The notes below the pieces were generated by a model. It saw only the letters and a list, made by a program, of their open reading frames with translations. It was not told the origin of the DNA and did not search any database. Of a stretch of DNA of 42,382 nucleotides, positions 1 through 42,382 are shown piece by piece. The first letter of the stretch is position 1. Every line of letters begins with the position of its first letter. This stretch comes from Gemmatimonadales bacterium. GTDB lineage: Bacteria > Gemmatimonadota > Gemmatimonadetes > Palauibacterales > Palauibacteraceae. Both the position numbers and the translations under genes were made by a program. The stretch lies in contig VXQX01000089.1 of NCBI GenBank assembly GCA_009838765.1, positions 1 to 42,382 of the forward strand, written 5' to 3'.

Positions 1-293
1 TCTATGATCCTGGGTGGGTGAGTGAGAGGCGGCGGAGGCATGGGTCCGTCTCCCCCGCAGGAGAGCGTCATCCCGCCGATCAACACGAGTAACGAACCCA
101 GCCTGAGGCGATCCGGAACCGTTCCCGCCCCGGCACGCGTTCCTGACGGCACCATATCGCTTCCTAGTCCCATTCTCCGGCCCGGTCCCCCTGCGGCCAG
201 GTGATCCACCTGCATCGAGGCTGTCCGTCGAGGATGTCTCCGATCAGTCGTCCGCAGTGCGGCTGGGGATCCGTCTCCCGTCTCCGGGGCGTC
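1..293. other. No supported gene
   Basis: I see no open frame here with a ribosome binding site, a signal peptide or a recognisable motif. The short open frames overlap on both strands, as expected by chance in GC-rich DNA. The stretch lies downstream of the small lipoprotein gene that ends at 294 and may hold its 3' untranslated region. The window edge may also hide a gene. Confidence 0.5.
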
Positions 294-605
294 TTACACC
301 GAGTTGATTCTCCAGCGGTCCGTGCCCGCGATGCGACTGGCCGAGAAGCCGCTGACCGTGATCCCCGTGCCGGCACAGATCGAGCCTCCAAGACAAGCGG
401 TCCCATCGCTTCGGACTTCGAACTCCGCGCCGCCGGAGAGTGAGCACTTCTGGCCCGGCCCGAGCTCCTGGTTGACCGCACAGGCAGCTACGTTCGTCGG
501 TGGAGGCTCTTCAGGCGCGGGCGGCTCGGCCGGTCCCGTGACGCTTTCCTCGCCACCGCAGGCCAGGGCCGCGAGGACTACCAGCGGGCTCATTCTAGTC
601 AGCAT
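294..605 (-). CDS. Small Cys-containing lipoprotein
   Basis: A 103-residue protein starting MLTRMSPLVVLAALACGG, which is a short lipoprotein signal with Cys at the end of LAALAC, so it is probably lipid-anchored outside the cytoplasmic membrane. A Pro/Glu-rich linker follows (about residues 22-37). A compact C-terminal domain has four Cys that could form two disulfides and ends in ASRIAGTDRWRINSV. The start is well supported: GGAGGAG lies four bases before the ATG. The stop is TAA. I recognise the style from secreted proteins of Gemmatimonadota-like genomes but know no function. The next gene upstream on the same strand is the LuxR-type regulator, with a hairpin between them, so this gene is probably transcribed separately. 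Confidence 0.75.
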   Translation of the reverse strand: MLTRMSPLVVLAALACGGEESVTGPAEPPAPEEPPPTNVAACAVNQELGPGQKCSLSGGAEFEVRSDGTACLGGSICAGTGITVSGFSASRIAGTDRWRINSV

Positions 606-689
606 TATCTCCTCCGTTCAGCCCGAAATCAGGCGTACAATCCGAACGCTCGCATCGACAGCGACCAATATGTGCCGGAAACGGCGGGA

Positions 690-717
690 CCGGTGTCCTC
701 TTTTTTGTGGACACCGG
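690..717 (-). terminator. Hairpin after the LuxR-type gene
   Basis: A perfect 9-bp inverted repeat (CCGGTGTCC at 690-698, GGACACCGG at 709-717) with a 10-base T-rich loop on the plus strand. It begins nine bases beyond the stop of the minus-strand LuxR-type gene. No T-run follows the stem in the direction of transcription, so it is at best an atypical terminator. Confidence 0.45.
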
Positions 718-725
718 GAGCTTCG

Positions 726-1914
726 TCAGACTGAAGGAGGATCGGACCCCAAGCGGACTCCGTGTTGGCGCCGGGATCCCGTCAGGGCCTCCAGCGACAT
801 GATCCTCCGCACGAGTTCGGTCTGTTTATGAATCGCGAGCTTGCGGTAGACCCGCCGGACGTGCGTGCGCACGGTGCTCTCGGCGCAGCCCAGTTCCGCC
901 GCGATGCCGGCGATGGTCTGGCCGGCCGCCAGGTCCACCGCCACGCGACCCTCCGCCGGCGACAGGCCCAGGATCCTGGCAGCGAACGCCGGATCGATCC
1001 GAGGCCGGACCGCCGGGTCGACGAGCAGCACGAGCGCAGCGACGTCGCCCACATGACGGTAGGCGCCGTCTGTCCGCACGGGCAAAGCCTCGAGGACCAG
1101 CGGCGTGCGAGTCTTCCTGCGCGTGATCTTCATCGAGCCCCCGGCGGACCGGGCGCCGGATCGGGGCACGGCCGCGGCCAGCAGGCGCTGCAGCTCCGCG
1201 TCCTTCCACCGGCGCGGCGGCGGCCAGGGTGCCACCCCCGTCCCGGAGCCCGTCGGCTTCCAACAGGATCTTCCGGGCGCGGTCGTTCGCTTCCAGGATC
1301 CGCCCGCGCCGATCCAACTGAAGGAAACCGGACCGTCCGTTGTCGAGCAGGGCGGTGAGCGACGCGCTCAGAGCTCCGGCCTGGGTTATCGCGTGCCGGA
1401 CGCGTGCGAACTGGCGCAGGTGGGGCGCGAGACGCTTAAGGGTCCGGATCTGATCGTGCCCCCAGCTTCCGCGCTCGGTGGAGTTCCCCAGCGACAGGAC
1501 GACCGCGCCCCCGTCCAGCCCGTCCAGCCCCATGTAAAGGCCATGCTGCGTTCCGTAGGCGCATCGAAATTCGTTGTATACGATGGAGGTCTTCTTTTCC
1601 CGGGTCGTATACAGATCGGACCTGTAGGCCACGTCTCCGTCCCGGATTCCGTGGAGTCGGGGAATCGCTTCATCCCGCCAGAAATAGTCGCGAAAATACA
1701 GCTCCTCGAAGTCATCCCGACGTTCGCGGCCCACGAAGAAACGACTCAGATAGACCTCGGGGCTTGGCGGACCCATATCCACGTAGGAAAGGCTATGGCC
1801 ATTCGTCCCGATCACTTCGTTGATCGAAGCCGCCGCCGTGACCCACCTGTCATCCGTCAGCGCAGCTTCGTACAGCAGCGTCAACGTGCGCTCGAACGCA
1901 TCCTGCGTGGCCAT
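726..1914 (-). pseudogene. LuxR-type regulator with frameshift
   Basis: The N-terminal part (MATQDAFERTLTLLYEAALT..., from ATG at 1914) and the C-terminal part lie in two different frames. The first frame carries a GAF/PAS-like sensory region ending near LLEADGLRDGGGTLAA. The other frame, readable from about 1235 to 726, carries DAELQRLLAAA and a clear LuxR/GerE helix-turn-helix (LGLSPAEGRVAVDLAAG, then STVRTHVRRVYRKL). Joined, they make a normal regulator of about 390 residues. The switch lies around 1200-1240, next to GCG repeats and a run of five C on the plus strand, which could be a sequencing error, a real inactivation or programmed slippage. GGGAG precedes the ATG by nine bases. The first frame alone would encode a protein without its DNA-binding domain. 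Confidence 0.8.
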
Positions 1915-2079
1915 GCGCCTTACTCCCGCAACACCTCGTTTCGTCGGCTGCCGATCGGCCAGGCATCGGCTGCCTGCGGAGTACGCATCGGGATCAGGAA
2001 CCCGGGCGGACCCTGCGAGCGGCGCCGACAGTCGCCAACATACCACCCAAACTCGGGAGCATCATTCGATCTGTCCACC

Positions 2080-2208
2080 TCACGCTCCTCCCCGGCGAGC
2101 CCGCGCCGGCGCGAGAAGCCCGAAGGCGGCGCCGGAGACGATGAGGCCGATGACTGTGCGGTCGAGCAGGACCGGCGCGGCGTCCGGAGAGGGGGAGTGG
2201 TCGATCAG
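2080..2208 (-). CDS. Possible small membrane protein, CTG start
   Basis: A 42-residue open frame following the P1 hydrolase gene, starting LIDHSPSPDAAP and containing one hydrophobic segment (about residues 18-34, TVIGLIVSGAAFGLL) followed by an Arg-rich tail. No ATG or GTG start exists. The only candidate is a CTG that overlaps the TGA stop of the hydrolase gene in a CTGA arrangement. Translational coupling would explain it, but the open frame may equally be accidental. No function is suggested. Confidence 0.2.
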   Translation of the reverse strand: MIDHSPSPDAAPVLLDRTVIGLIVSGAAFGLLAPARARRGGA

Positions 2209-3329
2209 CCGCCAGACCCTGTCAAGTCGGCGACGGAGGGGAGGCCGGGGAGGCCGGTGGCGGCGCGGACGGCGCGCAGGATCGCTTCGGCGACCATGTC
2301 CGCGGCGAGCGCGCCGACCCGCGCCAGGCCTGCCTCGTCCTCGTGCGTGCCGGTGGCGAGGCCGAACAGGGTGTCGCCGTCGCTCGGGGTGTGGGCCGGG
2401 TAGATGGCCCGGGCGAGTCCGTCGTGCGCCATCTGCGCGACCTTCGTGATCTCGGCCTTCGAGAGGCGCGCGTTCGTCGCCACGACGCCGATGGTCGTGT
2501 TCTCGACGGAGCCGTCGTCGCCCGGCGCGTCGTCCGGCGGCCGTTCCTCGCCCGTCCGCAGCAGCGCGCGGGCGTCCGCGAAGCCCGTCCCGTCCTCGGT
2601 GCGGACCCCGGCCACGACCTCCCCGGTGGCCGGATCGATCACGTCGCCGACCGCATTGACCGCGACGACCGCGGCCACGGTGAGACCGTCCTCGAGGGTG
2701 ATCGAGGCGGTGCCGATTCCGCCCTTCATCGCGCGGCCCCGGCCCCGGAGCTTCCCGACCGTCGCCCCGGCCCCCGCGCCGACGCTGCCCTCGGCCGGCG
2801 CGGTTGCGCTCGCCGCGCGGGCGGCCTCGTAACCGCATTCCGGCCCCGGCCGAACGGACCCGCCGCCGATGCCGAGATCGAACAGGATCGCGGCCGCCAC
2901 GATCGGGACGACGTGATCCCCGGCCCGGTACCCGACCCCGCGCTCCTCGAGATACCGGACCACGCCCGACGCCGCGTCGAGGCCGAACGCGCTCCCGCCC
3001 GAGAGCACGATGGCGTGGGCTTCCTGCACGCTGTTCACCGGATCGAGGAGGGCGATCTCCCGCGTCCCGGGAGCCCCGCCCCGCACGTCGACGCCCGCCA
3101 CGGCGCCATCCTCGGCGAGGACGACCGTACAGCCGGTGGGCCGCTCCTCCAGCGTGAAGTGCCCCAGCGCGAGCCCCTCGACCGCCGTGATCCCGGCCCC
3201 CGCCGAAACCGCTGTCCCCTGCGTCTCCTGCGCCACACACCCTCCCGCCGCGAGGAATCCGCCGAACGCCCCGACCGCCGCGAGCGCAACGCCACGCGCC
3301 ACGTTCGGCCCGGCAAACTCCGGTCTCAT
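2205..3329 (-). CDS. P1 family (DmpA/NylC-type) hydrolase
   Basis: A 374-residue protein of the P1/S58 family (DmpA aminopeptidase, NylC endoamidase), Ntn-type hydrolases made as one chain that cleaves itself in two. Visible family features are GHFTLEERPTGCTVV near residue 56, VLSGGSAFGLDAASGV near 108, and ENTTIGVVATNARLSK near 276. By comparison with NylC, cleavage is expected between Asn277 and Thr278, freeing Thr as nucleophile. The N-terminus has a hydrophobic segment ending in LAAGGC, so the protein is exported and possibly lipidated. Its ATG overlaps the TGA of the small upstream lipoprotein gene (ATGA), so the two are translationally coupled. The substrate (N-terminal peptide bond, D-amino acid amide or oligoamide) cannot be told from sequence. 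Confidence 0.9.
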   Translation of the reverse strand: MRPEFAGPNVARGVALAAVGAFGGFLAAGGCVAQETQGTAVSAGAGITAVEGLALGHFTLEERPTGCTVVLAEDGAVAGVDVRGGAPGTREIALLDPVNSVQEAHAIVLSGGSAFGLDAASGVVRYLEERGVGYRAGDHVVPIVAAAILFDLGIGGGSVRPGPECGYEAARAASATAPAEGSVGAGAGATVGKLRGRGRAMKGGIGTASITLEDGLTVAAVVAVNAVGDVIDPATGEVVAGVRTEDGTGFADARALLRTGEERPPDDAPGDDGSVENTTIGVVATNARLSKAEITKVAQMAHDGLARAIYPAHTPSDGDTLFGLATGTHEDEAGLARVGALAADMVAEAILRAVRAATGLPGLPSVADLTGSGG

Positions 3330-3499
3330 CCGCGCCGCCTTTGCACCGCCATGCTATCCGGCGAACTCGTACACGAGGTCCCCCTCGGGCAGACCCTCGA
3401 CTCGGGGCACCCCGACGCAGCAAGAAGTCCGAGCAGGAGCACAACCGAGACCCTCCCCCGAACGGAAAAAGCCGAGGAACCAGCAGTCGAAAGTGTCAT
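3326..3499 (-). CDS. Tiny lipoprotein coupled to P1 hydrolase
   Basis: A 57-residue open frame starting MTLSTAGSSAFSVRGRVSV with a hydrophobic segment and a good lipobox (LLGLLAASGC), followed by a short Cys-containing tail ending in MAVQRRRG. The TGA stop overlaps the ATG of the P1 hydrolase gene by four bases, which is the main argument that it is translated. No clear Shine-Dalgarno sequence precedes the ATG. The frame stays open upstream to 3559, but the lipoprotein signal fits the start at 3499. The family is unknown. It may be a leader that couples translation to the hydrolase rather than a functional lipoprotein. Confidence 0.45.
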   Translation of the reverse strand: MTLSTAGSSAFSVRGRVSVVLLLGLLAASGCPESRVCPRGTSCTSSPDSMAVQRRRG

Positions 3500-3621
3500 G
3501 CGAGCAATGTAGCACCGCCCCCCCGGCGACGGATCGGCTGCGGCCGATTCGTGCGGCACTCGCCGGCGGAGTCGGACGAGCGCCCGAGGCGTGCAGGCGT
3601 TACGCTGCCGGCATCAATTCC

Positions 3622-3852
3622 GTTTGACACCCCTGTTCGAGGAGCTGAACGCCCGCCAGAGAGACAAGACCTTCGGAAGTCTTTGAGAGGTATTTCGGGT
3701 CGGAGTACGGAGTGGAACTGCCCGAGCTTCCTCGCCATGGATACAGGCCGTTCGTGTTCGAGGACGAGCGTGAGGGCGAAGCGAGTGGCGACCGTTGGGC
3801 AGCCCAGGGCTCTAGCCGTTACGAGCGGAGTTCGGGGCGGTTGCGGTAGTCT
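3622..3852 (+). pseudogene. Possible remnant of a short gene
   Basis: The 320-base gap between the tiny lipoprotein gene and the end of the acetoacetyl-CoA synthetase gene holds no intact gene. On the plus strand two successive frames look protein-like: LTPLFEELNARQRDKTFG ends at a stop near 3685, and in another frame EVFERYFGSEYGVELPELP, then GYRPFVFEDE, runs to a stop near 3852. A single-base shift near 3675 would join them. No start codon with a ribosome site and no family is recognised, and the end overlaps the synthetase gene on the other strand. Confidence 0.2.
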
Positions 3853-5819
3853 TCGAGGGCCTCGGGGTTGGCGAGCGCCTCGACGTTTTTGACGGACTCT
3901 CCCAGTACCACGGCGCGCACGGCGAGTTCCGAGATCTTGGCGCTCTTCGTGCGCGGGATGTCCGCCACCTGCAGTATCCGCGCCGGGACGTGGCGGGGCG
4001 AGGCGTTCTCACGGATCTCCCGCCGGATCCGCGCCTCCAGCTCCTCGTCCAGGCTCCGGCCCTCCGCGAGCCGCACGAAGAGGACGACGCGCGTGTCGTT
4101 CTCCCACGGCTGTCCGATGACGATGGACTCCAGCACCTCCGGCATGCGGTCCACGAGGCGGTAGATCTCCGCCGTCCCGATCCGCACCCCGCCCGCGTTC
4201 AGCGTCGCGTCGGAGCGGCCGTAGATCACCGCGCCGCCGTGCTCCGTCCACTCCATCCAGTCGCCGTGCCGCCACACGTTGGGATACATGTCGAAGTACG
4301 CCGCGTGGAAGCGGCTCCCGTCGTCGTCTCCCCAGAACCCCGTCGGCACCGACGGGAAGGGCGCCTTGCAGACGAGTTCCCCCTTCCCCGCCGCCATCGA
4401 CCGCCCCTCTTCATCCCACACATCCACGTCCATGCCCAGCGACGGCGCCTGGATCTCGCCCCGCCACACAGGGAGGAGCGGGTGCCCGACCACGAACCCC
4501 GCGCACAGGTCCGTCCCGCCCGAAATCGAGGCGAGGTGGACGTCGGGCTTCACGTCCCGGTACACGTAGTCGAACCCCTCCGGGACGAGGGGCGACCCCG
4601 TGGAGAGCATCGTCCGCACCGAGGAGAGATCGTGCGTCTCCCGCGGCCGGAGGCCCGCCTTCCCGAGCGCGTCGATGAACTTCGCGGACACGCCGAGCTG
4701 GGTCATCCGTACTTCGTCCGCGTAGTCGAACAGGACGTGCGGCCCGGGATGGAAGGGCGAGCCGTCGTAGAGGACCGCCGTCGCCTCGCTCGCCAGCGCC
4801 GAGGACAGCCAGTTCCACATCATCCACCCGCAGGTCGTGTAGTAGAAGGCGCGGTCGCCCGGCCGGATGTCCGCGTGCAGCCGGTGCTCCTTCAGGTGCG
4901 TGAGGAGGATGCCGCCCGCCCCGTGGACGATGCACTTCGGGACGCCGGTCGTGCCCGAGGAGAAGAGGATATAGAGAGGATGGTCGAACGGGAGCCGCCG
5001 GAACTCGATCTCCCGCGGGCCCCAGGGGCCGATGAAGTCGTCGAAGCTCACGGCGTGGGGGATCGCGGAGATGTCCGGGTCCGGCTCGGTGTGGGGGACG
5101 ATGATCACACGCTCCACGGAGGGGAGGCGCCGCACGATCTCCGGCAGGCGGTCGAGGCTCGAGTGGCGCTTCCCCTGCCAGAAGTAGCCGTCGGCCGCAA
5201 GGAGGACGCGCGGTTCGATCTGGCCGAAGCGGTCGAGCACGCCCTGCACGCCGAAGTCGGGCGAGGCGGTGGAGATCGTGGCCCCGACGCTCGCCGAGGC
5301 GAGCATGTACACGATGGACTCCGGCATGTTGGGCACGTAACCGGCCACCCGGTCTCCCGGCTCGATTCCGAGCGCGTCCAGCGCCTGCGCGAGGCGTGAG
5401 GTCGTGTCGTAGAGCTCGGCCCACGTAAGGTCGCGGCGGACGCGATCTTCGGCCCGGAAGAGGAGCGCCGGCCCGTCGTCGCGGCGGCGGAGCAGGTTCT
5501 CCGCGTAGTTCAGCCGCGCGTCCGGATACCAGCGCGCCCCGGGCAGACGGTCGAAGTCGACGACCACGCGCTCGCCGCGCTCCCCGATGACGCCGCAGAA
5601 GTCCCACACCGCGTTCCAGAACGCCTCCGGCTCGCGAACCGACCAGCGCCACAGCGCCTCCGGGGAGTCGGCATCGGCCCCGCACGCCTCGTTCGCGTAG
5701 CGCGTGAAGCGCGCCACGTTCGTCGTCGCCGCGAAGTCGGGATCCGGCGTCCACAGCGGCCGCCCCGCGCCCGTCGCGCCCGTCATTTCCGGCTGGCTTC
5801 CGGTCCGCGGTGCCGTCAT
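3819..5819 (-). CDS. Acetoacetyl-CoA synthetase
   Basis: A 666-residue AMP-forming ligase that activates acetoacetate to acetoacetyl-CoA in the cytoplasm. It belongs to the ANL superfamily: the N-terminal cap has [17 protein letters not shown], the nucleotide loop is [16 protein letters not shown], and later motifs are [40 protein letters not shown] and the C-terminal [14 protein letters not shown] with the adenylation lysine. The length matches the acetoacetate-specific family (about 650) better than acetyl-CoA synthetase. The ATG at 5819 overlaps the TGA of the oxidase subunit gene (ATGA), so it is the third gene of a coupled operon. It could allow ketone-body or polyhydroxybutyrate-derived acetoacetate to be used. 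An in-frame extension upstream is only an out-of-frame reading of the oxidase gene. Confidence 0.93.
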
Positions 5820-7216
5820 GCCCGTTCCTCCGACACCCGGAAATACCGGAAGGCGGGCGGCATGAGTTGCGCGAGGAGCCACCCGAAGAAGACCAGCGAC
5901 AGCGTGCCGAAGACCGCGAACCCGATCCCGCTCCACGCGGACACCCAGTCCGGCGGCACGTAGGTTTCGCCTGGCGCGTGCACCGCCCGCGTCACGCCGA
6001 CCGCCGTCCCCACGACGTGCAGCCAGAGCACGAGCGCCGCCACCGAGACGTTGAGCCCGATGAGACTCCAGCGCATGGCCGGCGTGTGGAGCGTGTCCCA
6101 CGCGTCCTCCCCCTCGCGGGCCTGGAAGTGCTCGCTCAGGATCCAGATCATCGCCCCCAGCAGGATCATCGTGTCGATGCCGATCATCGCCCCCATCGCG
6201 TGTCCCGTGACGACATACGTCCCGTGGATCACCGCGTTCAGCGGCGGGATCGAGATGAGGATGGCGCCGAGCAGGATCGCGCACGTCCACCACTTCGCCG
6301 CCGCGAACGAGCCCCGGGCCGCGCAGAAGGCCGGGTCGCTCGGCGTCCGGAGCGCCCGCCACAGGTCGAACATGGCCCGCGCAAGGACGATGATCTCCAT
6401 CATGCTCACGACGAAGGCGATCCACTTCACCGACTCCCGCCCCGGCAGGTGATAGGTGTGGTGCGCGAAGTTCGTGAACGAGTTGAGCAGTCCCACCGCG
6501 AACAGCATGTACGCGGTCGTCGATCGCCCGTAGGAGGGATCCCCCGAGATCCGCTCGCCCAGGTAGATCACCGAGCCGTAGACGAAGAGGTTGAAGCTGC
6601 CGACGAGGGTGCCCGTCGCCTTCCACTGGATCCGCATGTCCTGCACCGGATCCCCGAAGATTCCCGGGATCAGCCACATGTGCTGTTCCACGAAGGTGAC
6701 GATGAAGAAGAGCAGCCCCACGCCCCACATCGTCACGTAGACCGGCCGCTCCCAGAAGCGCCGCCCGGCGAGACGGAAGAAGTTCCAGGCGTAGCAGATC
6801 CAGCCCGCGAGGATGAGGAGGGAGAAGAAGGGGTGGAAGCCGACGTATTCGCGGCCTGACCCGATGCCGAGGGCGAGCGTGAGAAGGATCCCAAGGCCGG
6901 CGGCCGCCCAGGTCAGGACCTGGACCCGGAGCCGCCAGCGGTCGCCGATCGTCGGCGGACCCTCGTCCTGGAGGAAGCGGTACACGACGGCCACGCCGCC
7001 CAGGAAGACCCACGCCGAGGCGAACACCGTGTGGATCGGGCGCAACTGTCGCAGGTCGAGACCCACCTGCTGGAACCACGGCGCGAGCGACGGGACGGAG
7101 TAGAACGCGGCCAGGATGCCGCCCGCGAGCGTGATCGCGATCGCGATGAGCCCGCCGCGGATGAAGGTGAGCACGGCGAACTGGTGCGCGGGGTGGCCGG
7201 CCGCGAAGGGCTTCAC
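5816..7216 (-). CDS. NOR/cbb3-type haem-copper oxidase subunit I
   Basis: A 466-residue polytopic membrane protein with about twelve hydrophobic segments, of the haem-copper oxidase superfamily and closest by eye to NorB/cbb3-like subunits. Candidate ligands: His62 ([16 protein letters not shown]) for low-spin haem, His179 (VEQHMW) and His252-His253 ([11 protein letters not shown]) for the non-haem metal, His339 ([14 protein letters not shown]) for the active-site haem. The canonical HxH is here HAM, so the second low-spin haem ligand appears to be Met341. The NorB glutamate four residues after the first metal His is Ile183. It either reduces NO or O2; I cannot decide. The start is GTG at 7216, overlapping the cytochrome stop (GTGA). 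The longer in-frame reading to 7504 shadows the cytochrome gene. Confidence 0.85.
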
Positions 7217-8046
7217 GGGTACTCCCACCACGGCAGCGCGCCCCAGTCGAGGCGTCGGCCCGCCGCCAGCGCCTCCGTCGCCGCCTCCAGTTGCTCGCGG
7301 TTCGCGCTCAGGAACTCGAGGAACGCCGTGATCGCGGCCCGGTCGGCGGCGCCGAGCGGCGGCACCGGGGGCGGCATGCCCAGCAGGGGACGGCCCTCGG
7401 CGAGCACCTGATCGAGCGAGTCTGACGCGAGGGACCCGACGACGAGCGACAGGTCCGGCGCCCCCACCGGCGAGTCGCGGAACGGGAAGTGGCACGCGCT
7501 GCACGGCCGGATCCGGTACGCCTCGAACCCGGCGGCGACTTGGGCCAGGTCCCGACCCGTCCCGCCGGCCGGTCCCGCACCGCCAGCCGCTCCCGCGCCG
7601 CCGGACACTCCGGCCCCGAGTGCCGCCTCGACCGCGCGCTCGAACGCCGCCTGCGCCCCGGCGCCCTCCCCCGGCGTCCCCATCCGCAGTTCGCCGCGGC
7701 CGATCTCCGGCCGGTCCATCTCGCGCAGGAAGGCCGCCATCGCCGCCGTCTCCGCGTCGCTGAACCCGAGCGGCGGCATTTGCCCGCTCCCTACCGTCAA
7801 CAACGAAACGAGCCGGGTCGAATCAACCCGGCTCGCGGCGTGCGTCAGATCCGGCCCGAGGAATCCCCCCTGACCGTAGAACTGGTGACAGGTTTGACAG
7901 GCATGCGCCTGCCAGAGCGCACGCCCCTCGCGCGCCGCCACCGACAGCGGTTCGCTGCGCACGTCCGAATACACGAGCCCCGTCTGGACTCCGAAGGAGA
8001 GCACCAGCACCGCCAGCAGCAGCTTTTTCCGGGCCGGCGTGAACAT
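7213..8046 (-). CDS. NorC-like di-haem cytochrome c
   Basis: A 277-residue membrane-anchored cytochrome. Residues 8-27 form an uncleaved N-terminal helix. The first haem c domain has CQTCH (C50, C53, H54) in a NorC-like setting ([21 protein letters not shown]) with [10 protein letters not shown] giving the axial Met90. A Gly/Ala-rich linker follows, then a second haem site CSACH with candidate axial Met in [10 protein letters not shown]. NorC normally carries one haem, so this looks like a NorC-type domain joined to a second cytochrome c domain. It would pass electrons to the oxidase subunit encoded next, whose GTG overlaps this stop. The ATG at 8046 is the most upstream start; no clear Shine-Dalgarno site is visible. 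Confidence 0.88.
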
Positions 8047-8137
8047 GGAAGGCGCATGAGAGGGTTGAAGTCGCGTGATCCCGAACCCCGAGATGATCTT
8101 TCCCCAAGGCGACGGTCGTCAAGCGCGCCCAGGAAGC

Positions 8138-8178
8138 TTGACCGCAGTACCTTACCAAAATAGGCTTGGTCGTAAGGT
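8138..8178 (+). promoter_or_regulatory. Promoter and putative operator of TA pair 1
   Basis: TTGACC (8138-8143), a 17-base spacer and TAGGCT (8161-8166) form a plausible sigma-70-type promoter. An imperfect inverted repeat (ACCTTACCAA at 8149-8158, TTGGTCGTAAGGT at 8166-8178) covers the spacer and -10. AbrB-type antitoxins usually repress their own promoters, so this is the likely operator. Confidence 0.5.
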
Positions 8179-8206
8179 GATGAGATCCACGCGAGGAGGA
8201 GAATCC

Positions 8207-8449
8207 ATGCTCGTCAAGGTAACGGCGAAGCGACAAGTCACGTTTCCGGCGCATGTCCTGGACGTCATGGGCGTCCGACCCGGCGACCGTCTCGAATTGC
8301 TGGAGGGGCCCCACGGCTTCGTCATACGACCACACAAGATCGATCTGTCGCGTTTGGCCCCGCTGAGGGGGGAAATCGACCCCGACATCGAGCCCTTCAA
8401 CATACACGCCTTCCGCGCCCAGCCCCATGATCCTTCGCTACGGGATTGA
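8207..8449 (+). CDS. AbrB/SpoVT-type antitoxin
   Basis: An 80-residue protein with a swapped-hairpin AbrB DNA-binding domain (MLVKVTAKRQVTFPAHVLDV, MGVRPGDRLELLEGPHGFVI) and an acidic, flexible C-terminus that would wrap the toxin. It should bind its own operator just upstream and neutralise the PIN ribonuclease encoded by the next gene, which overlaps it by 23 bases. The start is well supported: AGGAGGAG lies about eight bases before the ATG. A longer in-frame reading from 8075 would cover the promoter and has no domain. Family assignment is firm; the pairing rests on adjacency and overlap. Confidence 0.9.
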   Translation: MLVKVTAKRQVTFPAHVLDVMGVRPGDRLELLEGPHGFVIRPHKIDLSRLAPLRGEIDPDIEPFNIHAFRAQPHDPSLRD

Positions 8450-8828
8450 CACATCCGTCCTCGTGCGCCTGCTCACGGGCCGGCCCCGGGATCGGTTCGC
8501 CCACGCGGTGCGGCACCTGACGACCCTGGCCAGCGACGGCGCCACGGTGGTGGCTTCCAATCAAGTAATCGGTGAGGCCTACGTCGCCCTCCAGTACCAC
8601 TTCGGCGTGCAGAAGCCGGCCGCTCGCTCCGCCCTGATCCAGGTGTTGGGCAGCGGCCTGGTCGCACCTTTGAACGGCCTCTCGGTGATGAGGCTCCTGG
8701 ACGCCTCGGGCGGCGCGGGGCTGCTTGATCGGCTCATCGCCGACGACTACGCGCGTTCAGATCTGGACACCTTGACCCTGGACAAGGCGATGGCCAGCCT
8801 CGCCCGCGCCAGGTTCCTCGACGCCTGA
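8427..8828 (+). CDS. VapC-type PIN ribonuclease toxin
   Basis: A 133-residue PIN-domain protein with the expected acidic site: Asp8 (YGIDTSVLVRLLTG), Glu50 (NQVIGEAYVAL), Asp101 and Asp106/107 (LLDRLIADDYA), and Asp119 (TLTLDKAMASLA). Such toxins cleave RNA, often tRNA, with Mg2+. The gene starts inside the antitoxin gene, which keeps synthesis coupled. The TGA stop overlaps the first bases of a 20-bp palindrome. All key residues are present, so the toxin should be active. Confidence 0.9.
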   Translation: MILRYGIDTSVLVRLLTGRPRDRFAHAVRHLTTLASDGATVVASNQVIGEAYVALQYHFGVQKPAARSALIQVLGSGLVAPLNGLSVMRLLDASGGAGLLDRLIADDYARSDLDTLTLDKAMASLARARFLDA

Positions 8829-8846
8829 CGTTCCCGCGGGAACGTC
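8827..8846. repeat. Palindrome copy 1 (core CGTTCCCGCGGGAACG)
   Basis: A perfect 20-bp palindrome that begins within the TGA stop of the PIN toxin gene and lies between it and the convergent acyl-CoA ligase gene. The same 16-bp core recurs at 40168 and 41013. The symmetric position between convergent genes suggests a bidirectional terminator, although no T-run follows. Confidence 0.8.
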
Positions 8847-8877
8847 TTCAGGTCCGGGACGGGCTTTCAACCGGCGG

Positions 8878-10512
8878 TCAGTTGATGCGCTTTTCGCGGC
8901 CGGTCCATTCGCGGTCGCGGAGGATGTACTTCTGGACCTTGCCGGTGGAGGTCTTCGGGAGAGGGCCGAACTCGATCGCGTCGGGGCATTTGAAGTGGGC
9001 GATCCGGTCGCGGCAGAACTCGATGATTTCCCCCTCCGTGGCGTCGGCTTCCGGCTTAAGCGTGACGAAGGCCTTGGGGCGTTCGCCCCATTCGTCGTGG
9101 GGGATGGCGATGACGGCACACTCCAGCACGGCGGGGTGCCGGGCGACGGTCTGCTCGACCTCGATGGTGGAGATGTTCTCGCCGCCGGAGATGATGATGT
9201 CCTTGGCCCGGTCGCGGAGTTCGACGTAGCCGTCGGGATGCCACACGGCGAGATCCCCCGAGTGGAACCAGCCGCCGCGGAAGGCCTCGTCGGTGGCCTC
9301 GGGCTGCGCGTAGTAGCCCTTCATGACGATGTTCCCGCGCATCACGACCTCCCCCATCGTCGCGCCGTCGCGCGGCACGTCCCTGCCCTCCTCGTCGACG
9401 ACGCGCATGAGGTCGGAGGTGACGAAGCCCTGGCCCTGGCGGGCGAGCAGCCGGGCCTGTTCGGCGGGCGGGCGTCCGTCCCAGTCCGCGTGCCAGGCGC
9501 AGGTGGCGGTGGGACCGTACGTCTCGGTGAGACCGTAGGCGTGGATCGGGTGGAAGTTCAGCGCCTTCAACTGCTCCAGCAGGGTCGGCGAGGGCGGCGC
9601 CCCGGCGATCATCGTCCGCACCGCGTGCTCCAGTGGGCGGGCCGCAGGATCGTTGACGAGCATGATCTGCACGGTCGGCGCTCCGCAGTAGTGCGTCACG
9701 CCCTCCGACTCGATCAGCGCCCAGATGCGGCCGGGATCGACTTCCCGCAGGCACACGTGCGTGCCGCCGACGGCGGTCACCGCCCAGGTGAAGCACCACC
9801 CGTTGCAGTGGAACATGGGGAGGGTCCAGAGATAGACGGCGCCCGGCGTCATCTCCATCTCGATGAGTTCCCCGATCGCGTTCAGGTACGCGCCGCGGTG
9901 CGTGTACACGACGCCCTTGGGGCGGCCCGTCGTCCCCGACGTGTAGTTCATCGAGATCGGGTCTTCCTCATCCGCGGGGCCGGCCGCGAGCGGGGGCGGT
10001 TCGGCCGAGCCGGAAGCGGACGCTGAAGCGGACCTGGTATCGGCATCGGGGCCGCCGGCAACGAAGGCCTCGTAGGGATCGTTGGGCGCCCCGGTATCGT
10101 CGATCCGCACCACCGTCACCCCGTCGCGGCGCAACGCGTCCCTGTCAACCAGGTTCTCAAGGGCCCGGTCTACGAACAGGTACCGCGCGCCGCTGTGCTC
10201 CAGGATGTAGGCGATCTCGCCCGCCCCGAGCCGCGTGTTGATCGCAACCAGCACCCCGCCCGCGGCCGGCACCCCGTAGTGCGCCTCGAGCAGGGGCGGC
10301 GTGTTCGGCGACAGGAAGGCCACCCGGTCCGCCGGATCGAGCCCGGCCTGCAGCAGCCCCGCCGCCAGCCGCCGCACGCGCAGCTCGAACTCGCGGTAGG
10401 AGTAACTGCGGCCGCCGTGCACGACCGCCGCCTTGTCGGGGTACACGAACGCGCTCCGCCGCAGGAACTCGAGCGGCGTGAGTCCGGTGCGGTAGGGGCT
10501 CCGCCCGCTCAC
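8878..10512 (-). CDS. Acyl-CoA ligase (AMP-forming)
   Basis: A 544-residue member of the ANL ligase family that makes acyl-CoA from a carboxylate, ATP and CoA. The nucleotide loop is MNYTSGTTGRPKGVVYTHRG, with later motifs YGLTETYGPTATC, WFHSGDLAVWHPDGYVELRDR and KDIIISGGENISTIEVE, and C-terminal LPKTSTGKVQKYILR with the catalytic lysine. The layout matches medium- or long-chain and aryl acyl-CoA ligases; the substrate cannot be told. A Ser/Ala and Gly/Pro-rich insert of roughly 30 residues lies just before the nucleotide loop. The start is GTG at 10512, 46 bases after the upstream hydrolase gene's stop, so the two may be co-transcribed. Confidence 0.9.
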   Translation of the reverse strand: MSGRSPYRTGLTPLEFLRRSAFVYPDKAAVVHGGRSYSYREFELRVRRLAAGLLQAGLDPADRVAFLSPNTPPLLEAHYGVPAAGGVLVAINTRLGAGEIAYILEHSGARYLFVDRALENLVDRDALRRDGVTVVRIDDTGAPNDPYEAFVAGGPDADTRSASASASGSAEPPPLAAGPADEEDPISMNYTSGTTGRPKGVVYTHRGAYLNAIGELIEMEMTPGAVYLWTLPMFHCNGWCFTWAVTAVGGTHVCLREVDPGRIWALIESEGVTHYCGAPTVQIMLVNDPAARPLEHAVRTMIAGAPPSPTLLEQLKALNFHPIHAYGLTETYGPTATCAWHADWDGRPPAEQARLLARQGQGFVTSDLMRVVDEEGRDVPRDGATMGEVVMRGNIVMKGYYAQPEATDEAFRGGWFHSGDLAVWHPDGYVELRDRAKDIIISGGENISTIEVEQTVARHPAVLECAVIAIPHDEWGERPKAFVTLKPEADATEGEIIEFCRDRIAHFKCPDAIEFGPLPKTSTGKVQKYILRDREWTGREKRIN

Positions 10513-10558
10513 CGCGGCCCCGCCCCCCGCGAGTCAGTCGCTGGCGGCTTCCTGTCGC

Positions 10559-13210
10559 TCACTCGCCGCCCGCGCCGCCGGCTTCGGCCAGCAGCCGCCG
10601 GTACACGTCGCGGGCCTCCTCGAACTGGGCGTAGACGTGGTCCTGCTCCGACTGCGACCGCCAGCCGGGCCACTCCCGCGCCTGGCGTTCGAGTTCGTCG
10701 ATCCAGTCGAGGCCGTACTGCGCGCCCGCCGCGTCACGGATCGCCTCGCCTCCGACGGTGAACCAGACCGGGTTCGTGAACCCCTGCGGGTAGGCGGCGT
10801 CGAGCGGAAACCGTTCCTCGGGCTCTCCCTCGGCCCGCAGGTGGATCCAGCCGCTCCCGTCGATCTCGATGTCGCCAGAGTAGAACGCCGACATGCGATC
10901 CTCGGTGAGTTCGAGGTCGAGGACGTCCTCGCCGTCGCGCACGAGCCAGGCGCGGGTCAGCGGCACGATCGACCGCACGCTGGCATCCACCTCGACGCTC
11001 GTCGCGTCCGCGCCCAGACCCAGGACGGAACCCGGGATCTCCCCGTTTACCGTGAGTTCGACGAGCGGCCCGTTGGTCACGAACGCCGCGGCGCCCCGGA
11101 GGCCCTCGAACCATCCATCGGCCGTCAGGCGCCCGTCCGGCGGGCGCACGTACGTCCGCATGGCGCCCACCAGCGGCGTGGCGTGCAGGTTGCTGATCGA
11201 GTCCTCCCCGCCGGTGGCGCAGATGCGCACGTCGTTGCTCCACAGCGCGTAGAGCGGGAAGAACCCCGCCCGCTCGGCCGTGGACCACTCGAGCGCGTCG
11301 CTCGTCCCCAGCACCGCGTCGACCATGAACCCCTTCCCGCCCATCAGCCCGAACGTGAGCGGGTCCACGTCGCCGAAATAGGGGTGCACGTAGCCCGTCG
11401 TCGCCCCCTGGTCCTTCGCCTTCCGCATCATGTCCGTGTTCGACGGATACAGGCTCTCGATCGCCGTCCCCTCGTATCCCGTCGTGAACGGCGAGATGAG
11501 GTGGTCGCGCATCCCGAACATGAACACGTGTCCGTAGAACGGCGGCCGGTACTCCTGCCCCACGATGACGACCATGTCCTCCGTGTCCGCCGACACCGGG
11601 TGCTCGCCGCCCCCGGGCACGAAGAACTGGTGGTCCAGGATCCGGTTGTCCTTGTTCGCCACCTGCTCGTTCACGATGTCCTGGTCCTCCGCCGCGGACA
11701 TGAACATCAGGTTCTCGAGCGTGTTGTGGAGGTTCCCGGCGTAGTTCATGTGGACGTGCGTGGAGCCGTTGTGCCAGCCGTCTGCCGAGAGGTCCGCGAA
11801 CCGGTGCAGCGTGACCTCGAGCTCCACCGTGGCATCGGCTTCGATCGCCACCTTCATGCGCTGCGGCTCGATCTCGAAGCCCTTTACGATGGTGAGGTCC
11901 GCTTCGCCCGGCGGGAGCGCGACCGTGAACGTTCCGTCGGTATGGAAGGCCGGATAGCGCCCGCGCTGGCCGATCCGGGCGTACTCGTCGGGCGGGGCGT
12001 GGTACTTGCCGTCCGGCCCCAGGAGGGTGACGCGGGCCGCAACGGGATCCCTCCCGCTCGCGTCCGTGCGCACCGTCACCGAGAGCATGCCGGTCGGCCC
12101 CGCGTAGGTGCGCTCCCCGATCTCGATCCGCCGCCGGCCGCCGCCGTAGGTCTCGATGAGTTCGAGTTGCGGGAGGCCGTCCTCGTTCGTGATGTAGGCG
12201 ATCGTCTCCCCATCGGGAGACCAGCGCGGGTGGAAGGCGTCGTGCTCGAAAAAGGTGAGCTTGTACGGCTCTCCGCCCGTCGTCGGCTGCACGTACAGGT
12301 TGTTGAACTGGTCCGCCGCCCCCGCCGTCGACGAGTAGACGAAGCGCCGGCCGTGCAGCGACACGTCCGGCCGCGTGCGGTACAGCGTCTGCTCCCGCAG
12401 CACCGTCTGCGCCTCCAGGATCCCGTCCGCGCGCGCCGGCACCCGGATCACGTTGCCCGAGCCCAGCGGCACGTCGCGGTTCGAGACGAGGAGGAGTTCC
12501 TCGCCGCCCGGCATCCATGCGGGCGAGACATACATGTCCATGGGCCCGAAGTAGAGCCGGTTGTTCCCGTAGGAGTTGTCGCTCGTGACCGCGATCTCGG
12601 GCCCCGCCCAGTCGCCGTCCGCCACCTCCCGGATGTAGACGTTGAAGAACCCGTTGGGCGCGCTCGACACGTAGGCGAGGCGCGTGCCATCGGGAGAGAA
12701 CACGGGGTCGGCGTACACGAAGCGGTCGTCCGTGAGCGCGCGCGTCTCGCCCGTCTCCGTGTCGAGGATCTCAAGCTGGACCCGTTCGCCGCCGTAGTCG
12801 GCCGTGTACGCGATCCAGCGGCCATCGGGCGAGTAGGAGGGGGACGAGTGGTACGTGCCCCCGCGCGTGAGTTCGGTCGCGTCGCCCGTCTCCACATCCA
12901 CTTCCCAGACGGAACCGGCCATCCCCACGGCGATCGACTCGCCGTCGGGCGACCAGGTCGGGAACCAGGGCGTCGTCCCCGGCGCCGGCGGCAGGTAGTA
13001 GTTGTGCATGTAGTTGCCGCCGTGCCGCACGCCGGGATAGGCGCCGAACGCAGGCGGCGGTTCTTCGGCGAGGAGCGGCGCCACGGGCCGAGCCGAGGCG
13101 GACTCGAGCAGCCCCGGCTCGCCGGCTACGCCGGGCGCGCCATCGCCGGGTTCGCAGCCGAGTGTGACGCCGACGGAGAGAACGAGAACGGGAGCGGGGC
13201 CGATACGCAT
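10559..13210 (-). CDS. TolB propeller + CehA/McbA-type metallohydrolase
   Basis: An exported lipoprotein of 883 residues: the signal MRIGPAPVLVLSVGV ends in a lipobox (VTLGC). The first half is a TolB-like beta-propeller, with WSPDGESIAVG, YSPDGRWIAYTA, FSPDGTRLAYVS and WSPDGETIAYIT repeats. A carboxypeptidase-regulatory-like beta segment follows, then a PHP-type CehA/McbA domain beginning WHNGSTHVHMNYAG with metal-binding His residues, VGQEYRPPFYGHVFMFG and GYVHPYFGD. CehA/McbA proteins hydrolyse esters or carbamates, but most family members have unknown substrates. The ATG at 13210 was preferred to the frame's earlier start at 13252 because it gives a clean lipoprotein signal. Confidence 0.85.
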   Translation of the reverse strand: MRIGPAPVLVLSVGVTLGCEPGDGAPGVAGEPGLLESASARPVAPLLAEEPPPAFGAYPGVRHGGNYMHNYYLPPAPGTTPWFPTWSPDGESIAVGMAGSVWEVDVETGDATELTRGGTYHSSPSYSPDGRWIAYTADYGGERVQLEILDTETGETRALTDDRFVYADPVFSPDGTRLAYVSSAPNGFFNVYIREVADGDWAGPEIAVTSDNSYGNNRLYFGPMDMYVSPAWMPGGEELLLVSNRDVPLGSGNVIRVPARADGILEAQTVLREQTLYRTRPDVSLHGRRFVYSSTAGAADQFNNLYVQPTTGGEPYKLTFFEHDAFHPRWSPDGETIAYITNEDGLPQLELIETYGGGRRRIEIGERTYAGPTGMLSVTVRTDASGRDPVAARVTLLGPDGKYHAPPDEYARIGQRGRYPAFHTDGTFTVALPPGEADLTIVKGFEIEPQRMKVAIEADATVELEVTLHRFADLSADGWHNGSTHVHMNYAGNLHNTLENLMFMSAAEDQDIVNEQVANKDNRILDHQFFVPGGGEHPVSADTEDMVVIVGQEYRPPFYGHVFMFGMRDHLISPFTTGYEGTAIESLYPSNTDMMRKAKDQGATTGYVHPYFGDVDPLTFGLMGGKGFMVDAVLGTSDALEWSTAERAGFFPLYALWSNDVRICATGGEDSISNLHATPLVGAMRTYVRPPDGRLTADGWFEGLRGAAAFVTNGPLVELTVNGEIPGSVLGLGADATSVEVDASVRSIVPLTRAWLVRDGEDVLDLELTEDRMSAFYSGDIEIDGSGWIHLRAEGEPEERFPLDAAYPQGFTNPVWFTVGGEAIRDAAGAQYGLDWIDELERQAREWPGWRSQSEQDHVYAQFEEARDVYRRLLAEAGGAGGE

Positions 13211-13318
13211 CGCAGCTCGCAGGCTCGGGGACCGGTGGACAGGGGCCCCCAACTTGTCCTATGCCTACCACGCACGGCAACGCCTAGGGCAATTGTAGCA
13301 GGACGTGATCCCGCGGCG

Positions 13319-14410
13319 TCAGGCGACCTCGAAGCGGAAGTCGTGCTCCATCGTATCCGAGGGTTTGTCACCACGAAACGCGTTTGCCTGCGTCCGCCTC
13401 ACTCGGGACGATGCACCATCGTCCACGAGTGACACGGATCGAGAGAGTCCGTCCCGTAGTGACTCGAAGAGAGTGGTGCGCGCCGCCTCCTTAGTGAGCC
13501 GACGCCCTCCCATCCGAACGACGATTATCGCCTCGGCGGCCAACAGTGGGGCAACACCGGCCCACGCTTCGACGAGGAAATTCTTGTACTTGTCCGCACT
13601 GTAGTGGCGTCCGTCATTCGCCGGCAGGCGGTCAGTGGGCTCTCCTCCAAGAAACCATAGTCGTAGCCACTGATCTTCACGATAGTTCGTCGTGTCCAAG
13701 TAAGGAGGCGAGGTAATGATATCTGTCACTACTCCCCCGAGATTCGAAAAGCGCTCCCCCGCCTCTCGCGCATCCGCTAGCTGCACGCTTCCACGTCGCA
13801 GGGGCGGACGCGACTCATAGCGGTACTCCGTCATGTATCGGAGGATCCGAAAGACATCTCTTCGGGGTGGTGTCAGCCCGTTCTTCCGCCACCAGCTCAC
13901 CGAGTAGCGAGGTTTAGTACTGATCGTGCGCGGCATCCGGTTGCTGAAGCAGTTGGGGGTCCGATGGGATTCCCCGTGTAGGCTGCCCAAAGCAAGGGCG
14001 GCGATGAAGCGGTCAGTCTTGTCGCGGCGCCAATCAAGATGTTCGCGCATGAATGCGATTGGGGCATATGTACGAGGATGGAAGCACAATTCGAAAAACT
14101 CGGCGATCGCCCCGTGCATACGGGGGGCATCGAATCCAGCGCTTTCCTCTTCCAACTCCGACAATCGCGTGGACACGTCCTGTTGAGATGGCGGATCCGC
14201 CTTGGCGCCCGCCACACAAGCGGCCACCGGGTGTACATCGCATCCGGCCGCGTCTCGGCCCCGCAAAAGACTCTCAAAAACGGTCGTGCCTCGGCCGCAA
14301 AACGGATCGAACACGACTCCGGAGAAAGGCGTCGCTTCCAGCTGAGCGGCCACGAAGGCTTCCGGGAACATGGCGAAGTACGGACAGATCGCATGAAAGC
14401 GGTGTCTCAT
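13319..14410 (-). CDS. DNA methyltransferase of the ParB cassette
   Basis: A 363-residue S-adenosylmethionine-dependent DNA methyltransferase. Motif I is FDPFCGRGTT (residues 34-43) with GCDVHP as motif II, and the catalytic motif is TSPPYLDTTNY (SPPY at 234-237), as in N6-adenine or N4-cytosine enzymes. Motif I precedes motif IV with almost 190 residues between, which may hold the target-recognition part. The N-terminal RHRFHAICPYFAMFPEAFV resembles a family that opens with a 'PYxAxFP' segment. The ATG overlaps the stop of the middle gene (ATGA). It probably marks host DNA against the partner gene products or modifies DNA for another role; the target sequence is unknown. Base composition is clearly lower in GC than the flanks. 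Confidence 0.88.
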   Translation of the reverse strand: MRHRFHAICPYFAMFPEAFVAAQLEATPFSGVVFDPFCGRGTTVFESLLRGRDAAGCDVHPVAACVAGAKADPPSQQDVSTRLSELEEESAGFDAPRMHGAIAEFFELCFHPRTYAPIAFMREHLDWRRDKTDRFIAALALGSLHGESHRTPNCFSNRMPRTISTKPRYSVSWWRKNGLTPPRRDVFRILRYMTEYRYESRPPLRRGSVQLADAREAGERFSNLGGVVTDIITSPPYLDTTNYREDQWLRLWFLGGEPTDRLPANDGRHYSADKYKNFLVEAWAGVAPLLAAEAIIVVRMGGRRLTKEAARTTLFESLRDGLSRSVSLVDDGASSRVRRTQANAFRGDKPSDTMEHDFRFEVA

Positions 14411-15399
14411 GCAGCTCGAGCCTCCGCGATGTATGTCCGCATCCAAATGGTCGTTTCGTTCAGTTCTTCGAAAGCCTCCACACTTATTCGCTCATCGCTC
14501 ACCAACGTCGATGCGTCCGCTACGCGCCTCGGCACTCTCAACCTATGCAGCAGATTGCCAACCACTAGAACGTCGTCGCGGACCCCCTCGTCGGCTAGAG
14601 CGAAAGGAATCACGTGGTATGCGATCATTTCAGTGACCGGTTGGCGCTTGGCGAACCAACGATTCTTGAATACGCTGTTCACATCCCGCTTGATCGATTT
14701 AGACTTCCAGTCCGCACCGGTCGCCACTTGGGCCGCGACCAGAAGGAAGCCCGGCAAGCCATCGCGCGTCTCTTTCCACGCTAGCACATCGATCTCACCA
14801 TCCTTCGGGCTACTCGGCGCCGACGCGTCGGCACTCACTCTTCCATCCTTCAGCGTACGCCAAATCTCTTCAAGCTTAGCGATGAACCCCGACCCATCCG
14901 GTCGCGGAAACCCGAAAGACCATGCGGATCCTCCAATTTCACCCGCTACGGCTGCAGTGGCGTAGTACTGAAACCAGCGCCGCCAAGCGTCCACCTCGTC
15001 GGGAGACGGGTATCGCTCGAAGTCCTGCAGGAGCGGAGACACGGACCGAAGGTTAGCCAGCAAGAGCGACAACACGTACGCCGTCCCCGGCAAGTCAAGC
15101 TTGTTCACGTCCAGCGACAGGATCCCCGCAGTGAAGTCAAGCTCGAAGGGATAAGCCTCCTCCAGCACATCGAGGCGCGTTGCGATCCTGCGAAGCGCAG
15201 CATCGGCGATGGACTCATGGCCACGCATCTCTTCGTCAACGTCGTGGTATTCCGACTCAGCCTCAATGTCAGCCGCGTTCACAATATCGGCTGGTGAAGA
15301 CTGTCCGTCCGACGAGAAGGCGGCCAGCAGTTCGAGATAATCCGCCGCAACGTCCGAATCGTGCATGGCGTCGAGTGGAAGGTCGATCCCGATCGTCAT
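14407..15399 (-). CDS. Putative PD-(D/E)XK-like nuclease of the cassette
   Basis: A 330-residue protein without an assignable name. The first 150 residues are acidic and helical (EAESEYHDVDEEMRG). The second half has SAWSFGFPRPDGSGFIAKLEEIW, then KDGEIDVLAWKE (D200, E202, D204) and LLVAAQVATGADWKSK (Q224, K232, K234), followed by a C-terminal helical region. The pattern 'G-x-x-D-V-x-A-W ... hydrophobic strand ... Q-x-A-T-G-x-x-W' resembles a PD-(D/E)XK-type core in which the usual (D/E)xK is replaced by Q. That is an inference by eye, not a family match. It is coupled by ATGA overlaps to both the ParB-like gene before it and the methyltransferase gene after it, so it very likely works with both, perhaps as the cutting subunit. 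Confidence 0.6.
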   Translation of the reverse strand: MTIGIDLPLDAMHDSDVAADYLELLAAFSSDGQSSPADIVNAADIEAESEYHDVDEEMRGHESIADAALRRIATRLDVLEEAYPFELDFTAGILSLDVNKLDLPGTAYVLSLLLANLRSVSPLLQDFERYPSPDEVDAWRRWFQYYATAAVAGEIGGSAWSFGFPRPDGSGFIAKLEEIWRTLKDGRVSADASAPSSPKDGEIDVLAWKETRDGLPGFLLVAAQVATGADWKSKSIKRDVNSVFKNRWFAKRQPVTEMIAYHVIPFALADEGVRDDVLVVGNLLHRLRVPRRVADASTLVSDERISVEAFEELNETTIWMRTYIAEARAA

Positions 15400-16535
15400 C
15401 CGTCATCCCGCGCGTCTGCATCGCGCATCTTAGATCTCATTCGCTCGTGAATAGTTTCTGCGGCCTCAAGGTTGTCCTGCGCGATCTTGAGCAGCACGTC
15501 GTTTCGAACGTCGAAACCTCGGAGGTTCTCCAGTACTCGACGCAGTTCTCGCCGTGCCCGCACTAGTGCAGCTTCAAACTCCTCCCCCGCTGGTTTCAGG
15601 CTGGCCACAGCCTCTCGGAGTGACCCCGTTTCCCGCAGGATAAGTAACGACTCACTGTTGACGAGAACTTCACCCAAGAGCTTGAGATCCGGATTCTGGG
15701 ACTGCACAACCGGTCGAATCCCGTCTTCCTTCGATCCGTATATCCATCGGAGCACTTCGCCCAGTTCATCGACCTGGGCTTCTACGATTGGATTGGTCGT
15801 CGGCTCATACCTGGACCATGAACCTGAGACGCCCAGAAACTGGCGATACGTCGCACGGGCAAGGGCCGTATATAGGTGCGAGAAACTGAACCGCGGCGTG
15901 TTGCGATCCTCGACGGTGAATACGCCCGCCGCCTCGGCCTGCTCAAGCACGTAGACGGCGTGAACCATGCGTTTGATCGTATCGTGCCGGTCTCCGATAT
16001 TTCGGGCGATCTCATCAAGGGGGACCTTGCCCTCACGATACCACCGGGCTGCGAACATCGCTTTGGCGTATGCATCCCAGCGATGGGCACCGTTGATGTG
16101 TTTGAAGCCGATGAACGCCCGCGCCGCATCGCGATCCGGCACGAAATATACGGACACGCTGCCAAGCTCCGACCGATGTCGTTCTGATATCGGCGGAAGC
16201 GGGATTCGTACTCCGGTGCGATTGTGAACGCGTTGAGCGAGAGCTGGATCCTCAAGAAGCCTTATCGCCGCGAGGCGACGGTTACCCTCAAGTACGCGGT
16301 GGGGAGGGCCTTCTTCGAGGGCGATTAGCGGCTCGATGTCCAAGTACCCGTTCGACGCAATCGACTGCGTGAGTTCGGCTAGATCTGCCGACACGTGGAG
16401 ACTCGCGATAATCCGTTCGTCGGACAAGTCGCGGCCGAGTTCGAACAGCCGGGGATTCCCCCGGTCCAACTCAAGGTCGCCTACAGACACCCGCCGAACC
16501 TGAGTACCTGCCTCGCCCGGCGCGCTGCTGGACAT
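15396..16535 (-). CDS. ParB-like protein of the cassette
   Basis: A 379-residue protein with an N-terminal ParB/Srx fold: VSVGDLELDRGNPRLF, ELTQSIASNGYLDIEPLIAL, then VLEGNRRLAAIRLL. The GNRR motif corresponds to the nucleotide-binding GxRR of ParB CTPases. A helix-turn-helix-like segment (VPLDEIARNIGDRHDTIK) follows, and the C-terminal half is alpha-helical. It is not a partition ParB: no ParA gene or parS-like cluster is nearby. I place the start at the ATG at 16535; the frame is open to a GTG at 16610, but that codon lies upstream of the probable transcription start. First gene of a three-gene unit; its stop overlaps the next ATG. Likely role: DNA or nucleotide sensing for the unit. Confidence 0.82.
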   Translation of the reverse strand: MSSSAPGEAGTQVRRVSVGDLELDRGNPRLFELGRDLSDERIIASLHVSADLAELTQSIASNGYLDIEPLIALEEGPPHRVLEGNRRLAAIRLLEDPALAQRVHNRTGVRIPLPPISERHRSELGSVSVYFVPDRDAARAFIGFKHINGAHRWDAYAKAMFAARWYREGKVPLDEIARNIGDRHDTIKRMVHAVYVLEQAEAAGVFTVEDRNTPRFSFSHLYTALARATYRQFLGVSGSWSRYEPTTNPIVEAQVDELGEVLRWIYGSKEDGIRPVVQSQNPDLKLLGEVLVNSESLLILRETGSLREAVASLKPAGEEFEAALVRARRELRRVLENLRGFDVRNDVLLKIAQDNLEAAETIHERMRSKMRDADARDDG

Positions 16536-16592
16536 ATCGGTCACGTGTCGATCCGATCGTGGTGGATGTTCTCGGAATAGCTGGTGCGACTC

Positions 16593-16631
16593 ATCATCGG
16601 ATGATACCACCGACCATCAACACCCTGTCAA
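16593..16631 (-). promoter_or_regulatory. Promoter and palindrome upstream of the ParB cassette
   Basis: Reading on the minus strand, TTGACA (16631-16626, perfect -35) is followed after 19 bases by TATCAT (16606-16601, five of six matches to a -10). A 13-base palindrome, ATCATC-G-GATGAT (16593-16605), covers the -10 and the expected start point, so it is a likely operator. The spacing is slightly long. Confidence 0.55.
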
Positions 16632-16728
16632 CGTAGCCGCACTAATGTCCCGGCGCCGGCGGTCGAATCGCGACGGGACGAGCCGTCGATCGCTGCGACC
16701 CTGGGGCTACCCCAAGTTTGTACCGCGG

Positions 16729-17049
16729 TCAGGCTCCGGGGAGGCGGTAGGCGACGCCTCGGGCGACGGCCTCGTCAACGGTCTCGGGGTCGATGAGCAC
16801 CGTCACGGAGACCGTCAGGGCCCCCGCGGCGGCGATGTTGAGCGAGAGCGTCGTGGCGGCCGTCGAGTCGGGAAGATCGGCGATCAGGAGGAGGTCGTCG
16901 TCGCCGAAGGCGTAGTAGAAACCTTCAAGCGTGCCGCCCGCGCTTTCGACCGTCTGGCGCAACGCTTCGCGGCGTCCGGTGCCGCCCTCGGCGATGAGGC
17001 CCTTGAGGCCGGACTGCGTGTAGCTCGTGCGGAACATGTACTTGGCCAT
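16729..17049 (-). CDS. GYD domain protein
   Basis: A 106-residue single-domain protein of the GYD family, a small ferredoxin-like fold with no assigned reaction: MAKYMFRTSYTQSGLKGLI, then EALRQTVESAGGTLEGFYYAFGDDDLLLIADLPD. There is no signal peptide, so it is cytoplasmic. GGAG precedes the ATG by four bases. It follows the secreted ankyrin protein gene after 46 bases on the same strand and may be the last gene of that operon, although its function need not be connected. Confidence 0.88.
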   Translation of the reverse strand: MAKYMFRTSYTQSGLKGLIAEGGTGRREALRQTVESAGGTLEGFYYAFGDDDLLLIADLPDSTAATTLSLNIAAAGALTVSVTVLIDPETVDEAVARGVAYRLPGA

Positions 17050-17095
17050 GATTCTCCGTATCGGTTTCGTATGGTTGGGTGGGTTCTCTGTTCGG

Positions 17096-19105
17096 TCAGC
17101 AGGTAAGGCAGTTGTTGTTGTTGTGCGAGCCCAGGCTCTCGAGAAGCGCGACGGTCTCCGGGAAGGGCGAGACGCGCTGCACGGGACCGTTCGCCATGTC
17201 GGCCGTCGTCTGGCCGCGGCGGCTGACTACGGTGACGTCGCCCCCCACTTCGACGAGATAGTGAATCATCTCGTTGTCACCGCGCGACGCCGCGTTGTGC
17301 AGCGCCGTGTAGCCGTTGTGGTCGCGGACGTCCACATCCGCGCCGAGTTCCTCGACGAGGTACTTCACGGCCGGCAGCCAGCCCTCGGGCGTGTGGCGGT
17401 GCGCGTTGCCTGCGAACCCCTCGCCGTAGCCCACGCCGGAGGCCGCGTGGATCGGCATCACGCCCGGCCCGCCCGGCGGCACCGGCGGCAGCCCCGAGGC
17501 GTCGGGCGCGTTCGCCCGCGCCTGGTCTGCGGCCTCGGCAGCCTTGATCAGCTTGGCCCTCACGTCTTCCGTGAGATTGTCGAGATCCCTGTCCGGGTAC
17601 TCCTTCCGCTCCTCCTCCGGCAACTGCTCCCGAATGTCCTGGAGCAGCTTGAGGCGCTCCTCCTGTGGGAGTTCGGCGTAGGAGGAGTCGCGCAGCGCGT
17701 TCAGCGCCTGTTGCCGCAGGAACTCGTCCGGCGAGAGTCGCTGGCGCCGGGGGGGGGCCTTGGTCGGGATGTTCGGGTCGGCCCCGTACTCGACGAGCAG
17801 CCTCATCGCCTCGACGTCCGTCGCGTAGGCCGCGCGCCAGAAGGCGGTGGCGCCATTGGTGTCGACGAGGCCGCAGTTCCGGTTGCCGCAGCCCGTGTAG
17901 ACCATGTACCACGGATGCCGCGTGATTCGGTGGTTGGGGTCCGCGCCCGCGTCGAGGATGGCCCGCGCGACCTCCAGGTAGTTCGCGCGCTGGAGCGGAC
18001 GCTCCTGCGGCTGCGGGAAGCGCGTGCGTGGCTGCCAACGGGCGTTGATCACGGCCCAAAGCGGGGAGACGCCGTTGAGTTCGGCGGCGATGTTGGGGTC
18101 GGCTCCGCGTTCGAGGAGCATCAGTACGATGTCGAACTGGCCGTTGATCGCGGCCATCACGAGCGGACTCGTGCCATCCGCCGCACTCACGAGGTCGATG
18201 TCCGCTCCGCCGTCGAGGAGGGCGACGGTCGACTCCACGTACCCCTGGCGCACCGCGTGCAGGAGCGGCGTCAGGCCCCCGATCTTTTCGACCGGAGGCA
18301 GGAAGAGACGACTGAAGCCGCTATCCTCTTCCTCTTCATCTTCATCTTCCTCGGGAAGGCCCTCCGCGTAGACCTCGCGTCCCGCGCGCACGGCAGCCTG
18401 GAGTTCGCCGGGCGTCGGCGGGCGCGCCTCATCTCCCTCGCCGGCGAAGGCCTGGAGTACCTCCGTCTCACGCTGCCGCGCCAGGCGGTCCAGCTTTTCC
18501 TGTTCGATGATGTCGATGACGAGCGACGTGACATCGGGGTCCGCGCCGCCCTCCAGCAGCACGCGGACCGCACCGGCCCGGTTGCCGGCGGCGGCGAAAG
18601 TGAGCGGCGTCTGGCCCCACTCCGCCTCGACCGCGTCGGGATCCGCGCCCGCATTGAGCAGAACGGCAACCGCATCAGCGTCTCCCGCCGCCGCGGCGAG
18701 GTGAAGCGCCGTGGCGCCGCTGTTCGCGGTCGGCGCCATCACGTCCGATCCCGCGGCGACAAGATCCGCCAGGATTGCCGCCGAGCCCCGTCGCGCGGCG
18801 AGGTGGAGCGGCGTGTACTTCCCGATCCGCGTGACGGCCGCCACATCGGCCCCGGCGTAGATGAGCATGTCGGCGAGCTGCGCGTCTCCCCTGTCGGCCG
18901 CCCAGTGCAGGGCGGTCATCCCGTCTCCCTGCGCCGCGTTGACGTCGAGGCCCTGCCGCAGGAGTGCCCGCACGGTCTCGACTTCGCCGCGCATGGCGGC
19001 GTCGGCGACGGGCGAGTCGGGCGGCGAATGGGACGGCGTCCCCGCCGAAACGAGGACGGCCGCGCAGAGGGCCGCGAACCCGTGCCGGAGCCTGTCCGCC
19101 CGCAC
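17096..19105 (-). CDS. Secreted ankyrin-repeat protein
   Basis: A 669-residue exported protein with a signal peptide (RLRHGFAALCAAVLVSAG) followed by at least eight ankyrin repeats in two blocks, for example GMTALHWAADRGDAQLADML, YTPLHLAARRGSAAIL, SPLVMAAINGQFDIVLMLLE and YTALHNAASRGDNEMIHYL. A strongly acidic linker (EEDEDEEEED) and a helical Glu-rich region separate them, and the C-terminus ends in HNNNNCLTC. A cysteine pair in CGNRNC may form a disulfide. The start is GTG at 19105, two bases after the stop of the DUF1552 gene and preceded by GGGGAG. The role is probably binding of partner proteins in the periplasm. The longer open frame to 19357 runs over the DUF1552 gene and is not used. 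Confidence 0.88.
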   Translation of the reverse strand: MRADRLRHGFAALCAAVLVSAGTPSHSPPDSPVADAAMRGEVETVRALLRQGLDVNAAQGDGMTALHWAADRGDAQLADMLIYAGADVAAVTRIGKYTPLHLAARRGSAAILADLVAAGSDVMAPTANSGATALHLAAAAGDADAVAVLLNAGADPDAVEAEWGQTPLTFAAAGNRAGAVRVLLEGGADPDVTSLVIDIIEQEKLDRLARQRETEVLQAFAGEGDEARPPTPGELQAAVRAGREVYAEGLPEEDEDEEEEDSGFSRLFLPPVEKIGGLTPLLHAVRQGYVESTVALLDGGADIDLVSAADGTSPLVMAAINGQFDIVLMLLERGADPNIAAELNGVSPLWAVINARWQPRTRFPQPQERPLQRANYLEVARAILDAGADPNHRITRHPWYMVYTGCGNRNCGLVDTNGATAFWRAAYATDVEAMRLLVEYGADPNIPTKAPPRRQRLSPDEFLRQQALNALRDSSYAELPQEERLKLLQDIREQLPEEERKEYPDRDLDNLTEDVRAKLIKAAEAADQARANAPDASGLPPVPPGGPGVMPIHAASGVGYGEGFAGNAHRHTPEGWLPAVKYLVEELGADVDVRDHNGYTALHNAASRGDNEMIHYLVEVGGDVTVVSRRGQTTADMANGPVQRVSPFPETVALLESLGSHNNNNCLTC

Positions 19106-19107
19106 GG

Positions 19108-20544
19108 TCAGCTCCCCGCGTCGGTCGTGGCCGGGTCGGCCTGGTTGAGCGCCATCGCGCCCGTGCTGTCGCCGAACTCGTGCATGTCCTCCACGCCGAG
19201 GCCGTGCAGGACGGACAGCATCGCGTTCGCCATCGGCGTCCCGTCCGGCGCCTTGATGTGCAGGTTGCCCTCGAGCATCCCGTTCCCGTGGCCAAGCAGG
19301 AAGAGCGGCGCCCGCCGGTGGTTGTGCAGGTTCGCATCGGCCATCGGCGAACCCCACAGGACCACGCTCTGGTCGAGCAGGCTCTCCTCGCCGTGCATGG
19401 TGTTCTTGAGCTTGTCGATGAGGTACGGAAGCTGCCCCACGCGGAACTGGTTGATCCTGTTGAACTCCAGCACCGCCTCCTCGCGGTTCCCGTGGTGGGA
19501 CGCCGGGTGGAAGGGCCGGTCCGACTCGCTGTCGGGGAAGACACGGTTCTGCGCGTCGCGACCCGTCTTGAACGAGATCACGCGCGTCATGTCGGTCTCG
19601 AGGGCGAGCACCTGGATGTCGAACAGCATCTGCATGTGCTCGGTGAACGAATCGGGAACGCCGGCCGGCGCCTCGGGCAGAGCGCGCTCCTCGCCGCTCG
19701 AGTTGCGCCCCTCGACCATCTGAATCCGGCGCTCAAGCTCGCGCACGTTCGTCAGGTACTGGTCCATGCGGCGCGCGTCCTCGGCGCCGAGGGTTCGCTG
19801 AACGGAGGAGATCTCGCCCGACATCCAGTCGAGGATGCTGCGCCGCGTGGCCCGCCGCGCCGCCCGCTCCGCCTCGGTGCCGCCCGCGCCGAAGAGAAGG
19901 TCGAAGGCGACCCGCGGATCGCGGATCATGGGCAGCGGTTCGGTCGGCGACGCCCAGCTCAGCGAGTCGGTGTACGCGCAAGAGTAGTTGTACGTGCAGC
20001 CGCCCGCCTGATCGAGGTTCTCGATACAGAACTGCATCGACGGCATCGGCGTGTCCTGCCCGAAGCGCTGTGCGTAGATCTGGTCCATCGAGGTGCCGCA
20101 GAAGATGTCCGATCCCTGCGTCTGCTTCGGATGGGCCTGCGTGAGGAACACGGCGCTCGAGCGGAAATGGTCCCCGCCGATCTCGGGCGGCGTGAAGGCC
20201 TCGGCGTTCCGCACGTCCGTGTTGCTGATGATCGTCAGGTGCTCGCGGTACGGCCGCAGCGAGACGAGCGCGCTCTCATCGATGATCTCGAATTCGCGTC
20301 CCGCCTTTTTCGGTGCGAAGAGGAACTTCGTCGCGCCGTGCTCGCGGTTGCACCCCGCGAGACCGTGCACCTCCTCGATCGCGATGAGCCGCGTCCCCTT
20401 CCCCTCCGCCAGGCTCTTCGCGCTCGTCGATCCCCACAGACGGCCCGCCGGAACCATCGCGTCGAGGAACGGCAGGGCGAGCGTGGCCCCGACACCCCGA
20501 ATGAAGGTCCTGCGAGGCAGGTGCTGTCCGGTGATGAATTCCAT
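19108..20544 (-). CDS. DUF1552 Tat-exported protein
   Basis: A 478-residue DUF1552 protein. The N-terminus PRRTFIRGVGATLALPFLDA is a twin-arginine signal, so the protein is folded before export. Family features include HGLAGCNREHGATKFLF, SNTDVRNAEAFTPPEIGGDH and WGSPMADANLHNHRRAPLFL. The reaction is unknown. Genes of this family usually sit beside the multi-domain cytochrome encoded immediately upstream here, implying joint work in the periplasm. The ATG is preceded by GAGAGGAAAG. The distance to the cytochrome gene is 48 bases and to the ankyrin gene two bases. Confidence 0.9.
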   Translation of the reverse strand: MEFITGQHLPRRTFIRGVGATLALPFLDAMVPAGRLWGSTSAKSLAEGKGTRLIAIEEVHGLAGCNREHGATKFLFAPKKAGREFEIIDESALVSLRPYREHLTIISNTDVRNAEAFTPPEIGGDHFRSSAVFLTQAHPKQTQGSDIFCGTSMDQIYAQRFGQDTPMPSMQFCIENLDQAGGCTYNYSCAYTDSLSWASPTEPLPMIRDPRVAFDLLFGAGGTEAERAARRATRRSILDWMSGEISSVQRTLGAEDARRMDQYLTNVRELERRIQMVEGRNSSGEERALPEAPAGVPDSFTEHMQMLFDIQVLALETDMTRVISFKTGRDAQNRVFPDSESDRPFHPASHHGNREEAVLEFNRINQFRVGQLPYLIDKLKNTMHGEESLLDQSVVLWGSPMADANLHNHRRAPLFLLGHGNGMLEGNLHIKAPDGTPMANAMLSVLHGLGVEDMHEFGDSTGAMALNQADPATTDAGS

Positions 20545-20592
20545 GTCTTTCCTCTCGGAACGTCGAAGGCGCCGCCCGCCCGCGCGGGCCGT

Positions 20593-23100
20593 CTAGCGGC
20601 GGTCTTCGGAAACCTCCTCGGAAACTTCCTCTTCTACCGCAGTCGCGGGCATGGCCCGCTTCATCTTGAAGGCATCGCCATTCACGACGCCCATGATCAG
20701 CGACGAAAGCCTGTAGTCGTCCCCTTCCGCGTCCTCCACGATCGACCGGACCCAGGGCTGGTCGTAGTACTCCACGCGGCGGCCGAGTGCGTACGCGGCC
20801 AGGTTCTCCGTGAAGTTCCGGAGCAGCGGCAGCGGGCGCTTGAGGAGCGCGTCGACGAGTTCGGGCGGCGTCTGTACCGCCGTCCCGTCGTAGAAATCGC
20901 CGCGCGTGTCGAGCGGCATCCCGTTCTCGCGCAGGCGCCACTTCCCGGTCACGTCAAAGTTGTCCAGCGCGAGGCCGATCGGGTCCATGAACCGGTGGCA
21001 GGAGCGGCACGCGGGACTCGCCCGGTGCATCTCCATCCGTTCGCGCGTCGTGAGCAGGCGGCCGTCCATCGACTCTTCCGTCTCATCCAGATCCGGCACT
21101 CCCGGCGGGGGCGGCGGGGGGGGCGTCCCGAGCAGGACCTCCATCACCCACTTCCCGCGAAGTACGGGAGACGTGCGGTTCGCGAGCGAGGTGAGGACGA
21201 GGACGCTGCCGTGGCCGAGGATCCCGACGCGCTCGTCGCCGGGATAGCTCACGCGCTGGAAGTCGCGCCCCGCCACGCTCTCGAACCCGTAGTGGTGGGC
21301 CAGGCGCTCGTTCACGAACGTGTAGTCCGCCCGGAAGAAATCGAGCAGGCTCCGGTCTTCGCGGATGAGGCTCTGGAAGAGGAGCTCGGTCTCCCGCTTC
21401 ATCGCGTCCGCGAGGTTCTCGTCGAAGTTCGGGAAGAAGTTGGGGTCGGGCCGGACCTTGTAGAGGTCCTGGAGCCGCAACCACTGCGACACGAAGCGCG
21501 AACTCAGCGCCTCGGAGCGGGGGTCGGCGAGCATTCGTCGCGCCTGCCGCTCCAGTTCGCCGGGGTCGGAAAGCCGTCCCTCGACCGCCGCGGCGCGCAG
21601 TTCCTCATCGGGCGGAAGGCCCCAGAGGAAGAACGAGAGCCGCGACGCGAGGTCGATGTCCTCCAGCGCATAGGCCTCACCGCTCCGGACGCCTTCGGGC
21701 TCGCGCTCGAGCCGGAGGACGAAGAACGGGCTCGCGAGGATCGCCTCGAGCGCCATGCGAACGCCGATTTCGAACCCGCCCTGCTCGACGCCCATGTCGT
21801 AGAACGTCATCAGGCCGTCGACTTCGCTCGGTTCGAGCGGCCGGCGGTAGGCGCTGCGCGCCAGTTCAGTCAGGATGCCGCGGGCGCAGGGCCGCTCCTC
21901 GCCGGACGACGTGGGTCGGCAGGTGAAGATGCGCTGGCGCACCGGCGACTCCGACACGCCGGTCGGGTTGTGCGGGCCGCCGATGATCAGATCCTGCAGG
22001 TGCGGCAGCGTCGTGACCCCGCCCCCGCCCGAACCGCCGCCGGCGTTGGACCACACATGCGGCCGGATCAGGTCCTCGTACGGCCCTTCCTGCCGCCGGA
22101 TGAAGGCCGCGGAGACGCGGTGCTGGCCCGCCCGCACGAAAACCGGTTCGGTCTCGACGGGCGTGAAGCCGCGGTCGTCCGCCCCGCCGCCGCGCCGCGT
22201 GTAGTGCAGCAGCGCGACCCGCTCGCCGTCGATCGAGATGTCGACGTCCTCCAGGCGGGAGTTCGCGCCCGAGGTGAAGACGAGCGAGAACGTGTACTCG
22301 CCGTCGGCCGGGAAGGTGTGCTCCACGACCATCCCGCCGCGCGTTCCGAACGGGGCCCCCTCCACGTGGTCCCACGGGTGCTGCGACACATACTGCGAGT
22401 TCTTGTACGTCGTGTTGACCGCCGGGGCGTGGCGGTCGCCCACCGCCATGCGGCTGATCTCGGCCGCCCCGTTCAGGTAGGCGTCGAGGAGCGTCGGCGA
22501 GAGCGCCTGCACGTCGGCGATGTTGTCGAAGTTGGCGCTCATCTGGTCGTTGGGGAGCCACTTCCCGGCGTCGACCTCGAGCCCCAGCAGATCCCGGACC
22601 GCCCGCTCGTACTCGGGGCGGTTGAGCCGCTGGAAGGTGCGGCCGCCGGGGTTCGGGTTCCGGGCCGCGGCGTCGTCGACGATGGTTTCGAGCGTCTCAA
22701 CGAGTTCGAGCAGCTCATCTTCCGGAGGACGACGCACGCCGGGCGGCGGCATCATGCCGGCGCGCAGCTTGCGGATCATCTTTTCGGCGGTCTCGGCCTC
22801 CTCGTCCGCAGCATCCACATCGAACGATTCGAGGGTGAGGTTCCCCGCCAGGCGCCGACTGTTGTGGCAGTTCGTGCAGACGCCCTGGACGATGTCGTTC
22901 GGCCCCGCCGCGGCGGGGGCGGCGGTTGCGGGGGAAGGAGCGCTCGCGTGGACGAACTCGGCCGCCGAACCGACGCCGGGCTGGCCCGCGGCCCCCGCTA
23001 CGGCGGCCGCGGCGGACGCCGTCCCGGCTTCCTGGGCGGTGAGGCCCGCGGAGGCCGAAAGCACCAGCACCAGGGTCGCACCCACCATGCGAATCGCCAT
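20593..23100 (-). CDS. DUF1587/1595/1592/1588/1585 multi-domain cytochrome
   Basis: An exported protein of 835 residues (844 if the ATG at 23127 is used) with the domain set typical of Planctomycetes-like bacteria. After the signal peptide (MAIRMVGATLVLVLSASAGL) comes a haem c site CTNCH, then DUF1587 (FQRLNRPEYERAVRDLLGLE), a carbohydrate-binding-like beta region with GGG runs, DUF1595 (YRRPLEPSEVDGLMTFY), DUF1592 (LASRLSFFLWGLPPDEEL), DUF1588 with a second CxxCH (CRSCHRFMDPIGLALDNFD) and DUF1585 at the C-terminus. It is a periplasmic redox protein of unknown substrate, presumably working with the DUF1552 protein. The ATG at 23100 gives the shorter n-region of the signal; neither start has a strong ribosome site. 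Confidence 0.9.
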   Translation of the reverse strand: MAIRMVGATLVLVLSASAGLTAQEAGTASAAAAVAGAAGQPGVGSAAEFVHASAPSPATAAPAAAGPNDIVQGVCTNCHNSRRLAGNLTLESFDVDAADEEAETAEKMIRKLRAGMMPPPGVRRPPEDELLELVETLETIVDDAAARNPNPGGRTFQRLNRPEYERAVRDLLGLEVDAGKWLPNDQMSANFDNIADVQALSPTLLDAYLNGAAEISRMAVGDRHAPAVNTTYKNSQYVSQHPWDHVEGAPFGTRGGMVVEHTFPADGEYTFSLVFTSGANSRLEDVDISIDGERVALLHYTRRGGGADDRGFTPVETEPVFVRAGQHRVSAAFIRRQEGPYEDLIRPHVWSNAGGGSGGGGVTTLPHLQDLIIGGPHNPTGVSESPVRQRIFTCRPTSSGEERPCARGILTELARSAYRRPLEPSEVDGLMTFYDMGVEQGGFEIGVRMALEAILASPFFVLRLEREPEGVRSGEAYALEDIDLASRLSFFLWGLPPDEELRAAAVEGRLSDPGELERQARRMLADPRSEALSSRFVSQWLRLQDLYKVRPDPNFFPNFDENLADAMKRETELLFQSLIREDRSLLDFFRADYTFVNERLAHHYGFESVAGRDFQRVSYPGDERVGILGHGSVLVLTSLANRTSPVLRGKWVMEVLLGTPPPPPPPGVPDLDETEESMDGRLLTTRERMEMHRASPACRSCHRFMDPIGLALDNFDVTGKWRLRENGMPLDTRGDFYDGTAVQTPPELVDALLKRPLPLLRNFTENLAAYALGRRVEYYDQPWVRSIVEDAEGDDYRLSSLIMGVVNGDAFKMKRAMPATAVEEEVSEEVSEDRR

Positions 23101-23234
23101 CGCTCTGTACGCTTCGTATCCGGGCATCGGGGACCGATCTGAGTTAAAAGATGTATCCGCCTAACAGGCTAAGCCCCAATCCCGCCGTGTGGCAAGGTTG
23201 CCGGTCGGCTCCCGGCGGCCCGTCCCGCACTCTC

Positions 23235-24680
23235 TCACCGATCGCGCCAGCGGACCGATTCGGGCGTGATTTCGCCCACGGTTCGGGCACCGAGAAGCGC
23301 CATCGTGCGCCGGAATCCCTCGTCGAACCACTTGAGGACGAGGTCCACGCCCCGCTCGCCGCCCGCGCCGAGCGCGTAGAAATAGGCGCGGCCCGTCAGA
23401 CAGGCCGTCGCCCCGAGCGCGACGGCCTTCGCGATGTCGCTGCCGCGTCGGACCCCGCCGTCGATGAGCACATCGAGCCGGTCCCCGACCGCGTCGGCGA
23501 CCGGTTGCAGCAGCTCCAGCGTCGGGGGCGCGTCGTCCAGCTGCCGTCCCCCGTGGTTCGAGATCACGATCCCCTCGACGCCCGCCTCTGCCGAGCGTAC
23601 GGCGTCCGCGACGGTCTGAATCCCCTTGATGACGATGGGGCCGTCCCAGATCGAGCGCAGCCAGTCCACGTCATCCCAGGCCAGCTTCGGGTCGAACTGC
23701 TCGTTCACGTACTGCGCGAGACCCATGGCGTCGACGCCCCCCGCCCCGCCCATCGCATCCCGGCTCACGGCGCTCGAGAAGATGATCGGCTCGGAGGTGA
23801 GGAAGTCCCACGTCCAGCCGGGTTTGCGGATCCCGTCCACGAAGGTGTCGAGGCCGAGTTGCGGGGGGAGCGTGAAGCCGTAGCGGACGTCGCGCTCGCG
23901 CCGTCCGAGCACCGCGACATCGACGGTGAGGAGGAGCGCCTCGTAGCCCGACTCGCGGGCCCGCTCGACGAGTTCGGCGACCAGGCCGCGGTCCTTCCAC
24001 ACGTAGACCTGGAACCACCTCGGACCGGAACTGACAGCGGCCACTTCCTCGATCGAGCGCGTCCCGAGCGTCGAGAGGCTGTACGTGATCCCGGCGCGCG
24101 CCGCCGCGCGGGCCACGGCGAGTTCGCCCTCCGAATCCGCGATGCGGCTGAACCCGGTGGGGGCGAGGATGAGCGGCAGCGGGTGGCGCCGGCCGAGGAC
24201 CGTCACGCCGGGATCCACGTTCGTCACATCCCGCAGGACGCGGGGCCGGAACTCGAGCCGGTGGAAGGCGTTGCAGTTCCGCGCCTGGGTGCGCTCGTCC
24301 TCCGCCGCCCCGTCGATGTAGCCGAACACGCCGCGCGGGAGCCGCCGCCGGGCGACCTCCCGCAGGTCTTCGACGCTCGCGCAGCGGCCGAGCCGGCGCG
24401 CGGCGGGGCTCAACTCGAGCCTCCTGAAGCGGACTACGGAGCGCAGAGTTCCCAGCATCGAGACCTCCGGGACTCCGAACGCGGCGGCAAGGAGCGTCCC
24501 GCCGGCAAAGCCGATGATCGCGAGCACCGGCGGCCAGATGTCCACGAGAGACGCCATGGCAAGCCCCCCCGGGAGCGTGTCGGCGAGGATCTCGATGACG
24601 GCCCCGACGAACGCGCCGGCGAGGGCCCACATGAGAGCCGCGCGGAGGATCCCGCGGATGTGTCGTCGCCTCTTCTTCAC
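23235..24680 (-). CDS. FMN 2-hydroxyacid oxidase with membrane anchor
   Basis: A 481-residue protein. Residues from about 95 form a complete FMN-dependent 2-hydroxyacid oxidase/lactate dehydrogenase barrel: FGYIDGAAEDER (Tyr121), LILAPTGFSRIADSEGE, QVYVWKDRG, and GIVISNHGGRQLD with the catalytic His and Arg. It oxidises an L-2-hydroxyacid such as lactate to the 2-oxoacid. Unusually, residues 1-85 add a basic start (KKRRRHIRGILRAALMWAL) and two hydrophobic helices, so the enzyme is probably tied to the membrane, where it could reduce quinone. The start is GTG at 24680, overlapping the upstream stop (GTGA) after GGAGGGAG. Last gene of the PEP synthase operon. Confidence 0.88.
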   Translation of the reverse strand: MKKRRRHIRGILRAALMWALAGAFVGAVIEILADTLPGGLAMASLVDIWPPVLAIIGFAGGTLLAAAFGVPEVSMLGTLRSVVRFRRLELSPAARRLGRCASVEDLREVARRRLPRGVFGYIDGAAEDERTQARNCNAFHRLEFRPRVLRDVTNVDPGVTVLGRRHPLPLILAPTGFSRIADSEGELAVARAAARAGITYSLSTLGTRSIEEVAAVSSGPRWFQVYVWKDRGLVAELVERARESGYEALLLTVDVAVLGRRERDVRYGFTLPPQLGLDTFVDGIRKPGWTWDFLTSEPIIFSSAVSRDAMGGAGGVDAMGLAQYVNEQFDPKLAWDDVDWLRSIWDGPIVIKGIQTVADAVRSAEAGVEGIVISNHGGRQLDDAPPTLELLQPVADAVGDRLDVLIDGGVRRGSDIAKAVALGATACLTGRAYFYALGAGGERGVDLVLKWFDEGFRRTMALLGARTVGEITPESVRWRDR

Positions 24681-26176
24681 GGCTCCCTCCTCACGCAGGC
24701 GTCGGCTTCGATCTCGACCCGGTATCCTGACCCGATGAGACCCGCCTGGACCAGCGTGTTGGCGGGCCGGATGCCGCCGAAACGGTGTCCGTGCGCGCGG
24801 GCCACCGGCTCCCAGTCCGCCAGTTCCGGCACGAAGACCCGGGTCCGGACCACGTCTTCGAGGCATCCGCCCAGCGCCTCGATCGCCCCCTCGATCTTGT
24901 CGATCACGAAGTGCGTCTGCGAGGCGGGGTCGTCCCCGCCGATCAGGCGGTCCCCGTGCGTGGCCGTCGTTCCGGAGACGGCGATGCGGTCGCCCACGCG
25001 CACCGCCCGGCTGTAGCCGGCGAGATCCTCCCACGCCGTGCCGGAGTCCACGCGCGTCCGGCCGCCGGTCCCGGTCCGGAGGGGGTAGGGCGGCGGAAGC
25101 TCGTCCAGATGATCGCTTAGGTCGCCCGCCGCCGTCAGGTAGGGGGGCCGCCGGTACTCATCGCCACAGTCTCCGGGAATGGGGTCCAGCGCCCCGCTCG
25201 CCGCCGCCAGCGTTTCCCGGTCCGCCGCGTCGAGCTGCAGCGACGAGAGGCGCAGGTTGTCGGCGATGTGCTCGCGGCGCCCAAGCCGTGCGCCGATGAT
25301 CACGCCCGCCACGGCAGGCCGGTCGAGGATGGCGCGCGCCGCGACGTTCGCCATCGAGACGCGGTGCTTCATCGCCACCGCCCGGACCGCCGCGAGCAGC
25401 ACCTGAAGGCGGCCCCAGCCGCCCGCCGCCTCGACGAAACGGCGGTACTTCATCTCGGACCACGTCTTCACGCCGTCCGGCCCCGGGTCTTCCACGTCGA
25501 ACCAGCGCCCGGTCAGGAGGCCGCCCGCCAGCGTTCCGTAGGCGAGGAGGTGGACCCCGTGCCGGAGACAGACCTCCGTCATCGCGCCGGCGGCGCGTCC
25601 GTCGAGGAGGGAGAACGAGACCTGGTTCGAGACCACGTCGATGCCGGTTTGGCACACCATGTCGAGGTGGACGGCGTCGAAGTTCGTGAGGCCGAGGTGC
25701 CGGATCAGACCTTCTTCCTTCAGTTCCTGGAGGGCGAACAGGCAGTCTGGCCAGCTCGGATCCGGGTAGTGCCAGGCGTGGAACTGCAGGAGGTCGATCG
25801 CGTCCGTCCGCAGGCGTCGCAGCGACCGCTGCACGGCTTCGCGCACGGTCGCCGGCGTGTGCGGACCCGGCGCGGGCGTCCACTTCGTGAGGAGTTGCAG
25901 ATCTCCGTCGCGGTGCGGGGGCCTGGACGCGCAGGCGCCGGCGATCTCCTCGGCGGAGCCGTAGTGGTCCGCCATGTCGAACGTCGTGAAGCCGGCGGCG
26001 GCGCAGGCGTCCATCGCGGCCGCGGCGTCGTCGACATCGATCGGACCCTCCCGTTCCAGGTCGGCGACCTGCCACAGTCCGGTCAACACCCGCGAGATCT
26101 CCAAGCCGGGAGCCAGTTCCCGGCGCTCCGGCCTACTCAGGAGGCAGCTCGCGGAAGAGGCGGTCGACGTCCGCAC
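24677..26176 (-). CDS. Aldo/keto reductase-RidA fusion
   Basis: A two-domain protein of about 499 residues. The first domain is an aldo/keto reductase: RVLTGLWQVADLE, TTFDMADHYGSAEEI (Asp, Tyr), LLTKWTPAPG (Lys) and LLQFHAWHYPDP (His) give the catalytic tetrad. The last 130 residues are a RidA/YjgF domain (RVGDRIAVSGTTATHGDRL, VVRTRVFVPELADW, YRVEIEADACVRREP), which hydrolyses reactive enamines and imines. The joint activity suggests handling of amino-acid-derived imines or carbonyls. The start is unsure: GTG at 26176 overlaps the permease gene by 44 bases, a CTG lies at 26140 and a TTG at 26104. The stop overlaps the oxidase GTG. Confidence 0.85.
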   Translation of the reverse strand: MRTSTASSASCLLSRPERRELAPGLEISRVLTGLWQVADLEREGPIDVDDAAAAMDACAAAGFTTFDMADHYGSAEEIAGACASRPPHRDGDLQLLTKWTPAPGPHTPATVREAVQRSLRRLRTDAIDLLQFHAWHYPDPSWPDCLFALQELKEEGLIRHLGLTNFDAVHLDMVCQTGIDVVSNQVSFSLLDGRAAGAMTEVCLRHGVHLLAYGTLAGGLLTGRWFDVEDPGPDGVKTWSEMKYRRFVEAAGGWGRLQVLLAAVRAVAMKHRVSMANVAARAILDRPAVAGVIIGARLGRREHIADNLRLSSLQLDAADRETLAAASGALDPIPGDCGDEYRRPPYLTAAGDLSDHLDELPPPYPLRTGTGGRTRVDSGTAWEDLAGYSRAVRVGDRIAVSGTTATHGDRLIGGDDPASQTHFVIDKIEGAIEALGGCLEDVVRTRVFVPELADWEPVARAHGHRFGGIRPANTLVQAGLIGSGYRVEIEADACVRREP

Positions 26177-27623
26177 CGGAGGCCCGCAGCGTTCCCATCT
26201 TGCGGAGGTAGATGAGCGATCCCAGCGCCATGACGCCGATCCAGAGCGGCGTGGAGCGGAAATACCACGCCGCGACGTCCGCCGTGAGATCCTTCCACAG
26301 GTGGGTCGCGAGGAACGCCCCCAGCAGCACGATTCCCGCCACGCACACGCACGTCCGGGCCGCCGGACCGCGAAGTACCCGGAAGTTCGCGGCGACCTCC
26401 GGATTCCGCCGCGGGAGGACGAGCACGGAGACGCACATGAGGATGAAGTTGACGAGCATCGACGTAACCATGATGTCGACGCCGAGGAAGAAGTCACCGG
26501 CGAATTCGCTGCCGACGATCGCGACGGAGGCCAGGGCCGTCGACAGAAGGATCGCGGCGTGCGGCGTGCGGTGTGTCGCGTGCACCCGGGCGAGGCCCGA
26601 CGGAAAGATCCCGTCCTCGGCCCACGCAAAGACGAGCCGCGAGACGGAGAGGATCATCGCCGGCAGGTCGTTGATGAGGGCGATCGCGGCGCCCGCCACG
26701 ATGAGCACCGTCCACCAGGGCGGGAGCACGTAGCCGAGGAGTCCCGGGGCGGTGAGGTCCTGTTCCTGCGCCCGCGCCCACACGAACTCCCACGGGACCG
26801 TGTGATAGACGGCGGCCGTGAAGAGCAGGTAGTAGGCACCGACGATGAAGACCGCGAGGCCGATCGCGAGAGGGAGCGCGCGGTTCGGATTCCGTGCCTC
26901 GCCGCCCGCCTGCGCGATCGCGTCGAAGCCGACGAAGCTGGCGAAGAGGAGGCCGGAGGCGGCGAGGAAACCGGCCGGGCCGAGCGGCGGAGGCGTGGCC
27001 GCCGGCACCGCGACGCCTTCCCGCGCGAGCAGCGCCGCCGCGAAGTCGCCCTGGTCGAACGAGAACCCGGCCACGATGACGATCGCGCCGAGCGCGAACA
27101 TGACGATCATCAGCGGCACGACGGTGCGTTCGTAGGCCCGGAGGCCGCGCAGGTTCACCCACGCGAACGTCCACAGCATCGCGAGCGCCAGGGCCACCCG
27201 GACCGCGCCCGTGTCCAGCGCCGCGGCCAGCCCCTCGAGTCCCATGGCGCCCGCGATGTCCCGCAGGAACGGGACGATGAGATAGGAGACGACGCCGATG
27301 ACGATGGAGAGGCCGAACCACTGCGAGAAGCTCGCCACGAAGCCCCAGTACGGGCCGAGCGCCCGGCTCGCGAAGACGTAGCTGCCGCCGGCCCGCGGCA
27401 TGGCGGAAGCGAGGATCGCATAGGCGAGCCCGGCGAGGACGGCCGGGAGGGCGCCGAAGGCGAACGCCGGGAGCACGTTTTCCGCGATCCCGGGCACGTT
27501 CCGCTGGATCATGACGGGGACCACGTTGATCCCGGCCCCCAGCATCGAGCAGATGCCCGTCGCCGCGAGGCCCCACAGTCCGAGGTGGCGCGCGAGCCCC
27601 GTTTCGCCGGCCCCCGGGGCCAC
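26133..27623 (-). CDS. APC family amino-acid permease
   Basis: A 496-residue inner-membrane transporter of the amino acid-polyamine-organocation family, with about twelve hydrophobic segments. The first helix carries GLWGLAATGICSMLGAGINV, the family's Gly-rich substrate-binding break, and MPRAGGSYVFASRALGPYWG is the conserved loop after helix 2. FVGFDAIAQAGGEARNPNRA is the helix 6 motif. Substrate unknown. I place the start at GTG 27623, after a GGGGGG run. A CTG at 27656 in the same frame overlaps the PEP synthase stop as CTGA after GGAGGAA and is an alternative. It lies between PEP synthase and the reductase-RidA gene in one operon. Confidence 0.88.
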   Translation of the reverse strand: MAPGAGETGLARHLGLWGLAATGICSMLGAGINVVPVMIQRNVPGIAENVLPAFAFGALPAVLAGLAYAILASAMPRAGGSYVFASRALGPYWGFVASFSQWFGLSIVIGVVSYLIVPFLRDIAGAMGLEGLAAALDTGAVRVALALAMLWTFAWVNLRGLRAYERTVVPLMIVMFALGAIVIVAGFSFDQGDFAAALLAREGVAVPAATPPPLGPAGFLAASGLLFASFVGFDAIAQAGGEARNPNRALPLAIGLAVFIVGAYYLLFTAAVYHTVPWEFVWARAQEQDLTAPGLLGYVLPPWWTVLIVAGAAIALINDLPAMILSVSRLVFAWAEDGIFPSGLARVHATHRTPHAAILLSTALASVAIVGSEFAGDFFLGVDIMVTSMLVNFILMCVSVLVLPRRNPEVAANFRVLRGPAARTCVCVAGIVLLGAFLATHLWKDLTADVAAWYFRSTPLWIGVMALGSLIYLRKMGTLRASGADVDRLFRELPPE

Positions 27624-27652
27624 CGTGCCCCCCGTGTCTCCGGCTGGCGGCG

Positions 27653-30079
27653 TCAGACTTCCTCCCCCGCGAGGAACATCCACGTCTCGACGGCCGTGTC
27701 CGGGTTGAGCGACATGCTCTCGATCCCCTCCTCCACGAGCCAGCGTGCGAGATCCGGGTGGTCCGATGGTCCCTGCCCGCAGATCCCGATGTACTTGCCC
27801 GCCTTCCGGCAGGCGCGGATCGCCATCGAGAGCGTCGCCTTCACCGCGGCGTCGCGCTCGTCGAAGATGTCGGCGATGAGCCCGGAGTCGCGGTCGAGGC
27901 CGAGTGTGAGCTGCGTCATGTCGTTCGACCCGATCGACATCCCGTCGAAGTGCTCGAGGAACTCGTCCGCGAGCAGGGCGTTCGAGGGAAGCTCGCACAT
28001 CATGATGAGCTGCAGTCCGTCCTCTCCGCGGGAGAGGCCGTTTTCCGTCAGGAGGTCGACGACGGCCCGCGCCTCGGACACGGTGCGGACGAAGGGGACC
28101 ATCACCCACACGTTGTCGAGCCCTATCCTCCGGCGAACGCGCCGCAGCGCCCGGCATTCGAGTTCGAACGCGGGACGAAAGCTCTCCGACACGTAGCGGG
28201 ACGCGCCGCGGAAGCCGAGCATCGGGTTCTCCTCGCGCGGCTCGTAGCGGCGGCCACCGATGAGATCCGCGTATTCGTTCGACTTGAAGTCGGACAGGCG
28301 CACGATGACGGGCTCGGGGGCGAAGGCCGCGGCGATCGTGGCGATCCCCTCGGTGAGTTTCTCGACGTAGAACTCGACGGGATCCGCGTATCCGGCGTGC
28401 TGGATCCGGATCTCGTTCCGGAGGTCGTCCGGCAGGTCGTCGAAGTCGAGCAGGGCCTGCGGATGGACGCCGATCATGCGGTTGATGATGAACTCGAGCC
28501 GCGCGAGGCCGACCCCGGAGTTGGGGATGGAGGCGAAGTCGAACGCCCGGTCCGGGTTCCCCACGTTGAGCATGATCTTGAGCGGGATCTCCGGCATGGC
28601 GCCGAGCCGGATCTCTCCCTCCTCGAAGTCGAGCAGCCCTTCGTAGACGTAGCCCGCGTCGCCCTCGGCGCAGGACACCGTCACGTCGTCGGCGTCAGCA
28701 AGCTCCGTCGTCGCATCGCCGCAGCCGACCACCGCGGGGATGCCGAGTTCCCGCGCGATGATCGCCGCGTGGCAGGTGCGGCCGCCGCGATTCGTGACGA
28801 TGGCGGCGGACTGCTTCATCATCGGTTCCCAGTCCGGGTCCGTCATGTCCGTGACGAGCACATCGCCGCGCCGGAAGCGCGCGATCTCCGAGGCGGACTC
28901 GATGACGCGCGCCGGACCGCCCCCGATCCGGCCGCCGATGCTGCGCCCCTCGGCGAGCACCCGGCCCCGCTCCTTGAGCGTGAAGCGGGAGATCACTCCG
29001 CCCGCGCGACTCTGCACCGTTTCCGGGCGCGCCTGCAGGATCCGCAACGCACCGTCGATGCCGTCCCGGGCCCACTCGATGTCCATGGGGCGCCCGTAAT
29101 GGTCTTCGATCAGAAGCGCCTGGCGGGCCAGTTCGTGCACCTCGTCGTCCGTCAGCGAGAAGCGAAGGCGGTCCTCCTCCGAGACCTCGACCGTCTCGAC
29201 CGACGCGGCTTCGTCCCGGACCGCCGCTCGCGATCCGGACCGGGATGCGGCCCCCGATCCGGCGTAGACAAGCTTGATCGCCTTGCCTCCCAGGTTACGG
29301 CGCAGGATCGCGTGACGGCCGGCCCGCAGGGCGGGCTTGTAGACGTAGAACTCGTCCGGGTTCACTCCCCCCTGCACGACCGTCTCGCCGAGACCGTACG
29401 CGCTCGTGATGAACACGACGTCCCGAAAGCCGGACTCCGTGTCCAGCGTGAACATCACTCCGCTCGAGCCCCGGTCCGCGCGGGCCATGCGCTGGACGCC
29501 GACGGAGAGCGCCACGTCGCGGTGCGCGAACCCCTGGTGGACGCGATAGGCGATGGCCCGGTCGCTGAACAGCGAGCCGTAGACGTGGTGGACGGCCCGC
29601 AGCACCGCGTCGACGCCGCGGACGTTGAGCAGCGTGTCCTGCTGCCCGGCGAAGGAGGCCTCCGGGAGATCTTCGGCCGTGGCGGAGGAGCGCACGGCGA
29701 CGGAGATGTCGCCCCCGGACGCGCTGCCGGCCGACCCGTCTCCGCCGGCCCCGAGTTCGCGGTAGGCGGTGCCGATCCGGGCGGCGAGTTCCGGCGGAAG
29801 CGGCGTATCGGCGATCCAGCCCCGGATCTCGCGGCCCGCCCGGGCGAGCGCCCCCAGGTCCTCGACGTCCAGCGCATCGAGCGAAGCGTGGATGCGTTCT
29901 CCGAGTTCGCCCGAGAGGAAGTCGCGATACGCCCGGGCCGTGATCGCGAAGCCGCCGGGCACGTCCACGCCCGCGGCCGAGAGATGGGAGATCATCTCGC
30001 CGAGCGACGCGTTCTTCCCCCCGACGGATTCGAGATCGGCGAGTCCGATAGACTCGAATGGCGCGATGTACGCGGACAC
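27653..30079 (-). CDS. ppsA: Phosphoenolpyruvate synthase
   Basis: An 808-residue three-domain enzyme converting pyruvate, ATP and water to phosphoenolpyruvate, AMP and phosphate, the gluconeogenic entry from lactate or amino acids. The N-terminal ATP-binding domain has [13 protein letters not shown] and [21 protein letters not shown]. The swivelling domain has [19 protein letters not shown] with phosphohistidine His437 and, two residues before it, Thr435, the site used by the regulatory kinase in this family. The PEP domain has [23 protein letters not shown] and [19 protein letters not shown]. Gly/Ser-rich inserts occur in the nucleotide-binding domain. I chose GTG at 30079 because GGGAG lies six bases before it; a TTG at 30091 is in frame. 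Divergent from the kinase gene. Confidence 0.95.
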
Positions 30080-30121
30080 GGCGACTCCCAACCCCGGCCT
30101 CCCAGCGACCCTGAGCGGTTG

Positions 30122-30145
30122 TCTCCGGCCGAGGCAGGCCGGAGA
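30122..30145 (+). promoter_or_regulatory. Hairpin holding the ppsR ribosome site
   Basis: A perfect 9-bp inverted repeat with a 6-base loop (TCTCCGGCC at 30122-30130, GGCCGGAGA at 30137-30145). The GGAGA in its right arm is the best ribosome binding site for the kinase gene starting at 30157. In mRNA the hairpin would hide that site; in DNA it could be an operator for the divergent pair. Confidence 0.5.
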
Positions 30146-30156
30146 ATCAGTGTACG

Positions 30157-30993
30157 ATGACCCAGCGAACGGTGTTCTTCGTCTCCGACCACTCGGGCGT
30201 CACGGCCGAGACCCTCGGCCACAGCCTGATCGCGCAGTTCGACGCCCTCGACTTCACGAAAATCACCGTACCATTCGTCTCCACCGTCGACAAGGCGAAA
30301 CGCGCCGCCCGGAACATCAACACGACGGCCCGCGTGCAGGGGTCGCCGCCGATCGTCTTCAGCACCCTCGTCAAGGAGGACGTGCGCGACACGGTGCGGG
30401 AGATCGTGGAGGAGACCGACGCCCTCTTCCTGGACTTCTTCGACTCCTTCCTCGGCCCGCTCGAGAAGGAACTCGGCCACAAGTCGCAGCACGCCATGGG
30501 CGTATCCCACGGCATCCAGAACTACCGGGAATACGACCGCCGCATCGAGGCGATGAACTTCGCGCTGTCTCACGACGACGGCTCGAACCCGCAGGGATAC
30601 GACCGGGCCGACCTCGTGCTGGTCGGCGTGTCGAGATCGGGCAAGACCCCGACCTGCCTGTATCTCGCCCTCCAGTACGGCGTGTTCGCCGCCAACTACC
30701 CTCTCACGGGCAGCGATCTGGAGGAGCGTCGGATTCCACCCCCTCTCTTCGACCACCGCGACAAGATCTACGGGCTCACGATCGAGCCCCAGCGCCTCGG
30801 GGAGTTGCGCAGCGCGCGCGGCATCGGCCGGCGCTACGCCTCGCCCCGCCAGGTGAGTTTCGAGATCCGCCAGGCGCAGTCGCTGTTCGAGCGCCTCGAC
30901 ATCCCCTTCGTCGACGCGACGCGCTGCTCGATCGAGGAACTGGCGAGTCGCATCCTCGACGCGACCCGTCTCGAGCGGCGCACGACATCGTGA
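30157..30993 (+). CDS. ppsR: PEP synthase regulatory kinase/pyrophosphorylase
   Basis: A 278-residue DUF299 protein, the bifunctional regulator that phosphorylates PEP synthase on the threonine two residues before its catalytic histidine using ADP, and reverses this by phosphate-dependent dephosphorylation. It shows [18 protein letters not shown] at the N-terminus, the P-loop [16 protein letters not shown] (G157-T164), and [20 protein letters not shown]. The sites match a functional enzyme. It is divergent from ppsA with 77 bases between the starts, the expected partner arrangement. ATG at 30157 follows GGAGA by 11 bases; that GGAGA is in a hairpin. Confidence 0.95.
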
Positions 30994-31033
30994 TTGACTC
31001 CCCGACCGGACTTCACGACGGACGAGCTGACGG

Positions 31034-31897
31034 TCAGTCGTTGCCGGCGATCGAGCGGCGGATGGCGCGGGCGGTGATCCCGGCGCGGTAGTCGACGAGG
31101 CGCCGTCCGTTCTCCACCGTCCGTGCCAATGGTGAGAGGTCGACGCCGTTTATCGAGAAGAGGCCGGCCTCACGCCGCTGATCCGCGCGGATCGTGCTCG
31201 GATCGACCGTCGCCATTATCGATGAATAGTGATAGTCGTCGTGATACTCGTTGCGGGTCGCCACGCACTCGTCCGGCTGCTGGAATATCCCCAGCTCCTC
31301 CTTCAGATAGTCGCAACTGTAGATGTCTTCCGTATAATATTCCGGGATGAAGTGGACGCGAGCCGGACGGTCCGCCCAGGCCGCGTTGAGGGCGGCGGCG
31401 ACGTTCTCCATCCCGCTCACATTTCCCCCGCTGTCCCCAATGAGGATAAGATGCTCGAATCCGTGCGCGGCGAGACTGCCCAGGACGTCCGTGAGCATGG
31501 CCTCGAACGTCTCCTGCCGGACGCTGATCGTGGCATGGTAGCGCATGTGTCCGGACGGTGGATCGATGCTCCCTTCCGGGACAAGCTTGATGACCGGGGC
31601 GACGAGCGCGTTCCCCAGTTCGCGCGCGATCGCCTCGGTCGTGGCGCGCAGCACGAAGTTGTGCTTGCCGCTGGCCAGGTAGGGGCCGTTCTGTTCGATG
31701 CCTCCGGTGCCGATGATCGCCGTCGTCATCCCCTCGGCGAGCGCGTCGCGCACCTCCATCCACGTCATCTCCTCGATCCACACAGTGTCGAGACGGTCGA
31801 TCGGGCGCGGCGCCTCCAGATCCTGAGCGTGGAGCGGGGCGGCGGCGACGGGCGCCAGAGCGAGAAGAGCGGAAGCGGCGAGGATTCTGCTGAACAC
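31034..31897 (-). CDS. Secreted creatininase-family protein
   Basis: A 287-residue exported protein: the signal peptide MFSRILAASALLALAPVAAA is followed by a creatininase/MftE-like amidohydrolase fold (IGTGGIEQNGPYLASGKHN, ILIGDSGGNVSGM, HYSSIMATVDPSTIRADQR). The family normally uses EQHG and NGHGGN histidines to bind two metal ions. Here these positions are Asn70 (EQNG) and Ser156 (GDSGGN), so the metal site differs from creatininase. The protein is probably a different amidase or a non-catalytic relative. It faces the amidase operon across a divergent gap of 131 bases and converges on ppsR. Confidence 0.88.
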   Translation of the reverse strand: MFSRILAASALLALAPVAAAPLHAQDLEAPRPIDRLDTVWIEEMTWMEVRDALAEGMTTAIIGTGGIEQNGPYLASGKHNFVLRATTEAIARELGNALVAPVIKLVPEGSIDPPSGHMRYHATISVRQETFEAMLTDVLGSLAAHGFEHLILIGDSGGNVSGMENVAAALNAAWADRPARVHFIPEYYTEDIYSCDYLKEELGIFQQPDECVATRNEYHDDYHYSSIMATVDPSTIRADQRREAGLFSINGVDLSPLARTVENGRRLVDYRAGITARAIRRSIAGND

Positions 31898-32028
31898 GGC
31901 GGTCTCCCGGGATCCGGTGTGGTGTCTCCCCTGCGGGCTACGGCGGGCAGCGGGTCATCCCTTACTATACGGTGAAGTCAGGGCAAGATTCGAGGTCCGC
32001 GTCCGAATCCCGGGAACCGGAGGATGCC

Positions 32029-33780
32029 ATGAGATCAGTTCCATACGCCAACATCCGCGCTTTGAGGGCCGGAGTCCGGCCGCGGCGCATCCTGCCGGCG
32101 AGCGTCCTGGTGGCCGCAACGGCGGTGGCGTGCGGCGACCCGGCGTCGGAAGGGGAGCCGTTCGACGTGGTGGAGACGACGATTCCGGAGATGCAGGCGG
32201 CGATGGAAAGCGGGCGGGTCACGTCGCGACAGATCGTCATGGAGCACCTGGCCCGGATCGCGCGCTACGAATGGCAGCTCAACGCGGCGGTCTCGGTCAA
32301 CCGGAACGCGCTCGCGGAGGCCGAGGCGCTCGACGCGGAGCGGGAGGCGGGCAACGTGCGCGGGCCGTTGCACGGCATCCCCGTCGCGCTCAAGGACAAC
32401 ATTCACACGACGCACATCCCGACGACGGGCGGCTCGCTCGCCTTCGAGGGGTATTTTCCGCCGTACGAAGCCACGCTGACGACGAACCTGCGCGAGGCCG
32501 GCGCGATCATCATCGCGAAGGCCGGGCTGACGGAGTTCGCGAACTTCATGGCGGGGCCGCCGAACCAGATGCCGGGCAACTACAACGCCCTCACGGGCTA
32601 CGGCCTCAACCCCTACGATCCGCGCCGGGACCCGCGGGAAGGCCGCAACGATGGGCGTCCGGCGCTCACGACGGGCGGCTCCAGTTCGGGCATCGGGACG
32701 GCGGCCAGCTTCTGGTCCGCAAACGTGGGTACGGACACGGGCGGGTCGATCATCAGCCCCTCGAACGCGAACATGCTCGTGGGCATCCGACCGACCATCG
32801 CGCGCGTCAGCCGCTGGGGCGTGGCTCCGGTGACGCTGGACCACGACATGGCGGGACCGATGGCCCGCACGGTGACCGACGCGGCGATCATGCTCGGGGC
32901 GATGGAGGGGGCGGCGCCCGACCCGAACGATGCGGCCACCGCGCGGTGCGAGGCACCACCGGGCCGGGACTACACGCCGTTCCTGAACGCCGACGGGCTG
33001 GAGGGCGCCCGGATCGGGATCCCCCGGGCCTTCTACTACGAGCCGGCTGAGGTCGGAGGGGAGACGATCGGCGGCCTCGGCGACGAAGCGGCGGCGCTCA
33101 TGGCCGAGGCCATCTCGGTCCTCGAGGCGGCGGGCGCGGTGGTCGTGGACCCGGCCGAGATCCCCAGCTTCGTCGACCCGGATCCGGACGCGAACTTCAA
33201 CACGTGGCCGCTCTGCATCGGCGGGCACCAGGCGAAGGGGTCGGACGAGGGGTGTTCGGTCAACTTCAAGTACGGGATGAAGCGCGATTTCGATGCCTGG
33301 CTCGCATCGCTCGGACCTGCGGCGCCGGTCGGGACGCTGACCGAGCTTCGGGAGTGGAACATCGCGCACCGCGCGGCCGGGTCGATGAAGTACGAGCAGT
33401 CGCGCTACGACATCTCCGACGAGATGGACGTGGAGGCGGATCGGGCCCGGAACGCGGCGGACATGGCGAAGGACTCGCTCCTGAGCCAGGCGCGCGGGAT
33501 CGACGCGGTGCTGGAGGCGTACGACCTCGACGCCATCTTCACGCCGGGGAGCCGGGGGGCCGCACTCGCCGCGCGGGCGCAGTACCCGCACATCGTCGTG
33601 CCCTTCGGCTTCGTGCCCAGCGCGCCGACGCCGGCCTTCCCCGAGGGCTTCGACGCGCGGCCCGCGCCGTTCGGGATCGGGTTCACCGGCGCGGCCTGCA
33701 CCGAGCCGCGGCTCATCGAACTCGCGTACGCCTTCGAACAGGCCACGCTGCGCCGCGTGCCGCCGGAGCGCTTCCCTTGA
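32029..33780 (+). CDS. Exported amidase (amidase signature family)
   Basis: A 583-residue amidase signature enzyme that hydrolyses carboxamides. The N-terminus has an export signal with lipobox-like AVACGD near residue 37, so it is probably a lipoprotein. The Ser-cis-Ser-Lys triad is visible as Lys in PVALKDNIHTTHIPTTGG, the signature TTGGSSSGIGTAASFWSANV and the nucleophile Ser in GTDTGGSIISPSNANM. The start is well supported by GGAGG seven bases before the ATG; an earlier in-frame ATG at 31972 adds only charged residues. First gene of a three-gene operon. Substrate unknown; a peptide or aryl amide is possible. Confidence 0.9.
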   Translation: MRSVPYANIRALRAGVRPRRILPASVLVAATAVACGDPASEGEPFDVVETTIPEMQAAMESGRVTSRQIVMEHLARIARYEWQLNAAVSVNRNALAEAEALDAEREAGNVRGPLHGIPVALKDNIHTTHIPTTGGSLAFEGYFPPYEATLTTNLREAGAIIIAKAGLTEFANFMAGPPNQMPGNYNALTGYGLNPYDPRRDPREGRNDGRPALTTGGSSSGIGTAASFWSANVGTDTGGSIISPSNANMLVGIRPTIARVSRWGVAPVTLDHDMAGPMARTVTDAAIMLGAMEGAAPDPNDAATARCEAPPGRDYTPFLNADGLEGARIGIPRAFYYEPAEVGGETIGGLGDEAAALMAEAISVLEAAGAVVVDPAEIPSFVDPDPDANFNTWPLCIGGHQAKGSDEGCSVNFKYGMKRDFDAWLASLGPAAPVGTLTELREWNIAHRAAGSMKYEQSRYDISDEMDVEADRARNAADMAKDSLLSQARGIDAVLEAYDLDAIFTPGSRGAALAARAQYPHIVVPFGFVPSAPTPAFPEGFDARPAPFGIGFTGAACTEPRLIELAYAFEQATLRRVPPERFP

Positions 33781-34724
33781 CCTACACCGCGCGGGACCTG
33801 ATCGACCTGTTCGACCTCGAGCCGGTCGAGCGGAACATCTATCGCGGGCAGAACCGCGACATCGGCTCGGGCCGGATCTTCGGGGGACAGGTGCTTGCCC
33901 AGGCGCTCGTGGCGGCGCGCCGGACGGTCGACGCCGAGGACCGCTCCGCGCACTCCCTGCACGGATACTTCATCCTCGCCGGCGACCTGGAGACTCCGGT
34001 CGTCTACTTCGTGGACCGGCTGCGCGACGGGCGGAGCTTCACCACGCGGCGCGTGACGGCGATCCAGCACGGCCGCGCGATCTTCAACATGTCCGCCTCC
34101 TTCCACAAGACGGAGGACGGCATCGAGCACCAGGAGAAGATGCCCGAGGTGCTGCCGCCCGAGGCGCTCGAATCGGAGATCGACATCATACGGCGGCAGG
34201 CCGGCCGCGTCCCCGAGCCGCTGCGCTCCGTACTCACGCAGGATCGGCCGCTCGACCGCCGCCCCGTGGCCCCGCTCGACCCGTTCCGGCCGAAACCCGA
34301 CCGGCCCGTCCGGCGCGCCTGGATCCGCACGGTCGGAGACGTTGGCGATGACCCGCTCGACCACCAGGCCGTCCTCGCCTATGCCTCGGACTACGGACTC
34401 CTGCGCGCCGCCCTGGTGCCGCACGGACGCACCTTCTTCGACCGCGACCTGATGGGTGCCTCGCTCGACCACGCGATCTGGTTCCACCGCCCCTTCCGGG
34501 TCGACGACTGGCTCCTTTATGTGACCGAGAGCACCGTCGCGAGCGGCGCGCGCGCGTTCACGCGGGGGAGCTTCTTCACGCGGGAGGGGACGCTCGTGGC
34601 CTCGGTCGCCCAGGAGGGCGTGATCCGAACCGGCGGCCGGCCCGCGCCGCCCGATGAGCCCGCTCCTGCGACAGAGCCTGCTGCAGCGGAAGAGCCCGCA
34701 ACCGATGAGGGAGACGACACATGA
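33777..34724 (+). CDS. Acyl-CoA thioesterase II (TesB family)
   Basis: A 315-residue double-hotdog thioesterase that hydrolyses acyl-CoA to fatty acid and CoA in the cytoplasm. Family motifs are NRDIGSGRIFGGQVLAQAL, HSLHGYFILAGD, FTTRRVTAIQHGRAIFNM, the catalytic Asp in LAYASDYGLL, DHAIWFHRPFRVDDWLLY and FTREGTLVASVAQEGVIR with the Gln of the active site. The C-terminus is extended by an acidic, Pro/Ala-rich tail. The start is TTG overlapping the amidase TGA (TTGA); GGAG lies nine bases before. The stop overlaps the next ATG, so all three genes are coupled. Confidence 0.9.
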   Translation: MTYTARDLIDLFDLEPVERNIYRGQNRDIGSGRIFGGQVLAQALVAARRTVDAEDRSAHSLHGYFILAGDLETPVVYFVDRLRDGRSFTTRRVTAIQHGRAIFNMSASFHKTEDGIEHQEKMPEVLPPEALESEIDIIRRQAGRVPEPLRSVLTQDRPLDRRPVAPLDPFRPKPDRPVRRAWIRTVGDVGDDPLDHQAVLAYASDYGLLRAALVPHGRTFFDRDLMGASLDHAIWFHRPFRVDDWLLYVTESTVASGARAFTRGSFFTREGTLVASVAQEGVIRTGGRPAPPDEPAPATEPAAAEEPATDEGDDT

Positions 34725-35782
34725 CACGGCGAACCACACAACCCGGTACCCTTCTCTGCCTCCTCGCGGTCAGCGCGGTCGTCGCCGCGTGCGGCGGCTC
34801 CGGCGACGAAGCCGCCGCCGCGAACGCGGGCGGCGCGGCGGCGGAGGTGGAACCCATCAACGACCTGCCCAGCCCCTACGAGCGCCTGGAGCCCTGGGCG
34901 GAACTGCCTCCGGGCGCGGTGCAGTGGGGGCAGGTCACGGGCGTCGAGCAGGGACCCGACGGCCATCTCTACGTCATGCACCGCTGCTTCGAGAACAGCT
35001 GCGCGGACCGGCCCGAAGACCCGATCGTGAAGTACGACATGTCCGGGCGGGCGCTCGCTTCCTGGGGGGCGGGGCTGTTCAACTATCCGCACGGATTCCA
35101 CATCGACCACGACGGGAACGTGTGGGCGACGGACGCCCGCGGAAACGGAGAACTCGGGCACCAGGTGTTCAAGTTCAGCCCCGACGGAGAACTCCTGCTC
35201 ACGCTCGGGCAGGCCGGCGTCGCGGGCCTCGGTCCCGACGTGTTCAACCAGCCGACGGATGTCCTCGTGCTGCCCGGCGGCGACTTCCTCGTCACCGAAG
35301 GGCACGGCGAAGGCAACGACCGCGTCGTGCGCTTCAGTCCCGAGGGGGATTTCCTGGATGCATGGGGAGGACCGGGCTCGGGGCCCGGCCAGTTCAGCAC
35401 GCCGCACGCCATCGCCCGGGATTCGCAGGGACGGATCTTCATCGGCGACAGGGCCAACAACCGCATCCAGATCTTCCTCGACGATGGAACGTTCCTGGAG
35501 GAGTGGAGGCAGTTCAGCCGCCCGAGCGGGATCTTCATCGATGACGACGACACCATCTACGTCGCGGACTCCGAGAGCTGGGGGCCGAACAACCCGGGCT
35601 GGAAGAAGGGGATCCGGGTCGGGAGCGCGCGCGACGGATCGGTTTCCTACTTCATCGAGGACATCGAGTCCACGACGATCGAGCACAGCGGGGCGGAAGC
35701 GGTCGGCGTGGATGCGGAAGGCAACGTCTACGGCGGCGTCGTACGCCGCCGCATGCTCGAGAAGCATGTGCGAATGAGATAG
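34721..35782 (+). CDS. NHL-repeat lipoprotein (PAL-like)
   Basis: A 353-residue lipoprotein: signal MTRRTTQPGTLLCLLAVSAV, lipobox VVAAC, then a six-bladed NHL propeller with WGQVTGVEQGPDGHLYVMHR, NYPHGFHIDHDGNVWATDAR, FNQPTDVLVLPGGDFLVTEG, FSTPHAIARDSQGRIFIGDR and SRPSGIFIDDDDTIYVADSE. It resembles the peptidyl-alpha-hydroxyglycine alpha-amidating lyase-like group, but catalytic residues were not verified and it may be a sensory or scaffolding propeller. The ATG overlaps the TesB stop (ATGA). It follows TesB and amidase, so all three are made together. Confidence 0.9.
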   Translation: MTRRTTQPGTLLCLLAVSAVVAACGGSGDEAAAANAGGAAAEVEPINDLPSPYERLEPWAELPPGAVQWGQVTGVEQGPDGHLYVMHRCFENSCADRPEDPIVKYDMSGRALASWGAGLFNYPHGFHIDHDGNVWATDARGNGELGHQVFKFSPDGELLLTLGQAGVAGLGPDVFNQPTDVLVLPGGDFLVTEGHGEGNDRVVRFSPEGDFLDAWGGPGSGPGQFSTPHAIARDSQGRIFIGDRANNRIQIFLDDGTFLEEWRQFSRPSGIFIDDDDTIYVADSESWGPNNPGWKKGIRVGSARDGSVSYFIEDIESTTIEHSGAEAVGVDAEGNVYGGVVRRRMLEKHVRMR

Positions 35783-35794
35783 AGCCTTCCGGCG

Positions 35795-37129
35795 TCAGCC
35801 CAGCGCCGCGTCGATCGCGGCGGCATGCCTTCCGAGGAAGGCGTCGAATGCCGCGACCAGGGCGTCGCAGTCGTCGTCGTCGTGTGCGAGCGAGACCGTG
35901 ACGAACCCGCGGCGGGCCACGTAGAACCCCGCCAGCAGCATCTCGAGCTGAAAGAGGTCGCGGGCTGCGATCGGCGTGTGGGCGACATCGGCGCGGCGGC
36001 GGATCGGCGTCCGCTGGAAGTGAACCGTCATGATCGAACCGCGGCCCGTGACCTGCACGGGCGCGTCCCGCGCCGCCGCGACCCCGTTGAGGGCGGCGCG
36101 CAGGGCGTCTCCCCGCACCGTCAGCCGGCGCACCGCGTCGGGAGTGAACACGTCGCGCAGCCCTGTGAGGCCCGCAGCCATGGTCAGCGAGTTGTTGTTG
36201 TGCGTGCCGGGGTGGCTCAGGTGATTCTCGCGCCGCGGATCGAAGCGGTCCATCAGGTCCGCGCGCCCCCCGAAGGCGCCGAAGGAAGCGCCGCCGCCGA
36301 GGTACTTTCCGAAAGTCGTGAGGTCGGCGTGGATGTCGAGCGCCTCCTGCAGGCCGCCCGGAGCGAGCCGCGAGGTCTGAACCTCGTCGAAGATGAGCAG
36401 GACGCCCGCTCGGCGTGTCGCATCGCGCAGCGCGTTCAGGAACACGCGGGTCCCGGGAATGCACCCGCCGCCCGCGAGCATCGGCTCCACGAGCACGCAG
36501 GCGAGTTCGGTGGCCCGCTCGGCGATGAGCGATCGCGCGGATTCGGCGTCGTTGTAGTCCGCGACGGTCCACGGGAAGGGCACGTTGAGCCGCCGGTCCG
36601 GGCCGGTGAAATTCAGCGGCCCGCCGTGGTAGGCGCCGTCGAACGCGAGCACGCCCTCACGATACGTCACGGCGCGCGCCAGGCTGACCGCCATGAGGTT
36701 TGCCTCCGTCCCCGAGTTCGTGAAGCGCACGCGCTCGACGGACGGGAAGCGACGGCAAATGAGTTCGGCGAATTCCTGCTGGTTCGGGCTCGGCCCGCCG
36801 AGCGTCAGGCCCCTCCCCGCCGCCTCCGCGATCGCGTCGCGGATGGCGGGGTTCGAGTGGCCGTAGAGGCCGGCCGTGTAGTCGTTGAGGAAATCGACGT
36901 AGACGTGCCCGTCGAGGTCGTGCAGCCGCGACCCCTCGCCGCGGACGATGGTGACGGGGAAGGGGTCGTAGTGGTTGACCGTTCGCGTGTCTGCCCCCGG
37001 CAGGTAGTTCGTCGAGCGCTCGAAGCTCGCCTGGCTCAGGGGATTTGCCGCCGCGTAACGGGCCGCCGCGTCCGCGGCGAGTTCCTCCAGCGTCCGCGTC
37101 CCGACCGGACCGGTCGTCATCGGTTCCAT
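35795..37129 (-). CDS. Class III aminotransferase (GSA-aminomutase-like)
   Basis: A 444-residue pyridoxal-phosphate enzyme of the class III aminotransferase family, closest in layout to glutamate-1-semialdehyde 2,1-aminomutase. The N-terminal region has NYLPGADTRTVNHYDPFPV and GHVYVDFLNDYTAGLYGHSN. The PLP site is visible as NSGTEANLMAVSLARAVT, AYHGGPLNF, LLIFDEVQTSRL and the Schiff-base Lys in TFGKYLGGGASFGAFGG. Without neighbouring haem genes, a different transamination is possible. ATG at 37129; a second ATG three codons later is an alternative. Convergent with the NHL lipoprotein gene. Confidence 0.88.
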   Translation of the reverse strand: MEPMTTGPVGTRTLEELAADAAARYAAANPLSQASFERSTNYLPGADTRTVNHYDPFPVTIVRGEGSRLHDLDGHVYVDFLNDYTAGLYGHSNPAIRDAIAEAAGRGLTLGGPSPNQQEFAELICRRFPSVERVRFTNSGTEANLMAVSLARAVTYREGVLAFDGAYHGGPLNFTGPDRRLNVPFPWTVADYNDAESARSLIAERATELACVLVEPMLAGGGCIPGTRVFLNALRDATRRAGVLLIFDEVQTSRLAPGGLQEALDIHADLTTFGKYLGGGASFGAFGGRADLMDRFDPRRENHLSHPGTHNNNSLTMAAGLTGLRDVFTPDAVRRLTVRGDALRAALNGVAAARDAPVQVTGRGSIMTVHFQRTPIRRRADVAHTPIAARDLFQLEMLLAGFYVARRGFVTVSLAHDDDDCDALVAAFDAFLGRHAAAIDAALG

Positions 37130-37214
37130 CCCCCGCTGAGGTTCTGCTACGTTGCCGGCGCCGCCCGGCGCCCGCCGGGTGAGCGGGCATACTTAGGGAA
37201 GGATACGAAAGATC

Positions 37215-38183
37215 GTGGAGAGACGAAAACTCGCGCATACCGGCCTCGAGGTATCGCGTGCCTGCATGGGCACGATGACGTTCGGGTCGCAGACCGATGT
37301 CGATGCGGGCGCCGCGATGGTGGACCTGTGCTTCGAGCGGGACGTCGACTTCTTCGACACCGCCAACGTCTACAACCAGGGACTCTCGGAAGAGATCCTG
37401 GGGGAGGTCCTCGCGGACCGGCGCGCGGAGATCACTCTGGCGAGCAAGGTCCGCAACCCGATGGGAGACCCCGTCGAATACACGGGCCTCGCGCGCGACG
37501 CGATCCGCCGCGCGATCGACGATTCGCTGCGGCGGCTCGGGACCGACTATCTCGACATCTACTACCTGCACCTGCCGGACTATGAGACGCCCATCGAGGA
37601 GAGTCTCGCTGCGCTGGAGGAGCTTCGCGTCGAGGGACTCATCCGCTATCCGGCGACCTCCAACTACAGCGCGTGGCAGATGTGCGAGATGTTCGCGATT
37701 TGCGAGCGCGAGGGGTGGGCGAAGCCCTGGGTCGCACAACCCATGTACAACCTCGCGGCGCGCGGCATCGAGCAGGAGTACCTCGCCTTCACGGGTCGCT
37801 ACGGGATCTCGAACGTCGTCTATAATCCGCTCGCGGGAGGGCTCCTGACCGGGAAGCAGCCGCCGGGAGCGCCGCTGCCGGGGACGCGCTTCGACGGCAA
37901 CCGCATGTACCTGGACCGCTTCTGGCACGACGAGTACTTCCACGCCGTCGCCGAGGCCGAGACCATCGCCCGGGAGGCGCAGCTGACGCCGGTGCAACTC
38001 GCGCTGGGGTGGCTGCGGGCGCAGGAGGGCGCGGACTGCATCATCGTCGGGGCCTCTCGCATCGAGCACCTGGAGGAGAACCTCGACGCCTTCGACGCGC
38101 CGCCACTCGACGACGAGGTGCTCGCCGCCTGCGACGGCGTGTGGGCGCGGCTCCGGGGCCCGACGCCTGCCTACAACCGCTGA
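37215..38183 (+). CDS. Aldo/keto reductase
   Basis: A 322-residue NAD(P)H-dependent reductase of the potassium-channel beta-subunit-like aldo/keto reductase group. The catalytic tetrad is visible: Asp48 and Tyr53 (FFDTANVYNQGLSEEILG), Lys78 (LASKVRNPMG) and His119 (IYYLHLPDYETP). Later motifs are YNPLAGGLLTGK and IVGASRIEHLEENLDA, the cofactor-binding tail. It is cytoplasmic and the substrate is unknown. The start is GTG at 37215 within a divergent 85-base gap shared with the aminotransferase gene. It converges on the asparaginase-family gene 36 bases downstream. Confidence 0.9.
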   Translation: MERRKLAHTGLEVSRACMGTMTFGSQTDVDAGAAMVDLCFERDVDFFDTANVYNQGLSEEILGEVLADRRAEITLASKVRNPMGDPVEYTGLARDAIRRAIDDSLRRLGTDYLDIYYLHLPDYETPIEESLAALEELRVEGLIRYPATSNYSAWQMCEMFAICEREGWAKPWVAQPMYNLAARGIEQEYLAFTGRYGISNVVYNPLAGGLLTGKQPPGAPLPGTRFDGNRMYLDRFWHDEYFHAVAEAETIAREAQLTPVQLALGWLRAQEGADCIIVGASRIEHLEENLDAFDAPPLDDEVLAACDGVWARLRGPTPAYNR

Positions 38184-38219
38184 GTTCGGAGCGCGGCACG
38201 AACCACCCCGGGGGCAGCG

Positions 38220-39365
38220 TTACGCGCCTCGGGGCGAGCCCTCCAGCAGACCCTCGAACGGGCGCTCCTCGGCGCCGTTTTCGGTGCAGACGGCGTAGTG
38301 CGTCTCCGCGGAGCCGTACATGGCGACGCCGGCCGTCTCCCCCTCCTTGTTGAGCAGGAAGAAGCGGACGTCGAAGCTCGGCAGGCCGCGCGCGTTGAGG
38401 AGCCTTGCTTCCACGGTGTTCGACTTGATGCGCTCCAGGGTGGCCATGCCCGCGTCGAGCGGGCTCATCCCCTGGCGCATGAACTCGACGGCGAGGAAGG
38501 AGGAGAGGTTGTACAGGTTCGCCTCGCCGCGCCCCGTCGAGCCGACGGCACCCACGTCGTTGTCCACGTACAGGCCGGCGCCGAGGATCGGGGAGTCGCC
38601 GGTGCGGCCGGGGATCTTCCACGAGAGGCCGCTCGTCGTGGTGACGCCGCAGATGTCGCCGGCCGCGTTCACTGCGTTGCAGTTCGTCGTCCCCCAGAAG
38701 GAATGGGCCGGAATCAGGCCGTCGTCGACCATCGAGAGGCCGGCCTCGAGACGCTTGCGGGGGTCGAGCCAGTGGCCGGGGTCGATCCGGCGGCGCCATT
38801 CGAGCCACAGGGCGCGCGACGCCTCCGTATTGAGGTCGTCCTCGATCTCGAACCCGAGTTGGCGCGCGAACGCCTGTGCGCCGGTGCCCACCAGCAGATG
38901 GTGGTCGGTGAGTTCGGCCACCGCCTTCGCCACGAGCGACGGGGTGCGCACCCCCTCCAGCGCCGCGACGCCGCCGGCCCAGCGCCGGGGCCCGTGCATG
39001 CAGCATGCGTCGAGCTGGACGACGCCGTCCGCGTTGGGCAGCCCGCCGTAGCCGATCCCCATCTCCGTCGGGTCGTTCTCGGGAATGTTCACGCCCGCGA
39101 TGAGGGCGTCCAGCACGTCCTCGCCCTCGACGATCCCGCGGTAGGCGCGTTCGACCGAGCTTTCGGGCCCGCCGTTGTTGAAGCGGATCCCGCTGAGGTC
39201 GGAGACGACGATCGGCCGGGCGGCCCGCGAACCGTGGACGGCGGGAGCCCCGAAGCCGTCGGAGGCCCGGGAAGGGCGACCTTCGGCGGCCAGAGCGGCG
39301 GGCGTAGCGGCCGCGGCCAGGCCTGCGGCGGAGGTTCGAACGAAGTCTCGACGGTCCATGTTCAT
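38220..39365 (-). CDS. Tat-exported asparaginase-2-family hydrolase
   Basis: A 381-residue N-terminal-nucleophile hydrolase like glycosylasparaginase. The signal MDRRDFVRTSAAGLAAAA is a twin-arginine type. Family motifs are GYGGLPNADGVVQLDACCMHG, GVTTTSGLSWKIPGRTGDSP (Arg254, Asp257) and YVDNDVGAVGSTGRGEANL. The chain normally cuts itself at Asp-Thr to free Thr. Here the corresponding place reads GTTNCNAV near residue 226, so the Asp seems replaced by Thr while a Thr nucleophile remains. Processing may still occur but this needs proof. ATG at 39365; an ATG two codons later is an alternative. Confidence 0.85.
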   Translation of the reverse strand: MNMDRRDFVRTSAAGLAAAATPAALAAEGRPSRASDGFGAPAVHGSRAARPIVVSDLSGIRFNNGGPESSVERAYRGIVEGEDVLDALIAGVNIPENDPTEMGIGYGGLPNADGVVQLDACCMHGPRRWAGGVAALEGVRTPSLVAKAVAELTDHHLLVGTGAQAFARQLGFEIEDDLNTEASRALWLEWRRRIDPGHWLDPRKRLEAGLSMVDDGLIPAHSFWGTTNCNAVNAAGDICGVTTTSGLSWKIPGRTGDSPILGAGLYVDNDVGAVGSTGRGEANLYNLSSFLAVEFMRQGMSPLDAGMATLERIKSNTVEARLLNARGLPSFDVRFFLLNKEGETAGVAMYGSAETHYAVCTENGAEERPFEGLLEGSPRGA

Positions 39366-39452
39366 GGTCTCAATCCTCTTCTCGATCGTCGGCCTGAGGG
39401 CGCGTGCTGCGCCCAACATACGAAGGTCCGGATGGCCGCGGGCGCGAGCCCA

Positions 39453-39481
39453 TGTTATCATGATCGGAGATGGAGATAACA
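39453..39481 (+). promoter_or_regulatory. Putative operator of TA pair 2
   Basis: A perfect 7-bp inverted repeat (TGTTATC at 39453-39459, GATAACA at 39475-39481) with a 15-base spacer lies 23 bases before the antitoxin ATG. The left arm overlaps a TATCAT (39456-39461), five of six to a -10 box. No -35 is visible. RHH antitoxins bind such sites. Confidence 0.4.
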
Positions 39482-39504
39482 AGAGGTTGGGGAGTGAGTG
39501 CCGC

Positions 39505-39735
39505 ATGATGATTCGGACACAGATTTCGGTAGACCGCGAACTCTACGAGCGCGTGAGGGAAACCGCACGGCGAGAGGGGATTTCAATCGCGGAACTTTGC
39601 CGGAGAAGTCTGGCCGAGACTCTCTCGAGGCTGCCCGACGAGCAGCCGTGGATGGCCTATCTCGGGACGGTCGACGGGGAGCCGGGCGACAGCGCCACGG
39701 TCGATGAGGTGGTCTACGGGCGGGCGACACCGTAA
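39505..39735 (+). CDS. Ribbon-helix-helix antitoxin
   Basis: A 76-residue RHH/CopG-type protein: MMIRTQISVDRELYERVRET carries the DNA-binding strand, followed by ARREGISIAELCRRSLAETL as the two helices, and an acidic C-terminal tail (DGEPGDSATVDEVVYGRATP) suited to toxin binding. It should repress its own promoter through the inverted repeat upstream and neutralise the PIN toxin encoded three bases further on. GGGGAG lies upstream of the ATG. The pairing is inferred from adjacency. Confidence 0.85.
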   Translation: MMIRTQISVDRELYERVRETARREGISIAELCRRSLAETLSRLPDEQPWMAYLGTVDGEPGDSATVDEVVYGRATP

Positions 39736-39738
39736 GCC

Positions 39739-40149
39739 TTGAAGGGGCGAAAGGTGTTTCTCGACACCGGCATCCTCATCGCGGCCCTCAACCGGCGGGA
39801 CCAGTACCACGCGCAGGCGCGTGCGCTGTTCGGCGGGCCCGTGCCGCGCTGGCACACGTCGGTGCTCGTCTGGTCGGAGGCCTATTCCTGGTTCCTGCAT
39901 CGCCACGGCGAGGAACAGGCCCGTGCCTGCCGCCGCCTCCTGGACAACCTCGACGGGCTCGCAGTGCTCGAGGGAACATCCCGGCTCCACCGTGACACAT
40001 GCCGGGTCCTCGACCGGCTCAGGGGGGCCCGCCTGACGTATGTGGACGCGTCCAGCCTTGCCCTGATGGAGCGCCACGAGATCGAGATCGCGTGGGCGAC
40101 GGACCATCACCTCGGCCTCACCGGGGCGGAGGTGTTCCCCCGGTCGTGA
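39739..40149 (+). CDS. PIN-domain ribonuclease toxin
   Basis: A 136-residue VapC-like PIN protein with the acidic residues Asp9 (FLDTGILIAALNRRD), Glu47 (VWSEAYSWFL), Asp103 (YVDASSLALM) and Asp122 (WATDHHLGLTGAEV). It is closer to the VapC/YacL-like group than to the first pair's toxin and should cleave RNA. The start is TTG at 39739, three bases after the antitoxin stop; a GTG at 39754 would shorten it by five residues. The palindrome at 40168 follows 18 bases after its stop. Confidence 0.85.
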   Translation: MKGRKVFLDTGILIAALNRRDQYHAQARALFGGPVPRWHTSVLVWSEAYSWFLHRHGEEQARACRRLLDNLDGLAVLEGTSRLHRDTCRVLDRLRGARLTYVDASSLALMERHEIEIAWATDHHLGLTGAEVFPRS

Positions 40150-40167
40150 GCCGCCATCGGCGCCGCG

Positions 40168-40183
40168 CGTTCCCGCGGGAACG
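40168..40183. repeat. Palindrome copy 2
   Basis: A perfect 16-bp palindrome CGTTCCCGCGGGAACG in the 64-base gap between the PIN toxin gene and the DapB-like gene, both on the plus strand. It is identical to the core of the copies at 8827 and 41013. As a terminator it would separate the toxin-antitoxin unit from the next gene. Confidence 0.75.
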
Positions 40184-40213
40184 TGGGGAGAGCCGCAATT
40201 GGACGGAGCGAAG

Positions 40214-40990
40214 ATGAGTATTCGGGTCTGCGTGGGAGGGGCGACGGGGTGGACGGGCGAGAGCGTCGTGGCCGCCATCCGCGAATCAGACGAGTTCGAA
40301 CTGACCGGGGCGGTGGCGCGGCGGGCGGCGGGACAGACGATCGGCGAGGTGCCAATCACGGCCGACGTGGAACAGGCGCTCCGCGAGCCGGCCGATGTCT
40401 ACATCGACTACACGCACCCGAGCGCCGTCTACGCCAACATCATGTGCGCGATCGAGGCGGGCGTCGCGGCGGTGGTCGGGACCTCGGGGCTCACGGGCCG
40501 GGAGTACGGGGAGATCGACGAGGCCGCGCGCGCGGCCGGCGTCGGTGTCATCGCCGCGGGCAATTTCTCGATCACGGCCGCGTTGCTGAAGCACTTCTCC
40601 GGGATCGCGGCGCGTCACGTGCCGCACTGGGAGATCGTCGACATGGCGTCGGCCGCAAAGCCCGACTCACCCAGCGGCACCGCGCTGGAACTGGCGGAGT
40701 TTCTGGGGACGGTCGCTACGAACGAATTCGCCCGTTCGGTCGAGGACACGCTGGGCTCACGGGAGGCGCGCGGGGCCACGATCGGGGGCGCGCAGGTCCA
40801 CTCGCTGCGGCTCCCGAGCTACGTCATCTCCGTGGAGTCCATCTTCGGCCTCCCCGGAGAACGGCTCTCGATCCGGCACGACGCGGGATCGAGCGCCGAA
40901 CCGTACGTGGCCGGCACCCTGCTCGCCGCGCGGCTGGCGCCGGAACGCGTGGGCCTCACGCAGGGACTCGACCGACTGCTCTTCGAGTAG
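40214..40990 (+). CDS. DapB-like dihydrodipicolinate reductase
   Basis: A 258-residue protein of the dihydrodipicolinate reductase family. The N-terminal nucleotide-binding fold shows VGGATGWTGESVV, and the conserved loops YIDYTHPS, VVGTSGLT, AAGNFSIT and KPDSPSGTALELAEF follow. Canonical DapB has an EAHHRHK stretch before the PSGTA motif; here the matching residues are DMASAAK (residues 143-149). Both histidines, including the proton donor His159 of the E. coli enzyme, are Ala145 and Ser146, while Lys149 remains. It may act on another substrate or be a weak enzyme. ATG at 40214 follows GGAG by five bases. Confidence 0.82.
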   Translation: MSIRVCVGGATGWTGESVVAAIRESDEFELTGAVARRAAGQTIGEVPITADVEQALREPADVYIDYTHPSAVYANIMCAIEAGVAAVVGTSGLTGREYGEIDEAARAAGVGVIAAGNFSITAALLKHFSGIAARHVPHWEIVDMASAAKPDSPSGTALELAEFLGTVATNEFARSVEDTLGSREARGATIGGAQVHSLRLPSYVISVESIFGLPGERLSIRHDAGSSAEPYVAGTLLAARLAPERVGLTQGLDRLLFE

Positions 40991-41012
40991 CGGATTCGAC
41001 CTGCGGGCACAC

Positions 41013-41038
41013 GACGACGTTCCCGCGGGAACGTCGTC
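41013..41038. terminator. Palindrome copy 3 between convergent genes
   Basis: A perfect 26-bp palindrome centred on CCCGCGGG, containing the shared 16-bp core. It lies between the end of the DapB-like gene and the convergent end of the propeller lipoprotein gene, overlapping that gene's stop codon by two bases. Placement suggests a hairpin that ends transcription from both sides. No T-run follows. Confidence 0.6.
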
Positions 41039-42083
41039 AGCCGGGCGGACGGTTGGCGACGATCGCGATTCGGGCGCCGTCGGGGCTCACCGCAAGGCGG
41101 GTGATGCCCACGACGCCGACGTCCGAGAAGTCGGCGATCTCCATCCAGTCCGAGCCCTCCGACCAGGCGAACAGCCGGCCGTCATCTCCCATGAGGATCT
41201 CGCCCTCAGGCGTCCACGCGTAGTCCTCCCGCCCGGCGAGCGTACGCGCGATCCGCTCGCCGGTACCGGCGGCCGGATCCAGACGCTCGATCCACCACTC
41301 CTCGTCCGAGATCTTCCGCACGAAGGAAATCTCTTCCGTCCCCGGAATCCGGTGGATGGACCGCCCGGGGCTCTCCGCCACGATCCGGATCTCGCCCGTC
41401 AGCGCATCCCCGACCTGGAGGGTGGGAGGACTGCCGAGGATGAACATCGCGACGACGTGTTCGTTGGCCCACGCGTGATATCCCACAGGCTCGGCGGTGG
41501 CGAAGATCGGTCCCAGCGGCTCGCCGGAGAGGTCGTAGCGCCACAGATACTGCTTGCCGCGAATCTCATGGATCGCGGAGAAGGCGTCCTGCCCCGGGAC
41601 CTGGAGCGCCGAGAACTCGCTCGCCTCCTCCGTGTGCGTCAACCGCTCGGAGGCGCCGGGCTCGGCCCCGGATGCCGCCGCGAGCCACATGATCTCGGTC
41701 TGCCTGCGGTCCAGCGCCGCGGTGTGGAGGATCGCCGAACCGTCCAGTAGGAAGCTGGGCTGGTTGTCGTACGCGTCGCGGTCCGTCGCCCGCCCCAGGC
41801 CGGAGACCGAGAGCGCACCGCCCTCGCGGACGAGCATCCCCATCCAGATGTCGGTGGAGGGAGACCCCGCCGCCGTCGGCGTGTAATCCGCGGGTGCCGG
41901 CCCGATCTCCGGCATCGGCCCGTCCGGCGGCTCGGCCGGGAAGGAGACCGCCGCCCCGGGCTCGCCACTCTCCGGCGCTTCCTGGTCCCCGGGAGCGCAG
42001 CCCGCCGCGGCCACCGCCGTGAGTCCTCCCAGCACAAGCCCCGTCGCGGCTTGTGCCGTCCGCCGCAGTGACCGCTGGATCAT
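41037..42083 (-). CDS. Propeller lipoprotein (TolB/DPP4-like)
   Basis: A 348-residue lipoprotein: signal RRTAQAATGLVLGGL ending in the lipobox AAAGC, a Glu/Pro-rich linker, then a beta-propeller of DPP4-N/TolB type, e.g. DNQPSFLLDGSAILHTAA, LTHTEEASEFSALQVPGQD, AWTPEGEILMGDDGRLFAW and LAVSPDGARIAIVANRP. Proteins of this sort in related bacteria occur as stand-alone periplasmic propellers; no enzyme domain is present. The start at 42083 follows GGACGGAA. The upstream gap is divergent with the partial lipoprotein gene. The stop overlaps the palindrome. Confidence 0.85.
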   Translation of the reverse strand: MIQRSLRRTAQAATGLVLGGLTAVAAAGCAPGDQEAPESGEPGAAVSFPAEPPDGPMPEIGPAPADYTPTAAGSPSTDIWMGMLVREGGALSVSGLGRATDRDAYDNQPSFLLDGSAILHTAALDRRQTEIMWLAAASGAEPGASERLTHTEEASEFSALQVPGQDAFSAIHEIRGKQYLWRYDLSGEPLGPIFATAEPVGYHAWANEHVVAMFILGSPPTLQVGDALTGEIRIVAESPGRSIHRIPGTEEISFVRKISDEEWWIERLDPAAGTGERIARTLAGREDYAWTPEGEILMGDDGRLFAWSEGSDWMEIADFSDVGVVGITRLAVSPDGARIAIVANRPPG

Positions 42084-42218
42084 TCGTTCCGTCCTTAATC
42101 CATCTGTTGGCGTGGATCCCGTCCCCCGCACATTGTGACAGGACTGAGTTGTGGGGAAGGGCCGCGCGAAGAGGCCGGCGGATGGCACCAAAGAGCCGGA
42201 GTGGGGAGCCCTGATCGA

Positions 42219-42382
42219 ATGATGTACCGCTGCCGAACCCCCGACCGGCGCCGGATCGCGAGGATTCCACTGGCATTGGCGAGCTTCGGAGCCGTGCTGG
42301 CCGCTGCGTGCACGGACGGCCCCGCCGAGCCCGACCCCTCCCCGCCGCCACCCCCGGTCCGACCGGAACACGTGGCGCTGGG
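42219..42382 (+). CDS. Lipoprotein gene, 5' end only
   Basis: The window ends inside this gene. The first 54 residues show a basic start (MMYRCRTPDRRRIARIPLAL), a hydrophobic stretch and the lipobox VLAAAC, followed by TDGPAEPDPSPPPPPVRPEH, a Pro-rich linker. Similar linkers often precede Ig-like domains, but nothing of the mature protein is visible. Two adjacent ATG codons (42219, 42222) are possible starts; GGGGAG lies 11 or 14 bases before them. Confidence 0.6.
   Translation, partial: MMYRCRTPDRRRIARIPLALASFGAVLAAACTDGPAEPDPSPPPPPVRPEHVAL

Follow-up and report, generated by a model that had tools for sequence, protein, structure and literature searches.

Organization of the three-gene locus

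The locus described here lies in a stretch of Gemmatimonadales DNA of 42,382 nucleotides (hereafter the window), and comprises three genes on the minus strand that encode a ParB-like protein, a putative nuclease of an undescribed family and a DNA methyltransferase (MTase; Table 1). The layout reported in the initial annotation, with an ATGA overlap at both gene junctions, is correct in its coordinates, and the motifs named there are present: EGNRRLAA at residues 83-90 of the ParB-like protein, and DPFCGRGTT (35-43) and TSPPY (233-237) in the MTase. Earlier in-frame GTG starts are possible for the ParB-like gene further upstream, the open reading frame (ORF) beginning at 16610. As was also stated at the outset, no ParA, helicase or classical restriction subunit gene adjoins the trio among its neighbours in the window.

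Table 1. Coordinates of the genes, motifs and insert at the locus (window positions).
Feature	Positions	Strand	Basis
ParB-like protein, 379 aa: ParB N-terminal domain, helix-turn-helix, helical C-terminus	15396..16535	-	ORF, phrog_3694, PADLOC, model
EGNRRLAA, counterpart of the ParB G-RR nucleotide-binding motif	16266..16289	-	aligned with G-RR of solved ParB structures
Helix-turn-helix, residues 173-193, aligning with the canonical ParB HTH	15957..16019	-	weak alignment and Foldseek
ATGA overlap, ParB-like/nuclease	15396..15399	-	sequence
Middle protein, 330 aa, PD-(D/E)XK-like nuclease (putative), undescribed family	14407..15399	-	ORF, phrog_14650, model, Foldseek
Putative catalytic core KDGEIDVLAW ... 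QVATGADWKSK (D200, D204, Q224, relocated K234)	14698..14805	-	158 homologues
ATGA overlap, nuclease/MTase	14407..14410	-	sequence
DNA methyltransferase, 363 aa, PF01555 superfamily	13319..14410	-	Pfam N6_N4_Mtase 1.2e-9, motifs
Insert holding the trio only, horizontally acquired	13257..16727	.	empty sites in relatives, GC, GC3

The trio arrived as a single cassette of 3.47 kb by horizontal transfer. In several genomes of the same genus only ~80-106 bp lie between the DNA to the left of position 13256 and that beginning at window position 16728, the flanks of these empty sites being ~90-96% identical to the window and the trio being absent; two further relatives (G292 and G042) carry other DNA at the insertion place. 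The middle gene was found in none of the same-genus genomes among those listed. Compositional data agree, with a G+C content of 59.6% in the insert compared with 69-70% outside it, and a third-position G+C (GC3) of ~0.66 compared with 0.83-0.93. The window copy sits in a chromosomal context, in a host that encodes a separate TIGR00180 ParB of its own.

The ParB-like protein

The product of the first gene matches PHROG 3694 at 1.5e-76 and no Pfam family above threshold. With its AlphaFold2 model (pLDDT 93) as query, Foldseek retrieved ParB, Noc and KorB structures at a best E of 1.8e-6 (probability 1.0), with weaker matches to the DNA-binding domains of ParB, Noc, KorB and SopB. The EGNRR sequence (E83-R87), which aligns with the G-RR motif of ParB, is invariant across 94 homologues; the original assignment of a ParB fold with a GNRR motif is upheld. 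The helix-turn-helix was placed through a weak profile-sequence alignment to the host's own ParB (a partial ORF) together with the Foldseek matches to DNA-binding domains; with it, both the N-terminal fold and the HTH that are features of ParB clamps are present. The catalytic Glu-Asn of C-motif 3, responsible for CTP hydrolysis, is not conserved, the region reading FKHING (K145/H146) in what is an approximate alignment, so nucleotide use cannot be assumed and a CTP clamp is hypothetical for this protein. In PADLOC the PD-Lambda-5_A profile matches the ParB-like protein (5e-18) across its N-terminal ~150 residues only, corresponding to profile positions ~4-160 of ~450. The databases label these ParB genes as 'ParB/RepB/Spo0J family partition protein'.

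A putative nuclease with a relocated lysine

The middle protein matches PHROG 14650 (1.8e-28), a cluster whose function is not known. Across 104 family members there were no Pfam or NCBIfam matches, and PADLOC returned stray single matches only. The structure model is confident (pLDDT 96), and the best Foldseek matches, which are weak (E 0.012, probability 0.92), are mostly PD-(D/E)XK nucleases, among them MspJI, AspBHI, Can2 and N.BspD6I. We regard the protein as a putative PD-(D/E)XK-like nuclease for which the fold support is weak. In 158 homologues D204 is invariant (158/158), and conservation is near complete at Q224 (157/158) and K234 (151/158), the last of these lying ten residues after the glutamine, while the classical place of the lysine, two residues after Q224, is Ala or Gly in most homologues. 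The classical QxK arrangement (K226) occurs in 8 of the 158, and 7 of these 8 lack K234. This pattern, in which one lysine largely excludes the other, speaks for an active site that has been maintained and whose lysine has changed place, and against a degenerate one, so that of the original description as a 'degenerate PD-(D/E)XK' protein the PD-(D/E)XK features stand and 'degenerate' is half right, the lysine having moved and not vanished. The ParB genes that accompany the eight QxK homologues fall in one clade on the ParB tree, and the change of lysine was consequently one event or a few. A housekeeping role for the middle protein was rejected in view of its sparse distribution and the missing Pfam and NCBIfam matches; membership of a housekeeping family was one of the findings that, according to the initial annotation, would have refuted it.

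The methyltransferase

That the third gene encodes a DNA MTase was confirmed by its Pfam match and by both motifs, which occur in the order motif I (DPFCGRGTT) then motif IV (TSPPY). The latter is kept in 32 of 36 relatives. An SPPY motif is typical of N4-cytosine enzymes, and suggests that the window MTase is probably of the N4-cytosine (m4C) type.

Distribution of the ParB-nuclease pair

Scans with the single middle-protein sequence gave no matches in genome contigs, viral contigs or isolated phages, and relatives emerged only when a ParB alignment was used as the query. This search identified 493 relatives among GTDB genomes and another 98 among viral contigs, of which the best 80 and the best 79, respectively, were read as loci together with ten from whole genomes and plasmids; many loci come from metagenome assemblies. 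As ParB was the only query used, the association with an MTase was not built into the search. The nuclease gene accompanies the ParB gene on the same strand in 162 of 168 ParB loci, and among those without it at least four have lost it (L048, L069, L075 and L078) and some others end at a contig edge. The pair spans at least 12 bacterial phyla as well as phages. The co-occurrence on which the initial annotation made its proposal depend is therefore borne out, and, considered along with sister genomes that lack exactly this insert, it makes the trio more than a chance association. The genes of the proposed three-gene unit are indeed conserved together, but the conserved core is the pair of ParB and nuclease, not the trio, with an MTase that is interchangeable among three classes.

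These three classes are unrelated to each other: D12 m6A enzymes (PF02086; 68 loci), C5 m5C enzymes (PF00145; 45 loci) and the window class (41 loci). A DNA MTase or its remnant adjoins the pair in 154 of the 162 loci, and 6 of the 8 others end near a contig edge. Genes of the window class are co-directional with the pair and usually overlap it, whereas most C5 and D12 genes are convergent on the opposite strand. The earlier suggestion that the three proteins are made in a fixed ratio, deduced from the overlaps, is for this reason not general. Vsr-type genes are usual companions of m5C restriction-modification (RM) systems, and one is also found in four of the C5 loci. A fourth partner family, considered for L061, L063 and L064, was rejected as an antisense ORF lying over the MTase.

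Of the loci, 40 adjoin P2-type portal, terminase or gene A genes. The D12 version is present in 20 of 5,426 E. coli genomes, and in both of those inspected it is flanked by gene A and the portal gene within a P2-like prophage. C5 versions are found in phage WΦ (gp98, gp96, mth), in vB_EcoM-12474III and in Pseudomonas phage D14A. In cultured P2-like phages and in E. coli prophages the cassette lies between portal gene Q and gene A, an interval documented as a defence hotspot in P2 (PMC9122126). Full-length WΦ-like DNA was found in 103 E. coli genomes, E. coli W included, and DNA of the 12474III type at ≥99% in 36; for comparison, 1,652 E. coli genomes possess a P2-type portal gene.

Exchange and decay of the methyltransferase

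On the ParB tree, which was built by a quick method and has long branches, at least 9 changes of MTase class are required, versus ~70 for shuffled labels, and at least 6 are forced for one class by well-supported branches. MTase class is thus inherited, yet has been repeatedly replaced. The sister row of the window (L040), 53% identical in both proteins of the pair, has a D12 MTase. We rejected L041 as a clean class swap, its own MTase being cut after the start codon with a D12 gene adjoining. Co-divergence of ParB with the nuclease is seen in every class (Mantel rho 0.78-0.93); that of ParB with the MTase is strong in the window class (rho 0.89), moderate in C5 (0.57) and weak in D12 (0.18).

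Six loci (L035, L041, L046, L050, L058 and L067) retain full-length ParB and nuclease genes, but their MTase is missing, truncated, interrupted or carries an internal deletion. L041 and L058 each have a D12 gene next to them, and two strong D12 homologues are found elsewhere in the genome of L046. A free-standing type II endonuclease should harm hosts deprived of its MTase, making these loci awkward for a simple type II system: either another MTase covers for the missing one, or the arm is silent or depends on the MTase for its action.

Proposed function and alternatives

The initial annotation named an RM-like unit and an epigenetic system with a ParB sensor as both possible; the best-supported idea is an RM-like unit with a ParB sensor. 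We consider it probable that the trio is a mobile RM-like cassette directed against phages or other invaders, in which the ParB-like protein would make up the restriction arm jointly with the PD-(D/E)XK-like protein and the adjacent MTase would mark resident DNA so that self is distinguished from non-self. The near-constant MTase neighbour, the nuclease, the P2 hotspot and kinship with PD-λ-5 all point to methylation-guided restriction, and the alternation of K226 and K234 is counted in its favour since it is expected of a maintained active site. Mechanistically, the ParB-like protein may load, through its HTH, at DNA sites where it matters whether the DNA is modified. It might do so as an NTP-gated clamp, in the manner of ParB, Noc and KorB, and may then recruit or activate the nuclease; on self DNA, methylation would prevent this. 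A free ParB arm blocked by methylation fits both the co-inheritance and the DNA-binding domain of ParB. Counted against the RM-like reading, besides the six loci with a decayed MTase, are the weak fold match of the nuclease, the non-conserved Glu-Asn of the ParB-like protein and the four or more loci that have the ParB gene and no nuclease. More tentatively, and with the odds against it, this could be a restriction system of a new type: a ParB-type clamp would stand in for the classical specificity subunit or translocase, loading on DNA in response to its modification and bringing in a separate PD-(D/E)XK nuclease, and the restriction arm would be indifferent to the chemistry of the protecting methylation (m6A, m5C or probably m4C).

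Decayed MTases beside an intact pair would also be accounted for if the MTase itself found the target and the ParB-nuclease arm acted only together with it, following the logic of type I/III RM or BREX, since loss of the MTase would then simply switch the system off. MTase replacement without obvious change in the pair and the strong ParB-MTase co-divergence of the window class, where the genes overlap, speak for such an arrangement as well. It would, however, oblige one arm to dock with three unrelated MTase classes, and neither the weak co-divergence in D12 loci nor the opposite orientation of most D12 and C5 genes is what it would lead one to expect; we judge it unlikely, albeit the most serious competitor. 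Tolerance of MTase loss in the six loci is compatible with a modification-dependent (type IV-like) or retaliatory arm, whereby the pair would attack foreign-modified DNA, or act in abortive infection when the MTase is inhibited, the MTase serving as bait or guard. The modification-dependent enzymes MspJI and AspBHI are among the nearest structural neighbours of the nuclease, and Vassallo et al. have called PD-lambda-5 RM + Abi-like (PMC9519451). On the other hand an arm of type IV could do without an MTase as constant neighbour, and the match to MspJI, a weak one, is probably due to the fold that such nucleases have in common, leaving this reading rather improbable.

Very improbable, in our estimation, is a partition or maintenance module of prophages and plasmids. 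The ParB fold and the database annotation favour it, as does the 'putative plasmid partitioning system' reported from many P2-like hotspots (Rousset et al., PMC9122126), but neither the window nor the annotated loci of E. coli and phages have an adjoining ParA gene, a nuclease and an MTase accompany the ParB-like gene, the window copy is chromosomal with an empty site in relatives, and the host has its own separate ParB.

If the RM-like reading is true, it would describe a widespread system whose nuclease family is in none of Pfam, NCBIfam or PADLOC and whose ParB genes are labelled as partition proteins, and it would suggest that P2-like prophages have defence genes among those annotated as 'partition' genes. 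It would also raise the questions of whether a ParB-type protein can serve as the subunit that targets a restriction enzyme, and how one restriction arm can work with three unrelated MTases. As culturable material carries the cassette (coliphage WΦ and E. coli W), these ideas can be tested at once.

Comparison with known systems

Relative to the CTPase clamps ParB, Noc and KorB, the trio shares the fold and the HTH and differs in having a nuclease and an MTase as partners, in its non-conserved Glu-Asn and in lacking ParA: a ParABS system would have a ParA ATPase gene next to ParB, and none adjoins the ParB-like gene of the window or those of the annotated relatives in E. coli and phages. BREX and DISARM use MTase-based self marking outside classical RM, as is proposed for the trio; no pglZ, brxC ATPase, drmAB, helicase or DUF1998 gene is present in the insert, and its neighbours are unrelated. 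GmrSD-type type IV enzymes, which act in DNA restriction, resemble the trio in joining a ParB-type domain with a nuclease (PMC12839542). Their ParB domain, however, forms one protein with an HNH nuclease, and they attack modified DNA, whereas in the trio the PD-(D/E)XK-like protein is encoded by its own gene and an MTase is the further partner. With type II RM systems the trio shares a small mobile unit of (putative) nuclease and adjoining MTase gene, including the Vsr beside some C5 MTases, and differs by its extra ParB-like subunit, by replacement of MTase class on one nuclease lineage and by the MTase decay tolerated in some loci.

We found no named system of this composition in the open-access literature, as originally claimed, but a related one exists in PD-lambda-5, of which a validated E. 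coli example confers broad anti-phage protection; the authors of that work see in it an RM + Abi system in a compacted form carried by a prophage (Vassallo et al. 2022, PMC9519451). Both have a ParB-like protein adjoining a DNA MTase, with homologous ParB halves (HHalign probability 99). For the MTase of one D12-type relative the match to PD-Lambda-5_B reaches 2e-94, the D12 enzymes being one family, and four loci (L045, L055, L072 and L074) carry both ParB types with one D12 gene; the window MTase had no PD-Lambda-5_B match among the PADLOC matches listed. In contrast, PD-Lambda-5_A is ~430-600 residues long, its C-terminal part is a different one and nothing equivalent to the nuclease was found in it, and the PADLOC definition has two components (ParB-like protein and D12 MTase), to which the trio family adds a separate nuclease gene. 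Plain PD-λ-5 was rejected as an identity for the trio because PD-Lambda-5_A is matched over the N-terminal part only, the C-terminus differs and the nuclease is separate. Judged by its sequences, the trio is a relative of PD-λ-5 and not a member. PD-lambda-5 therefore provides a precedent for the composition.

Insertion site of the trio and its surroundings

The site occupied in the window by the trio (genes for a ParB-like protein, a PD-(D/E)XK-like nuclease and a DNA methyltransferase) is filled by different inserts in two genomes of the same genus, with approximately 4.5 kb at locus L205 (G292:C65) and approximately 1.3 kb at L206 (G042:C61). Because other inserts occupy it in these genomes, the site may be a small insertion hotspot.

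A VapBC-like toxin-antitoxin pair lies in the vicinity of the trio, and the window also carries an ankyrin-repeat gene, part of which has similar DNA repeated at many sites in same-genus genomes.

Features in the window and at one same-genus locus
Feature	Location	Strand	Basis
MazE-type antitoxin (PF04014), then overlapping PIN-domain ORF	window 8075-8828	+	Pfam; PIN slightly below cut-off
Ankyrin-repeat gene adjoining DUF1552 and DUF1592/1587/1588/1585/1595 genes	window 17096-23127	-	
Orphan ParB, L212 (G292:C47)	2023-3219	-	

Related loci and known systems

In one of these same-genus genomes an orphan ParB similar to the trio's ParB family adjoins an AAA-ATPase-like gene (L212), and none of the trio's nuclease family was seen with it at this locus. 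Among relatives of the trio, Vsr-type endonuclease genes adjoin the systems with a C5-type methyltransferase in L027, L028, L159 and L187. Four other loci (L045, L055, L072 and L074) are composite, combining the conserved ParB-nuclease pair with a ParB of the PD-lambda-5_A type, from the related defence system PD-lambda-5, and a single D12 methyltransferase. For P2-like phages, Rousset et al. reported that roughly a quarter of the defence hotspots between genes Q and A hold what they call a 'putative plasmid partitioning system' (PMC9122126).
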